From: Acidimicrobiales bacterium
Lineage (GTDB): Bacteria > Actinomycetota > Acidimicrobiia > Acidimicrobiales > Poriferisodalaceae
Reading direction: 5' to 3'
Length of the DNA: 64,000 nt
Assembly (NCBI GenBank): GCA_009843525.1
Contig: VYDH01000016.1
Location: 124,001-188,000 of the forward strand
The position numbers and the translations under genes were made by a program. The notes beneath the pieces were generated by a model. That model searched no databases, was not told the DNA's origin, and worked only from the letters and a program-made list of their open reading frames with translations. Of the stretch, positions 1-64,000 are shown one piece after another; the first letter of the stretch is position 1; every line of letters starts with the position of its first letter.

Positions 1-1
1 C

Positions 2-763
2 CGCGACTTGTGGGAGCCATTCATCGAGGCCGTGCTGGCGCGGGGCGATGTGACGTTCGAATGGGTGAAGGGTCATGCCGGCCAGCGGCTGAACTCTGCT
101 GCTGACGCGCTGGCCGTGCATGCTGCGGGGGCAGGTGCCGGCCAGAGCGGCAATCGGTTCGACGATGACGTGCTCGATCGGCTGAGCGACCCGCGATCGG
201 CACCGCAGCGCCCCGCCAAGGGTGCCGTCAGCACCGACGAGCCGACATCGGGGAACCGGGAGATCACCGGTCACGCCGTGGCCGTGCTGGGCCACCGGCC
301 GCCGGAGCTCGGCGGCTACAACGAGAACCCGGTGTCGCGCAAGGTGCTCCGGCAGTTGAGCGACGTCATTGCGGCCAAGCGCAAGATGCATCCCGATCTC
401 GTCGTGGCCACAGGCCTCGGGCTCGGTGCCGAGACCCTGGGTGCCGAGGCCGCGTTCGCGGCCGGTGTGCCTTATGTCGTAGTGCTGGCGTTCGAGGGCG
501 TCGAGCGGCGGTGGCCGGGGCCGTCACGCCAGCGGTTCGCAGAGCTGCGCCAGCGCGCAGGGCAGGAATTCGTGCTCGCGAACAGCGTGCCGGTGGACAC
601 CGAGGCGTTCGGCAAGGCCATGCGTCGTCGGGACACCTGGTTCATGCACAACTGCGACGAAGCCGTGCTGGTACGTCGCACTGACGATCGCACCTTGGGT
701 GATCTGTATCGGCGTCTTGAAGAAGCGCTGGACGATGTCTGGGTGATCGAGCCCGGCGACTAG
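2..763 (+). CDS. RNase HI-like domain fused to a YpsA/DUF1273-like SLOG domain (5' end outside window)
   Basis: The reading frame is open from base 2, so the start lies upstream. The first ~40 visible residues are the end of an RNase HI fold: RDLWEPF, then WVKGHAG and N-S-A-A-D-A-L-A, which holds the last catalytic Asp region. After a ~40-residue linker comes a Rossmann-like domain (VLGHRPPELGGYN, then ATGLGLGAETLGAEAA, FEGVERRWPGPS, and a final segment with MHNCDEAVLV) that resembles YpsA/DUF1273 of the SLOG superfamily, whose members bind nucleotides or nucleotide-like ligands. RNase H cleaves RNA in RNA:DNA hybrids; the role of the SLOG part is unknown. The stop codon shares the 4-base CTAG with the stop of the convergent neighbour. 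Domain identity is from motif recognition only. Confidence 0.75.
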   Translation, partial: RDLWEPFIEAVLARGDVTFEWVKGHAGQRLNSAADALAVHAAGAGAGQSGNRFDDDVLDRLSDPRSAPQRPAKGAVSTDEPTSGNREITGHAVAVLGHRPPELGGYNENPVSRKVLRQLSDVIAAKRKMHPDLVVATGLGLGAETLGAEAAFAAGVPYVVVLAFEGVERRWPGPSRQRFAELRQRAGQEFVLANSVPVDTEAFGKAMRRRDTWFMHNCDEAVLVRRTDDRTLGDLYRRLEEALDDVWVIEPGD

Positions 764-1218
764 TCGCCGTCGGCAGGAGCCTCGACGAGCGCAGCCAGCC
801 GTTCGAGCGTCTTCTCCATGTTCGGCACGTTCTTGCGGTGGGCCCCGATGAGCTCGACACTGCGCGGCAGCTTCGCAGTCGACCAGTCGAAGGTCTCGCG
901 CACCAGCGTGGCGCCGCCGGGCTGGGGCTCAAGCTGGTAGCTCCAGCGTTGGCCCTGCCAGTGCGCCCAGGTGATCAGGCGGTTCTCCTCGAACTCCAGC
1001 ACACGATTCTTCACGGTGTAGGAGACGCCCACCTTGATACGCATCGAGAACGTGCTGCCCAGCGTGAGCGGTGCATTGCTGGTGGTCAGGCGAGCCAGTG
1101 TTCCCGAGCCGTCGATTTCGCAATGACGGCGGGGATCGGTCAGCACGGCGAAGATCTTCTCCGCGGGGGCGGCGATGAGCCGCTCGACACTCACGCTCCG
1201 CTGGGTCGGCTTGGCCAT
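760..1218 (-). CDS. SRPBCC/START-like (polyketide cyclase/dehydrase superfamily) protein
   Basis: A 152-residue protein with the helix-grip pattern of SRPBCC proteins: an N-terminal strand SVERLIAAPAEKIFAVLTDP (the usual 'I.AP...VF..L.DP' opening), a run of beta strands through LITWAHWQGQRW, a VRETFDW strand near residue 110, and a C-terminal amphipathic helix (NMEKTLERLAALVE). Such domains form a hydrophobic cavity that binds a small lipophilic ligand; no substrate can be named. It starts at ATG 1218 with AAAGGAC upstream. It is convergent with the preceding gene and lies 24 bases downstream of the thioredoxin-lipoprotein gene on the same strand, so the two may be cotranscribed. Confidence 0.7.
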   Translation of the reverse strand: MAKPTQRSVSVERLIAAPAEKIFAVLTDPRRHCEIDGSGTLARLTTSNAPLTLGSTFSMRIKVGVSYTVKNRVLEFEENRLITWAHWQGQRWSYQLEPQPGGATLVRETFDWSTAKLPRSVELIGAHRKNVPNMEKTLERLAALVEAPADGD

Positions 1219-1242
1219 GCTGTCCTTTGGGCGGGATCGGCC

Positions 1243-1857
1243 TCAGGCGGGCGTGAGGGCGTCTTGCACGATGTCGGGCGGGGGAGTGCCGCCGCCGCGC
1301 TCGATGCTGCCGTCGGCTCGCACCAGCACCCACCTCGGCTGGTAGCTCACGCCGAGCTGACCCCACAGCTCGCCGTCTTCGTTGGCGACCTGCGGGACGT
1401 CGCCCAGCTGGTGCTTGGCCACGAAGCGCCGGTACGAATCCTGGGAGTCGCCGCCGGGCACACCCACCAGGACCAAGCTGTCGCCGTGCTCCGCCTTCAG
1501 CGCTGCGACCGCAGGCGCTTCACGATTGCACGCCGGTCACCAAGGCGCCCAGAACCACAGGAGGACGTCGTTCCCGGCTGTCGCAGCCAGATCGAATTGC
1601 TGCCCGTCGAGCAGCGCACCTTCCAGCAGCAGGATCTCGGCTCGGTTCTCCTGTGCGACAGCGGCGGTGGCAGCCGGCTCGGCAGCCGCAGCGGTGTCAG
1701 CGCCGCCGGCCGTGGTCGCGGGCGCCTCGGCAGCAGATGTCGTGGCCGCGGTGTCGCGGGACACGCTGACCTCGACGCTCCCGCAGCCGGCCAGAACGCC
1801 GAGGCCTGCCAGCCCGGCCAGCAGCACGATGACCGCTCGGTACCGCGGATGCGTCAC
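1243..1857 (-). CDS. Thioredoxin-fold lipoprotein with in-frame UGA at the redox-active Cys (candidate selenoprotein)
   Basis: Read through one TGA (1537-1539), this is a 204-residue protein. It starts at ATG 1857 with a signal peptide and lipobox (VLAGC, Cys at about residue 25), so it should be a lipoprotein outside the membrane. An Ala/Thr-rich linker (~residues 30-70) leads to a TlpA/ResA-like thioredoxin domain: VLLWFWAPW, then TGA, then PACNREAPAVAAL, LVLVGVPGGDSQDSYRRF, and YQPRWVLVRADG with the cis-Pro region. The stop codon falls exactly on the first Cys of W-C-x-x-C, giving W-U-P-A-C. The downstream part stays in frame with full family similarity for 97 residues. A hairpin suited to SECIS function follows (separate entry). 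The alternative is a TGC-to-TGA nonsense mutation or sequencing error; the match of position, frame and hairpin favours selenocysteine. Confidence 0.7.
1499..1519 (-). promoter_or_regulatory. Candidate bacterial SECIS hairpin downstream of UGA 1537-1539
   Basis: In the mRNA sense the 21 bases fold into a lower 5-bp stem AGCGC/GCGCT, a single bulged C on the 5' side, an upper 3-bp stem TGC/GCA, and a GGTC loop. The loop begins 26 bases after the UGA. Known features of bacterial SECIS elements are a small apical loop with G at its start at a spacing of roughly 16-37 bases, and in E. coli fdhF a loop G-U pair and a bulged U that SelB contacts. This hairpin has the loop G-U and a bulge 3 bp below the loop. 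The fold was worked out by hand and free energy was not calculated. Confidence 0.55.
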
Positions 1858-1913
1858 CTTGCCGAGCCTATCCCTGGGCCTGGAATGGGAGAGCGCGGGT
1901 TACATTCGGCTCG

Positions 1914-2003
1914 GTGAGCACCCGGGCGCTGATTGCTTTGGCTCTCGTCACCGGGATGGTCATCCTGATGGCGTTCGCGGTCCAGGTGCTCATCGCGCTG
2001 TAG
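1914..2003 (+). CDS. Possible 29-residue single-span membrane peptide
   Basis: GTG 1914 opens a 29-codon frame ending in TAG 2001-2003. The product is one hydrophobic helix (STRALIALALVTGMVIL and onward to VQVLIAL). A TACATT box at 1901-1906 lies 7 bases before the GTG, the spacing seen at several other leaderless starts in this window. It sits between the divergent lipoprotein gene and lpd. No homologue can be named; it could be a real small membrane protein or chance. Confidence 0.35.
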   Translation: MSTRALIALALVTGMVILMAFAVQVLIAL

Positions 2004-2083
2004 CGCTGTCTGGCCCGGCCGCAGCGCATGCTGCGCGGCCCCGGTGCGAACCGGTCGAGAACTCGGCGTACCCTCGTCGCGCG

Positions 2084-3547
2084 ATGGCAGATGACACGAA
2101 TACCGGCGAGACAGGCAGTCCGGTTCGGTACGACCTTGTGGTGATCGGCGGGGGCCCCGCGGGCTACGGGGCAGCCTTGTATGCCGGCGCCGCAGGCATG
2201 AGCGTCGCCCTCGTGGAGCGCGACCGGCTCGGCGGGACGTGCCTGCATCGAGGCTGCATTCCCGCCAAGGAACTGCTCGAGACCGCTGCCGTCTGGCGTA
2301 CCGTCGGCGAGGCCGCCGAATTCGGCGTGAACGTCGAGCCGCCGGAGCTGGACTTCGGCGTCTCGCAGGGCCGCAAACAGCGCATTGTCGACGGTCTCGA
2401 GAACGGGGTGAAGGGGCTGCTGCGCCGCCGCAAGGTCACCACCTACGAAGGCACGGGACGGCTGTGTGCCGATCGTTCCGTCGAGGTCGAAGCAGGCGAG
2501 TCCGGCACCCAGACGTTGCAGGGAGACCACGTCCTGCTCGCAGCAGGATCAGTGCCGATCACGCTGCCCGGCTTCGATCGTGACGGCACGCTGGTGATGA
2601 CCTCCGACGAGGTGCTCGCACTCGACGAGGTGCCGAGCCGAGTCGCTGTGATCGGCGGGGGGGCCATCGGCTGCGAGTTCGCTTCGATGCTCGCCGACCT
2701 TGGCGCCGAGGTCACCGTGCTCGAGTACGCGCCGCAGATCATCCCCGGTGTCGACGCCGACATTGCCAAGGCCCTCGCTCGGGCGTTCTCCAAGCGGGGA
2801 ATCACAGTGCTCACTGGCTGCCGGGTCACCGCGCACAAGCCGGGCGGTGGCGGCACGACCGTGCAGTACGAGATCGCTCCCCGGTCTGGCGATGGCGACA
2901 TGGTGGACGCGTCCCTCGAGGTCGACGCCGTGGTGGTGTCGGTGGGACGCCGGCCGTACCCGGATCATCTCGGCCTCGACGGCACCGGGGTCAAGCTCGA
3001 CGAGCGGGGCTTCGTCGTGGCCGACGAGATGTGCCGCACCACCATGGCCGGCGTCTATGCCATCGGCGATCTAATCAATACGCCGCAGCTCGCCCATGTC
3101 GGGTTCGCGGAGGCAATCGTGGCCACCAAGGACATGCTCGGCGAGCACCCGGCGCCTGTCGACTACGCAAACGTTCCTTGGGCGATCTACTGCCATCCCG
3201 AGGTGGCGTTTGCGGGGCTCACCGAGTCGGCGGCTCGCGAGGCCGGCTACGACGTAGTGGCGTCGAAGCACCGCTTCACCGGCAACTCGCGGGCGATGAT
3301 CGTCAACGACACCGAAGGACTCGTCAAGATCGTGGCCGAACGCGAAGCCGACGGCACCGCTGGGCGCGTGCTCGGCGTTCACATGATGGGACCGTGGGTC
3401 ACCGAGCAGCTCGGTCAGGGCTACCTGGCGGTGAACTGGGAGGCCACAGTCGCCGAGGTGGCGGCGCTCGTGCAGCCCCACCCGACGCTGTCAGAACTCT
3501 TCGGCGAGACGATGCTCTCGCTCACCGGGCGAGGTCTGCACGGATGA
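2084..3547 (+). CDS. lpd: Dihydrolipoamide dehydrogenase (E3)
   Basis: This FAD enzyme reoxidises dihydrolipoamide on E2 of 2-oxoacid dehydrogenase complexes, passing electrons to NAD+. The 487-residue protein has the FAD site VVIGGGPAGYGAA (~19-31), the redox disulfide GGTCLHRGCIPAK (Cys53 and Cys58), the NAD site VAVIGGGAIGCEFA (~185), the second FAD motif VYAIGDLI (~325) and the C-terminal HPTLSE with the catalytic His. ATG 2084 was chosen because the similarity begins just after it; a long upstream extension in the same frame is spurious. TACCCT at 2069-2074 lies 9 bases before it. It is followed after 39 bases by sucB and lipBA, so the operon builds and lipoylates one complex. Confidence 0.93.
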   Translation: MADDTNTGETGSPVRYDLVVIGGGPAGYGAALYAGAAGMSVALVERDRLGGTCLHRGCIPAKELLETAAVWRTVGEAAEFGVNVEPPELDFGVSQGRKQRIVDGLENGVKGLLRRRKVTTYEGTGRLCADRSVEVEAGESGTQTLQGDHVLLAAGSVPITLPGFDRDGTLVMTSDEVLALDEVPSRVAVIGGGAIGCEFASMLADLGAEVTVLEYAPQIIPGVDADIAKALARAFSKRGITVLTGCRVTAHKPGGGGTTVQYEIAPRSGDGDMVDASLEVDAVVVSVGRRPYPDHLGLDGTGVKLDERGFVVADEMCRTTMAGVYAIGDLINTPQLAHVGFAEAIVATKDMLGEHPAPVDYANVPWAIYCHPEVAFAGLTESAAREAGYDVVASKHRFTGNSRAMIVNDTEGLVKIVAEREADGTAGRVLGVHMMGPWVTEQLGQGYLAVNWEATVAEVAALVQPHPTLSELFGETMLSLTGRGLHG

Positions 3548-3586
3548 GCCCGGCAGCAGCCGCCGTGCGCCGTTCAGGGGCGCGAC

Positions 3587-4996
3587 ATGGCTGACTTGGT
3601 GCTGCCCCAGCTCGGCGAAACGGTCACCGAAGGCACCATTACCCGCTGGTTCAAAAACCCGGGCGATTCGATCGCGGTGGGCGAGGTGCTCTACGAGGTG
3701 TCGACCGACAAGGTCGACAGCGAAGTGCCCTCGCCGATGGAAGGCGTCATTACCGAGATTCGCGTCCCCGAGGGCGAGACGGTGGACGTCGGGACGGTGC
3801 TGGCGATCGTGGAGCTGGCCGAAGGCGCTGTCGCGCCGCCGCCCGATGCGGCAATCCCCGTGCCCAGCGGCACGCCGTCAGAACTGGCTGCGGCTCCCGC
3901 GACCGCGCCGGCAGCGGCCGATCCGCCAGCGGCTCCCGCCGTTGCACCGGTTGCTGCGCCTGCTGCTGCTGCTGCACCGGCCAACGGTGCGGCGAACGGG
4001 CCCACAACCGAGCATGGCAGTCATCTGCTCTCGCCCGTTGTCCGACGCTTGGTGCGGGAGCACGGTCTCGACCCCGCGGCCCTCGTGGGCACGGGCGTGG
4101 GCGGTCGCATCACACGCTCCGACGTGCTGAACGCCATCGACGAGCGGCAACGCACCGCAGCTGTGAGCGCGGGCCCCACGACGGCGACGGCGAGACCGGC
4201 CGCCGGCGAACGCTCTGCGGCGCCCACCCCGCCGCCGGTGCCGGCACCAGTCGCTGCCGCTGCCGCTGCTGAATGGACCGACGGCGACTCGCGCTACGAA
4301 TCGTTCAACAACATCCGGCGCCGCACGGGCGAGCACATGGTCAACTCCATGGCCACGTCGCCGCATGCCCTCACTGTCGTCGAGGTCGACTACGAGAACG
4401 TGGAGCAGGTGCGCCGGGCTCACCGAGAGGCGTGGCGGGCTGCGGAGGGATTCAGCCTCACCTACCTGCCGTTCATCGTGGTCGCCGTGGCAGATGCCCT
4501 GGCTCACTGGCCACGGCTCAACGCCTCGGTGGAAGACGGCGGCCTGCGCATCTGGCGCCGTCGCAACGTGGGCGTCGCGGTCGACCTCGACTACGACGGG
4601 CTGATCGTGCCGGTGCTGCGCGATGCCGACTCGTTCAGCTTGCGCGGCGTTGCCCGCACGATGAACGAGCTCGCGGCGCGCGCCCGGGAGCGGCGCCTGA
4701 CACCCGACGACATCAGCGGCGGCACGTTCACCATCTCCAACAACGGATCATTCGGCACCTACACCACTGCCGCCATCATCAACCAACCCCAGGTTGCTGT
4801 GCTCTCGACCGACGGCGTCGCCCGGCGCCCAGTCGTGGTCACAGATCGTTTCGGCAACGAGAGCATCGCCGTGCATTCGGTGGGCCACCTTGCGATGGGC
4901 TGGGATCACCGTGCGTTCGACGGCAGCTATGCCGCAGGCTTCCTAGGCCACATCCGCCAGATGCTCGAACAGCACGACTGGGGAGCGGAGTTCTAA
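3587..4996 (+). CDS. sucB: 2-oxoacid dehydrogenase E2 (dihydrolipoamide acyltransferase, succinyltransferase-like)
   Basis: The 469-residue E2 carries the swinging lipoyl arm and transfers the acyl group to CoA. Layout: a lipoyl domain (1-76) with STDKVDSEV, the lipoylated Lys near 42; a long Ala/Pro-rich linker; a peripheral subunit-binding domain (~146-183, LLSPVVRRLVREHGLD then GRITRSDVL); a second Ala/Pro linker; and the catalytic domain (~235-469) ending in the HRAFDG active-site motif. Only one lipoyl domain is present, whereas mycobacterial DlaT has two. ATG 3587 follows CAGGGGCGAC. E1 is not in the window, so succinyl versus another acyl specificity cannot be fixed. Confidence 0.85.
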   Translation: MADLVLPQLGETVTEGTITRWFKNPGDSIAVGEVLYEVSTDKVDSEVPSPMEGVITEIRVPEGETVDVGTVLAIVELAEGAVAPPPDAAIPVPSGTPSELAAAPATAPAAADPPAAPAVAPVAAPAAAAAPANGAANGPTTEHGSHLLSPVVRRLVREHGLDPAALVGTGVGGRITRSDVLNAIDERQRTAAVSAGPTTATARPAAGERSAAPTPPPVPAPVAAAAAAEWTDGDSRYESFNNIRRRTGEHMVNSMATSPHALTVVEVDYENVEQVRRAHREAWRAAEGFSLTYLPFIVVAVADALAHWPRLNASVEDGGLRIWRRRNVGVAVDLDYDGLIVPVLRDADSFSLRGVARTMNELAARARERRLTPDDISGGTFTISNNGSFGTYTTAAIINQPQVAVLSTDGVARRPVVVTDRFGNESIAVHSVGHLAMGWDHRAFDGSYAAGFLGHIRQMLEQHDWGAEF

Positions 4997-4998
4997 CT

Positions 4999-6681
4999 GT
5001 GCACTCCGTGCTGCAGGTGCGCTGGCTCGGAAGGGTCGGCTTCCGCGAAGCGCTCGACTTGCAGCGGCGCCTGTGGGCGCACAGCGCGGACAACTACCTG
5101 CTTCTGCTTGAACACCACCACGTCTTCACTGCGGGTCCGAGCGCAGACGAGGCCAACCTGCTCGTCGATCCCGGCGAGGTCGGCGCCGACTGCGTCCGCA
5201 TCGACCGCGGCGGCGACTTCACCTACCACGGTCCCGGCCAACTCGTCGGCTACCCGATCCTGACGCTGCCCGGTCGCCGCGGCGGCGGACTCGCCGAGAC
5301 AGCGGCGTACGTGTGCGACCTGGAACAGGTGCTCATCGACGCGCTGTCCGACTTGGGACTACCTGGCTGTGGCCGACTGCACGGGTATCCCGGCGTTTGG
5401 ACGGACCTCGACGGTACCCCTCGCAAGATCGCCGCCATCGGCGTGCGCCTCAGCCGCGGCCGCACGATGCACGGCTTCGCGCTCAACGTCGAGACGGATC
5501 TGTCGTGGTTCGACCGGATCATCCCGTGCGGCATCCGCGACTTCCGGCCGACGGCATTGCGAGCCGAGGGCTGCGCAGCGACCATGCGCGAGGTGGCCGA
5601 TGCTGTAGTCCGCCGCGCGGCCGAGCGATGGGGCGAAGCCGGCCGCGAGCGCGCAGAAGTGGCGTGGCGCCACCGGCCATCCGACCTCAGCGCCTTCAGC
5701 CGGGGTCTTGGACCGGGACAAGCGTCTGGCCCGGTTGACGTCTCGCCGCCGCGCAGCCTCGCCCGTCTTGCACAGGCGGGAGTCAACGGCGGGCTGGGGC
5801 TGGACGAGCGGAAGCCGTCATGGCTGCGTGCCCGGGTGGACGTGAACGAGGGCTATCTGCGGCTGCGTCGGGTGATGCGCCAGCACGACCTGGTGACGGT
5901 GTGCGAGGAGGCCGGCTGCCCGAACATCTTCGAGTGCTGGGGGGCGGGCACGGCCACGTTCATGCTCAACGGCGAACGCTGCACGCGTGCATGCGGCTTC
6001 TGTCTCGTGGATACTCGCCAACCAGCACCTCTCGACCCCGGCGAGCCCCGCCGCGTGGCCGACGCGGTCGCCGAGATGGAGCTGGATCATGCGGTGGTGA
6101 CCGCCGTGGCCCGGGACGATCTTCCCGATGGCGGGGCCACCGCGTTCGCCGAGACCATCGCTGCCATCCGGGCCCAGTCGCCGGGCACGACGGTCGAGGT
6201 GCTCGTTCCCGACTTCGGCGGCGACGCTGCCTCGCTGCAGACCGTCCTCGACGCGAGCCCCGACATTCTGAATCACAACATCGAGACCGTCGCCCGGCTG
6301 CAGCGGGCGGTGCGGCCCTCGGCCGGTTACGCACGCAGCCTCGCCCTGCTGGCGCGCAGCGCCTCGGCGGGGCACGTCACCAAGTCGGGCATCATCGTCG
6401 GCATGGGCGAGGATGACGCGGAGGTCGACCTCGCGCTGGCCGACCTGGCGGCCGTAGGCGTGAGCATCGTCACGATCGGCCAGTACCTGCGACCGACAAG
6501 CCATCACATTCCGGTAGCCCGCTGGGTGCCGCCCGAGTCCTTTGAACGTTGGCGGGAGGTGGGCGCGGGGCTCGACATCGACCATGTCGAGTCGAGTCCG
6601 CTCACCCGTTCGAGCTACCACGCCGCCGAGTCCGCAGCGGCCGTGCAGCTCACCCCCCGCGCCCACCCCACCCCGGCCTAG
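4999..6681 (+). CDS. lipB-lipA: Fused octanoyltransferase-lipoyl synthase (LipB-LipA)
   Basis: One uninterrupted 560-residue frame joins both steps of lipoate assembly. Residues ~1-225 are LipB, which moves octanoate from ACP to the E2/H-protein Lys: RGGDFTYHGPGQLVGYPI (~75), PRKIAAIGVR with the active Lys (~143) and IIPCGI with the nucleophile Cys (~176). After a ~35-residue linker, residues ~260-555 are LipA, the radical-SAM sulfur inserter: the auxiliary-cluster motif CEEAGCPNIFEC (CX4CX5C, ~302-313), the radical SAM motif CTRACGFC (CX3CX2C, ~328-335) and the C-terminal RSSY (~537). GTG 4999 begins 2 bases after sucB stops. I see no stop or convincing restart in the linker. The two enzymes are normally separate adjacent genes. 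Confidence 0.9.
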   Translation: MHSVLQVRWLGRVGFREALDLQRRLWAHSADNYLLLLEHHHVFTAGPSADEANLLVDPGEVGADCVRIDRGGDFTYHGPGQLVGYPILTLPGRRGGGLAETAAYVCDLEQVLIDALSDLGLPGCGRLHGYPGVWTDLDGTPRKIAAIGVRLSRGRTMHGFALNVETDLSWFDRIIPCGIRDFRPTALRAEGCAATMREVADAVVRRAAERWGEAGRERAEVAWRHRPSDLSAFSRGLGPGQASGPVDVSPPRSLARLAQAGVNGGLGLDERKPSWLRARVDVNEGYLRLRRVMRQHDLVTVCEEAGCPNIFECWGAGTATFMLNGERCTRACGFCLVDTRQPAPLDPGEPRRVADAVAEMELDHAVVTAVARDDLPDGGATAFAETIAAIRAQSPGTTVEVLVPDFGGDAASLQTVLDASPDILNHNIETVARLQRAVRPSAGYARSLALLARSASAGHVTKSGIIVGMGEDDAEVDLALADLAAVGVSIVTIGQYLRPTSHHIPVARWVPPESFERWREVGAGLDIDHVESSPLTRSSYHAAESAAAVQLTPRAHPTPA

Positions 6682-6711
6682 CGCGCCCCGGTCAGCGAGA
6701 GACAGCGCACG

Positions 6712-7563
6712 ATGGCTGAGGGCGCACCGGTGGATGTGGCGACGGTGATGTGCCAGTGGGCCGCAGGGGGGCTGGCCTACCTGTGGGTGACCACGCGCCG
6801 GCAGGAAGTCGGGCTCGGTTACGGCTGGCTGCTGCGCTCGCTCTACGCAGTAATCGCCGCCATCGGGGCTGTCACCGGCCTCGTGTTCCAGCCGAACGCC
6901 GTGCGTGACATGGCCTGCATTGCGATGGCGCTGTGCGCCGGTGCGACACTCGTGCGTTCGGCCGTGCCCAACGTGCCCACAGAGGATCGCAAGGCGCCGA
7001 CCGGCGATGCTGGCAGCGACGGTGCGGCACCAGCCGCATCCTCACCGGGGAGGACGATCGAGGGCTTCGACCCGCGCTGGGACCTCGCAGCGCCTCTCGT
7101 CGGACTGCTCGGGGTCATCGCTGCAGGACTCGGCGCGAGCGGCGACACCGCACCGGCGCTCCACCTCGCGCGTGTCGTTGTCGGCGCTGCGTTTCTGGGC
7201 GTAGTGAGCAACGCGATGCTGCTCGGCCACTGGTACCTCGTGCAACCCGGTCTGCGCCGCGAACCGCTGCGAGAACTCGTGCGCCATCTCGGCGGCATTT
7301 GGCCCATCGAGGTGGGATTGCTGCTGCTGCCCACCGGCATGATTGCGGTGCTGACCGGCACCATCGACGACGGCTACGGCGGGCTGCTGGGCTGGTTCTG
7401 GGTTGCCTGCGCGGTCACCACCGTGGCGCTGGCCGCGGTGGCCATGGCGGCGCTGCGCGAACGCCAGTACGCGGCCGTCATGGCGGCCACCGGGCTGCTC
7501 TACCTGGCGATCCTCACGGGCTTCGGCACCGACCTCGTGGCGCGCCTCACCCTCGCCGGCTAG
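6712..7563 (+). CDS. Polytopic membrane protein of unknown function (about 8 TM)
   Basis: A 283-residue protein with about eight hydrophobic segments, near residues 8-25, 40-60, 65-82, 120-140, 152-175, 195-215, 223-245 and 250-272. A polar loop rich in Ala/Pro/Asp (~85-115) separates TM3 and TM4. A GHWYLVQPGLRREPLRELVRH stretch after TM5 is the most distinctive segment. No nucleotide-binding or catalytic motif is visible and I do not recognise the family. It starts 30 bases after lipB-lipA in the same direction, so it may be the last gene of the lpd operon, and is convergent with the crotonase. Confidence 0.6.
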   Translation: MAEGAPVDVATVMCQWAAGGLAYLWVTTRRQEVGLGYGWLLRSLYAVIAAIGAVTGLVFQPNAVRDMACIAMALCAGATLVRSAVPNVPTEDRKAPTGDAGSDGAAPAASSPGRTIEGFDPRWDLAAPLVGLLGVIAAGLGASGDTAPALHLARVVVGAAFLGVVSNAMLLGHWYLVQPGLRREPLRELVRHLGGIWPIEVGLLLLPTGMIAVLTGTIDDGYGGLLGWFWVACAVTTVALAAVAMAALRERQYAAVMAATGLLYLAILTGFGTDLVARLTLAG

Positions 7564-7584
7564 CGCCGTTCAGCGGCTGAGCGG

Positions 7585-8409
7585 TCAAGTGCCCGTCCAC
7601 TCGGGCGGGCGCTTCTCGGCGAAGGCACGGCCGCCCTCCTTGGCGTCCTCGCTGTCGCCAACGATCCTGCGTATCGACTCGCCCATGCGCAGGGCCTCGG
7701 TCCAGCCCATGCGCTGGCTGCGCCACGCCACTTCCTTCACGGCTCGCACGGCAAGGGGCGCTCCCTGGCACAGCCGCTCGGCCAGGGAGCGGGCTTCGTC
7801 CATGAGCGTGTCGTGCGGAACGACCTTCCATGCGAGCCCCATCTCGTGAGCTTGCTCGGCGTCGAAGTTTTCGCCGGTCAGCAGGATCTCCATGGCGTTT
7901 GCCCAGCCGATCTTGTGCGGCATCCGCATCGAGCCCACGATGGTCGGCACGCCGATCCTCACCTCGGGCATGCCGAAGATGGCGCGGTCAGACGCGATGA
8001 GAAAGTCCGCCACCAGGGCCCCGGTGAGCCCGTAGCCGATGCACGCGCCGTTGATGGCCGCAATGATCGGCTTGTACAGCTCGAGGCCGCTCTCGAGGCT
8101 GTTGATGGTGGGGATCTCGAAGTACGACCCCGACCAGGTGCCTGCTGAGCCCTTGGTCGGATCGCGCAGGTCGGCGCCGGCGCAGAAGGCCCGGCCCTCC
8201 CCGGTCATGATCGCCACCCACGCGTCTGGGTTGTTGTAGAACTCCATCCACGCGGCGTTCAGGCACTGCCGCATGTCGCCGTTGATGGCGTTCATGGCCT
8301 CGGGCCGGTTGTAGGTGATGGTGGCGATGTGCCCGTCGAGCTGGTACGTGGCAGCGGCGCTGGGGTCGGAGATGTCGGGCACAGGGCCCTTGTAGGAAGG
8401 ATCCGTCAT
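7585..8409 (-). CDS. Enoyl-CoA hydratase/isomerase (crotonase) family protein
   Basis: The 274-residue protein has the crotonase pattern: ITYNRPEAMNAIN near residue 33, the oxyanion-hole motif TGEGRAFCAGADL (~69-81), then AINGACIGYGLTGALVADF and DRAIFGMPEVRIGVPTIVGS with the Glu position used for acid-base chemistry. Family members hydrate, isomerise or cleave acyl-CoA thioesters; the exact substrate cannot be read off. Its ATG at 8409 is 117 bases from the divergent HpaB-family gene, suggesting a shared catabolic role, which is inference only. Confidence 0.8.
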   Translation of the reverse strand: MTDPSYKGPVPDISDPSAAATYQLDGHIATITYNRPEAMNAINGDMRQCLNAAWMEFYNNPDAWVAIMTGEGRAFCAGADLRDPTKGSAGTWSGSYFEIPTINSLESGLELYKPIIAAINGACIGYGLTGALVADFLIASDRAIFGMPEVRIGVPTIVGSMRMPHKIGWANAMEILLTGENFDAEQAHEMGLAWKVVPHDTLMDEARSLAERLCQGAPLAVRAVKEVAWRSQRMGWTEALRMGESIRRIVGDSEDAKEGGRAFAEKRPPEWTGT

Positions 8410-8526
8410 GGGTGCCGTTCTAGCGCACCCACCCGTGCGGCCACCTGCGACTCCGGCTAGCTCAGCAGCGCACTACTAGCGTGACTGCCGCTCGCGACGG
8501 CACTCGCGACAGATGGGGAGCTCACG

Positions 8527-9912
8527 ATGCGCACCGGCCAGCAGTACAAGGAATCGCTCGCAGACGGACGCCTGACGTACTTCGAGGGCAAGCAGGTCGA
8601 CGACCTGGAGACTCACCCGATCCTCGGCCAAACGGTCGACGCGACCGCTGCGGGGTACGACCGCTTCTACGACCCGGCACCCGATGCCACCTCGCCGCTG
8701 ATGACCGTGCCGCGCAGCGCGGACGACCTGCGCGAGATGATCCCCATGCTGCATTCGGCGGGGATGATGGCCCATGTCACCTACACGTCCATCCAGACGC
8801 TAAAGACGGCCGCAGGTCGCATGGTCGACACCAAGCCCGACTACATCGAGCGGATGGATGCCTTCATCGGCGAGGCGCAGCGCGACGACGTGCGGATCAC
8901 CCAGTGCATCACCGATGCCAAGGGCGACCGCAGCCGGCCGCCGGCCCGCCAGGACGACCTCGACTCCTATGTGCGCGTCGTGGACCGCCAGCGGGACGGC
9001 GTGGTGATCCGCGGTGCCAAGCTGCACATCACCGGCGCCTCGTTCGGCCACGAGCTGCTCACTATCCCCACCAAGGCCATGAAGCCCGGCGAGGAGGACT
9101 GGTCGATCGGCTGCTCGGTGCCGGTGAGCGCCCCCGGTGTCAAGATCATCAACACCACCTACGCACCTCGGCATGAGGACCCCCGGGCGTTCCCGGTGTC
9201 GGGCGAGCATCACTATCCCGAGGGCTTCGTGATCTTCGACGACGTGTTCGTGCCTCACGAGCGCGTCTTCCTCGATGGCGAGACGCACTACGCCGCCGTG
9301 TTCGCCCATGCGTTGGGACTGTGGGAGCGCCTCGGCGGGCTGTCGGCCTTCGTGGAGGAAGCCGACCAGCTCGTCGGGCTGGCCCAGCTCGTGGCCGAGG
9401 CCAACGGCACAGCGGGGATCGGCCACGTCAAGGAGAAGATCTCCGAGTTGATCATCCACGCCACGCTGATCCGCGCTGCGCTGGAAGCGGCCATCGCTCA
9501 CTGTTCCATCGGGCCCGAGGGTGCGGCGTTTCCTAACGAGCTCTACACCAACGCCGGCAAGTTCCAAGCGGCGGCGAACTACAGCGCCATGGTTCGCCAC
9601 CTCCACGACATCGCCGGCGGTGCCGTGCTCACCTCGCCGGTGCCGGCCGACTTCGAGAATCCTGATGTCGGCGCGCTGGCACGCAAGTACATGTCCACCC
9701 GCCACGATGTCGACGGCGAGTACCGGGCACGCCTGATGCACACCATCCGGGACCTCACCGCCGACTCCTACGGCGGCTGGAAGTTCGTGACCAACCTGCA
9801 GGCCGGAGGCGGGCTCTATGCGCAGCGCATTGTGACGCGTAAGCACTACGACCTCGACGCCGCCAAGCAGAAGGCGCTGGCCGTGGCTGGGCTCGCCGAC
9901 GCCGAGCACTAG
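8527..9912 (+). CDS. HpaB / 4-hydroxybutyryl-CoA dehydratase-superfamily flavoprotein
   Basis: The 461-residue protein matches the HpaB family, which includes 4-hydroxyphenylacetate 3-monooxygenase and 4-hydroxybutyryl-CoA dehydratase. Landmarks are MRTGQQYKESLADGR at the N-terminus, TDAKGDRSRPPARQDDLDSYVRVV (~132-155), RGAKLHITGAS (~163) and the acyl-CoA-dehydrogenase-like helical C-terminal half. The Cys pair (CxxxC) near residue 100 and the HxxxxxxC that bind the [4Fe-4S] cluster of the dehydratase are not seen: the first region reads AHVTYTSIQTL and the second FAHALGLWERLGG. A classical cluster-bearing dehydratase is therefore unlikely. GGGGAG at 8515-8520 is an ideal ribosome site for ATG 8527. 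Confidence 0.75.
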   Translation: MRTGQQYKESLADGRLTYFEGKQVDDLETHPILGQTVDATAAGYDRFYDPAPDATSPLMTVPRSADDLREMIPMLHSAGMMAHVTYTSIQTLKTAAGRMVDTKPDYIERMDAFIGEAQRDDVRITQCITDAKGDRSRPPARQDDLDSYVRVVDRQRDGVVIRGAKLHITGASFGHELLTIPTKAMKPGEEDWSIGCSVPVSAPGVKIINTTYAPRHEDPRAFPVSGEHHYPEGFVIFDDVFVPHERVFLDGETHYAAVFAHALGLWERLGGLSAFVEEADQLVGLAQLVAEANGTAGIGHVKEKISELIIHATLIRAALEAAIAHCSIGPEGAAFPNELYTNAGKFQAAANYSAMVRHLHDIAGGAVLTSPVPADFENPDVGALARKYMSTRHDVDGEYRARLMHTIRDLTADSYGGWKFVTNLQAGGGLYAQRIVTRKHYDLDAAKQKALAVAGLADAEH

Positions 9913-9955
9913 TGCCGAGCGGCCCCCCTGACGGGGGTCGCGAGAGCGGCTCGCC

Positions 9956-9961
9956 TAGCTT
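9956..9961 (+). promoter_or_regulatory. -10 box for leaderless ABC transporter operon
   Basis: TAGCTT lies exactly 6 bases before GTG 9968, so transcription should begin at or next to the start codon. No Shine-Dalgarno is present. A matching -35 is not obvious; the bases there form a GC-rich stretch with a 5-bp C/G hairpin (9924-9937) after the preceding gene. Confidence 0.5.
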
Positions 9962-9967
9962 GACGAT

Positions 9968-10915
9968 GTGAGCGAATCCTCATCCGAGCCGGCAGTGATC
10001 GCCTCGACGACATCACTGACACAGCAGTTCGGATCGACGGTGGCGCTGGACGCGCTCGACATTCGGATGCGGCCCGGCGTGACCGGGCTCGTCGGGGCGA
10101 ATGGTGCCGGCAAGACCACGCTGCTCAACGCTTTGCTCGGCCTGCGTCCGCCGACCTCGGGTTCGGCCACGGTGCTGGGGCTCGATCCCCGCAGCCAGGG
10201 CGCCGCACTGCGCGCACAAGTCGGATTCGCTCCCGAGCGGGACGTGCTGCCTGACGAAATGCGGGCCGTCGATTTCGTGCGCCATCTGGCACAGGTACGC
10301 GGCCTGCCTCGCAGCGAAGCCCGCACCCGGGCATCGGACAGCCTGTGGCTGGTCGGGCTCGGCGAGGAGCGCACCCGCACGCTCGGCACCATGTCCACCG
10401 GTCAGCGCCAGCGCGTCAAGCTGGCGCAGGCCGTCGCGTCCGACCCGCAGCTGGTGCTGCTCGACGAACCCACCTCCGGGCTCGATCCGACGCAGCGCAC
10501 CGAGATGCTCACGCTCATCGGCGAGATCAGCAACGAGCACTCGGTCAACGTGGTCTTGTCGTCGCACCTGCTCGAGGAGGTCGAGCGGGTCTGCGACCAC
10601 ATCGTCGCCCTCGACGCGGGCCGTCTCGTGGCCGATGGGCCGATCGACGAGCTGGTCGGCGACGGCGAGGGCATCACCTTGGAACTGGTCGACATCGCCG
10701 AGCCGGCGGGCTCGGTGGATGAGGTCCAGCGCTTGCTCACACGGGCCGGCGTGGAGGTGGAGCGCACCGGCACCACGCTGCGACTGGGCGGTCAGGGTCG
10801 GGATGAGCTCAGCGACCGGGCGCGCGACGCGGTTGCCGAAGCAGGTGCGCGCATCCGGCGCCTCGAAGCCCGCCAGCGCACGCTTGCCGATCTGTTCGAG
10901 GGATCGGCAATATGA
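9968..10915 (+). CDS. ABC transporter ATP-binding protein (ABC-2 exporter type), pair 1
   Basis: The 315-residue ATPase has Walker A GANGAGKTTLLNA (~44), the Q-loop region VGFAPERDVLP, signature STGQRQRVKLAQA (~143), Walker B QLVLLDEPTSGLDP (~164), and an H-loop in SSHLLEEVERVCDHI. The C-terminal ~90 residues form the extra domain common in drug or polymer export ATPases. It powers the membrane subunit encoded next, whose start overlaps its stop by 4 bases. Substrate is unknown. Start GTG 9968 follows a TAGCTT box at leaderless spacing. Confidence 0.88.
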   Translation: MSESSSEPAVIASTTSLTQQFGSTVALDALDIRMRPGVTGLVGANGAGKTTLLNALLGLRPPTSGSATVLGLDPRSQGAALRAQVGFAPERDVLPDEMRAVDFVRHLAQVRGLPRSEARTRASDSLWLVGLGEERTRTLGTMSTGQRQRVKLAQAVASDPQLVLLDEPTSGLDPTQRTEMLTLIGEISNEHSVNVVLSSHLLEEVERVCDHIVALDAGRLVADGPIDELVGDGEGITLELVDIAEPAGSVDEVQRLLTRAGVEVERTGTTLRLGGQGRDELSDRARDAVAEAGARIRRLEARQRTLADLFEGSAI

Positions 10916-11850
10916 ACGACGTCGCCATGCCGGCGCCCGGCACCGACAACGACGCGGCCCAGATCCTCGACCAGCGCTACCGGCCCTACAGCGGCGCCCG
11001 CCACGGGCTCGCCGGCGCGATGCGCGCCGTAGTCGGCTCGTCGGTGAGGTTCACGCTTGGCTTCGGGCGCCCCGCGCGGCACAAGTTCCTGCCGTGGCTG
11101 GCCGTGGTGGTCGCTTTGGTTCCCGCAATCGTCTTCGTGGGCATCGCCACGGTGCTCGACATCGATCTGATCTCCGAGAACATCCTGCCCGAGTACCACG
11201 AGTACTACGGCTTCATCGAGGCGGCGCTGTTCTTCTTCTGCGGGATCGTGGTGCCCGAGATCCTGGTGGCCGACCGACGCAACGGCATGCTGTCGCTGTA
11301 GCTGTCCACACCGCTGCGTCTGTGGAGCTACCTGGTCTCGAAGGCAGCAGCAGTGACGGTGACGCTCGCAGTCATCACGGTGGGGCCGCTGCTGTTCCTG
11401 CTCGTCGCCTACACCGTGGAGGGATCCGGCCCCGACGGACTCGGCGACTGGCTGGCGGTGCTCGTGCGAATACTGGGCTCGGGCATCGCCATTGCGGCCA
11501 CCATCACCGCCGCCAGCCTGGCGATCTCGAGCTTGACCGATCGGCGGGCATTCGCCGTGATCGGTGTCGTCCTGCTGCTTCTCGGCTCACAGCTCGTCAC
11601 CGGCGTGCTCGTCGAGGTGGCCGAGATGGACGCTCGCATCTACGCGTTCAACCTGGGCGAGATGGGCGATGCGCTCAAGGATCGGATCTTCGGCGTCGGA
11701 CAGCCGACGCTGGGTGAAGACGAATGGTCGCCAGAGCAACGCATCAGCGAGCTGTCGACGCTGTTCGTCATCGCGGTGAATGCCGCATGGGTGGCGGCAG
11801 GTGCATCTGTGCTGTGGTGGCGCTATCGCCGCATTGAGGGGGGTCGATGA
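10912..11850 (+). pseudogene. ABC-2 permease, pair 1, interrupted by in-frame TAG
   Basis: One 312-codon frame is broken by TAG at 11299-11301. The upstream part (129 residues) has an N-terminal cytoplasmic segment and two TM spans ending in ADRRNGMLSL. After the TAG it continues without frame change as LSTPLRLWSYLVSKAAAVTV and four more hydrophobic segments to the end. 'LSL-Y-LSTPL..YL.SK' is the expected ABC-2 permease pattern, so a Tyr codon (TAC or TAT) has become TAG. Everything else is intact and the next gene overlaps by ATGA, so the mutation is recent or a sequencing error. Amber recoding has no support here. Confidence 0.75.
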
Positions 11851-12872
11851 ACTCCCGACCTCGCCCCGCTCCTGCACCGGCCCCCATGCCGGACGCCGCC
11901 GGCGACGAACAGGCGTCCGCGCAGGGACCGGGCGCCGCTGCGGTCCCTGTGCCGCCCGCAGGCATGGTCGAGGTGCACGGTGTATCGAAGTTCTTCGGCG
12001 ATGTGGTGGCCGTGTCCGATGTGACCTTCGCCGTCCGTGCCGGCGTCACGGCACTGCTGGGGCCCAACGGCGCAGGCAAATCAACGCTGTTCCGCATGAT
12101 GTGCGGGCTCACGCCGCCATCGAGGGGAACGGTGCGCGTGCTGGGAGCTGATGCCCGGCGTAATCGCGATGTGCGCGGCCGGATCGGGCTGTCGCCGCAG
12201 CAGGACGCCCTCTTCGACCGGCTCGACGCGCTCGAGTTCGTGACGATCGCAGCCGCCACGCAGGGTGTGGCGGATCCTGAAGCGGCCGGGCGACACGCTC
12301 TGGGCATTGTGGAACTCGATCCCGACGATCATCGACCGGTGTCGGGCTATTCCAAGGGCATGCGGCAGCGCACCAAGCTGGCCGCGGCTCTTGTCCACGA
12401 TCCGGAGGTGCTGATCCTGGACGAGCCGCTCAACGGTCTCGATCCGGTGCAACGACGCCGCATGATCGAGTTGCTCGAAGACCTCGGCGCGCAGGGGCGC
12501 TGCGTGCTCGTCTCGTCCCACGTGCTGGAGGAGGTCGCCCGGCTCGGATCGAGAATCCTGGTGATTGCCCAGGGCCGCCTCGTCGCCAGCGGCGATTACC
12601 GCGAGCTCCGCGAGCTGATGGACGATCGCCCGCACCGCATCAGCATCGAGGCCGACCGGCCCCGCGATCTCGCCGCTGCGCTGGTCTCTTCGGGCACCGT
12701 GGTCGGAGTGCGCATCGAGGGCGATGTGGTGGTGGCCGACACGCTGCAGGCCGATCGCCTGGGACGTGAGGTTGCGCCGCTGGCGAAGGATCTGGGCGCC
12801 CGACTGCGGCAGGTGATCCCGCTGGACGAAGATCTCGAATCGGTCTTCCGCTACTTGGTGGAACGACGATGA
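11847..12872 (+). CDS. ABC transporter ATP-binding protein, pair 2
   Basis: The 341-residue ATPase has a Pro/Ala-rich N-terminal extension of ~35 residues, then VEVHGVSKFFGDVVAV, Walker A GPNGAGKSTLFRM (~72), the Q-loop IGLSPQQDALFD, signature SGYSKGMRQRTKLAAAL (~158), Walker B EVLILDEPLNGLDP (~182) and a SSHVLEEV switch. It overlaps the previous permease gene by 4 bases and the next by 4, so all four ABC genes form one transcript. ATG 11847 is the annotated start; initiation closer to MVEVHGVSKF is possible because the extension is not conserved in such ATPases. Confidence 0.87.
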   Translation: MNSRPRPAPAPAPMPDAAGDEQASAQGPGAAAVPVPPAGMVEVHGVSKFFGDVVAVSDVTFAVRAGVTALLGPNGAGKSTLFRMMCGLTPPSRGTVRVLGADARRNRDVRGRIGLSPQQDALFDRLDALEFVTIAAATQGVADPEAAGRHALGIVELDPDDHRPVSGYSKGMRQRTKLAAALVHDPEVLILDEPLNGLDPVQRRRMIELLEDLGAQGRCVLVSSHVLEEVARLGSRILVIAQGRLVASGDYRELRELMDDRPHRISIEADRPRDLAAALVSSGTVVGVRIEGDVVVADTLQADRLGREVAPLAKDLGARLRQVIPLDEDLESVFRYLVERR

Positions 12873-13669
12873 GCACAGGACCCGATACGCCAGCGACGAC
12901 GGAACAGCGGCGCCGCGTCGGCGCTGTTCGCGCGACGGCGCTGTGCTACCGGGTGCTCATCCGCCAGATCGTCTCGGCTGGCCGCCTTGCGGCGCTGGGC
13001 GCGCTCGGGGCAGTCATGGTCATCGTCGGCTGGGTCGTGGGCAACTCGACGAACGGCGGCGCCCCCGCCAATGCAGGGGCGCTGTTCGACGGCGCCAGCT
13101 ACGCCGACGGATTCGGCCTGATCGTCATCGTGCCGATCGTCTCGCTGGTGTTCGCCGCGGCCTCGCTCGGCGACGTCCGCGATGACGGCACGCTCGTGTA
13201 CCTGTGGCTGCGCCCCATGGGCCGCGCCCCGCTGGTGGTGGCGGCTGCCGCGGCGGCAGTGACAGTCTCGCTGCCGCTGTGCGTCATCCCGACCACGCTG
13301 GGCGGCTGGTTCGCGACTGACTTCGTTGCCGAATCAGGAGGCGTCGCACTGGGAGCGCTGGCCGCAGCGGCGCTGGGCACGGTCGCGTATTCGTGCCTGT
13401 TCGTGCTGCTGGGCCTGCTGTTCCGCAAAGCCGTGCTGTGGGGGATCGCCTACGTGCTGCTGTGGGAGGGGCTGGCGGTCGGCTTGGGCGATTTTGCCGA
13501 GCGGCTGTCATTGCGCGGCTATGCCCGCTCGCTGCTCTCGCAGATCGCTGACGTCGATCTCGGCTTCACCACCTACGGTCTCGTGACGTCGATCATCGTG
13601 CTCGCAAGCGTGTCGGTTGTCAGCCTCGCCCTCGCCGCCGTGCGACTCAGCCGCCTCAACGTCGACTGA
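12869..13669 (+). CDS. ABC-2 type permease, pair 2
   Basis: The 266-residue membrane subunit has six hydrophobic spans: near 42-62, 82-102, 117-139, 155-185, 190-210 and 232-255. The FGLIVIVPIVSLVFAAASLGDVRDDGTLVYLWLRPMGR segment between spans 2 and 3 is characteristic of ABC-2 permeases in which the protein recognises the 'end of TM2' element. It starts by ATGA overlap with its ATPase. It is intact, unlike the pair-1 permease, and could in principle serve both ATPases; that is inference. Confidence 0.8.
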   Translation: MSTGPDTPATTEQRRRVGAVRATALCYRVLIRQIVSAGRLAALGALGAVMVIVGWVVGNSTNGGAPANAGALFDGASYADGFGLIVIVPIVSLVFAAASLGDVRDDGTLVYLWLRPMGRAPLVVAAAAAAVTVSLPLCVIPTTLGGWFATDFVAESGGVALGALAAAALGTVAYSCLFVLLGLLFRKAVLWGIAYVLLWEGLAVGLGDFAERLSLRGYARSLLSQIADVDLGFTTYGLVTSIIVLASVSVVSLALAAVRLSRLNVD

Positions 13670-13731
13670 CCGCGCCAAGGTGGGCAACCGGGGGTCATAC
13701 CTCCGCAGCGGGAGCGCGACACAATGGACGA

Positions 13732-14718
13732 GTGCGCCTGGTGATTCAGATCCCCTGTCTCAATGAGGCAGAGACCCTGGGTCAGACCATGAGCGAGCTG
13801 CCGCGCCAGGTGGACGGCTTCAGCGAAGTGCTGTGGCTGGTCATCGACGATGGCTCCACCGACGACACGGTGAAGGTGGCTCGGAACCACGGTGCCGACG
13901 CCGTTGTCAGCCTCACGCAGAACAAGGGGCTCGCCGTGGCCTTCGCCAGTGGCATCGATGCGGCGCTGCGCATGGGCGCCGACGTGATCGTGAACACCGA
14001 CGGCGACAACCAGTACGAAGCGGACGACATCAGCAAGCTGACCGAGCCGATCGTGGCCGGCCGCGCCGACCTGGTGATCGGCTCGCGAGACATCCGCAAC
14101 CACCCAGAGTTCTCGCCGCTCAAGAAGCGGCTGCAGCGGCTCGGCTCGTGGACGGTCCGCCAAGCATCGGCGACCGACGTGGCCGATGTGACTTCTGGGT
14201 TCCGCGCCTACAGCCGGGAGGCTGCGCTGGCGGCGAACGTCGTGTCGCGGTTCACGTACACGCTCGAGACCGTGATCCAGGCCGGCAAGTCGGACCTTGC
14301 GGTCACCGATGTGCCGGTGCGGGTGAATCCCACCACCCGGCCGTCCCGCTTGTTCAAGTCCAAGCGCCAGTACGTGCGCAGGGCGGCCGGCACCATCGCC
14401 CGCGTCTACGCGATGCACGAACCGCTGCGGGTCTTCGCTGTGCCGGCGGCACTGTTCGCCGCGATCGGCATGTTCCTGTTCGCCCGCTTCGGGTGGTTCC
14501 TGGTGACCTCGGACGGCTCAGGACATGTGCAATCGCTCATCATCGGCGCCGTCGCGCTGCTCGTGGCCATGCAGCTCGTGATGCTGGGCGTTCTGGCCGA
14601 CCTGCTGCGCGCGAACCGTGTGATCGCAGAGCGAACGTTGCGCCGAGTCCGCGCGATAGAGCTCGACGTCGGAACACTGAAGCAGCCAGATTCTGAAACC
14701 GGGGAGCCGCGCAGATAG
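13732..14718 (+). CDS. Family 2 glycosyltransferase, DPM1/polyprenyl-phosphate type, with C-terminal TM pair
   Basis: The 328-residue enzyme opens with VIQIPCLNEAETL, then VIDDGSTDDTV (nucleotide binding), VVSLTQNKGLAVAF, and NTDGDNQYEADDI carrying the DxD-like metal site (~90). SGFRAYSREAA (~158) is the acceptor-side motif of DPM/GtrB-type enzymes. Two TM helices (~235-257 and ~265-290) anchor it. Such enzymes load a sugar from an NDP donor onto a lipid phosphate for later transfer outside the membrane. GTG 13732 follows CACAAT (13720-13725) by 6 bases, fitting a leaderless start. Confidence 0.83.
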   Translation: MRLVIQIPCLNEAETLGQTMSELPRQVDGFSEVLWLVIDDGSTDDTVKVARNHGADAVVSLTQNKGLAVAFASGIDAALRMGADVIVNTDGDNQYEADDISKLTEPIVAGRADLVIGSRDIRNHPEFSPLKKRLQRLGSWTVRQASATDVADVTSGFRAYSREAALAANVVSRFTYTLETVIQAGKSDLAVTDVPVRVNPTTRPSRLFKSKRQYVRRAAGTIARVYAMHEPLRVFAVPAALFAAIGMFLFARFGWFLVTSDGSGHVQSLIIGAVALLVAMQLVMLGVLADLLRANRVIAERTLRRVRAIELDVGTLKQPDSETGEPRR

Positions 14719-14757
14719 GTGCGCCGGTTATGGCACATGCGCCTGCTGGCTCGAGTG

Positions 14758-16536
14758 CTACGAAACAACGACCACCACGTCGCCCGCGCCCACCGTGTCG
14801 CCCGGTTCGACCTTGATCTCGGTGACGGTTCCCGACCGGTCGGCGTTGATGCTGTTCTCCATCTTCATGGCTTCGAGCACCACTACCCCTTCGCCGGCCG
14901 TGACCTCCTGGCCGACTTCCACCAGGATCTTGACAATGGTCCCCTGCATCGGGACGGTCACCTGACCGGTGCCGGTGCCCGCCGAAGCGCCGCCGCTTGC
15001 GCGCCGGGGGCGAGCAGCCGTGTTGGCCGCATTGCCTGTGCTGGCTGGATGTGGCGGCGCTGTCTCGGGCACCCACGCGCTCACCGAGAACCGCTTGCCG
15101 TCCACTTCCACCACCACGTCCCGTCGCACGCGCGGCAGGTCGTCGCCGTCGGGCGCAGCGGGGGGTTCTGCGTCGGTCTTGCCGGTCACACCGCTCAGGT
15201 CGAGCCGTTCTTCCACCCACTTCGTGCTGTGGATGCCAGCCTGGAAGTCCTCTGAGGCCATGATCCGCGCGTGCGCTGCTGAGGTGGTCGCGACGCCGCC
15301 GACGCTCAGCTCGCTGAGGGCCCGCTGCATGCGGGCGATGGCCGTCGGACGATCGGAGCCCCACACGACGAGCTTGCCGATGAGGTTGTCGTAGTACTGG
15401 CTGACGGTGTCGCCGGCTTCGTAGCCGCCGTCCCAGCGAATGCCGAAACCGTCCGGCACCACCAGAGACGTCAGCGAGCCCGGGGACGGCAGGAAGCGAC
15501 CGCCCGCCGGATCCTCGGCATTGATGCGTGCCTCGATCGCGTGGCCGACCGAGGTCACCTCGGACTGCGTGAACGACAGCGGCTCCCCGGCGGCCACCCG
15601 GATCTGCTCGCGGACAAGATCGATGCCGGTCACCATTTCGGTGACCGGGTGCTCCACCTGCAGCCGAGTGTTCATCTCCAAGTAGAAGAACTCGCCGTCC
15701 TGGTAAAGGAACTCCACCGTGCCGGCATTCGTGTAGTTGCAGCCGCGGGCCACGGCCACCGCCGCGTCGCCCATCGCCTTGCGGACGGCATCGTCGAGCA
15801 GGGGCGCAGGGCTCTCCTCCACCAGCTTCTGGTGCCGGCGCTGCGCGGAGCAGTCACGCTCGCCAAGCCACATGGCGTTGCCGTGGTGATCGGCGATGAT
15901 CTGCATCTCGATGTGGCGGGGCCAGGTGAGGTAGCGCTCCATGTAGCACTCGCCGCGCCCGAAGAACGCCTCGGCCTCCCGCTGCGCCGATGCCAGGGCG
16001 GCTTCGATCTCGTCGGGGCTGCCGACGACTTTCATGCCGCGACCGCCGCCCCCGTACGCCGCCTTGATGGCGATGGGGTAACCGTGCTCGTCGCCGAATG
16101 CTGCGATTTCGTCGGGGGAGGTGATCACCTCGGTGGTGCCGGGCACGCCGGCGACGCCGGAACGTTCCGCAGCCAGGCGGGCCGAGATCTTGTCGCCCAT
16201 CACCTCAATGGCCTCGGGCGGCGGCCCCACGAACGTCACACCCCGCTCGGTGATGGCGCGGGCAAAGTCGGCGTTCTCGGAATAGAAGCCATAGCCGGGG
16301 TGGACCGCATCGGCGCCGCACCGGGCGATGACGTCGAGGATTGCCTCGGTGTTGAGGTAGCTTTCCGCCGCGGTCTGACCGCCGAGGGCGAACGCCTCGT
16401 CGGCGAGCCGCACATGCATGGCGTCGCGGTCGAGTTCGCTGTACACCGCGACGGACGGAATGCCCAGCTCGCGGCACGCTCGGATGACACGCACCGCTAT
16501 CTCGCCCCGGTTGGCGATGAGGAGCTTGCTGAACAC
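14758..16536 (-). CDS. Acyl-CoA carboxylase alpha subunit (biotin carboxylase + biotin carrier, AccA3-like)
   Basis: The 592-residue protein carboxylates its own biotin using ATP and bicarbonate, for acetyl-/propionyl-CoA carboxylase. Biotin carboxylase spans ~1-445: LLIANRGEIAVRVIRACRE, the ATP-grasp glycine loop AAYGGGGRGMKVV (~160), the catalytic region EMNTRLQVEHPVTE (~286-299). A linker is followed by the carrier domain (~520-592) with VVLEAMKMENSI, where the Lys is biotinylated. Length matches actinobacterial AccA subunits. GTG 16536 is read from the conserved FSKLLIANRG opening, with GGGGA 10 bases upstream. It diverges across 81 bases from birA, whose product attaches the biotin. Confidence 0.92.
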   Translation of the reverse strand: MFSKLLIANRGEIAVRVIRACRELGIPSVAVYSELDRDAMHVRLADEAFALGGQTAAESYLNTEAILDVIARCGADAVHPGYGFYSENADFARAITERGVTFVGPPPEAIEVMGDKISARLAAERSGVAGVPGTTEVITSPDEIAAFGDEHGYPIAIKAAYGGGGRGMKVVGSPDEIEAALASAQREAEAFFGRGECYMERYLTWPRHIEMQIIADHHGNAMWLGERDCSAQRRHQKLVEESPAPLLDDAVRKAMGDAAVAVARGCNYTNAGTVEFLYQDGEFFYLEMNTRLQVEHPVTEMVTGIDLVREQIRVAAGEPLSFTQSEVTSVGHAIEARINAEDPAGGRFLPSPGSLTSLVVPDGFGIRWDGGYEAGDTVSQYYDNLIGKLVVWGSDRPTAIARMQRALSELSVGGVATTSAAHARIMASEDFQAGIHSTKWVEERLDLSGVTGKTDAEPPAAPDGDDLPRVRRDVVVEVDGKRFSVSAWVPETAPPHPASTGNAANTAARPRRASGGASAGTGTGQVTVPMQGTIVKILVEVGQEVTAGEGVVVLEAMKMENSINADRSGTVTEIKVEPGDTVGAGDVVVVVS

Positions 16537-16605
16537 GGATCAGGTCCCCGAACGGCAGGACATAGAAAGGCGACGCTATTGCTCCCTGCTCATGTTCGCT
16601 ACCGG

Positions 16606-16611
16606 TACTGT
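16606..16611 (+). promoter_or_regulatory. -10 box for leaderless birA
   Basis: TACTGT lies exactly 6 bases before GTG 16618. No ribosome site precedes the GTG. This is one of the cleanest leaderless arrangements in the window. Confidence 0.5.
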
Positions 16612-16617
16612 CGCTGC

Positions 16618-17514
16618 GTGCCTGCCGAGCACGAACCGGGGGAATTCGACTCGCCGCACTTCGGGTCGGTCGCCGGCACTCGCTTCGGCGATGTCGTGTG
16701 GCGCGACGAGATCGGCTCGACTAACACTGAGCTGCTGGATCGAGCACGCAGTGGGGCACCCGAAGGAAAGGTGCTGATCGCCGACCTGCAGACCGCCGGC
16801 CGCGGCCGTCGGGGCCGCCGCTGGACGGCGCCGCCGGGCACCTCGCTCATGATGTCGGTGCTGCTGCGCCCGCCGCCGGGACCGCTGCCTCCGACTCGGG
16901 CGGCCCTGGTGACGCTTGCCGTCGGTCTGGCGGCCGCAGACGCGTGCGAGCAGGTATGCGGAATCCGGCCGCTGCTGAAGTGGCCCAACGACCTCGTGAT
17001 AGCTGGCCCGGCGGGTCCTGACGCGGACGGTCACGGCGCCGTTCGCCACGATCGCAAGCTGGCGGGCATCCTGGCCGAGTCCATCAGCACGCAGGGACTG
17101 CTGTCTGCGGTGGTCGTGGGCATGGGCCTCAACACCGGCTGGCCGGAGGTGCCCGCGGAACTGGAAGGCGTCGCGACGAGCTTGAACCTGGAATCGGGGG
17201 CTCCGGTGGACCGGACGCTGCTGGCACGCCGGGTGCTGGAGGGTCTGGAGGCTCGCTACGAGTTGCTGTGCCGGGCCGCTGACGGCACCGGCGCGGCCAT
17301 CGTGCTGGACGAGGCTCGTCGGAATTCCGCCACGCTCGGTCATCGCGTGCGCGTCTCGCTTGATGCCACAACGGTGGCGTCCGCCAACGATGCGCGCAGC
17401 CTCGAAGGTTTGGCGAGCGACCTCGATGCTGAGGGCAGGTTGCTGATCACCGACGATGTCGGGACAGTCCATACGGTGGCGGTCGGCGACGTGGTGCACC
17501 TGCGCCCAGCGTGA
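16618..17514 (+). CDS. birA: Biotin-[acetyl-CoA-carboxylase] ligase, class I
   Basis: The enzyme makes biotinyl-AMP and transfers biotin to the Lys of the carrier domain. The 298-residue protein has DEIGSTNTELLDRA (~33), the biotin/AMP loop GRGRRGRRW (~61-69), LKWPNDLV (~121), KLAGILAE (~145) and a C-terminal SH3-like domain (VRVSLDATTV then GRLLITDDVG). There is no N-terminal helix-turn-helix, so it should not double as a repressor. GTG 16618 is fixed by the leaderless -10 box; the frame continues upstream only as antisense to the carboxylase. A poorly conserved insertion (AGPAGPDADGHGAVRHD) sits before KLAGILAE. Confidence 0.9.
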   Translation: MPAEHEPGEFDSPHFGSVAGTRFGDVVWRDEIGSTNTELLDRARSGAPEGKVLIADLQTAGRGRRGRRWTAPPGTSLMMSVLLRPPPGPLPPTRAALVTLAVGLAAADACEQVCGIRPLLKWPNDLVIAGPAGPDADGHGAVRHDRKLAGILAESISTQGLLSAVVVGMGLNTGWPEVPAELEGVATSLNLESGAPVDRTLLARRVLEGLEARYELLCRAADGTGAAIVLDEARRNSATLGHRVRVSLDATTVASANDARSLEGLASDLDAEGRLLITDDVGTVHTVAVGDVVHLRPA

Positions 17515-17640
17515 AGCGACATACGGCCCCCGATCGGCGCAGGACAGAAATCTCCTGCGTTGAGCGTCGGCGTCGGGTAGAACCGCAGTGCGGGCCGCGC
17601 TTGCCGCCGCTCGCGACACCCCCGACAGAGTGAGGACGCT

Positions 17641-19137
17641 GTGCCGCTGACTGTTTCAACTGACGCCTTCGAGGTTGTGACCGACCCCGCTGCTGCGCCG
17701 TCCACTGCCGCCGTGGACAGGCCGGTGCGCAGCGATGCGCTGGACACGCTGGGCGCCACGCCCAACTACTTGGCAGCCAGCGGCTTCGATGGCGCCGCCG
17801 GCAGTACCGCGCTGATGGCCGGCATCGCCGACACTGCTGACGACACCATGCCCATCGCCGTCGGGCTCGGTTCCGACGATCTCACTGCGGCGGACGTCCG
17901 CAAGGCGGCGGCGAATCTCTGGCGGGCGGCATCGAAGGTTGACTCGCTGACCTCGGCACTGGCGACCGTCGCGGCTGACGATCTCGGTGCCGATGTCGCA
18001 CTCGCGGCAGTGGTCGAAGGCATGCTCCTGGCCTCCTACGGGTTCAACGAGCACAAGGGCGAACCGCCCGAAGCCGACGCACTCGGCCAAGTTGTGCTCG
18101 CAGCGCCCGACGGCACCGACACCGCGGCCGCCGTCGCCCGTGCCGCCGCTGTGGCCGGCGGCATTGCCCTGGCCCGCGACCTGGTCAACCAGCCAGCCGG
18201 CGCGCTCACCGCAAGCGGCCTCGCCGATGCCGCAACCGAGGCCATCGAGGCGGCCTCCGCAGACGGCGATCCCGCGGCAGGCACTGCATCGGTGGAAGTG
18301 TGGGACCGCGAACGACTCGAGGCGGAGCGATGCGGTGGGCTCCTGGGTGTCAACGCAGGCTCGACAGAGCCGCCGGCGCTCATCCGCATGCGCTGGCAGC
18401 CGACCGCTGAGCCGCGCGCCACCGTGCACCTCGTCGGCAAGGGCATCACATTCGACACGGGCGGGCTCAACCTCAAGACCTTCGAGGGCATGGAGTGGAT
18501 GAAGATCGACATGGGCGGCGCTGCCGCGGTCATCGGCGCGATGAGCGCGATCGTGCGGCTCGCGCCCGATGTCGCGGTCACGGGCATCTGCTGCTGCACC
18601 GACAACCAGCCCGGACCCACGGCCACTAAGCCCGGCGATGTGCTGCGCATCCGCAACGGCAAGACCGTGGAAGTGCTGAACACCGACGCCGAGGGGCGGC
18701 TCGTGCTCGCTGACGGTCTGTCGCTCTCGGTCGAAGAGGAGCCTGACCTGGTTGTCGACCTCGCCACGCTGACGGGTGCCTGCATGGTGGCGCTCGGCGA
18801 CAAGTACGGCGGGCTCATGGGCAACGACGCCGCAGCGATCGAGCGTGCCGAGGCTGCGGCAAGCGCCGCTGGCGAGCTGCTCTGGCATCTGCCCCTGCCG
18901 CCGGAGTACCGCGAGCAGCTCGACTCGCCGATTGCCGACCTGCGCAACATCGGCAAGAACCGTTACGGGGGCACGCTTCACGCCGGCCTGTTCCTGTCGG
19001 AGTTTGTGGGCGAGACGCCGTGGGTGCACTTCGACATCGCGGGGCCCGTGCGCACCGACGCCGATGCCGGCGAGTTGTCCAAGGGAGCGTCCGGCTTCGG
19101 TGTGCGCACGCTGGTGGAGCTGATCTGCGGTTGGTGA
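17641..19137 (+). CDS. pepA: Leucyl aminopeptidase, M17 family
   Basis: This cytosolic, two-metal exopeptidase removes N-terminal residues. The 498-residue protein has an N-terminal non-catalytic domain (~1-170), then ARDLVNQPAG (~180), VGKGITFDTGGLNLK (~264, catalytic Lys and metal ligands), MKIDMGGAAAV, and the family signature NTDAEGRL (~346-353) with metal ligands and the bicarbonate-binding Arg. GTG 17641 is preceded by GAGGAC. A 126-base upstream spacer holds no gene. It is convergent with the next gene, with 7 bases between stops. Confidence 0.92.
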   Translation: MPLTVSTDAFEVVTDPAAAPSTAAVDRPVRSDALDTLGATPNYLAASGFDGAAGSTALMAGIADTADDTMPIAVGLGSDDLTAADVRKAAANLWRAASKVDSLTSALATVAADDLGADVALAAVVEGMLLASYGFNEHKGEPPEADALGQVVLAAPDGTDTAAAVARAAAVAGGIALARDLVNQPAGALTASGLADAATEAIEAASADGDPAAGTASVEVWDRERLEAERCGGLLGVNAGSTEPPALIRMRWQPTAEPRATVHLVGKGITFDTGGLNLKTFEGMEWMKIDMGGAAAVIGAMSAIVRLAPDVAVTGICCCTDNQPGPTATKPGDVLRIRNGKTVEVLNTDAEGRLVLADGLSLSVEEEPDLVVDLATLTGACMVALGDKYGGLMGNDAAAIERAEAAASAAGELLWHLPLPPEYREQLDSPIADLRNIGKNRYGGTLHAGLFLSEFVGETPWVHFDIAGPVRTDADAGELSKGASGFGVRTLVELICGW

Positions 19138-19144
19138 CCGGGGG

Positions 19145-19873
19145 TTAGCCGCCGCGGTGTGTGCTGGGTCGGGTGCATCGCTGCGCCCAAGCCCATGCCG
19201 TTGCCTCGTTCGCGGCATTGGGCGCGAGCCCCAGCGTCACCAGGCGCTCGGCTGATTCGTGCAGGCCGTGGCCGAGCATCAACATGCAAGAAGCCAGCAA
19301 GCGTGTCTCGCCGACCGAGAAATCCGCGCCCCCATCGGTGCGCGACCAGCGTCCGACCTCGTTACGCAGTTCTTGGGGCATCCGGTCGTGCAGCCGACGT
19401 GGCACGGGCGGCAGCAGGCGGCGAACCATCAGCACGGCGTCATCGGCGAACTGCGCTAGGTGGAACATGGCGCAGCGGTCGATAGTGCGCATGAAGCTGC
19501 TCGTGCGGCCGCCGCGGTGCTGGAGTCCGAGTCGCCGGGCGGTGGAGTCGAGATCCAGCCGCAGGTCTTCGCCTGGGGCCAGCTCGTCGAACTCCCGTGC
19601 GAGCAGGCGCAGAAACCAGACGGCGCTCGGGCCCAGGATGGCGACCCAGAAGCGCTCCACGTAGGCCGAGCGCGGGTCGTGGCCACGGCGCCGCAAGCTG
19701 GGGTCATCCCACGGCCGCGCCAAAAGGACACGCAGCGGCTGGCTTGTGGCCGCGGGGACCAGCGGCTCGCTCTGCACAGTCGCCGTGCCGCCGACGAGCT
19801 GCAGGTTGACCGCTGCAGCGTCGCTGCTGGCAGTCAGGGGCGGGGGAGTCGTCGGCAGGTGATCGGTTCGCAT
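19145..19873 (-). CDS. Unknown protein, ~242 aa
   Basis: I do not recognise this protein. It starts best at ATG 19873, which has AGGAG 6 bases upstream; an ATG 18 bases earlier lacks this. After a low-complexity N-terminus of ~50 residues comes LARPWDDPSLRRRGHDPRSAYVERFWVAILGPSAVWFLRLLAREFD, then DLDSTARRLGLQHRGGRTSS and RTIDRCAMFHLAQF, which resemble a helical regulatory or DNA-binding fold with a winged-helix-like middle (inference). No TM span. The C-terminus (ANEATAWAWAQRCT) is Ala/Trp-rich. It faces the sirtuin gene across a very AT-rich spacer with an inverted repeat, so it may be under specific regulation. Confidence 0.6.
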   Translation of the reverse strand: MRTDHLPTTPPPLTASSDAAAVNLQLVGGTATVQSEPLVPAATSQPLRVLLARPWDDPSLRRRGHDPRSAYVERFWVAILGPSAVWFLRLLAREFDELAPGEDLRLDLDSTARRLGLQHRGGRTSSFMRTIDRCAMFHLAQFADDAVLMVRRLLPPVPRRLHDRMPQELRNEVGRWSRTDGGADFSVGETRLLASCMLMLGHGLHESAERLVTLGLAPNAANEATAWAWAQRCTRPSTHRGG

Positions 19874-19936
19874 CGAGGTCTCCTTCAGCATCCTGTGTCG
19901 CGTTCGGCGGCGATCGCCGTTTGTGCACAGCGAACG

Positions 19937-19966
19937 TGTTGTATATCAAAAAATACTTATACAACA
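19937..19966. repeat. 9-bp inverted repeat in AT-rich divergent promoter region
   Basis: TGTTGTATA (19937-19945) and its exact reverse complement TATACAACA (19958-19966) are separated by 12 bases, nearly all A/T. The surrounding ~70 bases (19935-20000) are roughly three quarters A+T in a chromosome that is otherwise about two thirds G+C. The dyad lies between the divergent starts 19873 and 20035, so it is well placed as an operator for a dimeric regulator or as part of both promoters. The regulator is unknown. Confidence 0.65.
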
Positions 19967-20034
19967 TGAAATATATTTTTAATCACACAAGACTCGTGAA
20001 ACCCCGTACCCCGCGATCAGTCAGACTGAGAGGC

Positions 20035-20844
20035 ATGAGCCCAGCCGAGACGGACACGGGGCCCGATTCGAGTTCTGACACTGATGACGATGTCCGGACG
20101 GTGGCGGGATGGATCGACGAGGCGAGCGCCATCACGGTGCTGACCGGCGCCGGGATCTCCACTGACTCGGGAATCCCGGACTTCCGCGGCCCCAATGGCG
20201 TATGGACCAAGAACCCCGCTGCCGAGAAGCAGGCGACGCTGCAGAACTACCTGGCCGATCCCGAGGTGCGCGTGCTGGCCTGGCGGGCGCGCATGGATCA
20301 CCGTGCGTGGGGTGCCGAGCCCAACGACGGGCACCGAGCACTTGTGCAGCTCGAGCGCCGCCGCAAGCTGGTGTCGCTGCTGACGCAGAATGTGGACGGG
20401 CTGCACCACGACGCCGGCTCGGATCCCGACAAGATCGTGGAGGTGCACGGCACCATCCGCGAGGTTGCGTGCCTGGAGTGCGACTACCGCGCTGACATGG
20501 GGGCGGTGCTCGACCGGGTGCGGCTCGGCGAGGACGACCCGCTGTGTCCGGTGTGCGGCGGGATTCTCAAGAGCGCCACGATCAGCTTCGGCCAGCAGCT
20601 CGTGGCGCGGGATCTGCTGCGTGCCCAGATTGCTGCTGAGAATTGCGACCTGATGCTGGCGGTGGGCACGACGCTGGCCGTCTATCCGATCGCTGCGGTG
20701 GTGCCGGCGGCGAAATCGGCAGGCGCTCGTGTTGTGATCGTCAATGCGGAACCCACCGAGATGGACCACCTCGCCGACATGGTGCTCCGCCGATCCATCT
20801 CCGAGGTCCTCCCCCAGATCTGCGGCGATCGGCGGCGGCACTAA
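20035..20844 (+). CDS. cobB: Sirtuin, NAD-dependent protein deacylase
   Basis: The 269-residue protein removes acyl groups from Lys side chains with NAD+ as co-substrate. It has the NAD site VLTGAGISTDSGIPDFRG (~38-55), TQNVDGLHHDAG (~122), the catalytic His in VEVHGTIREV (~143), two zinc-binding Cys pairs (CLEC and CPVCGG), and VGTTLAVYP (~218). ATG 20035 follows CAGACT (20022-20027) by 7 bases; a possible in-frame N-terminal extension back to 19921 would cross the AT-rich promoter and is rejected. Acetyl-CoA synthetase and metabolic enzymes are common targets in bacteria; nothing local shows the substrate. Confidence 0.9.
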   Translation: MSPAETDTGPDSSSDTDDDVRTVAGWIDEASAITVLTGAGISTDSGIPDFRGPNGVWTKNPAAEKQATLQNYLADPEVRVLAWRARMDHRAWGAEPNDGHRALVQLERRRKLVSLLTQNVDGLHHDAGSDPDKIVEVHGTIREVACLECDYRADMGAVLDRVRLGEDDPLCPVCGGILKSATISFGQQLVARDLLRAQIAAENCDLMLAVGTTLAVYPIAAVVPAAKSAGARVVIVNAEPTEMDHLADMVLRRSISEVLPQICGDRRRH

Positions 20845-20938
20845 AACCCGACTGAATTAGTAGGATTTAGGGCCTGAGCCTGGTCACAGGACTGGGCCCT
20901 ATCGAACGCGACACCAAGCGACGAACAGGGAGGCCCCG

Positions 20939-22102
20939 ATGCCCTCGTTCCGCGAACTGCTGACAGCGACCAAGCGCGAGATCACCGAGATCACGACGGC
21001 CACGGCTGCCGAATGGATCACCGACCGTTCGCCTGTGGTGCTTGATGTGCGCGAGCCCGACGAATACGAGCAGGGTGCGCTGGCCGACGCCATCCACATC
21101 CCACGCGGGCACCTGGAAGCGCAGATCGAGAACCGGCTGCCCGATCACGATGCCGAGATCATCATCTACTGCGCCGGCGGCGTGCGCTCGGCCTTCGCGG
21201 CCAAAACGCTCACTGAGCTGGGATATCCGAACGCGGTGTCCATGGACGGCGGCTTCGGCCAGTGGAAGGACGAAGGCCGGCCGTGGTCGACGCCGGCCTC
21301 GCTCGGCGCCGAGCAGCGCAACCGCTACCAGCGGCACCTGCTGCTCCCCGAGGTGGGCGAGGCCGGGCAGCTCAAGCTGCTTGACGCCAAGGTGCTCATG
21401 CTCGGCGCAGGCGGCCTCGGCTCGCCCGCGGCGCTCTACCTGGCCGCCGCCGGTGTCGGCACGCTCGGCATCATCGACATGGACGTGGTTGACGAGTCGA
21501 ACTTGCAGCGCCAGATTCTCCACAATGTCGACCGGGTCGGCGACCGCAAGGTGGATTCGGCCAAGAAAACCCTGACTGCACTGAACCCCGACGTCAATGT
21601 GGTCACCTACGACACGCGGCTCGGCGCCGACAATGTGCTGGAGATCCTGTCGGGCTGGGACGTGATCGTGGACGGCGCCGACAACTTCCCGAGCCGGTAC
21701 CTGCTCAACGATGCCTCGGTGAAGCTGGGCATACCCATAGTGCACGGCTCGATCTTCCGCTTCGAGGGCCAGGTCACCGTATTCGACCCGCAGCATGGGC
21801 CGACCTATCGCGACTACCTGCCCGAGCCGCCGCCGGCGGAACTCGCCCCGTCGTGCGCGGAGGCCGGTGTGCTCGGCGTGCTGCCGGGAATCGTGGGCTC
21901 GATCCAGGCCCTCGAGACCATCAAGCTGATCCTCGGCGTCGGTGATTCGCTGTCGGGCCGCATCGTCGCCTTCGACTCGCTGGAGATGACCTTCCGCGAG
22001 TTCCGGCTGCGTCCGGACCCTGCCAATGAGGTCACCTACGCCAATCGCGAGCGCATCACCGTCAGCGAACTCGACGGCCTCTGCAGCCCCACACTGAGCT
22101 AA
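20939..22102 (+). CDS. Rhodanese-ThiF/MoeB-type adenylyltransferase fusion lacking zinc ligands
   Basis: The 387-residue protein has an N-terminal rhodanese domain (~25-115) with the persulfide Cys in YCAGGVRSA, then an E1-like adenylation domain (~125-385): RYQRHLLLPEVGE, the ATP loop LGAGGLGSPAA (~157), ESNLQRQ with the Arg, DNFPSRYLLND, and PSCAEAGVLGVLPG. This family adenylates the C-terminal Gly-Gly of MoaD/ThiS/CysO-like carriers so sulfur can be loaded. The usual actinobacterial order (MoeZ) is ThiF first and rhodanese last; here it is reversed. The CxxC (CYRC) before PEPPP reads TYRDYLPEPP and the C-terminal CPxCG is also missing, so the structural zinc site is lost. Confidence 0.85.
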   Translation: MPSFRELLTATKREITEITTATAAEWITDRSPVVLDVREPDEYEQGALADAIHIPRGHLEAQIENRLPDHDAEIIIYCAGGVRSAFAAKTLTELGYPNAVSMDGGFGQWKDEGRPWSTPASLGAEQRNRYQRHLLLPEVGEAGQLKLLDAKVLMLGAGGLGSPAALYLAAAGVGTLGIIDMDVVDESNLQRQILHNVDRVGDRKVDSAKKTLTALNPDVNVVTYDTRLGADNVLEILSGWDVIVDGADNFPSRYLLNDASVKLGIPIVHGSIFRFEGQVTVFDPQHGPTYRDYLPEPPPAELAPSCAEAGVLGVLPGIVGSIQALETIKLILGVGDSLSGRIVAFDSLEMTFREFRLRPDPANEVTYANRERITVSELDGLCSPTLS

Positions 22103-22165
22103 TCCCCTCACAGATCGGGACTGCCGCGGCAGGCGGACTGGGGGGCACCGGTACGCTGCGGGACC

Positions 22166-23533
22166 ATGGCCCAGAAGCGGTTCGTCGTGATCGGCGGTGG
22201 CCCGGCGGGTCACTCGGCGGCTACCTATGCGGCGCGCTACGGCGCAGACGTGACGCTGATCGAGCGCGACATCGTGGGCGGCTCCGCCCACCTGCGCGAC
22301 TGCGTGCCGTCCAAGACCATGATCGCCACCGGCTCGGCGCTCAGCTTCGCCGGTCATCTCGACGAGCTGGGCCTCGCCAATGTGTCCACATCGGTGGATA
22401 CCCCGCACCTCCGCCAGCGCATCGGCGACATCGAAGACCGCCTCGCTGAGGTTGCCCGGCAGATGCTGGTCAGCCAGGGTGTGCGGATCCTGTCGGGCTC
22501 GGGCCGCCTGCTCGGACCCAACGAAGTCTGCGCAGATACCGCCGACGGGGCGGTCGAGATGTCGGCCGATGTCGTCGTGCTGTCGACCGGCAGCCGGCCC
22601 CGCATCCCCGAGTGGGCGCCCATCGACGGCGAGCGGGTCTTGACCACCCGCGACGCTTATCCGCCCGCAGAGCTGCCCGAGCACCTTGTGGTGGTGGGCT
22701 CGGGGGTGACGGGCGTCGAGTTCGTGCACATGTTCACCTCGCTGGGCTCCCAAGTCACGCTGATCGTGAGCCGGCAGCAAGTGCTGCCCCATAAAGACCC
22801 CGAAGCTGCCGCGGTGCTGGAGCAGACCTTCAGTGATCTCGGTGTCGCCATGCTCAAGGGCGCACGTGCGGTGGACATTGTGCGTGACGGCGATGCGGTC
22901 GCGGTCGTGTGCAGCGACGGTCGCACGGTACGGGCAACGCACGCCTTGCTCGCCATCGGCTCGATTCCCAACAGCGACGGCTTGGGGCTGGAGAACACCG
23001 AAGTGCGAGTCGACGGCGAGGGCTATGTGGATGTCGACCACAACCTGTGCTCGTCGGTGCCGAGCATCTATGCGGCGGGCGACCTGTCGGGCAAGCTGCC
23101 GCTCTCATCGGTGGCGGCAATGCAGGGACGCAAGATCGTCGAGCACGCCATGGGCCTGCACGAGACCCGCCCGCACCGCCATCTCGACTACGACAAGGCG
23201 GCATCGGCCATCTTCACTGAGCCCGAGATCGCCGATGTCGGACTGGCCGAGGCGGAAGCATTCGCTACCGGCCGCAAGATTCGCGTCACGAAGGTGCCGT
23301 TCGGCGCGAATGCCAAAGCACTCATCGAGGAGAACCCCCGCGGTTTCGTGAAGATCGTCTCCGACCCGCTGACCGGCCAAGTGCTGGGCGGCTCCATCGT
23401 GGGCCGGCACGCGGCCGAGCTGATCTCTGTGGTGGCTCTTGCTGTCAGCGCGAACCTGCGCGTCCAGGACATCGCCGAGAGCCTGTTCGTATACCCGTCC
23501 CTGAGCGAGGCCCTCTCCGAGGCAGCTGAGTGA
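22166..23533 (+). CDS. Flavin pyridine-nucleotide oxidoreductase, LpdA/Rv3303c-like quinone reductase
   Basis: The 455-residue protein has the fold of dihydrolipoamide dehydrogenase: VVIGGGPAGHSAATYAA (~7-23), VVVGSGVTGVEF (NAD site, ~175), IYAAGDLSG (~300). The redox disulfide is lost: GGSAHLRDCVPSK keeps only the second Cys (46), with Ala at the first position. The C-terminal HPTxSE is YPSLSE, so the catalytic His is gone too. Mycobacterial LpdA (Rv3303c), an NAD(P)H:quinone reductase, has the same single Cys. ATG 22166 follows TACGCT by 8 bases. It overlaps the LCP gene by GTGA. Confidence 0.82.
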   Translation: MAQKRFVVIGGGPAGHSAATYAARYGADVTLIERDIVGGSAHLRDCVPSKTMIATGSALSFAGHLDELGLANVSTSVDTPHLRQRIGDIEDRLAEVARQMLVSQGVRILSGSGRLLGPNEVCADTADGAVEMSADVVVLSTGSRPRIPEWAPIDGERVLTTRDAYPPAELPEHLVVVGSGVTGVEFVHMFTSLGSQVTLIVSRQQVLPHKDPEAAAVLEQTFSDLGVAMLKGARAVDIVRDGDAVAVVCSDGRTVRATHALLAIGSIPNSDGLGLENTEVRVDGEGYVDVDHNLCSSVPSIYAAGDLSGKLPLSSVAAMQGRKIVEHAMGLHETRPHRHLDYDKAASAIFTEPEIADVGLAEAEAFATGRKIRVTKVPFGANAKALIEENPRGFVKIVSDPLTGQVLGGSIVGRHAAELISVVALAVSANLRVQDIAESLFVYPSLSEALSEAAE

Positions 23534-25128
23534 ATCACCGCAGCTGGCGCACTCGCCTCATTCTGATCTCGCTGGCGGTGCTGACTCTTATCGGGGCGGT
23601 GGCGACTGGTGCGTCCGCATTCGTGCTGCTGCAGCTCGGAAGGATCGAACGACACGAGCTGGCGGACGTGCTGACATCCGCTCCCCAGCAGCCGGTGACC
23701 GCCGCCGACGTGCTCATCGACCAATCCCGCACGGCCGCGGCGAATCCCGATAGCGCGACCGCTGGGGACGGCGCGAGCATCGGCGACGATGCCAGCGGCG
23801 ACGATGCCGTGCTCGGCGAGCAGGATGAGTTCTCGAGCTCGTCAAGCGCTGGGAACCTCACCGCAGGCGAGCCGGTGCTGCCGGGCGGTCCGGACGGGGA
23901 GAACTACCTGCTGGTCGGCACCGACAGCCCCTTGGGACTCGCTGCCGATGATCCGTTGCGCGCCGGCCACTCAGACCAGAACCGGCTAGCGGACGTCATG
24001 ATGGTGATCCGACTGCGCGACGACGGCACCGCGGCCATGATGTCCATCCCGCGGGACTTGGCAGCGGAGATTGCCGGCACGAGCGACATCGCCGGCACCG
24101 GTGTCATTGCCAAGATCAACAGCGCCTACAACCGCGACCGCACCACGGCAGCGCGCGCAGCCCGCCTGATCGACACCGTCGAGGAGAACCTTGACATCAC
24201 GCTGCAGCACTTCGTCGAGGCAGATTTCCAGGCGTTCTTGCGGCTGGTCGATGCTGTGGGCGGCGTCGAGATGACCTTCGACCGGCCGTTGCGTGACCAG
24301 CCGAAAGAGAACGCCACCGATCCGACGGAGAGCCGGAGCGGGTTCGTCACCGGGGCGGGCACCCATCTCCTCGACGGCAGGCAGGCGCTTGCGTACGTCC
24401 GCAGCCGCCACCTCGAGGAGCAGTTGCCTGACGGGACCTGGCGGCAGCATGGCGCCTGGAATGATCTCGCCCGTACCGACCGCCAGCGCGGATTTATGCG
24501 CACCGCAGCTGCGCAAGTGGCACCAGCGTTGCTTGCCAACCCGATCAACCTGCTCGCGGTGCTGGACATCGCGGCCGACCATCTGTCCACGTCCGACACG
24601 CTGAGCATCGTCAACGACGGCCGGAGACTCGCGGACAAGTTCGCCGGCCTCGACGTCGATGTCGACGTCGAGGACTACGAGCTGCGAGTCGTTGACGTAC
24701 ACGACCCGGTGCGATGGTCGCTCGGGCTCGATCCGCTGCGCGCCGAGCACAATCAACGGGTTCTGGACGTATTCCGGGGCATCGGCTGGGACGACATCGT
24801 CGAATCGCGCGTGCGGGTGCAGGTCACCGGGACGGCGCGGCACCAGGTGGCTGCACGGCTGAGCGAGCTCGGGTTCGACGCGCAGGCAGCGGGGCCGATG
24901 CCCGAGGGCATCTCGCACGCTCCGGAAGGCACCGTCGTCTATCTGGCCCCGCAGGGACGGCTCGCTGCCGGCCTGCTGGTCAGTCACCTGCTGCCTGTGC
25001 CAGACTTCGCCGGCCATGCCGAGCTTGACGCAACGACGGTGATCCTGCACATCGGCGACGAACCGCTTCGCATCGATCCCGGCTACCGGAGGGTCGACGT
25101 GCCTCCCGCCGACCAGCTGGCGCCATGA
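23530..25128 (+). CDS. LytR-CpsA-Psr (LCP) ligase with C-terminal LytR_C domain
   Basis: LCP proteins transfer lipid-linked glycopolymers onto peptidoglycan outside the membrane. The 532-residue protein has one N-terminal TM (~10-33), an Asp/Ser-rich stretch (~55-110), and the LCP domain (~115-345): NYLLVGTDS, DVMMVIRLRDDG, the Arg motif SIPRDL (~175), KINSAYN, VDAVGGVEM, and LDGRQALAYVRSRH followed by DRQRG with further conserved Arg/Asp. A LytR_C-type domain fills ~420-525. It is coupled by 4-base overlaps to the reductase before and ugd after, which ties it to polysaccharide precursor supply. Confidence 0.88.
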   Translation: MNHRSWRTRLILISLAVLTLIGAVATGASAFVLLQLGRIERHELADVLTSAPQQPVTAADVLIDQSRTAAANPDSATAGDGASIGDDASGDDAVLGEQDEFSSSSSAGNLTAGEPVLPGGPDGENYLLVGTDSPLGLAADDPLRAGHSDQNRLADVMMVIRLRDDGTAAMMSIPRDLAAEIAGTSDIAGTGVIAKINSAYNRDRTTAARAARLIDTVEENLDITLQHFVEADFQAFLRLVDAVGGVEMTFDRPLRDQPKENATDPTESRSGFVTGAGTHLLDGRQALAYVRSRHLEEQLPDGTWRQHGAWNDLARTDRQRGFMRTAAAQVAPALLANPINLLAVLDIAADHLSTSDTLSIVNDGRRLADKFAGLDVDVDVEDYELRVVDVHDPVRWSLGLDPLRAEHNQRVLDVFRGIGWDDIVESRVRVQVTGTARHQVAARLSELGFDAQAAGPMPEGISHAPEGTVVYLAPQGRLAAGLLVSHLLPVPDFAGHAELDATTVILHIGDEPLRIDPGYRRVDVPPADQLAP

Positions 25129-26498
25129 GCGGTACATCGCCCGAGCGCCGCATCCTCGTCGTTGGCGCGGGCTACGTCGGACTCACGACAGCCGCGTGTT
25201 TCGCCCACCTCGGCCACGACGTCATCTGCGCGGACATCGACCGGGCCAAGGTGGCGTCCTTGTCGGCCGGTGTCGTGCCAATTCGCGAAGCCAATCTGGA
25301 TCGGCTCGTCGCGGAGGGCATAGCCGAGCGTCGCCTCCGGTTTGTGATCTCGGCTGAAGCCGTCGCAGGCACGTGCGATTTTGTCTTCGTCTGCGTGCCG
25401 ACGCCGCTGCGTGCCGACGGCGAGACCGAGCTCAGCTACTTGCTGGCGGCACTCGATTCGGTGGCGTCTCGCCTGCAGCCAGGCTCGGTCGTGGTGACGA
25501 AGTCGACTGTGCCGGTGGGAACCGCGCCCAAGATTGCCGCGGCGCTCGGGCGCACCGATGTGGCGCTGGCGTCGAATCCCGAGTTCCTGCGAGAAGGCTC
25601 GGCGGTTGCCGATTTCCTGTCACCCGATCGGATCGTCATCGGGGCCGAAGATCCCTCAGTGGCACGCCGGGTTGCGGCGCTGTATGCGGGCGTCGAAGCG
25701 CCGGTGATCCTCAGCGATCCCACATCGGCCGAGACCGTCAAGTACGCGGCGAACGCGTTTCTGGCCGCCAAGGTTTCGTTCGTGAATGCGCTCGCAGCCG
25801 TGTGCGAGGCAGTCGGCGCCGATGTCGACACAGTTCTTGCCGGGGTGGGTACCGATCACCGCATCGGCTCGGCCTATCTGCAGCCCGGTCCCGGCTGGGG
25901 CGGCTCTTGCCTGCCGAAGGACACCCGTGCGCTGGTGTCGGTCGCCAACGACGCCGGCTACGTCTTCGACCTGCTCGAAGGCGTCATTGCTGTCAACGAG
26001 CAGCAGCTCGACCGGGTGGTGGCGAAGGTTGCCCGGATGGTCGTGGGCGAGTCAGGCGACGTGACGGATCCGACTGCCGGTGACGGAGCCCCGGGATCTG
26101 CCGACCTTGACGGTGTCACAGTGGCCCTGCTGGGACTCACCTTCAAGGCTGGCACTGATGACCTGCGCGGCTCCCCTGCGCTGCGGGTCGCCGAGCGGCT
26201 GAGCGCGACGGGCGCGCGCCTCGTGGCGTACGACCCGGCACTGGTCAAACTCGACGACCGTCCCGACATCGCCTCGCAACTGCCAGCGACCCTGCACATC
26301 CGAGACTCGGCGCTCGAAGCCCTGCATGGTGCCGACGTAGCCGTCGTGCTGACCGAGTGGCCTGAGTTCGCGGCGCTCGACTGGGATCGGGCCGCGTCGG
26401 AGATGGCCGCAGCCCGCGTCGTGGACGCACGCAACCTGCTCGACGCGGACCAGCTGCGCGCTGCAGGCTTCACCTACGAGGGCCTCGGCCGGCGCTGA
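25125..26498 (+). CDS. ugd: UDP-glucose 6-dehydrogenase
   Basis: The enzyme oxidises UDP-glucose to UDP-glucuronate with two NAD+. The 457-residue protein has the NAD site ILVVGAGYVGLTTAACFAHLGH (~8-29), VPTPLR, TKSTVPVGT, SNPEFLREGSA (~150-160), KYAANAFLAAKVSFVN (~208) and the catalytic Cys in GPGWGGSCLPKDT (~257-269), plus a C-terminal UDP-binding domain with LGLTFKAGTDDLR. An insertion of ~20 residues (GESGDVTDPTAGDGAPGSAD) precedes the last domain. Product would feed uronate-containing envelope glycans made by the large glycosyltransferases in the same region. Confidence 0.93.
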   Translation: MSGTSPERRILVVGAGYVGLTTAACFAHLGHDVICADIDRAKVASLSAGVVPIREANLDRLVAEGIAERRLRFVISAEAVAGTCDFVFVCVPTPLRADGETELSYLLAALDSVASRLQPGSVVVTKSTVPVGTAPKIAAALGRTDVALASNPEFLREGSAVADFLSPDRIVIGAEDPSVARRVAALYAGVEAPVILSDPTSAETVKYAANAFLAAKVSFVNALAAVCEAVGADVDTVLAGVGTDHRIGSAYLQPGPGWGGSCLPKDTRALVSVANDAGYVFDLLEGVIAVNEQQLDRVVAKVARMVVGESGDVTDPTAGDGAPGSADLDGVTVALLGLTFKAGTDDLRGSPALRVAERLSATGARLVAYDPALVKLDDRPDIASQLPATLHIRDSALEALHGADVAVVLTEWPEFAALDWDRAASEMAAARVVDARNLLDADQLRAAGFTYEGLGRR

Positions 26499-26559
26499 GC
26501 GCCGGCGCATCGGGCCCGGCGCAGATAGAGCCTCGAGCGCCGGTAGCTTGTCGCCCCGT

Positions 26560-27384
26560 ATGGCGAGATCAGCCGCTGCCAAAAAGGTTGCCAAAGCAGC
26601 GAGCGCCGGCGGAAGCGGCAGGAGCTTCCGCCCCCGGCGCGACATCCTGTTCCCGGCGGCGATGCTGCTCGTTGTCCTCCTGGGTGTCGTGCTGATTCTG
26701 GTGGCCCGCAACGAGCGGTCCTCGAATGCCCCGGCGGGCCCGCCGCGCCTCGGCGATCACTGGCACTCTCTCTACGCGATCTACGACTGCGACGAGTTCA
26801 TCGGTGACCTGTATCCCAACGACGTCGACGACCAGTCGGGCATCCACACGCATGGCGACGGGCTCATCCACATCCACCCGTTCCACACCGGCGTGACGGG
26901 ACAGTTCGCCACCGTCGGTGCATTCATGCGCGAGATCGAGTTCGAGTTGACCGACTCGAGGATCGAGCTGCCCGACGGGACCATCCTCGACGAGTCCGGC
27001 GAAGGTTGCGCGTCTCCTGATCCCGACAGCGACGATCCCGACATCTCCGAACCGGGAGCAGAGCTGCGGATCATGCGCTGGGAGACGTTGCAGGCAGAGA
27101 AGGCACTGGCGTTCACCGAGGATCTGCGCGATGTGCGCTTCCTGGACGACGGACAGATCTTTGTGTTCGCATTCGTCCACCCGAGCGTGGAGAATGCGGA
27201 CGTTCCGCGACCCGACGACGCATTCCTGCGGGCCTACCTCAATCTGCCGCCCGAGGATCAGCCGCTGATCGACGGCTCGACCGAAGAAGGACCGGTGCTA
27301 GACGACGGCAGCGAGACCGAGCCGGTTGAGGGCGACCTTCCTGCCACGTCGGAGCCCTCGGAGACATCTGAGCCTGCTGAGTGA
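26560..27384 (+). CDS. Membrane-anchored extracytoplasmic His-rich protein, unknown function
   Basis: The 274-residue protein has a basic N-terminus (~1-28, Lys/Arg/Ala), one TM span (~30-52), then an outside domain with GDHWHSLYAIYDC, GIHTHGDGLIHIHPF (~99-113; five His in 14 residues) and a second Cys in the EGCASPD segment. The His cluster suggests metal binding, which is inference. The C-terminal ~40 residues are acidic (Glu/Thr/Ser/Pro). ATG 26560 fits the basic leader; TTG 26548 overlaps a TAGCTT box (26544-26549). It overlaps manC by GTGA, so it belongs to the envelope operon, but I cannot name a family. Confidence 0.65.
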   Translation: MARSAAAKKVAKAASAGGSGRSFRPRRDILFPAAMLLVVLLGVVLILVARNERSSNAPAGPPRLGDHWHSLYAIYDCDEFIGDLYPNDVDDQSGIHTHGDGLIHIHPFHTGVTGQFATVGAFMREIEFELTDSRIELPDGTILDESGEGCASPDPDSDDPDISEPGAELRIMRWETLQAEKALAFTEDLRDVRFLDDGQIFVFAFVHPSVENADVPRPDDAFLRAYLNLPPEDQPLIDGSTEEGPVLDDGSETEPVEGDLPATSEPSETSEPAE

Positions 27385-28427
27385 AGGCGATCCTGCTGCT
27401 GGGCGGCTTCGGCACCCGGCTGCGCCCGCTGACCAACGACACCCCCAAGCAGATGCTGCCGGTGTGCGGGCGGCCGATGATCGAATGGGTTTGCGAGCAC
27501 CTGCACATCCACGGGATCGATGACATCGTGCTCTCGTTGGGCTACCGGGCCGAGGCGTTCACTGTTGCCTACCCACGCGGTCGCATCGGACAGCTCGCCT
27601 ATCAGGTGGCAGTTGAGCCCGACCCGCGCGGCACCGCGGGAGCCGTGCGGTTTGCCGCGGAAGCCAGCGGCATCACGGACACCTTCCTGGTGCTCAATGG
27701 CGATGTGCTGACCGATCTCGACGTGGACGCACTTGCGAGCCTCCATGCCAGCTCGGGAGCGGAAGCCACCATTGCGCTGCAGCCGGTCGCAGATCCCTCG
27801 CCATACGGCCTCGTGGCGGCAGATCCGTCGGGCCGGGTGCTGTCGTTCTCGGAGAAGCCGGATCCGGGTTCGGCCCCTGCAACGCTGCCGCGAGGCGGCG
27901 ATCGGCCCACGATCAGCGCCGGTACCTACGTGCTGACCTCGGCGGTGCTCGATCGCATTGCGCCCGACCGGCCTGTCTCCATCGAACGGGAGATCTTCCC
28001 TCAGATCGTCGCGGACGGGGCGCTGGCAGCGCTGGTCGCCGACTCGTACTGGCTCGACACGGGCACGCCGCAGCAATACCTCGCTGCCAACTTGGACGTT
28101 CTCGCGGGCCGGCGCCCCGGTGCCGAAGTAGTGGACGCCGGGGTGCCAGTCGGCATTCATCCCGATGCGCAGATACGCACGTCAGTCATCGGCAGCGGGT
28201 GCGAGGTCGGACCGGGCGCTGTCGTGCAGCGGTCAGTGGTGGGGGACGGCTGCCGCCTCGCCGCCGGCGCCATCGTGATCGATTCGGTGCTCGGCGCGGG
28301 CGCTGTCGTGGGAGCCGGGGCAACACTCTGCGATTGCTCCGTGATCGGCAGCGGCGAGCGGGTCGCCCCGGGCGCCGTGCTGCGCGCACAGCGCCAACCG
28401 TCGCCGGAGCTGGTGTCTGACAGTTAA
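27381..28427 (+). CDS. manC: NDP-sugar pyrophosphorylase, probably mannose-1-phosphate guanylyltransferase
   Basis: The 348-residue enzyme would make GDP-mannose from mannose-1-phosphate and GTP. The N-terminal nucleotidyltransferase has ILLLGGFGTRLRPLTNDTPK (residues 3-22, the GGxGTRLRPLT...PK signature), NGDVLTDLDV (metal Asp) and FSEKPD. The C-terminal ~100 residues are hexapeptide repeats of a left-handed beta helix (IGSGCEVGPGAVV, VGDGCRLAAGAIV). The mycobacterial homologue in the same neighbourhood is ManB/Rv3264c. Guanylyl versus other nucleotide choice is inferred from context (manB, gmd, SIS isomerase nearby). It ends sharing TTAA with convergent cofE. Confidence 0.82.
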   Translation: MKAILLLGGFGTRLRPLTNDTPKQMLPVCGRPMIEWVCEHLHIHGIDDIVLSLGYRAEAFTVAYPRGRIGQLAYQVAVEPDPRGTAGAVRFAAEASGITDTFLVLNGDVLTDLDVDALASLHASSGAEATIALQPVADPSPYGLVAADPSGRVLSFSEKPDPGSAPATLPRGGDRPTISAGTYVLTSAVLDRIAPDRPVSIEREIFPQIVADGALAALVADSYWLDTGTPQQYLAANLDVLAGRRPGAEVVDAGVPVGIHPDAQIRTSVIGSGCEVGPGAVVQRSVVGDGCRLAAGAIVIDSVLGAGAVVGAGATLCDCSVIGSGERVAPGAVLRAQRQPSPELVSDS

Positions 28428-29134
28428 CGGAACAGGTCCTCGGCGGGATCCCTGATGATCTCTGAGCGCACCGAGGCACGCCGCAGCCAACTCGGGTCGA
28501 CCCCGCGCACGATCGCAACCGGTACGCCCCGCGCCTTGCCGCACACCAAGTCGGCAGCGGAGGCGATCTCATCGGCCACGCACACTTCGGTGACCATCAG
28601 CTCTCGCCCCAGCGCATCTGCAGTGCCCTTCAGGTCGACGACGGCGGCGATGCCCGCGCAGCCGATGGCCACATCGGTGACGCCGCGCCGCCACGGGCGC
28701 CCGAATGTGTCGGAGATGATCACCCCGACGGCGCGGCCCGACAGCGCCCGTATGCGATCTCGGATCTTGTTGGCGGAGCGGTCGCTGTCGTCGGGCAGCA
28801 GCGCGGCGTAACCCCGTTCGACGTTGGACAGATCGATTCCTGCGTTTGCGCAGATGAATCCGTGCTTGGTCTCGCTGATGATGAGGTCGCCGCGCCGGCG
28901 CAGGATGCGGACTGACTCACGCTCGACGAGGGGCTTGTGCGACAGCGGATCGTTGGGGTCGATCTGCTCCATGGCGCCCTCAGCCTTGGAAACGATCTTC
29001 TGCGTCACGACGAGTACATCGCCGTCCTGCAGGCCGGCAGGTGACGCTTCGCAGGCGCTGGCGATGACGGCTCCGAGATCGGCACCGAGCGTGATCTCAC
29101 CGATGCCTTCGAGCGGATGCAATTCGATGGTCAT
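28424..29134 (-). CDS. cofE: Coenzyme F420-0:L-glutamate ligase
   Basis: CofE adds glutamates to F420-0 with GTP. The 236-residue protein has LEGIGEITLGADL at the start, DGDVLVVTQKIVSKAEGA (~38), VERESVRILRRRGDLIISETKHGFICANAGID (~72-104) and ISDTFGRPWRRGVTDVAIG (~138-156), all characteristic. It is a stand-alone CofE, without the C-terminal FMN domain that makes mycobacterial FbiB bifunctional, so the dehydro-F420-0 reductase must be encoded elsewhere. Its ATG overlaps the stop of cofD by 4 bases. Confidence 0.92.
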   Translation of the reverse strand: MTIELHPLEGIGEITLGADLGAVIASACEASPAGLQDGDVLVVTQKIVSKAEGAMEQIDPNDPLSHKPLVERESVRILRRRGDLIISETKHGFICANAGIDLSNVERGYAALLPDDSDRSANKIRDRIRALSGRAVGVIISDTFGRPWRRGVTDVAIGCAGIAAVVDLKGTADALGRELMVTEVCVADEIASAADLVCGKARGVPVAIVRGVDPSWLRRASVRSEIIRDPAEDLFR

Positions 29135-30102
29135 GTGCTCATTCTTGCGCCGACGCCTTCCAACGTCGCTCGGGCCAGCCCGGCCGCGCGGTCCGGGTCG
29201 GCCATGATCGTGTCGGTCACCACCGGTGTCATCCCCGCCTGGGCCACGGCGGGAGCGAGTTCGGCGTCGGCGTGATCGATCACCAACGTGCCTGCGAACT
29301 CGGCGTAGAGCCGTGCCACGCCGACGACGCTGGGCTCGTGGCCCATCTCGCGCATCATGGCTCCGGCCGGCCCCTTGATCGATGCGCCGCCCACGATGGG
29401 TGACACGGCGACGACACTGCCTCGTCGGCCGCGCAGCGTCTCGCGCACCTGGGGAACATCGATGACGGGGCCGATCGAGACAAACGGATTCGACGGCGCG
29501 ACCACCACCGTGCCGGCGCTGCTCAGCGCATCCAGCACGCCCGGTGCCGGCTTGGCCCCCTCGATGCCTGCGAAGCGAACCGACCGCACGGCGATGCCGT
29601 GCCGGTGAGCCACGAAATACTCCTGGAAGTCGATCTCGGTTGCTCCGTCGGGCTCAGCCGGCGTGATGCGGGTGGCGATGGGATCGTCGCTGACCGGCAG
29701 CAGCGTCAGCTCGAGCCCGAAGCTGGCAGCAATCTCGCCGGTCACCTGCGACAGGGATGCACCGTCGCTGCGTCGCTGCGTGCGGAACAGGTGCAGCGCA
29801 AGATCTAGGTCGCCGAGCTTGAACCAGTCCTGGCCGCCGAGGCGTCCCAGCTCGGTGAGCACGCGCCATGTCTCGCCGGCCCGGCCCCAGCCGGTCTCGG
29901 GGTTGATCTGGCCAGCGAGCGTGTAGGTGACTGTGTCGAGATCGGGGCTGATGTCAAGGCCGTGCAGCGTGAAGTCGTCGCCGACGTTCACGATCGCAGT
30001 GACATCCGTGGGCCGGCAAACGCGCAGCAGCCCGCTGAGGAACCGGGCGGCGCCGACGCCGCCGGCCAGCACGGCGACGGATCGAGAGTTCGAGGCGATC
30101 AT
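29131..30102 (-). CDS. cofD: 2-phospho-L-lactate / phosphoenolpyruvate transferase (F420 biosynthesis)
   Basis: CofD (FbiA) transfers a phospho-lactyl or enolpyruvyl unit from the activated GDP donor to Fo, giving F420-0 or its dehydro form. The 323-residue protein has VAVLAGGVGAARFLSGL (~9-25), IVNVGDDFTLHGLDISPDLDTV (~37-58), GLFDLG-like FKLGDLDLALHL (~99), VAPSNPFVSIGPVI and SPIVGGASIKGPAG (~232). ATG 30102 is chosen because the upstream extension in frame lies inside the preceding gene. Start overlaps that gene's stop by 4 bases, giving a three-gene minus-strand operon (CWB2 protein, cofD, cofE). Confidence 0.92.
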   Translation of the reverse strand: MIASNSRSVAVLAGGVGAARFLSGLLRVCRPTDVTAIVNVGDDFTLHGLDISPDLDTVTYTLAGQINPETGWGRAGETWRVLTELGRLGGQDWFKLGDLDLALHLFRTQRRSDGASLSQVTGEIAASFGLELTLLPVSDDPIATRITPAEPDGATEIDFQEYFVAHRHGIAVRSVRFAGIEGAKPAPGVLDALSSAGTVVVAPSNPFVSIGPVIDVPQVRETLRGRRGSVVAVSPIVGGASIKGPAGAMMREMGHEPSVVGVARLYAEFAGTLVIDHADAELAPAVAQAGMTPVVTDTIMADPDRAAGLARATLEGVGARMST

Positions 30103-31718
30103 GCCGAGGTCGGTTCGGGTGGGCAGTCTGGTGCAGCTGTGTTGGCCTGCTGGCCGGCGGCCAGCGACACAGCGGTGGCACGCAGGCTGCGGCTCGTGCC
30201 GCCCGGAGCCGACGGTGCAGCGACACCCACCGCATCCGACGGCGTCGCGTAGCTGCTCGGGCTCCACACCTCGTAGCCACTGCCGTCAGCGCGTACCTGC
30301 ACCTCATAGAGGGCAGTGTTCTGGAGGCCCGAGATGGTCGCGGGCGAGCTGACATCGCGCATCGTGATCCACTGCCCCCCGACGGGCCGGTACCTGATCC
30401 GGTAGCCAGACGGGCCGCTGCTGCCGACTGCGGCCGGGGCCCCCCAGCGGACTTCGAGGGCACCGTTGAGCGGCTGCACTGTCACGTCACGCGGCGCTCC
30501 GGATGCGTCCGCGCGGGGATCGCACTCGCGGTCCAGGCCTCTCAGCGCGTCGGTTGCCGCCGCCGCGGCGGAATCGGTCACCGCCGCGGGCCCGCCGAAG
30601 ATGGTGAGCTGCACGGTGCCCGCATCGGGAACCGGGCCGGCCAGGAATCTGCGAGTCGCATCGGGCAAAGCGGGTTCGGACAGCAGCAGCGGCGCCCGAC
30701 GCAGGCCCAGCAATGCGCCGCCGACCAGCGCGTCCGGGAACTTCCGGCCGTCTGCGAGACCGAACTCGTCCGACTCGAAGCAGCGATCGGCGAGCGCTTC
30801 GGCGATCTCAGCAGCCGTCTCGAATCGGTCTTGCCCCCACAGGCGCTGGATCCTGATGCCAAGAGCAGAAAGCTCAGCCTCGACCGAGTCCGCGATCGCC
30901 GCCGGTCCGCCCGCGATCAGCACCTGTTCGATGGTGTAGTCGGTGAGAAAGTCCTCGACAGTCGCGGGCAGCCTGTCAGGTGAGGTGAGCAGCACCGGGT
31001 GCGGGCCCGCGAAGGCGAGCGGCGACAGCGCCAGCGCGTCGGCGAACTTTTCCCCGGTCGCCAGCAGCGCGGTGCGGCGACCGTCGCCGCAGAAGCTGCC
31101 GATCTGGCTGGCGCCGATTTCGCGGGCGATGTTGACCACAGTCCGGTAGCGGTCGGATCCCTCCAGCCGCTGCGGCCTGCTGCCAGTCAGGCCGGCCAGC
31201 ACACCTTCGACCTCAACGGAGACAGCGTCGGTGTCGCCGGAGATGATGATGTCGCTTACTCGGTGCCGTACGATGAATCTGCGGGTGGTGGGATGCAGCT
31301 CATCGGGTGGAGACAGCAGGATCGGCGCGTTGCGCACGCGCGCCAGCGGGGTGGCCGCCAGCGCGTCAGCGAATGACTCTCCTGAAGCCACGATGGCTGT
31401 GTTGATCGGACCGGCGACAGATGCGTACTCCTCCGCAATCTCCGCTGCGGTCTCGTAGCGGTCGTTGCCCCACAGCCGGTCTGACTCGACACGCGACGCG
31501 GCACCCGCTAGGTCTCCGATTCCGACCACAGCAGTACCGGCCAGCAGTGCCGCCGCCAGCGCCCGCAGCGGGCTTACCCAGTCCTTGAGGATGCTCAGGT
31601 TGGTGCACCTGCTTGTCGCTGCACCTTTTGTTTCCCGCTCTTGTTCGCTGCGCTCACGGGCCGCTCGGGCCACGGCTTCGCCATTCGGCTCAGCCTCAGA
31701 ACGCGGGCGACGTGCCAT
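30099..31718 (-). CDS. Secreted cell-wall-binding repeat 2 (CWB2) protein with fibronectin III domain
   Basis: The 539-residue protein has a long charged N-terminus (~1-45), a hydrophobic secretion segment (~50-72, ending GAAS), then three CWB2-type modules beginning RLWGNDRYETAAEIAEEYA (~81), RLEGSDRYRTVVNIARE and RLWGQDRFETAAEIAEALA, each with a F-(A/P)-DAL core and the second and third with a clear (I)AGGPAAI/FGGPAAV close. CWB2 modules bind wall anionic polymers. A fibronectin-III-like domain (~430-515, VRWGAPAAVGSSGPSGYRIRYRP) follows. ATG 31718 has TACGGT 7 bases upstream (leaderless). Translational overlap with cofD is odd for a surface protein. Confidence 0.85.
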   Translation of the reverse strand: MARRPRSEAEPNGEAVARAARERSEQERETKGAATSRCTNLSILKDWVSPLRALAAALLAGTAVVGIGDLAGAASRVESDRLWGNDRYETAAEIAEEYASVAGPINTAIVASGESFADALAATPLARVRNAPILLSPPDELHPTTRRFIVRHRVSDIIISGDTDAVSVEVEGVLAGLTGSRPQRLEGSDRYRTVVNIAREIGASQIGSFCGDGRRTALLATGEKFADALALSPLAFAGPHPVLLTSPDRLPATVEDFLTDYTIEQVLIAGGPAAIADSVEAELSALGIRIQRLWGQDRFETAAEIAEALADRCFESDEFGLADGRKFPDALVGGALLGLRRAPLLLSEPALPDATRRFLAGPVPDAGTVQLTIFGGPAAVTDSAAAAATDALRGLDRECDPRADASGAPRDVTVQPLNGALEVRWGAPAAVGSSGPSGYRIRYRPVGGQWITMRDVSSPATISGLQNTALYEVQVRADGSGYEVWSPSSYATPSDAVGVAAPSAPGGTSRSLRATAVSLAAGQQANTAAPDCPPEPTSA

Positions 31719-31725
31719 TCGCGGC

Positions 31726-31731
31726 ACCGTA
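31726..31731 (-). promoter_or_regulatory. -10 box for leaderless CWB2 gene
   Basis: On the minus strand TACGGT lies 7 bases before ATG 31718, with no Shine-Dalgarno between them. It supports the chosen start and places the promoter of the CWB2-cofD-cofE operon. Confidence 0.5.
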
Positions 31732-31787
31732 CCGGAACCCTTCGGCAACGCGGGTGAGGGCTGCCAGAGGCTGAGCCCGGCGCTGAC

Positions 31788-31816
31788 TTCACAGCATCGG
31801 CGGTGACCCGTACCCT
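31788..31816 (+). promoter_or_regulatory. Promoter of gmd
   Basis: TTCACA (31788-31793) and TACCCT (31811-31816) are separated by 17 bases, an ideal housekeeping sigma spacing. The transcript would have a ~45-base leader with GGAG at 31856-31859, 7 bases before GTG 31867. This gene therefore uses a normal ribosome site, in contrast to the leaderless divergent neighbour. Confidence 0.55.
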
Positions 31817-31866
31817 GATCTCCGGTCCACACGTCCGCCCTGCACTCGGAGAACCGGAGCTGACCC

Positions 31867-32847
<981 letters not shown>

Positions 32848-32960
32848 CGACTTCGATGCGGGCACCTCGCCTTGCGGGCGGTGAAGTGCGCCGTCGCGGA
32901 CGAGTCCTGAACGGCGCGATATCCGACCGGTACCGCCCACAGGCCGGTACCACTACAGGA

Positions 32961-35156
32961 GTGCGGGAACTCCCGATGCTGCGGCGCGCAGCAGCACACC
33001 TGCGTCAGCTCGCCCGCGCGGCCATGGCGTGCCTCGTCGCTGCCTCATCTCTGGCGACTGGGTCGTTGGCGTTCGCCGCACTGCCGGCGGCGGCGCAGAG
33101 CAGTCCGCAGCTGGCGCCCGACGAGATCAGCGTGCACGGACGTGGCTGGGGTCACGGCAACGGCATGAGCCAGTGGGGCGCCCTCGGATACGCAACCAAG
33201 CACCGCTGGAGCGGCGAGCAGATCATCTCGCACTATTACGGATCGACTTCGCACGGGCCGACATCTGTCTCAGACGTGGCGGACTTCGACGTCTGGGTTC
33301 ACTTGACCCGCAATGACCGCCGCGACCTGCTGCTGACTTCCGGTGCCGGCTTCACTGTTGCCGGACGGTCGTTCGACGCAGGCGCCGTTGCGCGCATCGG
33401 CGTCAGCAATGGCACCTTCTGGGTCCGCTCAACGAGCGGATGCGCTCAACAGGGAAGCTTGGTCGACGGAGCCTTGGCACCGTCAAGCCGCCGCGGCGAT
33501 CGGTATATCGAGGCGCGCCCGAGCGGCGACGACTACTCGGCTGACCACGCCTCCGCGATGCTGACGGTGATCTACTGCGACGCGACAAACCCCGATGTCG
33601 AATCGATGCGCGTCGCCTACCGCGGGTCGGTGGGCATCGTCGATCAAGGCAACCCGTTTACCTTCAACCGGCTGCCGGTCGAGCAGTACCTGCGAAGCGT
33701 TGTGCCGCACGAGAGCGTTCCCGAATGGGGTTCCGCCGACGGCGGGTTAGGCATCGCTGCACTGGAAGCTCAGGCCATTGCAGCGCGGTCATACGCACTG
33801 GCGCTCGCTGCGCTGCGTGAGCCACGCGGACGATTCACCGACACCTGCGACACCACGGCTTGTCAGGTGTACGCAGGTGCTGTGCGCAATGGCGCGCCGC
33901 TCGATCACGGCACTCGCTACATCCATTCCAACACTGCCATCGTCAACACAGCCGGTCGGGTCGTTCGGCAAGCCGACGGTGCCATCGCCCTCACCGAGTT
34001 TCACGCATCGAGCGGGGGATGGACTGCTGGCTTGGACGAAGGATCGCACTTCGGCGCCGTCGAGGACCTCGGCGATGCGGACGACGTCAACAGGCACCAT
34101 GCCTGGGAACGACGCCTTCGCCGTGCCGATATCGAGGCGGCTTTTCCCCAGATCGGCAAGCTGGTGTGCATCGAGGTGACGAAGCGCAACGGGAATGGCC
34201 TGTGGGGTGGGAGGACCCGTGGGGTGAGGCTCGTCGGCACGAAGGGGGTCTGGGAGGACAGCTGGATCAGGTGGTCACGTGACTCATTCCGCAAGGCGTT
34301 CTCACTGCGATCCGACTGGTACCGCTTCCCGCAATTTGACCAATCGGGGCCGTGTCCCACCGGACCAGTGCCAGAAGCCGACACAGTTGGGCCGACCCCA
34401 GTCGAGACCGGACCCGGTCTGTGGCTGCTGAAGTCGGATGGGACCGTGCTGGCGGACGGTGCAGCGCGGCATTTCGGCGACGGGAAGCGCTCCTCGATGG
34501 CGACGCGTTTCGTGGACATAGCTGCCCTGCCGTCGGGACGCGGCTACTGGCTCGTCACCGCAGGGGGAACGGTGCAGGAACGCGGCGACGCAGTCGATCA
34601 CGGCGATGCCACAGCGGTGGAGGCACACAGCAGCGTCGTCGCGGCAACGGCGCATCCCGGCGGTCGCGGCTATTGGCTCGCGACGCGGGACGGTGCGGTA
34701 TTCGCCTTCGGTGCAGCAGGGCACTGGGGCGGTGTGGCACACCTTGACCTAGACGTGTCCGTTGTTGACATCGAAGCAAGTCCGACCGGCAACGGCTACT
34801 GGCTCGCCCTGGCCGATGGGCGCGTGGTGGCATTCGGCGACGCACACGACGCTGGATGCCTCTCGACCCTGAGCGGTGGTCGGGCCGCAGTGGGCCTCGT
34901 CACCCATCCCGACGGGCAGGGCTATTGGATCGCGGGTGCCGATACGGCGGTCTACGCAGTCGGCTCTGCCCAACCGCTGGGTTCGCGTGCAGGATTGGCC
35001 AACCGTCTCGAGATGGTGGCGATTGCGTCGACGGCCGACGGGAACGGCTACTGGCTGATTTGGAGCGATGGCACCAGCTTCAATCGCGGCGACGCGCCGG
35101 ACTACCCGACCTCCCGCGCAGGCCCGGGCGTCGTCGCGGCCGAATCGGTGCGGTAA
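32961..35156 (+). CDS. Secreted SpoIID/LytB-domain protein with six GYWL-type repeats
   Basis: The ~731-residue protein has a signal peptide ending AALPAAAQS, then HGRGWGHGNGMSQWGA, a SpoIID hallmark, and a SpoIID/LytB domain to ~residue 440 with LPVEQYLRSVVPHE and EAQAIAARSYAL. SpoIID enzymes are lytic transglycosylases or amidase enhancers acting on peptidoglycan. The C-terminal ~250 residues hold six repeats of ~40-45 residues built around G(R/N/Q)GYWL....DG.V..FG.A (the first, GPGLWLLKSDG, is degenerate), likely a beta-propeller-like binding unit. Start is uncertain: GTG 32961 has TACCAC upstream; ATG 32976 is the alternative. Confidence 0.82.
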   Translation: MRELPMLRRAAAHLRQLARAAMACLVAASSLATGSLAFAALPAAAQSSPQLAPDEISVHGRGWGHGNGMSQWGALGYATKHRWSGEQIISHYYGSTSHGPTSVSDVADFDVWVHLTRNDRRDLLLTSGAGFTVAGRSFDAGAVARIGVSNGTFWVRSTSGCAQQGSLVDGALAPSSRRGDRYIEARPSGDDYSADHASAMLTVIYCDATNPDVESMRVAYRGSVGIVDQGNPFTFNRLPVEQYLRSVVPHESVPEWGSADGGLGIAALEAQAIAARSYALALAALREPRGRFTDTCDTTACQVYAGAVRNGAPLDHGTRYIHSNTAIVNTAGRVVRQADGAIALTEFHASSGGWTAGLDEGSHFGAVEDLGDADDVNRHHAWERRLRRADIEAAFPQIGKLVCIEVTKRNGNGLWGGRTRGVRLVGTKGVWEDSWIRWSRDSFRKAFSLRSDWYRFPQFDQSGPCPTGPVPEADTVGPTPVETGPGLWLLKSDGTVLADGAARHFGDGKRSSMATRFVDIAALPSGRGYWLVTAGGTVQERGDAVDHGDATAVEAHSSVVAATAHPGGRGYWLATRDGAVFAFGAAGHWGGVAHLDLDVSVVDIEASPTGNGYWLALADGRVVAFGDAHDAGCLSTLSGGRAAVGLVTHPDGQGYWIAGADTAVYAVGSAQPLGSRAGLANRLEMVAIASTADGNGYWLIWSDGTSFNRGDAPDYPTSRAGPGVVAAESVR

Positions 35157-35182
35157 GCAATCGTGAGAGCAGTGAGCCGGAC

Positions 35183-38100
35183 GTGAGCTCGCCGACATTG
35201 GGAGAGCAGCCGTCGCCCGCTGCATCTGAACCGGCCGTTCCGGCGCCGGCGCCTGCGGTTGCTGCCATCGTCACGACGGGATCGCAGTGGTCCGATGCCG
35301 AATTCACCCTGCGGGCCCTCGCCGCCCAGGACTACCCGCGGCTCGCGGTGCTGGTGCTGTGCGATGCCGAAGGGGAGCAGGGGCTTCGGGTCCGAGAGCT
35401 GCTTCCCACCGCCGCTGTTGCGGATCCCGTGTCGTTTCGCAGAAGTCGAGGCCGTGGGATGCAGCGCGGGCGGATGGGCGCTGTCAACAACCGGGGAGCA
35501 TCGCTGGTCCGGGGAGCCGACTACCTCCTCTTCCTCTCCGATCGCGTCGCGCTGGCATCCGATGCCATCAGCATTCTCGTCGACGATGCCGAGAACGTCC
35601 CGGGCCGGATCGTCGGTGTCGCCGGTCCCAAGCTGCTCGACGCCAGCGACGGTCTGACGCTGCGCGATCTTGGCGGCACCGCTGACCGCCTCGGGGTCCG
35701 GATTCCCGTCGCCGGTCAGGACGAACTCGACCAAGAACAGCACGATGAGGCCCGCGATCTGTTCGTGGCTCCCACTGAGGCGATGCTGGTGCGGGAGGAC
35801 ATCTTCCGCATCGTCGGCGGCTTCGATCCAGCGCTCGAAGGCGACGGCGCTGTTGTCGACCTCTGCTGGCGGATCCAGCTCTCAGGTGCGCGGGTCCGGG
35901 TGGTGCCGTCTGCAACCGGGACGGTGCAGTCAGATACAGCGCCGGCCGCTCACGGGCCCTCGGCGCGCCAGCATGAGCATCGAGCCCGGCTGCGCACCAT
36001 GGCGAAGTGCTACGGGTGGGTGCACCTGCTGCCTGCCGTGATTCTTGCGGCAGTGCTGGCTGCGGGTGAGGTGGTGCTGGCCGCGCTGCGTGGGCGGTTC
36101 GCCCAAGCCTCAGACGTGGCACTGGCATGGCTGTGGAACGCCCGCCACCTCGGCGGCACGTTCGCACTACGCGGCGCTGCCAAGCGCTACCGGCGGGTGC
36201 GAGATGCCGATCTGCGCCGATTGCAGCAGGGCGGTTCGGTACGTGTCGCCGACTGGTTCCGCTATCGCCTGAGTCCAGAAGGCGGACTGGCGGCACGGAC
36301 CACGATCGACGAGAGCATCCTGGGCACCTGGCGACGCAATGCGCACCGGACGGTGTGGGTGGTCTGGCTGGGGGTGCTCGGGCTGATCGCCTTCGGCTCG
36401 CGCCACCTGCTCACGGGCGGCGTCGGGGCATACGGCCAGTTCGCACACTTCCCCGACGCCGGCACGATGCTCGGGGCGTACCTGGACGGCTGGCGCGACA
36501 GCGGGGTCGGTGCAGCCGGGATCGGCCCTCCCGCGATGGGCCTGCTAGGCCTCGCTGGCGCTGTGCTGCTTGGCGGTGTCGGGCTTTTGAGGAACATCGC
36601 TATCTGGGGCTTGGTGCTCGCGGGCCCCGTCGGCATGTGGCGGTTGTGCGCCACCGGTTCGAGTGAAGACGGGCCGAGCCGCAATGGCCGGCTGGTCGCC
36701 CTTGTGTTGTACGCCGTGTGCCCGTTGCCGTACAACGCGCTGGCGGCCGGCCGCTGGGATGTACTGCTGGCATACGGAACTGCACCTGCGATCGTGCTGC
36801 TCACCAGCCGCCTGGTGGGCACCTCGGCTGCTCGGCCGCCACGCGACGGCTCCCGGCGCGGCACGGCAGCCAGGCTGGCCTCGCTCGCCTTGCTCCTTGC
36901 TGTTGTGGCAGCGTTCGAGCCGTTCATCGTTGTGCTGGCCGCCGCGGCGGGGGTGGCCCTCGCCTTGGTCGAGCTGGTGCGCCGTGCGCCGCGCCGTGAG
37001 CCGCTCGGCGCGCCGGTCGCCGGATTGCTGCGGGTAGCTGTGGCCGTGGCACTCGCAGCGGTGGCGCATCTTCCCTGGCTGTTCGAGTTCGGTTCATTGC
37101 GCGCCTTCCTCGAAGTCTCGCTCGGCGGCCGCACCTCGTCGACGCCGTTGTCGCTGGGGGAGCTGTTGCGGTTCCAGACCGGCCCGCTCGGCGACCTGCC
37201 GCTCAGCTGGGGTCTGCTGGCTGCCGCGGCAGTGCCGCTATTGGTCGGGAGCGGGGGCCGGCTGTGGCTGGCGGTGCGTGGCTGGCTGGTAGCGCTGGCC
37301 GGCTTCGCGTTCGCATGGGTCATCGTGGCCGGCTGGGCCGACCAGCTGGTCAGCAGCGCAACGCCGGAGCTCTCGCTCGCCGAAGTGTCCTTGGCATTCG
37401 GGGCTGTCGGCCTGTGCTGGGCCGCAGCAGCAGGGCCTGCAACGCTGGCGACCGCCGACTCAGACGCACCTCCACGGATCCGCAGTGCCATGGTCTTGCT
37501 GAGCGGCATTGCGGTGGGTGCCATGGTGCTCCCGACTGCGTGGGCGTCGATCGACGGCGACTGGTCGGCGCCGAGCTTCGATCACCGGGTGCCGCTCGGG
37601 CTGGTCGATGACCGGGACGTCGGGCCCGACTACCGGGTGCTCTGGCTCGGTGCCCCCGAGGTCTTGCCGTTGCGCGGCTCCGACCTCGGCGTGGAGGGAC
37701 TCGCCATGGGGATGTCGGTGCGGGGGTATCCCGACATCCGGCACTCGTGGGCCACGCCGCAAGCACCCGGCGATGAACGCCTGGCTAACGCCGTACGGGT
37801 GGGGCTGGCGGGCGACACGCTGCGATTAGGGCGGTTGCTGGGTTCTTTCGGCGTCAGGTATGTCGTGGTAGTGGAACGCTCTGGACCGTCATACACCGAC
37901 GGCTGGGACCGACCGGTGTCCGCGGCGGTCTCCGAAGCGCTCGCCTCGCAGATCGATCTGCGCCCGCTGGCGGCAGATCCCTCGGTGCAAGTGTTCCGCA
38001 ACGAGGCGTGGTGGTCGTCGCGGTCACAGTTCTCCCGGCCGATTCCGGCTGGCTTCGCCGCTGACCCAGTGGATCTCGTCGTGAGCGACTTGACCGACGG

Positions 38101-38449
38101 CATCGGCGTGCTCATCGACTACCGGTCGGCTACTAGTCAGTTCGGACCGGTGGGTGCCGGCACCGTGCTGGTCGCTGATTCCTACGATCCGGGCTGGCGA
38201 CTTCACATCGACAATGCGGACAATGCAGGCGCTGCAGCAGTTGAGCCGGCACCGGCGCTGGGCTGGGCGATGCGCTTCGATCCGCCCCAAGCCGGCCAGG
38301 CTGAGCTGCGCTTCGAACGTTCTGCCGTGGTGTCCAACCGGATCGCTGCGCAGGTGCTGATCTGGCTGGCGCTGATCTGGGTGGCGATCGGCCAGCCGAC
38401 CCCCCTCGCCGACCGACTCGCTGCGCTCATGAAGAGGTCAACGCGGTGA
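35183..38449 (+). CDS. Very large membrane glycosyltransferase (GT2 domain plus multi-TM region)
   Basis: The 1088-residue protein has a Pro/Ala-rich start, a family-2-like glycosyltransferase domain (~25-265; VAAIVTTGSQW, LLFLSDRVALA with the DxD-like position, VREDIFRIVGGFDPAL), a TM pair (~285-310), a cytoplasmic stretch, then about a dozen TM spans (~395-790) and a C-terminal extracytoplasmic part (~800-1050) before a last TM (~1060). This architecture, immediately before a DUF5719-like gene, recurs in actinobacterial envelope loci. It probably polymerises or exports a glycan; donor unknown. GTG 35183 is the first good start 26 bases after the previous stop. Confidence 0.78.
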   Translation: MSSPTLGEQPSPAASEPAVPAPAPAVAAIVTTGSQWSDAEFTLRALAAQDYPRLAVLVLCDAEGEQGLRVRELLPTAAVADPVSFRRSRGRGMQRGRMGAVNNRGASLVRGADYLLFLSDRVALASDAISILVDDAENVPGRIVGVAGPKLLDASDGLTLRDLGGTADRLGVRIPVAGQDELDQEQHDEARDLFVAPTEAMLVREDIFRIVGGFDPALEGDGAVVDLCWRIQLSGARVRVVPSATGTVQSDTAPAAHGPSARQHEHRARLRTMAKCYGWVHLLPAVILAAVLAAGEVVLAALRGRFAQASDVALAWLWNARHLGGTFALRGAAKRYRRVRDADLRRLQQGGSVRVADWFRYRLSPEGGLAARTTIDESILGTWRRNAHRTVWVVWLGVLGLIAFGSRHLLTGGVGAYGQFAHFPDAGTMLGAYLDGWRDSGVGAAGIGPPAMGLLGLAGAVLLGGVGLLRNIAIWGLVLAGPVGMWRLCATGSSEDGPSRNGRLVALVLYAVCPLPYNALAAGRWDVLLAYGTAPAIVLLTSRLVGTSAARPPRDGSRRGTAARLASLALLLAVVAAFEPFIVVLAAAAGVALALVELVRRAPRREPLGAPVAGLLRVAVAVALAAVAHLPWLFEFGSLRAFLEVSLGGRTSSTPLSLGELLRFQTGPLGDLPLSWGLLAAAAVPLLVGSGGRLWLAVRGWLVALAGFAFAWVIVAGWADQLVSSATPELSLAEVSLAFGAVGLCWAAAAGPATLATADSDAPPRIRSAMVLLSGIAVGAMVLPTAWASIDGDWSAPSFDHRVPLGLVDDRDVGPDYRVLWLGAPEVLPLRGSDLGVEGLAMGMSVRGYPDIRHSWATPQAPGDERLANAVRVGLAGDTLRLGRLLGSFGVRYVVVVERSGPSYTDGWDRPVSAAVSEALASQIDLRPLAADPSVQVFRNEAWWSSRSQFSRPIPAGFAADPVDLVVSDLTDGIGVLIDYRSATSQFGPVGAGTVLVADSYDPGWRLHIDNADNAGAAAVEPAPALGWAMRFDPPQAGQAELRFERSAVVSNRIAAQVLIWLALIWVAIGQPTPLADRLAALMKRSTR

Positions 38450-40110
38450 AGGTCATCCGATGGCTGCCCCGGTTGCTGATTCCGCTGGCACTCGCGGCAG
38501 CGCTGGTGATCGACACCCGCGACGACCGGGCGCCGACCTCTGTTGCGGCCGAAGGCCCGCAGGCGCAGGCGCAGGTCGCGGTGCCGCCCCCCGATGCGCT
38601 GACATCGAGCTGGTTCTGCCCCCTCGTCGGCCTGCGGGGACCAGTCCAGGGTTTCGGAGAGGTCACCACAGAGGTGCTGCTCACCAACATGACGGCCGAG
38701 GTGGCATCGGTGTCGGTCGAGTTCCGAGGACGCACAACGGGTCGGCAGTATGTGATGGCCGACGTTGCGCCGCATAGCACCGGGGTGGTCAGCACGTCTG
38801 ACTATGTGAGTGACGAGGTCACCGGTGCACTGGTGGAGTCTTCGTCGGGTGGGCTGGCAGTAACGCGCAGGTTTGTCTCGCCGCTCGGGATCGACGAGGC
38901 TCGCTGTTCGAGCGTGCTGGCTCCGGATTGGTACGTGCCCGTCGGCGATACGCAGACCGACGCGCTGGCGGTGCTGGCCATCATGAATCCGCTGCCCCGG
39001 GACGCGATCGTCGATGTCACCTTTGCATCGGAAGCAGAATTCGGCCCGTTCGTGGCGCCGGCGCTGACGGGAGTGGTGGTACCTGCGTGGAGCACTGTCG
39101 CCGTTGATATCGGCGAGCATGCGCGCCGTCGAGACGTTGTGGCGGCATCAGTACGGGCCCGCGCCGGCCGGATCGCAGTGGACTCGCTCGTGGCCTACGA
39201 CGGGAGCGTCGGCCGCCGCGGTCTGGCTGCGGAGCTGGCTTCGGTGGCCACCGGCCGGCGCTGGCTTGTGCCGGTGGCCGGCATTGACGACGGCACACGC
39301 TTGTGGGTGCGGATCTTCAACCCGTCCGACGATGTGGCGGAAGTCACTGCGTCCATCGTGTCCGACGACCCGCTCAGTGATCATCTGGCCTTCGCCGTGG
39401 CATCGCACGACGTGGTGGAGTTGAAAGTCACCCCGCCCAGTGAGCTGGCACCGGGACTGGAAACGCTCCTCGCCACACCAGGAGTCCCCTTCGGTGTGTC
39501 GGTTGCCTCGCAGAATGACGTTCCCATCGTCGTGTGGGCAGAAGCGCTGGTGGGCAGTGCGGCGAGCCCGCTCACCGACCTCAGTGCCGATCGGGATACT
39601 GCCTCCGAAGCCGAGCCGGAGGACGAGTCCGTCACGGTGGTGGCCCAGACTGGCGGCGCAACCGACGCCACAGAGTCTGGTGCCGCTGCCGGAGTTGTCG
39701 ACGAACCGGCAGTCGAGGCCCGCCCTCCGGTACTGCGGGCGCGGTCGGGCCTTGCTTTCGTGCCGGGTGTCGTCCAGACGGGCGACCGGTGGCTGGTCGT
39801 CATTGCGCCGCAATCCGGTGACGAGGCGTTTGTGACGATTATGACGGATCCGTTCGCGCCGTCCGAAACCGGTGCCCCCGATGACGGCGATTCAGCTGAG
39901 TTGGCAGGCGGCCATGGCCGCGTGGTGGTCGCGACGCTGAGTCGCGAGACGGTGGCCGTCATCGACGTGCCGGCATCGGGTGTGATCACTCACCGGTTAG
40001 CCAGCGGCACGGCCCGCCTTCTCGTGTCCGACACGCCGTTCGCAGTGCTGCTGTGGCAGGCACGAGTGTCCGATGCAGGCCTGAGCGTGGCGCATCCGGT
40101 GGCCTGGTGA
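38446..40110 (+). CDS. Extracytoplasmic DUF5719-like protein
   Basis: The 554-residue protein has an N-terminal TM/signal anchor (~6-21: LPRLLIPLALAAALVI), then mostly beta-rich sequence: FCPLVGLRGPVQGFGEVTTEVLLTNMTAEVASVSVEF, with repeated 'V.I.NP....A.V' segments, and an acidic low-complexity linker (~385-430). The CPL/F..G......L.NP pattern and position after the giant glycosyltransferase match DUF5719 in other actinobacteria; that name is from memory of the synteny. Start overlaps the glycosyltransferase by GTGA, so the two proteins probably act together at the outer membrane face. Confidence 0.7.
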   Translation: MKVIRWLPRLLIPLALAAALVIDTRDDRAPTSVAAEGPQAQAQVAVPPPDALTSSWFCPLVGLRGPVQGFGEVTTEVLLTNMTAEVASVSVEFRGRTTGRQYVMADVAPHSTGVVSTSDYVSDEVTGALVESSSGGLAVTRRFVSPLGIDEARCSSVLAPDWYVPVGDTQTDALAVLAIMNPLPRDAIVDVTFASEAEFGPFVAPALTGVVVPAWSTVAVDIGEHARRRDVVAASVRARAGRIAVDSLVAYDGSVGRRGLAAELASVATGRRWLVPVAGIDDGTRLWVRIFNPSDDVAEVTASIVSDDPLSDHLAFAVASHDVVELKVTPPSELAPGLETLLATPGVPFGVSVASQNDVPIVVWAEALVGSAASPLTDLSADRDTASEAEPEDESVTVVAQTGGATDATESGAAAGVVDEPAVEARPPVLRARSGLAFVPGVVQTGDRWLVVIAPQSGDEAFVTIMTDPFAPSETGAPDDGDSAELAGGHGRVVVATLSRETVAVIDVPASGVITHRLASGTARLLVSDTPFAVLLWQARVSDAGLSVAHPVAW

Positions 40111-40117
40111 ACGGCTG

Positions 40118-40533
40118 ATGGAGCGCCTCGTCATTGCCGTAGTCCTGATCGTTGTCGCGATCGCGATCGCGTCGCTCGCCCAGCGCCGCCGCGGTGCATC
40201 GGCCACGGCAGTGCCGAGGTCGGAACTGCCCCCGGTCGTCGATCTCGCGGCGGTGGGCATCCCGGCAGGCCCGGCGCTGGTGGTCTTCACCGAAGAGACC
40301 TGCCGCACCTGTCAATCAGCCCTCGCAGTGGTGCGAGGCCCCGCTGGCGCAGGGTTGCCAGTCGCCGAAGTGCCGTTCGGCGTCGAGCAGGAGCTGCATC
40401 GCCAGCACGGCATCGACACTGTGCCGACAACGGTGGTAGCCGACGTCGACGGCCGCGTGGTCGATGGCTGGGTCGGCAGCGTTGACCTGTCCGGCCTGGC
40501 CGCGGCCCTGGCGCAGGCAGTACCCCGCGCCGA

Positions 40534-40537
<4 letters not shown>
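40118..40537 (+). CDS. Membrane-anchored thioredoxin-like protein (CxxC)
   Basis: The 139-residue protein has one N-terminal TM (~4-20) and a thioredoxin fold with ALVVFTEETCRTCQSAL (the redox pair C-R-T-C near residues 63-66), VEQELHRQHGIDTVPTTVV with the cis-Pro, and a closing helix. It starts 7 bases after the DUF5719-like gene and is the fourth gene of that unit. It may be a thiol-disulfide partner of envelope proteins. Its stop shares TTAG with convergent ftsH. Confidence 0.8.
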
Positions 40538-42468
<1,931 letters not shown>

Positions 42469-42550
42469 GGGTTCATGCTAAGAGGCTGAGCCGCTATGCG
42501 GCGATGCCGTGGCCCGAGCGGCCCGTGTCGTCGCCCCTCCACCCGGCCTC

Positions 42551-42556
42551 TAGCCT
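42551..42556 (+). promoter_or_regulatory. -10 box for leaderless giant glycosyltransferase gene
   Basis: TAGCCT lies exactly 6 bases before GTG 42563 with no ribosome site, fitting leaderless transcription. The 94-base spacer to ftsH must hold promoters for both divergent genes. Confidence 0.5.
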
Positions 42557-42562
42557 GCGCGG

Positions 42563-45500
42563 GTGGCCGCACTGACCACGCGCCCCCCGGATACGGGGTC
42601 GGTGTTGCGAGCGTGGGTTGAAGCTGCGGTGGTCGTGGCGAGCTGCGTCGCGGTGGTGGCGTGGCTCGATCCAGGCCGGATCCTCTCGGTGGCGACGCCC
42701 ACCGGCGGGGACATGGGCGCCCATGTCTGGGGACCGGCCTTCTTGCGCCATGAGCTGTTGCCGGCGGGCTCGCTGCGCGGCTGGACGATGGAGTGGTACG
42801 CCGGCATGCCCGCCATGCACTTCTACATGGTGCTGCCGTACCTGATGATCGTGGCGGCGAACGTGGTGCTGCCCTACGGCGTGGCGTTCAAGCTGGTGGC
42901 GATCAGCGGCATCGTGTCGATGCCGGCCGCTGCCTGGCTCATGGGTCGGCTGGCGGGGTGGGCGCAACCGCTGCGGATGCTGCTGCCCGCCGCGCTGCTG
43001 CTGTTCGTCTTCGATGTCAACTTCACGATTTACGGCGGGAATGCAGCCTCGACGCTGGCAGGGGAGTTCGCGTTCTCGATCGCGCTGTCAGCGACGCTCG
43101 TGTACTTGGGCATGCTCTGGCGCTCGCTGGAGCGGGGGACCGGGCGCGCCCGGGCGAGCCTGGTGTTGGCGTTCGTGGCCCTGTGCCATCCCATCCCGCT
43201 GGCGTTCGCGGTCACCGCCAGCATCCTGATAGTTGCGATGCGCGGCCTCCACGCGCTGCCTGGACGCATGGGCCGGATCCCGGTGCTGGGTGCGTCCATT
43301 GCGGCGATCATGCTGTGGGCCGCCATCTGGAACCTTGCCGAGTCTCCGCTGACTCGTCTGGCGGTGCCTGCGGGCGCCGTTGCGGTGCTCGTGGCCATGG
43401 AGTGGCGCCGGTCGTGGCACGCGCTGGTCATCGGCATCATCGGCGGAGCGCTGTCTGCGTTCTGGACGGTGCCGTTCGTCGCCCGGCGGGCGTACCTCAA
43501 CGACATGGGCTGGGAACGGCTCACCTCGGTCCGGGAGAATTTGTTCTTCACCGACAAGATCAGCGGCGACGGGGCGCACCACAGCATCACCTGGCTGCTC
43601 GTGCTTGCGGGCGTCGGGGCCGTCGTCGGTCTCGCACGCTGGTACCGCCCGGCGCTGACGTGGACGGTCATCGCCTTCACGATGGCCATGGGGTTTGTCC
43701 ACTGGCCCCAGCACCGGCTGTGGAACGCACGCATCCTGCCGTTCTGGTACCTGGCGGTGTACGTGCTGGCGGCGATGGGCCTGTGGCTCATCATCGACAC
43801 GCTGACTCGTCGCCGCGCTCCTGCTGCGGCTACTCCAGATGCGTACGCCTCGGATGCAGACGCTCCGGCTGCCGATCTCCCGGCCACTGCGGCGCAGGGG
43901 CCGGTGGCATCCGGACATGGCGTGTTGCCGTGGGTCCGGACAGTCGTGCCAGTCGTCGCCTTGGCGGCGGCAGCAGGCCTGCTGTCATTGCAATTCGGCA
44001 ACTGGCCCGCTGCGAGGCGCCACGCCGACGGCGCACATCGCTTGGGACCGTTCACGGTGTCCGCAGAGGATCGCAACTTCGTGCACGGCTGGGCCGACTG
44101 GAACTTTCGCGGCTACGAGGGCCGCCCGGCGTATCCCGAGTACCACGAATTCGTCACAGAGATGAGCGATATCGGCAAGACGCCTGCATACGGCTGCGGG
44201 CGCCTGTTGTGGGAGTACGACCGGGACATCGTGGGTGCGTACGGCACGCCGATGGCCCCGATGCTGCTGCCGCACTGGACTGACGGCTGCATCGCCTCTA
44301 TGGAGGGTCTCTACTTCGAGTCGTCGCCCACCGTGCCGTTCCACTTCCTCATGCAGTCGGAGCTGTCGGCGTCGCCCTCGCGTCCGATGCGCGGCCTTCC
44401 CTACAACGCCTTGAATTTCGATTTGGGCGTTCCCCACCTGCAGATGTCGGGCGTGCGCTACTACGCAGCGTTCAGCACCGAAGCGACCACAGCAGCCCAG
44501 AATTCTGCTGACCTGCTGCACATTGCCACGGCGGGGCCGTGGTCGATTTACCTCGTCGCCGACAGCGACCTGGTGTCGCCGCTGCCGTTCGAGCCAGCCG
44601 TGGCCGACGATGTGTCCCAAGCCGGACGAGCGTGGACCGATCCGGCTGCAATCTGGTGGAACGACCCGGCGGCGTGGGCTGTGCCGATTGCTGCTGATGG
44701 GCCCGAGCACTGGTCCAGGGTGTCGCTGCTGGCGCCCCCCGATCCAGACGGGGCGCCGCCTGCGTCGTTGACGCGATTCAGCGCGGCACCGAGGCGCGCC
44801 TTGCCGCCGGTCCAGATCAGCAACCCCGAGGTGGAGCGGGACCGGCTGTCGTTCTCGGTGGATCGGCCCGGCATTCCGGTGCTGGTGAAGGTGTCGTACT
44901 TCCCGAACTGGTCGGTGCACGGTGCTGAGGGTCCGTACCGGGTGACACCCAACTGGATGGTCGTGATCCCCACCGACGAGCGAGTCGAGCTGAGCTACGG
45001 CGCCACTGCGGTGGAGTATCTCGCTTGGCTGACAACGCTGCTCGGCGCGGCAGCGCTGGCGCTGGTCGCCGTACGGCCCCCGGTGCGCTTCTTCCGTCGC
45101 TCAGAGGCTGAGTCCCCGCCCCGCGCGGGCCGCCTGCAACCTCCCACCGGCATTGAGCCGGCGGTCTCGGTAGTGCTGCCGGCGTACCAAGCAGCGCACC
45201 TCGTCGGCGCAGCCGTCACCGAGATCAGCGCAGCTCTGGGCGGCCACGTAGCTCTGGATGGCCCGCTCGAGATCGTGGTGGTCGATGACGGTTCGACCGA
45301 CGGCACAGCAGAAGCGGCCCGGCGAGCAGGCGCTGATGTGGTGGTGTCGCTGGAGGCCAACCGGGGCAAGGGTGCTGCGGTGCGCGCCGGGATGCTGGCA
45401 GCGAGCGGCCGTCTGCGTCTGTTCACCGATGTCGATCTCGCCTATCCGCCCGGGCAGCTCGCTTCGCTCATCGATGCGCTGCGTGACGGGGCCGATGTCG

Positions 45501-45925
45501 CGCTGGGCAACCGGCGCCACGCCGAAGCACGAACGATCAGCCCGGCGCGGCCTGCCAGGGTGTTCGCGAGCCGGATGTTCAACGCCTTCACGCGCCTCGT
45601 GCTCCTGCGTCGCTACCGAGACACGCAGTGCGGCTTCAAGGGCTTCACCGCCGGGGCTGCAGAGGAAATCTTCGGCCGCGCAGTCATTGACGGGTTCGCC
45701 TTCGACGTCGAGGTGCTCTACCTCGTCGAGCACCTCGAGCTGACAACCGCCGAAGTGCCCGTCACCGTGGATCACTCAGCCGATACCACCGTCCGGCTGA
45801 TGGCCCAGTTGCCCAGAGTCGTGGCCGACATCGGCCGCATCCGTCACCGCGCCGCCGCGGGCGCCTACGACGCCCCTCGAGTGCCGCCATCCGGCATGCC
45901 TGCCGGCCCGGCCCCTCAGGCTTGA
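42563..45925 (+). CDS. Fused multi-TM membrane protein (GT-C-like) and DPM1-type GT2 glycosyltransferase
   Basis: The 1120-residue protein has two parts. Residues ~1-860 have about eleven TM spans (first near 20-37; several to ~430), with GGDMGAHVWGPAF after TM1, as in YfhO/6-pyruvoyl-tetrahydropterin-synthase-related membrane proteins that resemble GT-C transferases, and a large outside domain (~470-830) before a last TM (~832). Residues ~866-1100 are a complete DPM1-like GT2: VSVVLPAYQAAHLV, VVVDDGSTDGTAE, LEANRGKGAAVRAGM, FTDVDLAYPP, and DTQCGFKGFTAGAAEEIF. One polypeptide could thus both load a lipid-linked sugar inside and transfer it outside; this is inference. It overlaps the convergent kamA stop by 10 bases. 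Confidence 0.8.
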   Translation: MAALTTRPPDTGSVLRAWVEAAVVVASCVAVVAWLDPGRILSVATPTGGDMGAHVWGPAFLRHELLPAGSLRGWTMEWYAGMPAMHFYMVLPYLMIVAANVVLPYGVAFKLVAISGIVSMPAAAWLMGRLAGWAQPLRMLLPAALLLFVFDVNFTIYGGNAASTLAGEFAFSIALSATLVYLGMLWRSLERGTGRARASLVLAFVALCHPIPLAFAVTASILIVAMRGLHALPGRMGRIPVLGASIAAIMLWAAIWNLAESPLTRLAVPAGAVAVLVAMEWRRSWHALVIGIIGGALSAFWTVPFVARRAYLNDMGWERLTSVRENLFFTDKISGDGAHHSITWLLVLAGVGAVVGLARWYRPALTWTVIAFTMAMGFVHWPQHRLWNARILPFWYLAVYVLAAMGLWLIIDTLTRRRAPAAATPDAYASDADAPAADLPATAAQGPVASGHGVLPWVRTVVPVVALAAAAGLLSLQFGNWPAARRHADGAHRLGPFTVSAEDRNFVHGWADWNFRGYEGRPAYPEYHEFVTEMSDIGKTPAYGCGRLLWEYDRDIVGAYGTPMAPMLLPHWTDGCIASMEGLYFESSPTVPFHFLMQSELSASPSRPMRGLPYNALNFDLGVPHLQMSGVRYYAAFSTEATTAAQNSADLLHIATAGPWSIYLVADSDLVSPLPFEPAVADDVSQAGRAWTDPAAIWWNDPAAWAVPIAADGPEHWSRVSLLAPPDPDGAPPASLTRFSAAPRRALPPVQISNPEVERDRLSFSVDRPGIPVLVKVSYFPNWSVHGAEGPYRVTPNWMVVIPTDERVELSYGATAVEYLAWLTTLLGAAALALVAVRPPVRFFRRSEAESPPRAGRLQPPTGIEPAVSVVLPAYQAAHLVGAAVTEISAALGGHVALDGPLEIVVVDDGSTDGTAEAARRAGADVVVSLEANRGKGAAVRAGMLAASGRLRLFTDVDLAYPPGQLASLIDALRDGADVALGNRRHAEARTISPARPARVFASRMFNAFTRLVLLRRYRDTQCGFKGFTAGAAEEIFGRAVIDGFAFDVEVLYLVEHLELTTAEVPVTVDHSADTTVRLMAQLPRVVADIGRIRHRAAAGAYDAPRVPPSGMPAGPAPQA

Positions 45926-47490
45926 GCGTCCTGAACTGCAGGTGCGGGATCGCTGACCGGGCTCTTGGGGTGCGGCCTGCGCTCATTGCTCGCTACGACA
46001 GCCATGAGCGGGGCCGGCCGTGCCTGACCCGGCGTGCGTCGGGTCGGCGACGCATGGTGCCGTGACCGCGATCGCGGAATGGTCACGCCGCTGGGACGCG
46101 TCTGGGAGAACAGGCCAGCTTCGTCGAGCAGCACCCGGTCCTCGTATTCGTCGAACCACAGCGCTTCGGGATTCCGCCCGACGATGGTGACCTTGCCCCG
46201 GTCCGGCGCGTGGGCCGGATTTCGCAGCACCTTGAAGATCACCACGCCGTTCTCGGCACCCGGCAAACCGGCAATCGGCTCGTCGGTCACCGCTGAGACT
46301 TCTGTCTTGCCCTTGTAATGCACGATGGTGAGTCGGGCGTGCGACTCCACTCCCGACAGCCCGCGCTGCGAATCGTTGAGGAGCTGCCACGCGGTCTCGA
46401 TGGGCACATTAAATGCCTTGTAGGCAATGATGTTCCGTCCGCAGAAGAAGTAGTGGTTCTCGACGCCGACGCCCTTGAGCGTGCGCTGGAGAATCCGCAG
46501 TGCATCGGCATTGTCGTTGACCCCAGCGATGATGGGAGTCTGGTTCTCGACGCTGATCCAGCCGCGTTCAACCAGCGAATCGACTGCCTGCCTTGTGTTC
46601 GGACGCCACTGAAGGAATCCCTTCTGATCGGCGATATACCGCCCGTCGGCATCTTTCAACAGGAACTCGTCGGGATGGTTGAAGTGGATCATGAACCGCA
46701 TCGCGACATCGGGATACACCTCATGGAAGCGGTCGATCATCGCGAAGAAGGCGTCATCGAAGCGATCCGGGTAGAACGCCAGCTCCTTGGTGCCCACCCG
46801 GATGGCCTCAGCGCCCGCTTCGGCCAATGCCGTGAACCATGCCGCCAGCTTGGAATTCGGCAGCACCATGGGGTCGCCGCCCGACAGGAGAATCTCACGC
46901 AGCTTCGGCCTGCCGGTTTCCGGATGAGTACCGCCGTTCGCTGCAACAGCGGCATTGTGTGTCTGGATGTACTCGGTGATCTCGCCAACTTGGGCGAGGC
47001 CCTTTTTCTTGACTGTGCCGTCCGAACGCTCAATCTCTTTGCGCCCAATCAGTTCCTCGCGATAACAGAATCGGCAATGGGCCGAGCACGTCGAGATCAC
47101 ATACAGCAGCGCCATTTCATACTTGTGCAGCAGTCCTTCGATAGGGCTGTAGTCAAGTTGGTTCGCTGGGTCTGGATCACCCTCAAGATCCACTGTTTCA
47201 TCAGGTGAGGCCTTGACCAGCTTTTGTAGTGCTGGGCTCGACTTGGCCATTTCAAAATAATGCCGTGTCAGTTTGACGGGCATTCTTAATTCTACGTCAC
47301 GATCTGTGCCACGCAGTTGGCTTAAATCGCTGAGCTCTTTCTCACTATAGAATGTGCGGAAATCCTCAGGCGCTGAGCCACTCATGAAGGGTTCGAGGCC
47401 ATTGACAATTTGACGGTCGTACCTAGGGTTCTCGACCTCGTCAAGCACCAATTGTTCCCGTTCTGTTGGCTGGTATTTACTCTTCGTCAT
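45916..47490 (-). CDS. kamA: KamA (lysine 2,3-aminomutase) family radical SAM protein
   Basis: The 524-residue protein has the radical SAM motif CSAHCRFCYR (CX3CX2C, ~137-146), ILLSGGDPM (~190), FMIHFNHPDE, and NQTPIIAGVNDN (~300), as in aminomutases that shift an alpha-amino group to the beta carbon using PLP. The canonical PLP-lysine motif PGGGGK is not recognisable; the nearest match is HYKGKTEV near residue 370. The C-terminal Cys-rich zinc site is missing and replaced by a basic tail (~475-524). Substrate is therefore uncertain. ATG 47490 has GAGAGG 4 bases upstream. The N-terminal third has only ~50% GC, against about two thirds around it, which suggests transfer. Confidence 0.8.
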   Translation of the reverse strand: MTKSKYQPTEREQLVLDEVENPRYDRQIVNGLEPFMSGSAPEDFRTFYSEKELSDLSQLRGTDRDVELRMPVKLTRHYFEMAKSSPALQKLVKASPDETVDLEGDPDPANQLDYSPIEGLLHKYEMALLYVISTCSAHCRFCYREELIGRKEIERSDGTVKKKGLAQVGEITEYIQTHNAAVAANGGTHPETGRPKLREILLSGGDPMVLPNSKLAAWFTALAEAGAEAIRVGTKELAFYPDRFDDAFFAMIDRFHEVYPDVAMRFMIHFNHPDEFLLKDADGRYIADQKGFLQWRPNTRQAVDSLVERGWISVENQTPIIAGVNDNADALRILQRTLKGVGVENHYFFCGRNIIAYKAFNVPIETAWQLLNDSQRGLSGVESHARLTIVHYKGKTEVSAVTDEPIAGLPGAENGVVIFKVLRNPAHAPDRGKVTIVGRNPEALWFDEYEDRVLLDEAGLFSQTRPSGVTIPRSRSRHHASPTRRTPGQARPAPLMAVVASNERRPHPKSPVSDPAPAVQDAQA

Positions 47491-47587
47491 CGCCTCTCTC
47501 GCTTGCTTCAGGTAGGGTCGCATCCCACTCTCTGCTCCCACCCTAGGGAAACGACCGTGCAGATTGCAAGGGGCTTGTCCGCGAGGG

Positions 47588-47611
47588 CCGCGCACTGCTG
47601 CGCGGTCTTTT
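47588..47611 (+). terminator. Hairpin with U-tract between kamA and manB
   Basis: CCGCGCA, loop CTGC, TGCGCGG form a perfect 7-bp stem followed by TCTTTT, a typical intrinsic terminator in the plus direction. It ends only 15 bases before the manB ATG and there is no plus-strand gene just upstream, so it might terminate a short leader or noncoding transcript, or attenuate manB. The 136-base spacer holds no coding frame that I can support. Confidence 0.5.
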
Positions 47612-47626
47612 AGGCTTTGCGAGCGT

Positions 47627-48985
47627 ATGACGGCCCGAATCGACCCTGTAACTGCTGGCGTTTTGGCAGGCATTGTCAAGGCATATGACATACGTGGCAT
47701 TTGCCCTGAGGAGCTCAGCCCGTCAGTGGCGCGAGGCATCGGTTACGCATTTGCGACGTGGTCGACAGCGCCGCAGATCGTCATGGCACGCGACATGCGG
47801 CCGAGCGGTGTTTCGCTGGCCGAGGCGTTCGCCGATGGCGCTCAAGCGGCCGGGTTCGACGTCATCGACATCGGGCTGGCTTCCACGGATCTGCTCTACT
47901 TCGCCTCCGGCCACCTGGGCATGCCGGGCGCAATGCTGACGGCGTCGCACAATCCGGCGTCCTACAACGGCATCAAGCTGTGCGGCCCGGGCGCTGCGCC
48001 GGTGGGTGCGGACAGCGGACTCGACGAGATCGCTGAGCGGGCGGCACAGGGCGACCCGTCGCCGCCAGGCGGCGGCCGGCGCAGCCGCCGCGATCTGCTT
48101 GACACGTTCGCCGCTCACGTCCGCTCGTTCGTCGATGCCTCGGGGCTCGGGCCGCTGCGCGTGGTAGCCGACACTGCGAATGGCATGGGGGGTCTGGTAG
48201 TGCCGGCCGTCTTCGACCCGCTGCCGTTCGAGTGGGAGCTGATGTACGGCGAGCTCGACGGCACGTTTCCCAACCATCCGGCCGACCCGATCCAACCGGA
48301 GAACCTGGTTGATCTGAGCGAGCGCGTGCGCAGCACCGGAGCCGACGTCGGCCTCGCATTCGACGGCGATGCCGACCGGGTGTTTCTCGTGGACGAGCGG
48401 GGCAGAGCGGTCAGCGGGTCGTTGCTCACTGCGCTGGTGGCCCAGGCCATGCTGCGTCGCAGCGGGCCGGGTCCGATCCTGCACAACCTGATCTGCTCAC
48501 GCGCCGTGCCCGAGGCGATAGTCGAAGCGGGTGGCCAGCCGGTGCGCACCCGGGTAGGTCACAGTTTCATCAAGGCAGAGATGGCACGCACCGGGGCCTC
48601 CTTCGGCGGCGAGCACAGCGGTCACTACTACTTCGCTGACAACTACCGGGCCGATTCCGGCCTCATAGCGGCGCTCATCGCACTCGAGCAGCTGAGTGCC
48701 GCGCAGATGCCGCTCTCGGAGCTGCTGGCTCCGCTCGACCGGTACTCATCTTCGGGCGAGATCAACACCCGTGTCGCCGACGTCGACGGGGTGCTGCGGC
48801 GGGTCGGTGCGTACTTCGCGACGTTCTCCCAGGACTGGCTTGATGGGCTGACGATTGATGGTGGCGACTGGTGGTTCAACCTGCGGCCGTCCAATACCGA
48901 GCCCCTGCTGCGGCTGAATCTCGAGGCACCTGACGCTGGGGCGGTAGCGGAGCGCGTGAGTGAGATCACGACGTTGCTGGCATGA
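47627..48985 (+). CDS. manB: Phosphomannomutase/phosphoglucomutase
   Basis: The enzyme interconverts mannose-6-phosphate and mannose-1-phosphate via a phosphoserine. The 452-residue protein has KAYDIRGICPEE (~18), the active-site TASHNPASYNGIK (~105-117), the metal loop AFDGDADRVF (~244) and a sugar-binding GGEHSGHYYFADNY (~326), with RPSNTEPLLRLNLE (~424) for phosphate binding. ATG 47627 starts right before MTARIDPVTAG; an upstream extension across the hairpin is unlikely. It heads a run with Trm112-like, SIS isomerase and ahcY genes, like the mycobacterial pmm region. Confidence 0.92.
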   Translation: MTARIDPVTAGVLAGIVKAYDIRGICPEELSPSVARGIGYAFATWSTAPQIVMARDMRPSGVSLAEAFADGAQAAGFDVIDIGLASTDLLYFASGHLGMPGAMLTASHNPASYNGIKLCGPGAAPVGADSGLDEIAERAAQGDPSPPGGGRRSRRDLLDTFAAHVRSFVDASGLGPLRVVADTANGMGGLVVPAVFDPLPFEWELMYGELDGTFPNHPADPIQPENLVDLSERVRSTGADVGLAFDGDADRVFLVDERGRAVSGSLLTALVAQAMLRRSGPGPILHNLICSRAVPEAIVEAGGQPVRTRVGHSFIKAEMARTGASFGGEHSGHYYFADNYRADSGLIAALIALEQLSAAQMPLSELLAPLDRYSSSGEINTRVADVDGVLRRVGAYFATFSQDWLDGLTIDGGDWWFNLRPSNTEPLLRLNLEAPDAGAVAERVSEITTLLA

Positions 48986-49047
48986 TCGCCGCATGGAATC
49001 GCAGACGCGGCCTCACGACGACGTCGCGCCGCGCTCGGGAGGCACGC

Positions 49048-49284
49048 GTGGGTCTTGATCCGGTCTTGGCGGACGTGCTGGCGTGCCCCCAGGACAAGGG
49101 ACCGCTCTACTTCGTGCCCGACGACGAGCTGCTGTACAACCCGCGCCTGCGCAAGACATACGCCGTCGACGGCGGCATTCCGGTGCTGCTGATCGACGAG
49201 GCAACCGATGCCGACCCAGCCTCCGCGGCGGCGCTCGATGCCCGCATTGCGAGCGGCGAACTCACCCCGACATTCGAGCCATGA
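49048..49284 (+). CDS. Trm112/YcaR-like small protein
   Basis: The 78-residue protein reads LDPVLADVLACPQDKGPLYF, then YNPRLRKTYAVDGGIPVLLIDEA, the Trm112-like pattern (Pfam Trm112p). Such proteins bind zinc and activate methyltransferases in eukaryotes and archaea; the bacterial role is unclear. Here only one Cys remains (CPQD), so no zinc knuckle is likely. GTG 49048 is preferred because GGGAGG lies 5 bases upstream and it gives the usual family length; a start at 49 082-22 codons upstream (ATG 48982, overlapping manB) is the alternative. It overlaps the SIS gene by ATGA. Confidence 0.8.
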   Translation: MGLDPVLADVLACPQDKGPLYFVPDDELLYNPRLRKTYAVDGGIPVLLIDEATDADPASAAALDARIASGELTPTFEP

Positions 49285-50372
49285 CATCGTCGCACGATGA
49301 CGCCCCGGCGACACCTGCCGCTGCGGCTGGCCCCGACTCCCTCGACTTGGCGCGAGCGGTCGCGAACCTGCCTGAGCAGTTGGAGGCAGCGCTCGCCTCG
49401 TCTGAGGCCACCCAGGGAGCGGTCGACGGCGGCCGCATCGCCAATGTCGCGGTCATGGGCATGGGTGGTTCCGGCGTCGCCGGTGACATCGTCTCGGCGC
49501 TTGCAGCCCCCCTGATGCCGGTGCCGGTCACCGTCGCCAAGGGCTACGAGTGCCCGGCGTTCGTTGGCCCGACCACGCTTGCCATCGCCGTCTCGTTCAG
49601 CGGCAACACCGAAGAGACGCTCGAGGCGGCCACGACTGCGCACGATGCGGGCGCTTCGGTGATAGCCGTCACATCAGGCGGGCGCTTGGCCGAGCTGGCT
49701 GGCGAGTGGGCTGCACCGCTCTACGAGGTGGACAGCACGATCCCGATGCCGCGGGCCGCGGTGGGCGCGATCTCTGTCGCCCCGCTCGTTGCACTTGAGC
49801 GAGCCGGTCTGCTCTCCGGCATTGCCGGATGGGTGGACGCAGCGGCAGCCCAGCTGCGGAGACGGCGCGGTTCCGCCGACGGTGCCAGCGCCGCGGCAGA
49901 CTCGCTCGAGGGCATCGTGAGCGCGGTGGGCAACGGCGAGATGACTCCCGTCTTCTACGGCGGAGGTGCACTCGGTGCGGTGGCTGCGGGTCGTGCCAAA
50001 GCTCAGATCAACGAGAACGCCAAGATCCCCGCCTTCGCCAGCTTCATGCCTGAGCTGTGCCACAACGAATTGGCCGGATGGGATCAAGCCGGTCGCTTGG
50101 CCGACGGCTCGCCGCTCGCGGTGATCGCGCTGCGCCACGGTTTCGAACATCCGCAGCTCGGTCGTCGCTACGACTTCACGAGCGGTGTGCTCGACGGCGC
50201 CCGCATCGTCGTGCCGCATGCCGAACTGCACGCCGCGGGCGACGGCCCCATGGCGCAGCTGTTCGACCTCATCTACCAGGTCGACGTGCTGAGTCTGCGT
50301 GTCGCCGCTGCGGCCCGGCGCGACCCCGGCCCGATCCCCCTGCTCGAAGAACTGAAGGCATTCCTTGCCTGA
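49281..50372 (+). CDS. SIS-domain phosphoglucose/phosphomannose isomerase
   Basis: The 363-residue protein resembles bifunctional PGI/PMI enzymes (Rv3256c position in mycobacteria). Two SIS domains: the first has VMGMGGSGVAGDIVSAL (~56), IAVSFSGNTEETLEA (~97), VIAVTSGGRLAELA; the second starts near 190 with VFYGGGALGAVAAGRAKAQINENAK (~228) and ELCHNELAGW (~259). It would convert fructose-6-phosphate to mannose-6-phosphate for manB and manC. It is in an operon with manB by 4-base overlap with the Trm112-like gene, and ahcY follows after 36 bases. Confidence 0.85.
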   Translation: MTSSHDDAPATPAAAAGPDSLDLARAVANLPEQLEAALASSEATQGAVDGGRIANVAVMGMGGSGVAGDIVSALAAPLMPVPVTVAKGYECPAFVGPTTLAIAVSFSGNTEETLEAATTAHDAGASVIAVTSGGRLAELAGEWAAPLYEVDSTIPMPRAAVGAISVAPLVALERAGLLSGIAGWVDAAAAQLRRRRGSADGASAAADSLEGIVSAVGNGEMTPVFYGGGALGAVAAGRAKAQINENAKIPAFASFMPELCHNELAGWDQAGRLADGSPLAVIALRHGFEHPQLGRRYDFTSGVLDGARIVVPHAELHAAGDGPMAQLFDLIYQVDVLSLRVAAAARRDPGPIPLLEELKAFLA

Positions 50373-50408
50373 GACGGCAGGCTGTCGCTCCAAGAACGAG
50401 GTGATCCC

Positions 50409-51875
50409 ATGAGCCAGGCGTCGAGCCTGATCGATGATTTCGAGGTAGCCGATCTGAGTCTGGCGGCTGCAGGACGGCTCCAGATCGAGCTGGCCGAGAC
50501 CGAGATGCCCGGGCTCATGGCCCTGCGCGCGCAGCACATGGACTCCCAGCCGCTGGCAGGAGCGCGCATCACCGGCTCGCTGCACATGACCGTGCAGACA
50601 GCGGTGCTGATCGAGACGCTGGCCGATCTCGGCGCGCAGGTGCGCTGGGCGTCCTGCAACATCTTCTCCACCCAGGATGAGGCCGCGGCTGCGGTTGTGG
50701 TGGGGCGCGATGGAACAGTGGACTGCCCGCAAGGCGTGCCTGTGTTCGCATGGAAGGGCGAGACGCTTGCCGAATACTGGCGCTGCAACTTCCGCGCCCT
50801 CCGCTGGCCCGAAGGACCCGGCCCGACGCTGATCGTCGACGACGGCGGAGACGCCACGCTGATGGTTCACCTCGGGGCTCGCTACGAGTCTCAGGGCGGC
50901 GTGCCGAGCCAGTCTGTCGACGGCCCGGATGCGGCATCGCCCGACGAGGTAGCGGTGCACGAACTGCTCGACGAGATCCAGCGCACCGAGCCCGGCCTCT
51001 GGACCGAGATCTCGGCCGGTCTGCGAGGTGTCTCCGAGGAAACCACGACAGGCGTGAACCGCCTCTACGAGATGGCAGCCCGCGGGGAGCTGACCTTCCC
51101 CGCCTACAGCGTCAACGACTCGGTCACGAAGTCCAAGTTCGACAATCTCTACGGCTGCCGGCACTCGCTGATCGATGGCATCAACCGGGCCACCGACGTG
51201 ATGCTGGGCGGCAAGGTGGCCTTCGTGGCGGGTTACGGCGATGTCGGAAAGGGGTGCGCGCAGGCGCTGCGCGGCCAGGGCTGCCGGGTCATCGTCTCCG
51301 AGATCGACCCCATCAATGCGCTGCAGGCTGCCATGGAGGGCTTCGAGGTGGATCGGCTCGAGAACGTGCTCGACATCGCCGACATCTACGTGACCGCGAC
51401 GGGCAACCGCGACATCATCTCAGCGGAGCACATGACGGCCATGAAGCACCAGGCGGTCGTGGCCAACATCGGGCATTTCGACAACGAGATCGACATGGCG
51501 GGGCTGGCTGCGATGTCCGACGTCCAGCGCCGTTCGATCAAGCCGCAGGTGGACGAGTTCGTGTTCCCGAGCGGGAACTCAGTGATTGTGCTGGCCGAAG
51601 GTCGCTTGGTGAACCTGGGCTGCGCGACCGGGCATCCGAGCTTCGTGATGTCGATGAGCTTCACGAACCAGGTGCTCGCTCAGCTTGAGCTGCACGCTCA
51701 TGCAGAGGAGCTGGAGGCAGACGTTCACGTGTTGCCGAAGCGGCTGGATGAGGAAGTGGCTCGGCTGCATCTTGATCGGCTGGGCGCGAAGCTCACGCAG
51801 TTGACGCCTGGGCAGGCTTCGTATCTCGGTCTCGACGTGGACGGTCCCTACAAAGCTGACCGCTACCGCTACTGA
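50409..51875 (+). CDS. ahcY: Adenosylhomocysteinase
   Basis: S-adenosylhomocysteine hydrolase splits SAH into adenosine and homocysteine, with tightly bound NAD+. The 488-residue protein has [18 protein letters not shown]-type substrate motif ([16 protein letters not shown], ~57), [14 protein letters not shown] (~83), the [12 protein letters not shown] Lys-Asp pair (~238-249), NAD loop [10 protein letters not shown] (~276), TATGNRDI (~328) and the C-terminal KADRYRY. The central insert and length match actinobacterial enzymes. ATG 50409 follows AACGAGG. No SAH riboswitch is possible in the 36-base spacer. Confidence 0.95.
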
Positions 51876-51940
51876 CGTGTTGTTGGCGCGCCCTCGCCGC
51901 TCGGTCGCCTCCGCGTTCACCTGACTGCGTCGAAACCTCT

Positions 51941-51969
51941 TTGGTGGCCGGATTCGGCACGCCTACGGT
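51941..51969 (+). promoter_or_regulatory. Promoter of comF-like gene (leaderless)
   Basis: TTGGTG (51941-51946), a 17-base spacer, and TACGGT (51964-51969) make a near-ideal promoter. GTG 51977 comes 7 bases later, so the start codon is about +1. This also shows that the TTG at 51941 is promoter, not a start codon. Confidence 0.6.
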
Positions 51970-51976
51970 CCGGGCC

Positions 51977-52591
51977 GTGCTGTTCGAAGTGCGCTGTCCG
52001 GGCTGCAGCGCATTGGGGTGGTGTCCGTGTGCGGAGTGCATTGGGGCGCTTGCGGATCCCGAGCCGACGTCGGTTCCTGGCACAGACTCGGTTGCGCTGT
52101 TGTTCTCTCACGATGAGGTCGGGCGCGAGTTCATTCATGCGCTGAAGTACCGGGGCGAGCGGGCCATTGCCCGTTGGCTGGGCGATTCACTGGCGCTCGC
52201 TCATCTGGATGCCCGAGGTGAGGCAGTACCCATTGACGCAGTGACTTGGGCGCCGACCACGGCAGCGCACCGGCGGGCTCGGGGTTTTGACCAGGCCGAG
52301 ACGCTGGCTAGGGCCACCGCCAAGGCCCTGCGCGCGCGTCCGTCGCGATTGCTCCGGCGGATCGGCGGGACAGCGCAATCGGGCGCGGGCCGGGAAGCAC
52401 GGTTGGCCGGTCCTCGCTTCGAGGGCCGCGCCCGTGCGGCGGGACGGTGCGTGCTGCTCGTGGACGACGTGGTGACCACTGGGGCCACGCTGCGGGCAGC
52501 TACAGCCGCGCTGATGGATGCCGGTGCGGCGGCAGTTCATGTGGCAGCGTGTGCCCGACGGGGTCGCGACCGCTTCTCGGCGGCTGCCTAA
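51977..52591 (+). CDS. ComF-family phosphoribosyltransferase-like protein
   Basis: The 204-residue protein begins with Cys pairs CPGC and CPCAEC (~8-22), a zinc-finger-like start usual for ComF, then YRGERAIARWLGDSLA, WAPTTAAHRRARGFDQAETLARATA (~95-119) and the PRPP-binding loop CVLLVDDVVTTGATLRAA (~157-174). ComF proteins assist DNA uptake or processing in competent bacteria, but many are of unknown role. GTG 51977 is fixed by the promoter at leaderless spacing. A type IV-like pilus locus begins 1.2 kb downstream, which might link it to DNA uptake (inference). Confidence 0.82.
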   Translation: MLFEVRCPGCSALGWCPCAECIGALADPEPTSVPGTDSVALLFSHDEVGREFIHALKYRGERAIARWLGDSLALAHLDARGEAVPIDAVTWAPTTAAHRRARGFDQAETLARATAKALRARPSRLLRRIGGTAQSGAGREARLAGPRFEGRARAAGRCVLLVDDVVTTGATLRAATAALMDAGAAAVHVAACARRGRDRFSAAA

Positions 52592-52656
52592 CATGGCACT
52601 CCCTTCAGTTGGAGCAAAGCTGCAGCCGCTGTGCAGATGCTCAGAAAGCCGAGGCA

Positions 52657-53256
52657 ATGCAGATCACCATCACGGGTCGCAAAGTTCAGGTTCCCGACGA
52701 TGTGCGGGCTGCGGTGGAGAGGAAGATCGGGGCACTGGATCGATTCGTCAGCGGGTTGGATCGTGCTGAGGTGGTCTTCCGTGAGGAGAAGAATCCTCGC
52801 ATCGCCGAGCGAGAACAGGTGGAGGTGACGCTGCTCGGCCACGGCCACCATGTGCGCGCCTCGGTCGCCGGCGTCGATCAGCACCAGGCGGTCGATCTGG
52901 CGGTCGGCAAGCTGGGCAAGCAGCTCCGCAAGCTCAAGACCCGCGTCGTGCGCCGGCATCGTCCCAATCTGCACCGCGACGAGGCGCATCATCCGCTCGC
53001 ACGTCTCGAGAACGACCTCGTCAACGGCGCTCCGGCCCCCGAGATCACCGCGGGGCCTGACGATCCCGAATGGGTACCGCGCATCGTGCGGCGCAAGAGC
53101 TTCGACCTCGAGCTGATGGATCCCGCCGAGGCCGTGACCCGCATGCAGCTGCTGGATCACGATTTCTTCCTCTTCGTGAATGCAGACACCGGCAAACCCA
53201 GCGTGGTGTACTTGCGCTCCGACGGCGATGCCGGTCTCATCGAGATCGACGCCTAA
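52657..53256 (+). CDS. hpf: Long-form ribosome hibernation promoting factor
   Basis: HPF binds the 30S decoding centre in stationary phase, and the long form dimerises ribosomes. The 199-residue protein has the RaiA-like N-terminal domain (~1-105: MQITITGRKVQVPDDVRAAVERKIGALDRF, VEVTLLGHGHHVRASVAG, KLGKQLRKLKTRVVRRH), a linker, and the C-terminal dimerisation domain (~142-199: IVRRKSFDLELMDPAEAVTRMQLLDHDFFLFVNADTG). ATG 52657 has GAGG 2 bases upstream. Its last 29 bases overlap the proposed start of the next gene. Confidence 0.92.
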   Translation: MQITITGRKVQVPDDVRAAVERKIGALDRFVSGLDRAEVVFREEKNPRIAEREQVEVTLLGHGHHVRASVAGVDQHQAVDLAVGKLGKQLRKLKTRVVRRHRPNLHRDEAHHPLARLENDLVNGAPAPEITAGPDDPEWVPRIVRRKSFDLELMDPAEAVTRMQLLDHDFFLFVNADTGKPSVVYLRSDGDAGLIEIDA

Positions 53257-53692
53257 GACGCCGCGGGGCCGTCCGACGGGCAAGGCGGGCTTGACGACGC
53301 TTGAGTGGCTGTTGTTGACGGCGGCTGTCGCGGCGATGGTGGCGCTCGCGGTGGTGGCGGTGCAGGCAGCCGTCAGGGACATCGGCATCGAGACGAATCG
53401 GCATCGTGCGCGGTTCCGCACGGCAGAGATCGCCGCGGACGCGTTGACGCGGGAGTGGCGGGCTCGCTCCCCCGAGAGCCAGTTCGAGGCCGATCAGATC
53501 AACCGCCAATATGAGCAGCGGTGCGCTCGTCTGGCGATCACCTACGCCGACAGCGAGGCGCGTTCGTACTGGTTGCCGGGACTGTTGGCTCCGGAGGGCG
53601 GCTGGCGCGAGCGTCAGCGGATTCCGGTCTGCTACTTGCGTGATGTGCGCGGCGAGCGGGAGCGGTTCGGCACCTACGAGCCCGGCCCGTGA
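53228..53692 (+). CDS. Prepilin-like protein (pilin 3 of the Tad locus)
   Basis: The 154-residue protein has a basic leader, then G-L-T-T-L-E-W-L-L-L: a prepilin cleavage site (Gly before a hydrophobic run with Glu at +5) followed by a ~25-residue hydrophobic helix. The soluble part has CARLAITYADSEARSYW and a second Cys near VCYLRDV, allowing a disulfide. Its layout mirrors pilins 1 and 2 on the minus strand. ATG 53228 lies inside hpf by 29 bases without an obvious ribosome site; TTG 53291 would remove the leader and is unlikely. It is convergent with pilin 2. Confidence 0.7.
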   Translation: MPVSSRSTPKTPRGRPTGKAGLTTLEWLLLTAAVAAMVALAVVAVQAAVRDIGIETNRHRARFRTAEIAADALTREWRARSPESQFEADQINRQYEQRCARLAITYADSEARSYWLPGLLAPEGGWRERQRIPVCYLRDVRGERERFGTYEPGP

Positions 53693-53754
53693 GCGAGGCG
53701 GCGTGGCGTCGCTGGCTCTTGTGTGTCAATCAGCCTCAGCCGAGCATGTGTGCG

Positions 53755-54219
53755 TCAGAGCGCACGTCGACAGTCCGTCTGCGGTTTGGTGGCAGTGGCT
53801 GGCTGGGGGTCGGCTGCGTTGAGCTCTGCGGTGCTGGGTGCGGCGCTGTCGGCTTTGCCGGTCGGCCGCCGGAAGGCTGGCTGCACGTCGAGGTTGGTGT
53901 CGCTGTAGAGGATCTCGAGGCGTTCGCAACGCGCCGTGAAGTACAGCTCCCATTTCTGCCAGCTGTTGAAGCGGGCATCGCTCGGCTGGGCGGTCTTGGC
54001 TTCGCGGACGACGGTGTCGGCGGCGACATTGGCGGCGGTCTCGCGTGCACTCGCGCCGCCGAGCTGCTCGGCGGTGTCGTCGACAACGTTCTGCACGAGC
54101 ACCACGGCCAGCGCGGCGAGGCCCGCGACTGCTGCCACGATGAGCAGCCATTCCAAGGTCGTGAGGCCGCGCTCGTCGCCGCGCTGCTTGTGTCGTGTCG
54201 GGTGGGTACGGGTGTTCAT
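53755..54219 (-). CDS. Prepilin-like protein (pilin 2)
   Basis: The 154-residue protein has an 18-residue basic leader ending RG, then L-T-T-L-E-W-L-L-I and a hydrophobic helix (to ~42). The rest is helical (GGASARETAANVAADTVVREAKT), then FTARCERLEILYSDTNLDVQP and an Ala/Thr/Pro-rich tail with a final Cys. The cleavage motif matches pilins 1 and 3, so one peptidase, encoded just upstream, should mature all three. It is the last gene of the minus-strand Tad run. AAAGGAC lies 6 bases before ATG 54219. Confidence 0.78.
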   Translation of the reverse strand: MNTRTHPTRHKQRGDERGLTTLEWLLIVAAVAGLAALAVVLVQNVVDDTAEQLGGASARETAANVAADTVVREAKTAQPSDARFNSWQKWELYFTARCERLEILYSDTNLDVQPAFRRPTGKADSAAPSTAELNAADPQPATATKPQTDCRRAL

Positions 54220-54275
54220 GGGATGTGTCCTTTCGGAGTCGGGATGGGTGGGTCGGTCGTGGGCGGGTGCGGACG

Positions 54276-54776
54276 TCACGGGGCGGTTCCGGCGGCGTGG
54301 AGGTTCCACGCGACGACGCCTGCGGTGCCGCAGGAGAGCCACGGCGCCCAGCGGATGTGTGCTCCGCGCCCGTGGCGAGCGGTCGACGCGATGGCGGCCG
54401 GCCATGCGGCGATGGCGCCTGCGAGCAGCGCCCACCAGGGCCATTGGGTTCCCCACCAGGCGGTGAGCAGGCTGTTGACGGCAATGAGGCGCACGTCGCC
54501 GTAGCCGAGCCTGCCGTGCGAGTGCTGCCAGCCGAAGTCGGCCAGCAGCGCTGCGGGGGCGGCACCGGCGAGTGTCCACAGCCACCTGAGCGGGTTGCCC
54601 CCCAGTACGGCGGCGCTGCCGAGCAGTGCCGCTACTGCCGTGCCGGTCGTCCAGCAGGCGCGCCGCGAGATGGTGGCGGTGCGCAGGTCGGTGTAGGTGG
54701 CGTGTGCGCCGAGGCATGCCCAGGCGGCGATTGCTGCCCACACGAGGGCTCTTGCGGTCTGGGTGGTGGCGGTCAT
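54276..54776 (-). CDS. Prepilin peptidase (A24, TadV/CpaA-like)
   Basis: The 166-residue membrane aspartic protease should cut the Gly before LTTLEW/LASLEW in the pilins. It has the two catalytic Asp motifs of the family: YTDLRTATISRR (~27-38, the DxRxxxIPN region) and GYGDVRL (~93-99, the GxGDxKL region), with about five to six TM spans around them. It lacks the N-terminal methylase domain of PilD, as TadV/CpaA proteins do. Start ATG 54776 overlaps the TadE-Calx-beta stop by 4 bases. Confidence 0.85.
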   Translation of the reverse strand: MTATTQTARALVWAAIAAWACLGAHATYTDLRTATISRRACWTTGTAVAALLGSAAVLGGNPLRWLWTLAGAAPAALLADFGWQHSHGRLGYGDVRLIAVNSLLTAWWGTQWPWWALLAGAIAAWPAAIASTARHGRGAHIRWAPWLSCGTAGVVAWNLHAAGTAP

Positions 54777-55759
54777 GGTGATGGCGGCGTGGGGCAGTCG
54801 GCTTGGTCGGTGATGGTGGCTGTTGTGGTGAAGCGCACGCCGTGCGGGCTGGGGGATGCCGCAGTCAGCGTCGAGCCGGTTGCGGTGACGATGAGCGCGA
54901 GCGTCTCGTCGCCTTCGCAGACGTTGTCGTCGTGGGTGGCGACGAGCATCTGCGTGGCGATGTCGCCGGCGGGGATTGTCGCGGTCAGGCCGAGCGATTC
55001 GGGTACGGCGTCGAAGTCCAGCTCGCCCGGCATCGGCGCCGCGGTTGTCGAGGTGGCCGTCCGGTCCTGTGTCGAGTACGCCAACACGATGCTGTCGGCG
55101 GCGGGTTCGTTGAGGGCGGCGACGAAGGCCAGTTCGTCTCCCTCGGGGGCAGTCGCTGGTGTGACGCCGAGCTGCGGTCCGTCGGCGAAGACCGTGACTT
55201 CGGTTGCGCGGCCGTGCATGGTGAGGGTGGGGAACAGGCCGCGCAGTGGTGCGACGGCGCCGTCGGTCTCGCAGTCGAAGTGCACCTCGATCACCCGTGC
55301 GCCGTGCGCGAACCCTGTCGCTGCGGGTGCTCCGGCGAAGCTGAGGCCGGTCTCGGTCACGAACCCGGCGCTGCCGTCGGGTTGAGGTCCAGCGAGGCAC
55401 AAGTCGTTGAGTCGGGGCCGGGACCCGAGCACCGCCTCGGCCATGTACTCGCGTCGTAGCGCTGCTGCCGAGCCGTCGGGGTCTGCCCTTGGTGCGGCGT
55501 CGTCGCAGCACAGGGCTGCGGCGACGGCGGCCTCTTCCGCGGCGAGGTCGGCGACGAGGCCGGCGCGTGCGCTGTTACCGGCCCACAGCACGAACAGCAC
55601 CAGCAGTGCCAGCAGCGGCGTCAGCGCCAGCAGCTCCAGTGACGATGTCGCCCCGGACTCGTCAAACGGCCGACTGCTGCGGCGCGTCTGCGGCTGCTCG
55701 ACGGCGCGCCGATCAGCGGGGGCGGTGCCGGGGCGAGGGACGGGCGTGGTGCTGTGCAT
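54773..55759 (-). CDS. TadE-like pseudopilin with C-terminal Calx-beta-like domain
   Basis: The 328-residue protein has an N-terminal tail, then DESGATSSLELLALTPLLALLVLFVLWAG (~33-61), the TadE-type hydrophobic helix after an acidic/Gly prefix, LVADLAAEEAAVAAALCC, and a linker. Residues ~195-318 read as a Calx-beta-like domain: EGDELAFVAALNEPAADSIVLAYSTQD, then IPAGDIATQMLVATHDDNVCEGDETLALIVTATG, with the DD..-C-EGDETL calcium-type loop. Calx-beta domains bind calcium and serve as adhesion modules. A TadE carrying one is unusual and would put an adhesive domain at the pilus. Domain assignment is by eye. Confidence 0.7.
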   Translation of the reverse strand: MHSTTPVPRPGTAPADRRAVEQPQTRRSSRPFDESGATSSLELLALTPLLALLVLFVLWAGNSARAGLVADLAAEEAAVAAALCCDDAAPRADPDGSAAALRREYMAEAVLGSRPRLNDLCLAGPQPDGSAGFVTETGLSFAGAPAATGFAHGARVIEVHFDCETDGAVAPLRGLFPTLTMHGRATEVTVFADGPQLGVTPATAPEGDELAFVAALNEPAADSIVLAYSTQDRTATSTTAAPMPGELDFDAVPESLGLTATIPAGDIATQMLVATHDDNVCEGDETLALIVTATGSTLTAASPSPHGVRFTTTATITDQADCPTPPSP

Positions 55760-55771
55760 GACGCTGCCGGT

Positions 55772-56641
55772 TCAGCCTGCGAAGGAGACGCGCGTCGGCA
55801 CTGATTCGGCGAGTTGCCGCGCGCCTCGGTTGCTGTGGACGGCGGGAGCGAGACGCTCGGGCACGAGGCTGAGCAGGGCGCCGCACGGCGGCAGCGTCGC
55901 GCTGCCGCCGTCTGCGCGCACGACCCGCCCGACGGCCTCGGCGCCCATCGGCACTCCGTCGGGGAATGCTTGCGCGGCGGCCCAGCCCGGACCATCCCAG
56001 CGTGCGACCACGCCGACATGCACGCTGTTGGTGACTGCGGTGAAGTTCCCGGTGCCGCACGGCAGGCTCCAACCTTGCGGCATGCTGGCGGCGGTGGCAT
56101 AGGAGCCGCTGTAGAAGCCTCGGATGGTGGCGGGGTCGAAGCCGTGCGCGCCGAGATCGCGCAGCACAGCGCCGCTGAGCGCGTCGCAGACGGCTTGCAG
56201 CCTGTCTGCGAACCCGCGGGCGGCGCCGGTGCTGTGAGGCGAGTCCGACAGCGCGACAGTGGCGCAGTCGCCCAAGAAAGCGTCGAGGGGGGCGTCGTCG
56301 CGGCCTTGGGCGTCGCGCCACGCGGCCGCGACAGCGGCCACGTCAGCCGTCGTGTCCTCCAGCGACGACTCGGCAGCCAGGCGCTGCGGCACCGCCATCG
56401 CCACGACGGCCGCGAACGCCGACACGGGCACCATCAGGATCACCACCAAGCTGACCGCACCACCCGCATGGTTGTCGGCGCGAGCTGTGCGCCGCCTGCT
56501 GGGCAGCAATCCTGCTGGCGGCCTCGCCGCTATGGTTCGCGCCCGTGGGCGCCGCACACGCGAGCCGGGCCGAGTCAAGGTGAGCACCGTTCGCCTGAGC
56601 GGCCCGTGAGCGCCGCCGGCGCAGGCTTTGTTGTGCTGCAT
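55772..56641 (-). CDS. TadG/TadE-like Tad pilus assembly protein
   Basis: The protein (up to 289 residues) has a basic Arg/Ala-rich N-terminus, then NHAGGAVSLVVILMVPVSAFAAVVAMAVPQRL (~57-88), typical of the TadG/TadE hydrophobic helix, then ESSLEDTTADVAAVAAAWRDAQ, and a cysteine-containing outside part (DCATVALSD, QAVCDALSG, PCGTGNF, PPCGALL). The first ATG (56641) gives a ~55-residue cytoplasmic tail, which is long for this family; GTG 56587 or GTG 56557 are possible later starts. None has a good ribosome site, so the start is unsure. It lies upstream of the TadE-Calx-beta gene, 12 bases apart. Confidence 0.6.
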   Translation of the reverse strand: MQHNKACAGGAHGPLRRTVLTLTRPGSRVRRPRARTIAARPPAGLLPSRRRTARADNHAGGAVSLVVILMVPVSAFAAVVAMAVPQRLAAESSLEDTTADVAAVAAAWRDAQGRDDAPLDAFLGDCATVALSDSPHSTGAARGFADRLQAVCDALSGAVLRDLGAHGFDPATIRGFYSGSYATAASMPQGWSLPCGTGNFTAVTNSVHVGVVARWDGPGWAAAQAFPDGVPMGAEAVGRVVRADGGSATLPPCGALLSLVPERLAPAVHSNRGARQLAESVPTRVSFAG

Positions 56642-56722
56642 GCACGCTCAGGCGTCGGGCAGGATCGGACGGCGAGGGCGGCGGGGAGGCTCGCTCGCCG
56701 CGATGCACGCCAGCGCCCTGTA

Positions 56723-57304
56723 GTGGAGCCGGGATGCCTGCGGGGGGATGACGAGCGCGGCGAGGTGTTGCCGTTCTTGATTCTGTGGCCTGCGCTGGTT
56801 GTGCTCTTGCTGGTGCTGGTGGCCCAGGCGTTCATCGTGACCGGCGCGCGAGCCCAGGCCGAGGCGGCAGCATCAGCAGGCTTGAGGGCCGCGTGGCACG
56901 CGGTCGGCGCGTCGGGCCTGGCGTACGCCGCCGACGGCACCGCGCACACCGGCCTCGACCCGCCGCCGCGCACCGCCGAGATGGCAGCCGCGGCCGACGA
57001 CGCGGTGGCGCGCGCCGCCGCTGCGGGAGATGGCTGGCGCTGGTGGACGCCGGGGGCTGCGACGGTGCGCAGCGACTGGTGCCACAGCGGCCCGTCCGCG
57101 CGCCTGCGTCCCACGCCGGGAGAGCACGGATGGCTGCGCGTGGAGGTCACCGGCGAGGTATTCGGGCCGTTCAGCGCCTTGTGGCCGGGCCGGCTCGATC
57201 GGGTCCACGCAGCAGCGGCAGGACCGGCCGTGCTCACCCAGAGTCCTTCCTCGGGCAGCACTGATCCGGTTCCCGCCGTGCCCGTCGAGCTTCCGGAGTG
57301 CTGA
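56723..57304 (+). CDS. TadE-like pseudopilin, opposite strand
   Basis: GTG 56723 gives a 193-residue protein: VEPGCLRGDDERGEVLPFLILWPALVVLLLVLVAQAFIV (~10-38), the RGE-then-hydrophobic-helix form of TadE, ARAQAEAAASAGLRAAWHAVG, and a soluble C-terminal part with two Cys (SDWCHSG and the terminal Cys). It lies inside the minus-strand Tad run but on the plus strand, divergent from the TadG-like gene. An earlier GTG (56633) would add ~30 basic residues before the helix. Coding support is good because the opposite frames are plainly shadows. Confidence 0.65.
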   Translation: MEPGCLRGDDERGEVLPFLILWPALVVLLLVLVAQAFIVTGARAQAEAAASAGLRAAWHAVGASGLAYAADGTAHTGLDPPPRTAEMAAAADDAVARAAAAGDGWRWWTPGAATVRSDWCHSGPSARLRPTPGEHGWLRVEVTGEVFGPFSALWPGRLDRVHAAAAGPAVLTQSPSSGSTDPVPAVPVELPEC

Positions 57305-57350
57305 GAGCGCACCTGGTGGCACACGTCGCCCGTGCAGCGTGTCGGGTACG

Positions 57351-57848
57351 TCATGGCGACCGGCCCGTCACTTGGCACGCCCATTGCATGACCGGCGGCT
57401 GTGCGGCAAAGGTGGTCGTCGTCTGACCGGCAAGTGTGGTCGGCGTGGGCGGGGCCGCGGTGGTCTCGGTGCTCTCGGCGGCGGTTGTCGCTGTGGTCGC
57501 AACGGGTGCCAGATCAGTCACCGGCACTTGGGTCCACGCTGCGGCGCTGATGGTGTCGGGGTAGTCCGAGGCGAGCCGCTCACAGAGTCCGCGGAGCTTC
57601 GCGAACAGGGCTCCGTTGGGGTCCAGGCCGCTGCTGCGGGCAGCGGCGACGGCTCGGCTCGACAGCTCCGCGGCCAGCACGTTTGCTTCCAGCAGGCGCA
57701 CTGTCGGGTCGGCGCGAGTCTCGGTGGCGTCGTCGAGGAGCCGTTGCACGGCGACTGCCATGACGGCTGCGAAGCCGCCGACAGCAGCGATGATGAGCAG
57801 CCACTCCAGCGAGGCGAGTCCGCTGTCGCGTTGTCCGCGGCGGGTCAT
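57351..57848 (-). CDS. Prepilin-like protein (pilin 1)
   Basis: The 165-residue protein has a 10-residue leader (MTRRGQRDSG) and then L-A-S-L-E-W-L-L-I with a ~25-residue hydrophobic helix (Glu at +5 after the predicted cut). The middle is helical with SSGLDPNGALFAKLRGLCERLASDYPDT; the C-terminal ~45 residues are Thr/Ala-rich (likely glycosylated or disordered) with a last Cys near VMQWACQV. It starts by ATGA overlap with tadC, so it is translated with the assembly platform and may be the major pilin. Confidence 0.78.
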   Translation of the reverse strand: MTRRGQRDSGLASLEWLLIIAAVGGFAAVMAVAVQRLLDDATETRADPTVRLLEANVLAAELSSRAVAAARSSGLDPNGALFAKLRGLCERLASDYPDTISAAAWTQVPVTDLAPVATTATTAAESTETTAAPPTPTTLAGQTTTTFAAQPPVMQWACQVTGRSP

Positions 57849-58675
57849 GGCTGGGGGGTGCCGGCGATGATGCCGCCGGTGAGGGACACGAAGGGCGGGT
57901 AGACGAGGATGGCTGCGAGGGCGAGGGCGACGCCGGTGGCGGGCAGCACGATGATCTGGTTGCGCCGTTCGGCGGCTTCGCGTTCGCGCTGCAGGTTGTC
58001 GCGCCACAGGGTGTCGGCGGCGACGAGCACGGCGTCAGCGATGCGGGTGCCGCGCTCTGCTGCCAGCCCGAACGCGGCGACCGCTGGGGCGTGGTTGTGC
58101 AGGCCGTAGCGGTCGACGAGGTCGACGAGTCCTTCCCATGCGGGGCGTCGCTCGTTCTGGGCGGCGAGCAGGTGGCGGTGCAGCAGCCGCCAGCCGGTTC
58201 GGGTTCCGGCTTGGGCGGCGGTGAGCATTGCTGTGGCGGGCTCGGCGCCGGCGTTGACCTGCTGGGCGACGAGCACGATCCACACCCGGATGACGTGGTC
58301 GAGCTCGCTGCGGGCCTTGCGGGCAGTGTCGCGTGTGCCTTGGCGGGGCAGCTGCCAGCCGGCGAAGCCCAACAGCGCCGCGAGCGCGAGCGTCGCTGCG
58401 ATGCCGTCGGCCCACGCCGCGGCGACGGCGGCCCCGATCGTCAGTCCGGCGAGCAGGCCCACAAGCCGCTGGACGGCGTAGTGCTGCGGGACGGTGCCGG
58501 CGAGGCGCAGGTCGGCGGCTTCGCTGTCGCGCACGATGCGCTCCAGCGCCACGGCTGCGCTGGCCCGCGCCGGTTGGGACCGGCGCGAGCGCGGCCCCAC
58601 GACGGCAGCGACCAGCAGAGCGATCCCGCCGAAGCACAGCAGCCCGGCGGCGACGGCGGCGACGGGGGTGCTCAC
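57845..58675 (-). CDS. tadC: Tad pilus platform protein TadC (T2SSF)
   Basis: The 276-residue inner-membrane protein has an N-terminal TM (~8-28), a TM pair (~70-105) and a T2SSF domain: DHVIRVWIVLVAQQVNAGAEPATAMLTAA (~122-150), then FGLAAERGTRIADAVLVAADTLW (~203-225) and a last TM (~240-263). With TadB it forms the platform on which TadA drives pilin insertion. GTG 58675 overlaps the tadB stop (GTGA); a longer in-frame extension upstream is antisense noise over tadB and tadA. Confidence 0.87.
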   Translation of the reverse strand: MSTPVAAVAAGLLCFGGIALLVAAVVGPRSRRSQPARASAAVALERIVRDSEAADLRLAGTVPQHYAVQRLVGLLAGLTIGAAVAAAWADGIAATLALAALLGFAGWQLPRQGTRDTARKARSELDHVIRVWIVLVAQQVNAGAEPATAMLTAAQAGTRTGWRLLHRHLLAAQNERRPAWEGLVDLVDRYGLHNHAPAVAAFGLAAERGTRIADAVLVAADTLWRDNLQREREAAERRNQIIVLPATGVALALAAILVYPPFVSLTGGIIAGTPQP

Positions 58676-59565
58676 AGCGGGTCCTTGCCGCGTCGGCGCC
58701 GCGGCGGGGGTGCCAGCACCGAGGGCTGGACGCGCACCACCGAGTGGTACACCAAGAACACAGTGGAGCCGAGCAGCACCATGGCGATCAGGGACAGCAC
58801 GAGCTGGCCGGTGGGGGTGCGGTAGGGCTCGAAGTAGGCGGGGTTGTTGCGGTACATCAGCAGCACCACCCCGCCGGCGAGGCCCAGCAGCGCGATGGTC
58901 TGGGTCCACAGCTGCACGACTGCTTCGGTGCGTGCGCGATGCAGGCTGACGACGTCGCCGATGCGGTTGCACAGCTCCAGCAATGGGGCAGTGAGCGGCC
59001 CGCCCGAGTCGGCGGCGATGCGCAGCCCGACGGCGACATCGGGTTCCCAGACCACGCCGGCGGCGGCCAGCTCGTCGAGTGCGGGGCCGATGCCGCGCAG
59101 TTCTGCCACCGACGCGACCCGCTTGACGACGGGCTGAAGCTGAGAGGGGGCGTGCTCTGTGCTGCTGGTGAGGGCGTCGGTCAGCCCCGCGCCCGAGCGG
59201 GTGAGCTCGGCGAGTTGGCGGGTCCACAGCTGCCACGCCAGCGCCTCGCGTGTCTGCGTGCGCCGTCGGCGGGGTGCTGCGACGAACGGCGGCAGCAGCG
59301 CCCCCAGCCCGCCCAGCAGCAACGCCAGACCCAACAGGCCAGTGGCGACAAAGCCGACGGCGGCGCCCGCGGCCGAGGCGGCGGCTTGAACGAGCATCTG
59401 CGTGCCGCCCGTCCGGTTTCGTGCCGAGATGGGCGTGCCCGGTGCCGGCGCATCGCGCTCGGGCCGCTGCCGCGCCCGCTCGGGCGTCCGCGGCCGTCTC
59501 GCGGACGCGAAGATCACGGCCAGGCCGAGAGCGAATACCGTCCCGAACGCGACCAACCCGATCAT
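58672..59565 (-). CDS. tadB: Tad pilus platform protein TadB (T2SSF)
   Basis: The 297-residue membrane protein has TM spans near 3-21 and 57-93, a T2SSF domain with QLWTRQLAELTRSGAGLTDAL (~111-131), VAVGLRIAADSGGPLTAPLLELCNRIGDVV (~176-205), then two TM spans (~218-240 and ~255-275) and a basic tail. Partner of TadC. It is 6 bases downstream of tadA and overlaps tadC by 4. Confidence 0.87.
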   Translation of the reverse strand: MIGLVAFGTVFALGLAVIFASARRPRTPERARQRPERDAPAPGTPISARNRTGGTQMLVQAAASAAGAAVGFVATGLLGLALLLGGLGALLPPFVAAPRRRRTQTREALAWQLWTRQLAELTRSGAGLTDALTSSTEHAPSQLQPVVKRVASVAELRGIGPALDELAAAGVVWEPDVAVGLRIAADSGGPLTAPLLELCNRIGDVVSLHRARTEAVVQLWTQTIALLGLAGGVVLLMYRNNPAYFEPYRTPTGQLVLSLIAMVLLGSTVFLVYHSVVRVQPSVLAPPPRRRRGKDPL

Positions 59566-59571
59566 GAGCGC

Positions 59572-60849
59572 TCACGCTCCTGCGGGCCAGCCCGAGACGT
59601 CGAGGCCGCCTTCTGCGAGGCGCTCTACGACGTCGGGGTTGCGGGGCCTGCCCAGCAGCGTCAGAGGCTGACTGCGCTGGCGGCGGCCGAAGATGTCGTG
59701 GGTGTCGAACCGGTCGCCGGGCGAGCCGAGCACTTCGGTGATCGTGTGCACGCCCCGGAATCCGGTGCGCGGGTCGCTGTGCATGTGCACGACGAGATGG
59801 ATGACCTCTGCGGCCTCCTGGATCAGCGCGGACTGCGCGCCGGCCAGCCCTGATGCCAGGCAGTACCGGACGAGGCGGCTGAGGGCCTGGCGCGGCGAGG
59901 AGGCATGAATGGTGGCCATGGAGCCGTCCGAGCCGGTGCCGCACGCGGACAGGAACGTCGCCGCTTCCGGTCCGCGCAGCTCGCCCACGATGACGCGGTC
60001 CGCGCCCGAGCGCAAAGAGCGCTTGGCGAGCTCCTCCATGCCGATCTCGCCCTCGCCGTCGCTGTTGGCCTCCCTTGTTTCCACCGCGAACGTGTGGGGA
60101 TGGGTGTCGTCGAGGAACAGCTCGAAGGTCTGCTCGAGCGTGCACACAATCTCGTGGTCGCCCACCTCGCCCAGCAGAGCGCGCAGCAGCGTGGTCTTGC
60201 CCGACCCCAGCGCCCCGCAGATCAGCACGTTCGCCGGCGCCGGGGGCCGCACCGCCGCCGCCACCAACTCTCCCGCCTGGGCCGACAGCGAGCCGTTCGC
60301 GACGAGGTCGTCGAGGCGGATCAGGCGATGACGGTGACAGCGCACCGTCAGATACGGCGCGCCGCACACCGCCATAGCAGCGAAAATGCGCTCGCCGGTG
60401 CGCAGCCGCAGATCCAAAAGCGGCGCAGAATGATCGAACCGGCGCCCCGTCTGCCCATGCGTCGTCGCAAGGTGCGAGACGTAGCGGATCATCTCGTCCT
60501 CGTTGGCGAACAGCGGCCCCTCGATGCGCTCTTGGCGGCCCCCCGACAGGCCCAGTACTCCGCGATGGGGGCCGAACACCCAGATGTTCTCCACATCGCC
60601 ACGGCGCAGGTACCGCTCGATCGGCCCCGCGCCCAGCAGCGCGTCGAGCTGCTCATCCAGCCACTCCACATCGGCATCGGCAAGGCCAAGCCCGGCGGCA
60701 TCAAGCGATTCCGCCTCACGGTCCGCCGTGACTTCGCGTGCGATCTGGCGGCAGCGCTCCGCGACGACATGCGGCTCGTCCGACGCCGCCAGCCGGTACT
60801 CCTGCACCCGCGGCAGCACCAAGTTCCAGATGTCCTCCCGCAGGCTCAC
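59572..60849 (-). CDS. tadA: Tad pilus assembly ATPase TadA/CpaF
   Basis: The 425-residue secretion ATPase powers pilus assembly. It has an N-terminal domain (DVEWLDEQLDALLGAGPIERYLR, ENIWVFGPHRG), Walker A CGALGSGKTTLLRALL (~208-222), the Asp box EQTFELFL, Walker B RVIVGELRGPEA (~286) and the His box SMATIHASS (~309). The order and motifs match TadA/CpaF, which works for both extension and retraction in Tad systems. Start overlaps the TadZ-like gene's stop by 4 bases. Confidence 0.92.
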   Translation of the reverse strand: MSLREDIWNLVLPRVQEYRLAASDEPHVVAERCRQIAREVTADREAESLDAAGLGLADADVEWLDEQLDALLGAGPIERYLRRGDVENIWVFGPHRGVLGLSGGRQERIEGPLFANEDEMIRYVSHLATTHGQTGRRFDHSAPLLDLRLRTGERIFAAMAVCGAPYLTVRCHRHRLIRLDDLVANGSLSAQAGELVAAAVRPPAPANVLICGALGSGKTTLLRALLGEVGDHEIVCTLEQTFELFLDDTHPHTFAVETREANSDGEGEIGMEELAKRSLRSGADRVIVGELRGPEAATFLSACGTGSDGSMATIHASSPRQALSRLVRYCLASGLAGAQSALIQEAAEVIHLVVHMHSDPRTGFRGVHTITEVLGSPGDRFDTHDIFGRRQRSQPLTLLGRPRNPDVVERLAEGGLDVSGWPAGA

Positions 60850-61874
60850 CGGCCGGTCCTCAACGGCACAGCGCCGCCATTCGCGATACCCAGCGAGGCA
60901 GCGCCATCTATAGGGCGTTGCGGGCCGGGGCCGCTGTTGTCCGTGATCGGTGCCACGATTCCGTGCTGCGGCAGCTGCTGCTCCGGCGCGTCCCGACCCG
61001 GCTCTTCGCGCCCGGCGTCTGCGGCCAAGAACGCGATGCGCGCCGCCAGATCGTCCAGAGTCCGCGCCGCTTTGGCGTCACGTCGACGCGTCCGGCTGCC
61101 CAGCAGTGCCCGCTCATGCACCGTGTCGAGCCGGCCAGCCACATGCAGGCCCGATGCGGTGTGAATCTCCTCGTGGCTGCGAATCGCAGGACCGTCGAGC
61201 ACCACGCACGGCGAGCAGCACGGCGCAGCTTCGATGAGCGAGCCGCTCGCCGCGCACAATGCCTCGAACCGTTCCTCGGTGTCGGCCGGTGCCAGCAGCA
61301 CGACGGCCGACGCTGCCCCCAGCAACGCTTCCAGGCTGCCCAGCAGGGGGACCGCCATGGACACGATCGTGTGGCGGCCGGCGTTCGCGGCGAGCAGTCC
61401 GTCGGTGTGCTGGGCCAGCCACGCCACCGCTGTCGGCGCGCCTGCGGTGCTGGTAGGTCCCAGCAGCAATCGCACGGAGCCTTCGCCCGCGGTGCCGAGG
61501 TGCCAGCAGTGCTCCTCCAAGACAGCCGCGGCGAGGGGCTGGCGCGCGGCCATCAATGACGGCACACCCCGCAGCGCCGGGGAGAAGCTGGCACGGGTCG
61601 CCTTCCTCAGACGGCTGGCGAGCGCCGGCCCCGACGAGTCCGCGTCCACCACCAGCACGTCGCGGCCGTGCGCCGCCCAGCGGCGGGCCACCGCCACCGC
61701 GACAGAGCCGCTGTCGTGCGCAGCGTCAGGTAACGCAACCACTGCGACCACCCGAGCGGACCGGTCGCGCTCATACATCTCTGCGATTGCCTCGCGGTCC
61801 GCGCGTGCAGCCTTGCGCCCCGCCCGGCGAGGCTGCTTCTTCGCACGTTGACGAAGGCGTGAACGCAGCGGCAC
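60846..61874 (-). CDS. TadZ/CpaE-like ParA/MinD-fold protein lacking a P-loop
   Basis: The 342-residue protein has a very basic N-terminus (~1-30, many Arg/Lys) and a MinD/ParA-like fold: RVVAVVALPDAAHDSGSVAVAVARRWAAHGRDVLVVDADSSGPALASRL. The Walker A position reads DSGSVAVAVA rather than KGGxGKT, so nucleotide binding through a P-loop is unlikely. VVLLAPADTEERFEAL and VVLDGPAI are later core strands. TadZ/CpaE proteins place Tad systems at the cell pole; several lack a complete P-loop. Position between the CpaB-like gene and tadA supports the call. Confidence 0.72.
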   Translation of the reverse strand: MPLRSRLRQRAKKQPRRAGRKAARADREAIAEMYERDRSARVVAVVALPDAAHDSGSVAVAVARRWAAHGRDVLVVDADSSGPALASRLRKATRASFSPALRGVPSLMAARQPLAAAVLEEHCWHLGTAGEGSVRLLLGPTSTAGAPTAVAWLAQHTDGLLAANAGRHTIVSMAVPLLGSLEALLGAASAVVLLAPADTEERFEALCAASGSLIEAAPCCSPCVVLDGPAIRSHEEIHTASGLHVAGRLDTVHERALLGSRTRRRDAKAARTLDDLAARIAFLAADAGREEPGRDAPEQQLPQHGIVAPITDNSGPGPQRPIDGAASLGIANGGAVPLRTGR

Positions 61875-61881
61875 GCTGGAC

Positions 61882-63027
61882 CTACCCCGCCGAGCCGGTC
61901 GCTTGCGACTGCTGCCACTGCCACAGCCACTGCTCGTCCAGCCGCCTGGCGACGTCTCGTGTGGCGGTGCCCGGCGCCACTCGCAGCGCCATCGGCGCCG
62001 CGCCCAGCCGCGCTGGCAGCGATTCCCACCAGGCCCATTCCTCGGGCTGCGCCCAGATGCCCAGCACGCCGTCGCGATAGTGGTCGAGCGTCACCGCCTG
62101 CAGCACCGACCGGGGCCGTCCGGCACTCCCGCCCGACGGCGGCGCGCCGGGGTCCACCAGCAGCACCAGGTCGCCCTCGGCGACGCCGGAAGGGGCGAGG
62201 CTGGTGTCGAGCGGCACCAGCACCTCGAGCTCGCCGCGCGCGCCCTGTGCCAGCCAGTCCTGTCCGAACGGGTGCAGCGCCGCGGTCGCCTCGGCATGCT
62301 CAGCGGCCCACAGTGCGTCGAGGCGCGCGCTCAGTTCGGCACCGTCGCCTCCCAGCGGCAGCGGCAGCACCAACGGCGTCGCCCCCAGCTTGGCCGGCAG
62401 ACCTCGCCACCACGCCCACTCGGCGGGCGGCACGAACAAGCGCATCGACGACCCGTCGAAGCCGCGCAACACCAGCTGCCGCAGCACCGACCGGGGCCGT
62501 CCGGGCCCGTCGCCCGACGGCACCACGCCTGGGTCGATCAGCAGCACCATCTCGCCCTCGCGGACGCCTGACGGTGCCAGGCTCGCGTCCAGCGGCACCA
62601 CCGCCTCGAGCTCGTCGCCCACCGGCTGCGACGACACGACGGTCAGCAAGTGCGGAGCCACCAACGTGCCGGCAGGGATGGGTTCCGCCGCCGCCAGTCC
62701 GGCGAGTCCCGGTGCTGCGTCCGGCGTCCACGGAATGTGCGTGATGTCGCCCAGCAGCGCCCATGCCCACGTCAGGTCCGCTTCGGTGAGCACTTGGCCG
62801 CGTCCGATGTCCGAGGCTGCCACCACCACCCGCGTGCGCTCGTCGAAGGCGTCTGCGAAGTAGTAGAAGCCGGCGACGCTGCCCCCCAGCAGCGCCAGGC
62901 CCGCGACCGCCGTCAGGATGCGCTTCGATGCCGAAGACAGCCGACGCCGCACCCGGCCGGGCACAGCCGCGTCCCCGTCGCCACCAGCGACGTCGGCGTC
63001 CGGTTCGTCGGACGCGGCGGGACTCAT
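61882..63027 (-). CDS. CpaB/RcpC-like SAF-domain pilus protein with internal duplication
   Basis: The 381-residue protein has an acidic N-terminus, TM (~37-58), and a SAF domain (~66-130: RVVVAASDIGRGQVLTEADLTW, then EPIPAGTLVAPHLLT), as in CpaB/RcpC. Beyond it are two ~100-residue copies (~139-240 and ~266-370), each with EL(E)..VPLD(A/T)SLAPSGV, EG(E/D)(M/L)VLL(I/V)DPG, GRPRSVL, EWAWW..LPA(K/R)LGA and a final LD..W segment. It heads the minus-strand Tad run. ATG 63027 has GAGG 5 bases upstream. No secretin is expected in an organism without an outer membrane. Confidence 0.78.
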   Translation of the reverse strand: MSPAASDEPDADVAGGDGDAAVPGRVRRRLSSASKRILTAVAGLALLGGSVAGFYYFADAFDERTRVVVAASDIGRGQVLTEADLTWAWALLGDITHIPWTPDAAPGLAGLAAAEPIPAGTLVAPHLLTVVSSQPVGDELEAVVPLDASLAPSGVREGEMVLLIDPGVVPSGDGPGRPRSVLRQLVLRGFDGSSMRLFVPPAEWAWWRGLPAKLGATPLVLPLPLGGDGAELSARLDALWAAEHAEATAALHPFGQDWLAQGARGELEVLVPLDTSLAPSGVAEGDLVLLVDPGAPPSGGSAGRPRSVLQAVTLDHYRDGVLGIWAQPEEWAWWESLPARLGAAPMALRVAPGTATRDVARRLDEQWLWQWQQSQATGSAG

Positions 63028-63076
63028 CGCAGCCTCACCGTCGCAGCCGGCGAGCCGGCGAGAGTTCGAGTAGCGC

Positions 63077-63106
63077 TTGACAGCGCTGGCGGAAGCTGCT
63101 TATCGT
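63077..63106 (+). promoter_or_regulatory. Strong promoter upstream of secreted repeat protein
   Basis: TTGACA (63077-63082), an 18-base spacer and TATCGT (63101-63106) match the housekeeping consensus, the best -35 in the window. GTG 63115 lies 8 bases past the -10, and the frame it opens runs straight into the (CT)13 tract. The secreted-protein ATG is at 63281, so the transcript would have a long leader. Confidence 0.65.
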
Positions 63107-63124
63107 GCCCCGCCGTGAAGCCCG

Positions 63125-63150
63125 CTCTCTCTCTCTCTCTCTCTCTCTCT
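63125..63150. repeat. (CT)13 dinucleotide tract
   Basis: Thirteen CT units in a row, 26 bases, in the 253-base spacer between the divergent cpaB-like gene (start 63027) and the secreted-protein gene (start 63281), ~19 bases after the -10 of a strong promoter. Tracts this long are rare in high-GC actinobacteria and are prone to slippage, the basis of phase variation in other bacteria. The rest of the spacer shows no other gene. Confidence 0.9.
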
Positions 63151-63280
63151 GCGCCAGAGGCTGGCGGGCTTGGCCAGGCGCGCGGACGAGGCGACCACAC
63201 GCAGCCAATCGCTGCAGAAGGCGGGCCGGGTCAGCGCAAGCACCGGCGCATTGTGCCCCACACGGCCCGCGGGCGCAATC

Positions 63281-64000
63281 ATGAGGCCCGCTGCGCGGCG
63301 GCCGAGGCCGCTGCTCGCGTTGATCGCACTGGCGGTGCTGGCAAGCGTGCTCATGCCAGTTGCCGCGTCGGGGGCGCACAGCGACGGCCAGCCTGAGCCC
63401 GCCTCCGCGCCGGCGACCGACCCCTGCGACGAGGGCTTCGAGTTCGACGACAACGGCCAGTGCACCCAGACCGAGACCGAGTCGGCCGACGCGACGTGCC
63501 CGGCGGCCATCCAGAACCGCGCCGTGGCCCCCTCAGGAGACGCGTGCGTGACCACCTCGCCGCACACCATGTCGGCGACCTACGCGTGCACCACCGCCAA
63601 CGCCGGCAACCCAGAGGTGCCTTTCGCGCTCGCGGGCGACCCGCCCGAGTGCCAGCGCAGAGTGCCCCGCCAGGAGACCACCACCACGACGGTGACCGAC
63701 ATGGTCCACTTCATGGAGTCCTACGAGGTGGAGGTGGAGACCACCGAGCGGGTGCGCGAGTCCTACACGGTGTGGGTGGAGCAGTCGTACCTGGAGCGGG
63801 TGCGGGTACCGCCGCTGACCCGCACCTACCAAGGCATGGAGCCCTACACCTACGCGGTGCAGGTGCGCGTCGCGCCGTTCACCGAGACTGAGCGCGTGTC
63901 CTATGTGGTGCAGGTGCGCGAGTCCTACGTCGTGCAGGTGCGGGTGCCGCCCACCTCGGAGACGGTGCGGGTGGCACCGTTCGCCGAGACGGTCACGGGC
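63281..64000 (+). CDS. Secreted repeat protein, unknown function (3' end outside window)
   Basis: ATG 63281 opens a frame that stays open for all 240 codons to the window end. It has a clear signal peptide: basic start MRPAARRPRPL, hydrophobic core LLALIALAVLASVLM, then PVAASGAHS. A Cys-containing part follows (DPCDEGFEFDDNGQC, DATCPAA, YACTTANAG, PPECQRR; ~six Cys). From ~residue 130 the sequence is a series of short beta-type units such as YVVQVR(E/V), VRV(P/A)P(L/F/T) and ETVRVAPFAET, rich in Val, Arg, Tyr and Glu. I do not recognise the family. Divergent position next to the Tad locus suggests a surface role (inference). Confidence 0.75.
   Translation, partial: MRPAARRPRPLLALIALAVLASVLMPVAASGAHSDGQPEPASAPATDPCDEGFEFDDNGQCTQTETESADATCPAAIQNRAVAPSGDACVTTSPHTMSATYACTTANAGNPEVPFALAGDPPECQRRVPRQETTTTTVTDMVHFMESYEVEVETTERVRESYTVWVEQSYLERVRVPPLTRTYQGMEPYTYAVQVRVAPFTETERVSYVVQVRESYVVQVRVPPTSETVRVAPFAETVTG

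Follow-up and report, generated by a model that had tools for sequence, protein, structure and literature searches.

We identified an intact selenoprotein gene, as far as sequence comparison can indicate, in the 64,000-nucleotide stretch of actinobacterial DNA analysed here (the window, G000:C18:124001-188000, from an assembly of 3.34 Mb in 43 contigs that is 93.8% complete). The gene encodes a thioredoxin-like protein and is interrupted by a stop codon, and it is very probably intact, with the UGA specifying selenocysteine (Sec) in the active site. We put the probability that UGA codon 107 is read as Sec by means of a SECIS hairpin at roughly 94%.

A gene for a putative thioredoxin-like lipoprotein, with one in-frame TGA

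The gene occupies 1243..1857 on the minus strand, with a GTG start at 1857-1855 and a TGA stop at 1245-1243, and encodes 204 residues with Sec predicted at position 107. Codon 107, the TGA at 1537..1539 (minus), is the sole interruption of the frame from 1857 to 1243 and is followed by 97 sense codons. Frame reading and homologue alignment place it at the first position of a C/UxxC motif, here W-U-P-A-C, exactly as the original prediction had read it (TGA 1539-1537, at the first Cys of CxxC, with 97 residues downstream). The putative resolving cysteine of UPAC, Cys110 (TGC, 1528..1530, minus), is invariant in a 28-row alignment (A2), and its column holds Sec in 3 of 103 domains aligned from the best-scoring homologue matches. 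At the N-terminus (1780..1857, minus) a hydrophobic signal peptide precedes a lipobox, L-A-G-C, matched as VLAGC at residues 21-25, with the predicted lipidated Cys25 at codon 1785-1783. A crude pattern found a lipobox in 72 of 93 Sec homologues. An Ala/Thr-rich linker separates the signal peptide from the thioredoxin domain.

The domain scored over the cut-off (in brackets) for three Pfam families: Redoxin 47.3 (26.6), AhpC-TSA 45.2 (26) and Thioredoxin_8 41.6 (27). Together with the lipobox at Cys25, these matches bear out the earlier description of a lipoprotein with a TlpA-like thioredoxin domain. The curated NCBIfam cut-offs were missed for TlpA (NF047696, 42.9 versus 230), ResA (NF002854, 42.1 versus 170), DsbE (TIGR00385, 34.5 versus 123.15) and WAxxUGC (NF041054, 30.6 versus 300), and PADLOC and PHROGs scans of the selenoprotein gave no match. 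The protein would be TlpA/DsbE-like in its working, yet it lies outside the named NCBIfam families TlpA, ResA, DsbE and WAxxUGC.

The nearest solved structures by sequence were Mycobacterium tuberculosis DsbF (3ios, 3.5e-22) and MPT53/DsbE (1lu4, 3.1e-19), and Foldseek ranked DsbF, MPT53 and ResA at the top for an AlphaFold model built from 28 aligned sequences. Ten-residue means of pLDDT in this model were 84-97 over residues 71-200 and below 50 for residues 1-59. Residue 107 sits immediately before a helix spanning residues 108-124, which in the model is the classical redox position of the thioredoxin fold. DsbF and MPT53 are close to this protein by sequence and by fold, but they carry Cys-xx-Cys where this protein has Sec-xx-Cys. 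The fold also matches Bacillus ResA and the pneumococcal lipoprotein thioredoxins Etrx1 and Etrx2, which likewise use Cys and have no Sec.

Conservation of the TGA codon and of the selenocysteine genes

We searched for homologues over 148 genomes, comprising the window's own genome and those of its genus, family and order. If the TGA were a sequencing or assembly error and the true codon at 1537-1539 encoded Cys, then it should be peculiar to this assembly. Such an error is conceivable in a single metagenome-assembled genome, and the other in-frame stop of the window is indeed private to it. That stop, the TAG at 11299-11301 (plus), interrupts an ABC-2-type transporter permease whose frame is open in 10 of 10 genus relatives, which indicates that the TAG, unlike the TGA, reflects either an error or a lesion that is recent and private to this assembly. 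The caution attached to it in the original prediction was correct in that the stop is real, but it does not carry over to the TGA, which is common to all genomes of the genus. A TGA-bearing orthologue was present in 11 of 11 genus genomes, the relatives being 86-98% identical, and a separate TGA-bearing paralogue (B, 52-56% identity) was likewise present in 11 of 11, in 12 copies. The TGA is shared by the ten remaining genomes of the genus, each from a different species, and it recurs in homologues across the order and from other classes. A sequencing error at this codon is thereby excluded, and we assign that explanation a negligible probability. The paralogue in the window's own genome (L069, G000:C18:206945-207340) is its second Sec thioredoxin; it has a lipobox, LLASC, recognized by eye, and a long acidic linker of EEV repeats that is partly read as N, and its TGA is found in 11 of 11 genus genomes.

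Beyond the genus, a TGA-bearing homologue was found in 37 of 39 family genomes. In the remaining two, G022 and G036, the contig breaks off soon past the neighbouring microprotein gene (after 66 and 25 bases, respectively), at the expected place of the gene. In one of the 37 (G018) the TGA-bearing homologue lies on a different contig from its microprotein and lpd genes. We fetched 101 loci of best-scoring matches and aligned 103 domains from them. Comparison of homologues at the TGA column, proposed earlier as a check, gave TGA in 93 and Cys in 10 of these domains at the first redox position, with motif types UxxC (90), UxxU (3) and CxxC (10); lower-scoring matches, many without any stop, were left unfetched, so these proportions describe the nearest homologues and not all TlpA-like proteins. 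In an even draw of 246 genomes from the phylum, 75 had a match at E<=1e-9. Among the matches listed for this draw, 19 genomes of other classes had a match with a single TGA, and the 8 genomes of other classes that we inspected all carried UxxC. With this order-wide and wider distribution, a Sec-containing TlpA-like protein is no rarity in Actinomycetota.

The three UxxU homologues (L109, L112 and L115, from genomes G114, G143 and G142) form one branch with SH-aLRT support of 98, and each retains a single GGUC hairpin, 26 nt from the first UGA and 17 nt from the second. Reconstructed by parsimony, the history of Sec and Cys required 8 changes, only 2 of which were forced by well-supported branches, the alignment columns being too few to separate gain from loss. 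The order to which the window belongs also includes a locus (L191, G297:C154:60592-61707) where a Sec copy of the gene (USVC) lies next to a Cys copy (CSVC) on one contig.

A genuine stop followed by decay of the downstream half would also leave a TGA in the middle of the domain, and one distant homologue (G054:C69) does contain a TAA besides the TGA in its matched stretch. In a pseudogene, however, the codons past the stop should be released from selection. Mean dN/dS for the 11 orthologues was 0.065 upstream of the UGA; downstream it was 0.185, and past the SECIS 0.165. The 12 paralogues gave 0.115, 0.253 and 0.259 for the corresponding stretches. The codons past the TGA are under purifying selection. 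In addition, the genus copies contain no further stop inside the matched stretch, and the stop falls at one codon across many genera. Relatives with a decayed downstream frame, which had been named as an observation that would count against a selenoprotein, were not what we found, and a pseudogene is accordingly as improbable an explanation as a sequencing error.

The genome also carries the machinery for Sec insertion. A tRNA-Sec with anticodon TCA was found on contig C37 (66.3 bits; also found by ARAGORN), C32 carries selA (381 bits) next to selB (277 bits), and selD lies on C5 (352 bits). All four genes that the original prediction had asked to be sought are therefore present, and its counter-case of a genome lacking them does not apply. 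The selD gene has its own in-frame TGA (SHGAG-U-ACK), which is an internal positive control. Across the 148 genomes, selA matches occurred in 101 at E<=0.001, 98 of them over the cut-off. A selA match accompanied a fetched TGA copy in 66 of 66 genomes (65 over the cut-off and one, G107, partial). Among the 8 genomes whose fetched loci held only Cys copies, 6 had no selA match; the association gave a Fisher p of 1.5e-7 with kinship ignored. The other two, G057 and G084, have selA and yet only Cys copies among the fetched loci.

The frame would stay open equally well if UGA were reassigned, or if plain readthrough inserted Trp or Cys. Against this, UGA serves as an ordinary stop in this genome, where it closes the selenoprotein gene itself as well as lpd and several others in the window. 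The in-frame UGA moreover falls exactly at the redox Cys column, and its occurrence is paralleled by that of the Sec genes and of the SECIS. We consider such a reading very unlikely, if slightly less so than error or decay, and we favour decoding as Sec.

A conserved hairpin downstream of the UGA

The putative bacterial SECIS lies at 1499..1519 (minus) and reads, from 1519 to 1499, AGCGC-[C bulge]-UGC-GGUC-GCA-GCGCU, with its GGUC loop (1507-1510) 26 nt after the UGA. Folding reproduced the hairpin as it had been described, but with modest energy (61 nt, z -1.81, 11 of 200 shuffles equally good). A single sequence is therefore no proof of the hairpin, and the proof comes from conservation. Among the orthologues (A), synonymous change was seen in 0 of 7 codons at positions +7 to +13 after the UGA versus 75 of 114 elsewhere (one-sided Fisher p 0.0008), and the paralogues (B) gave 0 of 7 versus 76 of 112 (p 0.0006, one-sided Fisher). 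For the covariation test we took the 39 distinct sequences that have GGUC in register, among them a few that form no stem; duplicates were removed beforehand, as were the 11 TGA copies (of 93) that lack GGUC at that place. Standard pairs made up 83.9% of the stem versus 68.6 in shuffled alignments, double changes numbered 37 versus 10.7, and the covariation score was 0.417 versus 0.166, none of the three being reached in 500 shuffles; slid controls scored at most 0.147 in covariation. Further pair types in the stem were matched by 2 of 500 shuffles, and a count of the pairs with any double change gave nothing unusual (5 versus 3.8 shuffled, 94 of 500 as high). These results support the assignment of the hairpin as a conserved RNA element and probable SECIS.

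Of the TGA copies, 73 of 93 had the GGUC loop with its three apical pairs, the family contributing 49 of 49, and none of the 10 Cys copies had it; the GGUC letters alone occurred in 2 of 10 Cys copies. In one Cys homologue (L095, from genome G082, which has no selA match) the loop letters are kept and the stem is broken, and these letters are possibly the relic of a lost SECIS. The remaining 20 of 93 TGA homologues lack this combination of loop and apical pairs, and some have a different hairpin further downstream, which shows that the form of the SECIS varies in distant relatives. Seven distant TGA homologues (L131-L134, L136, L140 and L142) have a hairpin with an AGUUC-type loop about 8 nt further downstream, and these seem to use a different SECIS hairpin.

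In the SECIS of Escherichia coli fdhF, the loop is also GGUC, a single bulged U lies 3 bp below it, and the loop lies 18 nt after the UGA. The hairpin described here shares the loop and the position of the single bulged base, but its bulged base is C and its loop comes 26 nt past the UGA. A single-base bulge characterizes the genus; in its place many relatives show a continuous stem or a 1x1 mismatch. Of the SECIS originally proposed, then, the GGUC loop at 26 nt stands, backed by covariation and by frozen synonymous sites, and the bulge holds for the genus.

An Rfam scan of window positions 1-14000 gave no match over the gathering score. Run over the genome, a covariance model of the SECIS gave 38 matches at E up to 10, and one of them outscored the hairpin of the selenoprotein. 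Among the 30 of these matches that we examined, only the two known genes had a TGA in register and an open frame, and none besides them was credible as a further selenoprotein. A first look at a genome-wide hunt for selenoproteins scored 150 of 6431 candidates and is no census.

Predicted redox role, gene neighbourhood and known relatives

Taken together, the sequence features suggest that the product is probably an exported, lipid-anchored thiol-disulfide oxidoreductase in which Sec is the attacking residue. UGA codon 107 would be decoded by SelB and tRNA-Sec under the direction of the SECIS hairpin 18-38 nt downstream, and the product would be exported and anchored by a lipid at Cys25, so that its thioredoxin fold, of the TlpA/DsbE/DsbF type, would lie outside the membrane. 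The attack would be made by Sec107, located where helix alpha-1 starts, and Cys110 would resolve the selenenylsulfide. The most likely role would be that of a reductase or isomerase for disulfides or other oxidised thiols of exported proteins, recharged through a membrane protein of the DsbD/CcdA type. Etrx1, Etrx2 and ResA are TlpA-like thioredoxins that are tethered to the membrane outside the cytoplasm and recharged by CcdA. A DsbD_TM/CcdA-type protein (32.6 bits, cut-off 27.1) is encoded in the genome, and its gene, in a point of difference from those systems, lies on another contig than the selenoprotein gene; it adjoins a thioredoxin-like gene that we recognized by eye and that has the motif WCVPC. 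No genetic link between the selenoprotein and an electron donor was found.

The same selenoprotein could instead work as an oxidase that forms disulfides, like M. tuberculosis DsbF and MPT53, which are after all its nearest solved structures. Some oxidants have Pro after the first redox residue, as does the UPAC motif. Selenocysteine, however, usually favours reduction or peroxide chemistry. No VKOR match was found in the genome at E<=0.001, which is a weak absence because the assembly is about 94% complete; with the CcdA-type gene present, the balance leans towards reduction. We regard the oxidase role as the less probable direction, though one to be taken seriously, and retain the reductase or isomerase as the preferred role.

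The gene lies in a conserved order: a Polyketide_cyc2/SRPBCC-type protein gene downstream (760..1218, minus), the selenoprotein gene, a divergent microprotein ORF (1914..2003, plus) and then lpd (2084..3547, plus), which encodes a pyridine nucleotide-disulphide oxidoreductase of the dihydrolipoamide dehydrogenase-like kind. At loci L019-L048 an SRPBCC match stood beside the selenoprotein gene in 30 of 30 cases and an lpd match in 27 of 30. The microprotein, of 29 aa with a single TM segment, is itself conserved (VSTRALIALALVTGMVILMAFAVQVLIAL); at E<=0.1 it was matched in 93 of the 148 genomes from the order, and it had no Pfam match. It was found upstream of the selenoprotein gene in 33 of 37 loci checked, and in 9 further loci with the microprotein lpd was adjacent in 6. 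At four untruncated loci (L178, L181, L182 and L185) it stands beside lpd with no convincing thioredoxin match near, and we therefore rejected the idea that it is an exclusive partner of the selenoprotein. At two others (L179 and L180) it is near neither lpd nor a thioredoxin gene.

Selenoproteins of this kind are known. Thiol-disulfide isomerase-like/TlpA-like (cd02966/pfam13905, UxxC) and Redoxin UxxC selenoproteins are listed in the tables of PMC9312934 and PMC13188914, and UxxC thioredoxin-like families appear in the Sargasso Sea (PMC1088965) and GOS (PMC2398784, Trx-like 1) metagenomic surveys. As given in these sources, they share the thioredoxin-like fold, with Sec at the first and Cys at the second redox position. 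The words lipoprotein and actinobact- are absent from the main text of all four papers. UxxU is given for a Prx-like family in PMC9312934 and PMC13188914. Actinobacteria with selenoproteins or the Sec trait are covered in PMC1794560 and PMC5029168, the text of the latter having 0 occurrences of acidimicrob-. Among the literature titles listed none was about such a protein, which is no proof of absence in print. Within the literature covered, what seems new is a lineage-wide lipoprotein family with an fdhF-like SECIS and a small UxxU (double-Sec) branch.

Whether Acidimicrobiia and other Actinomycetota run an extracytoplasmic Sec redox system is, in our judgement, evenly balanced; such a system would consist of long-kept, duplicated Sec-thioredoxin lipoproteins, with a UxxU branch in which a single GGUC hairpin serves two UGAs 9 nt apart. 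Genes with an in-frame UGA of this sort are easily annotated as truncated, and a redox system common to one actinobacterial order can thus be overlooked. Natural Sec, Cys and double-Sec homologues occur within one order, as does the side-by-side pair at L191, and with them the question of why a cell keeps selenium becomes directly testable for an extracytoplasmic protein.
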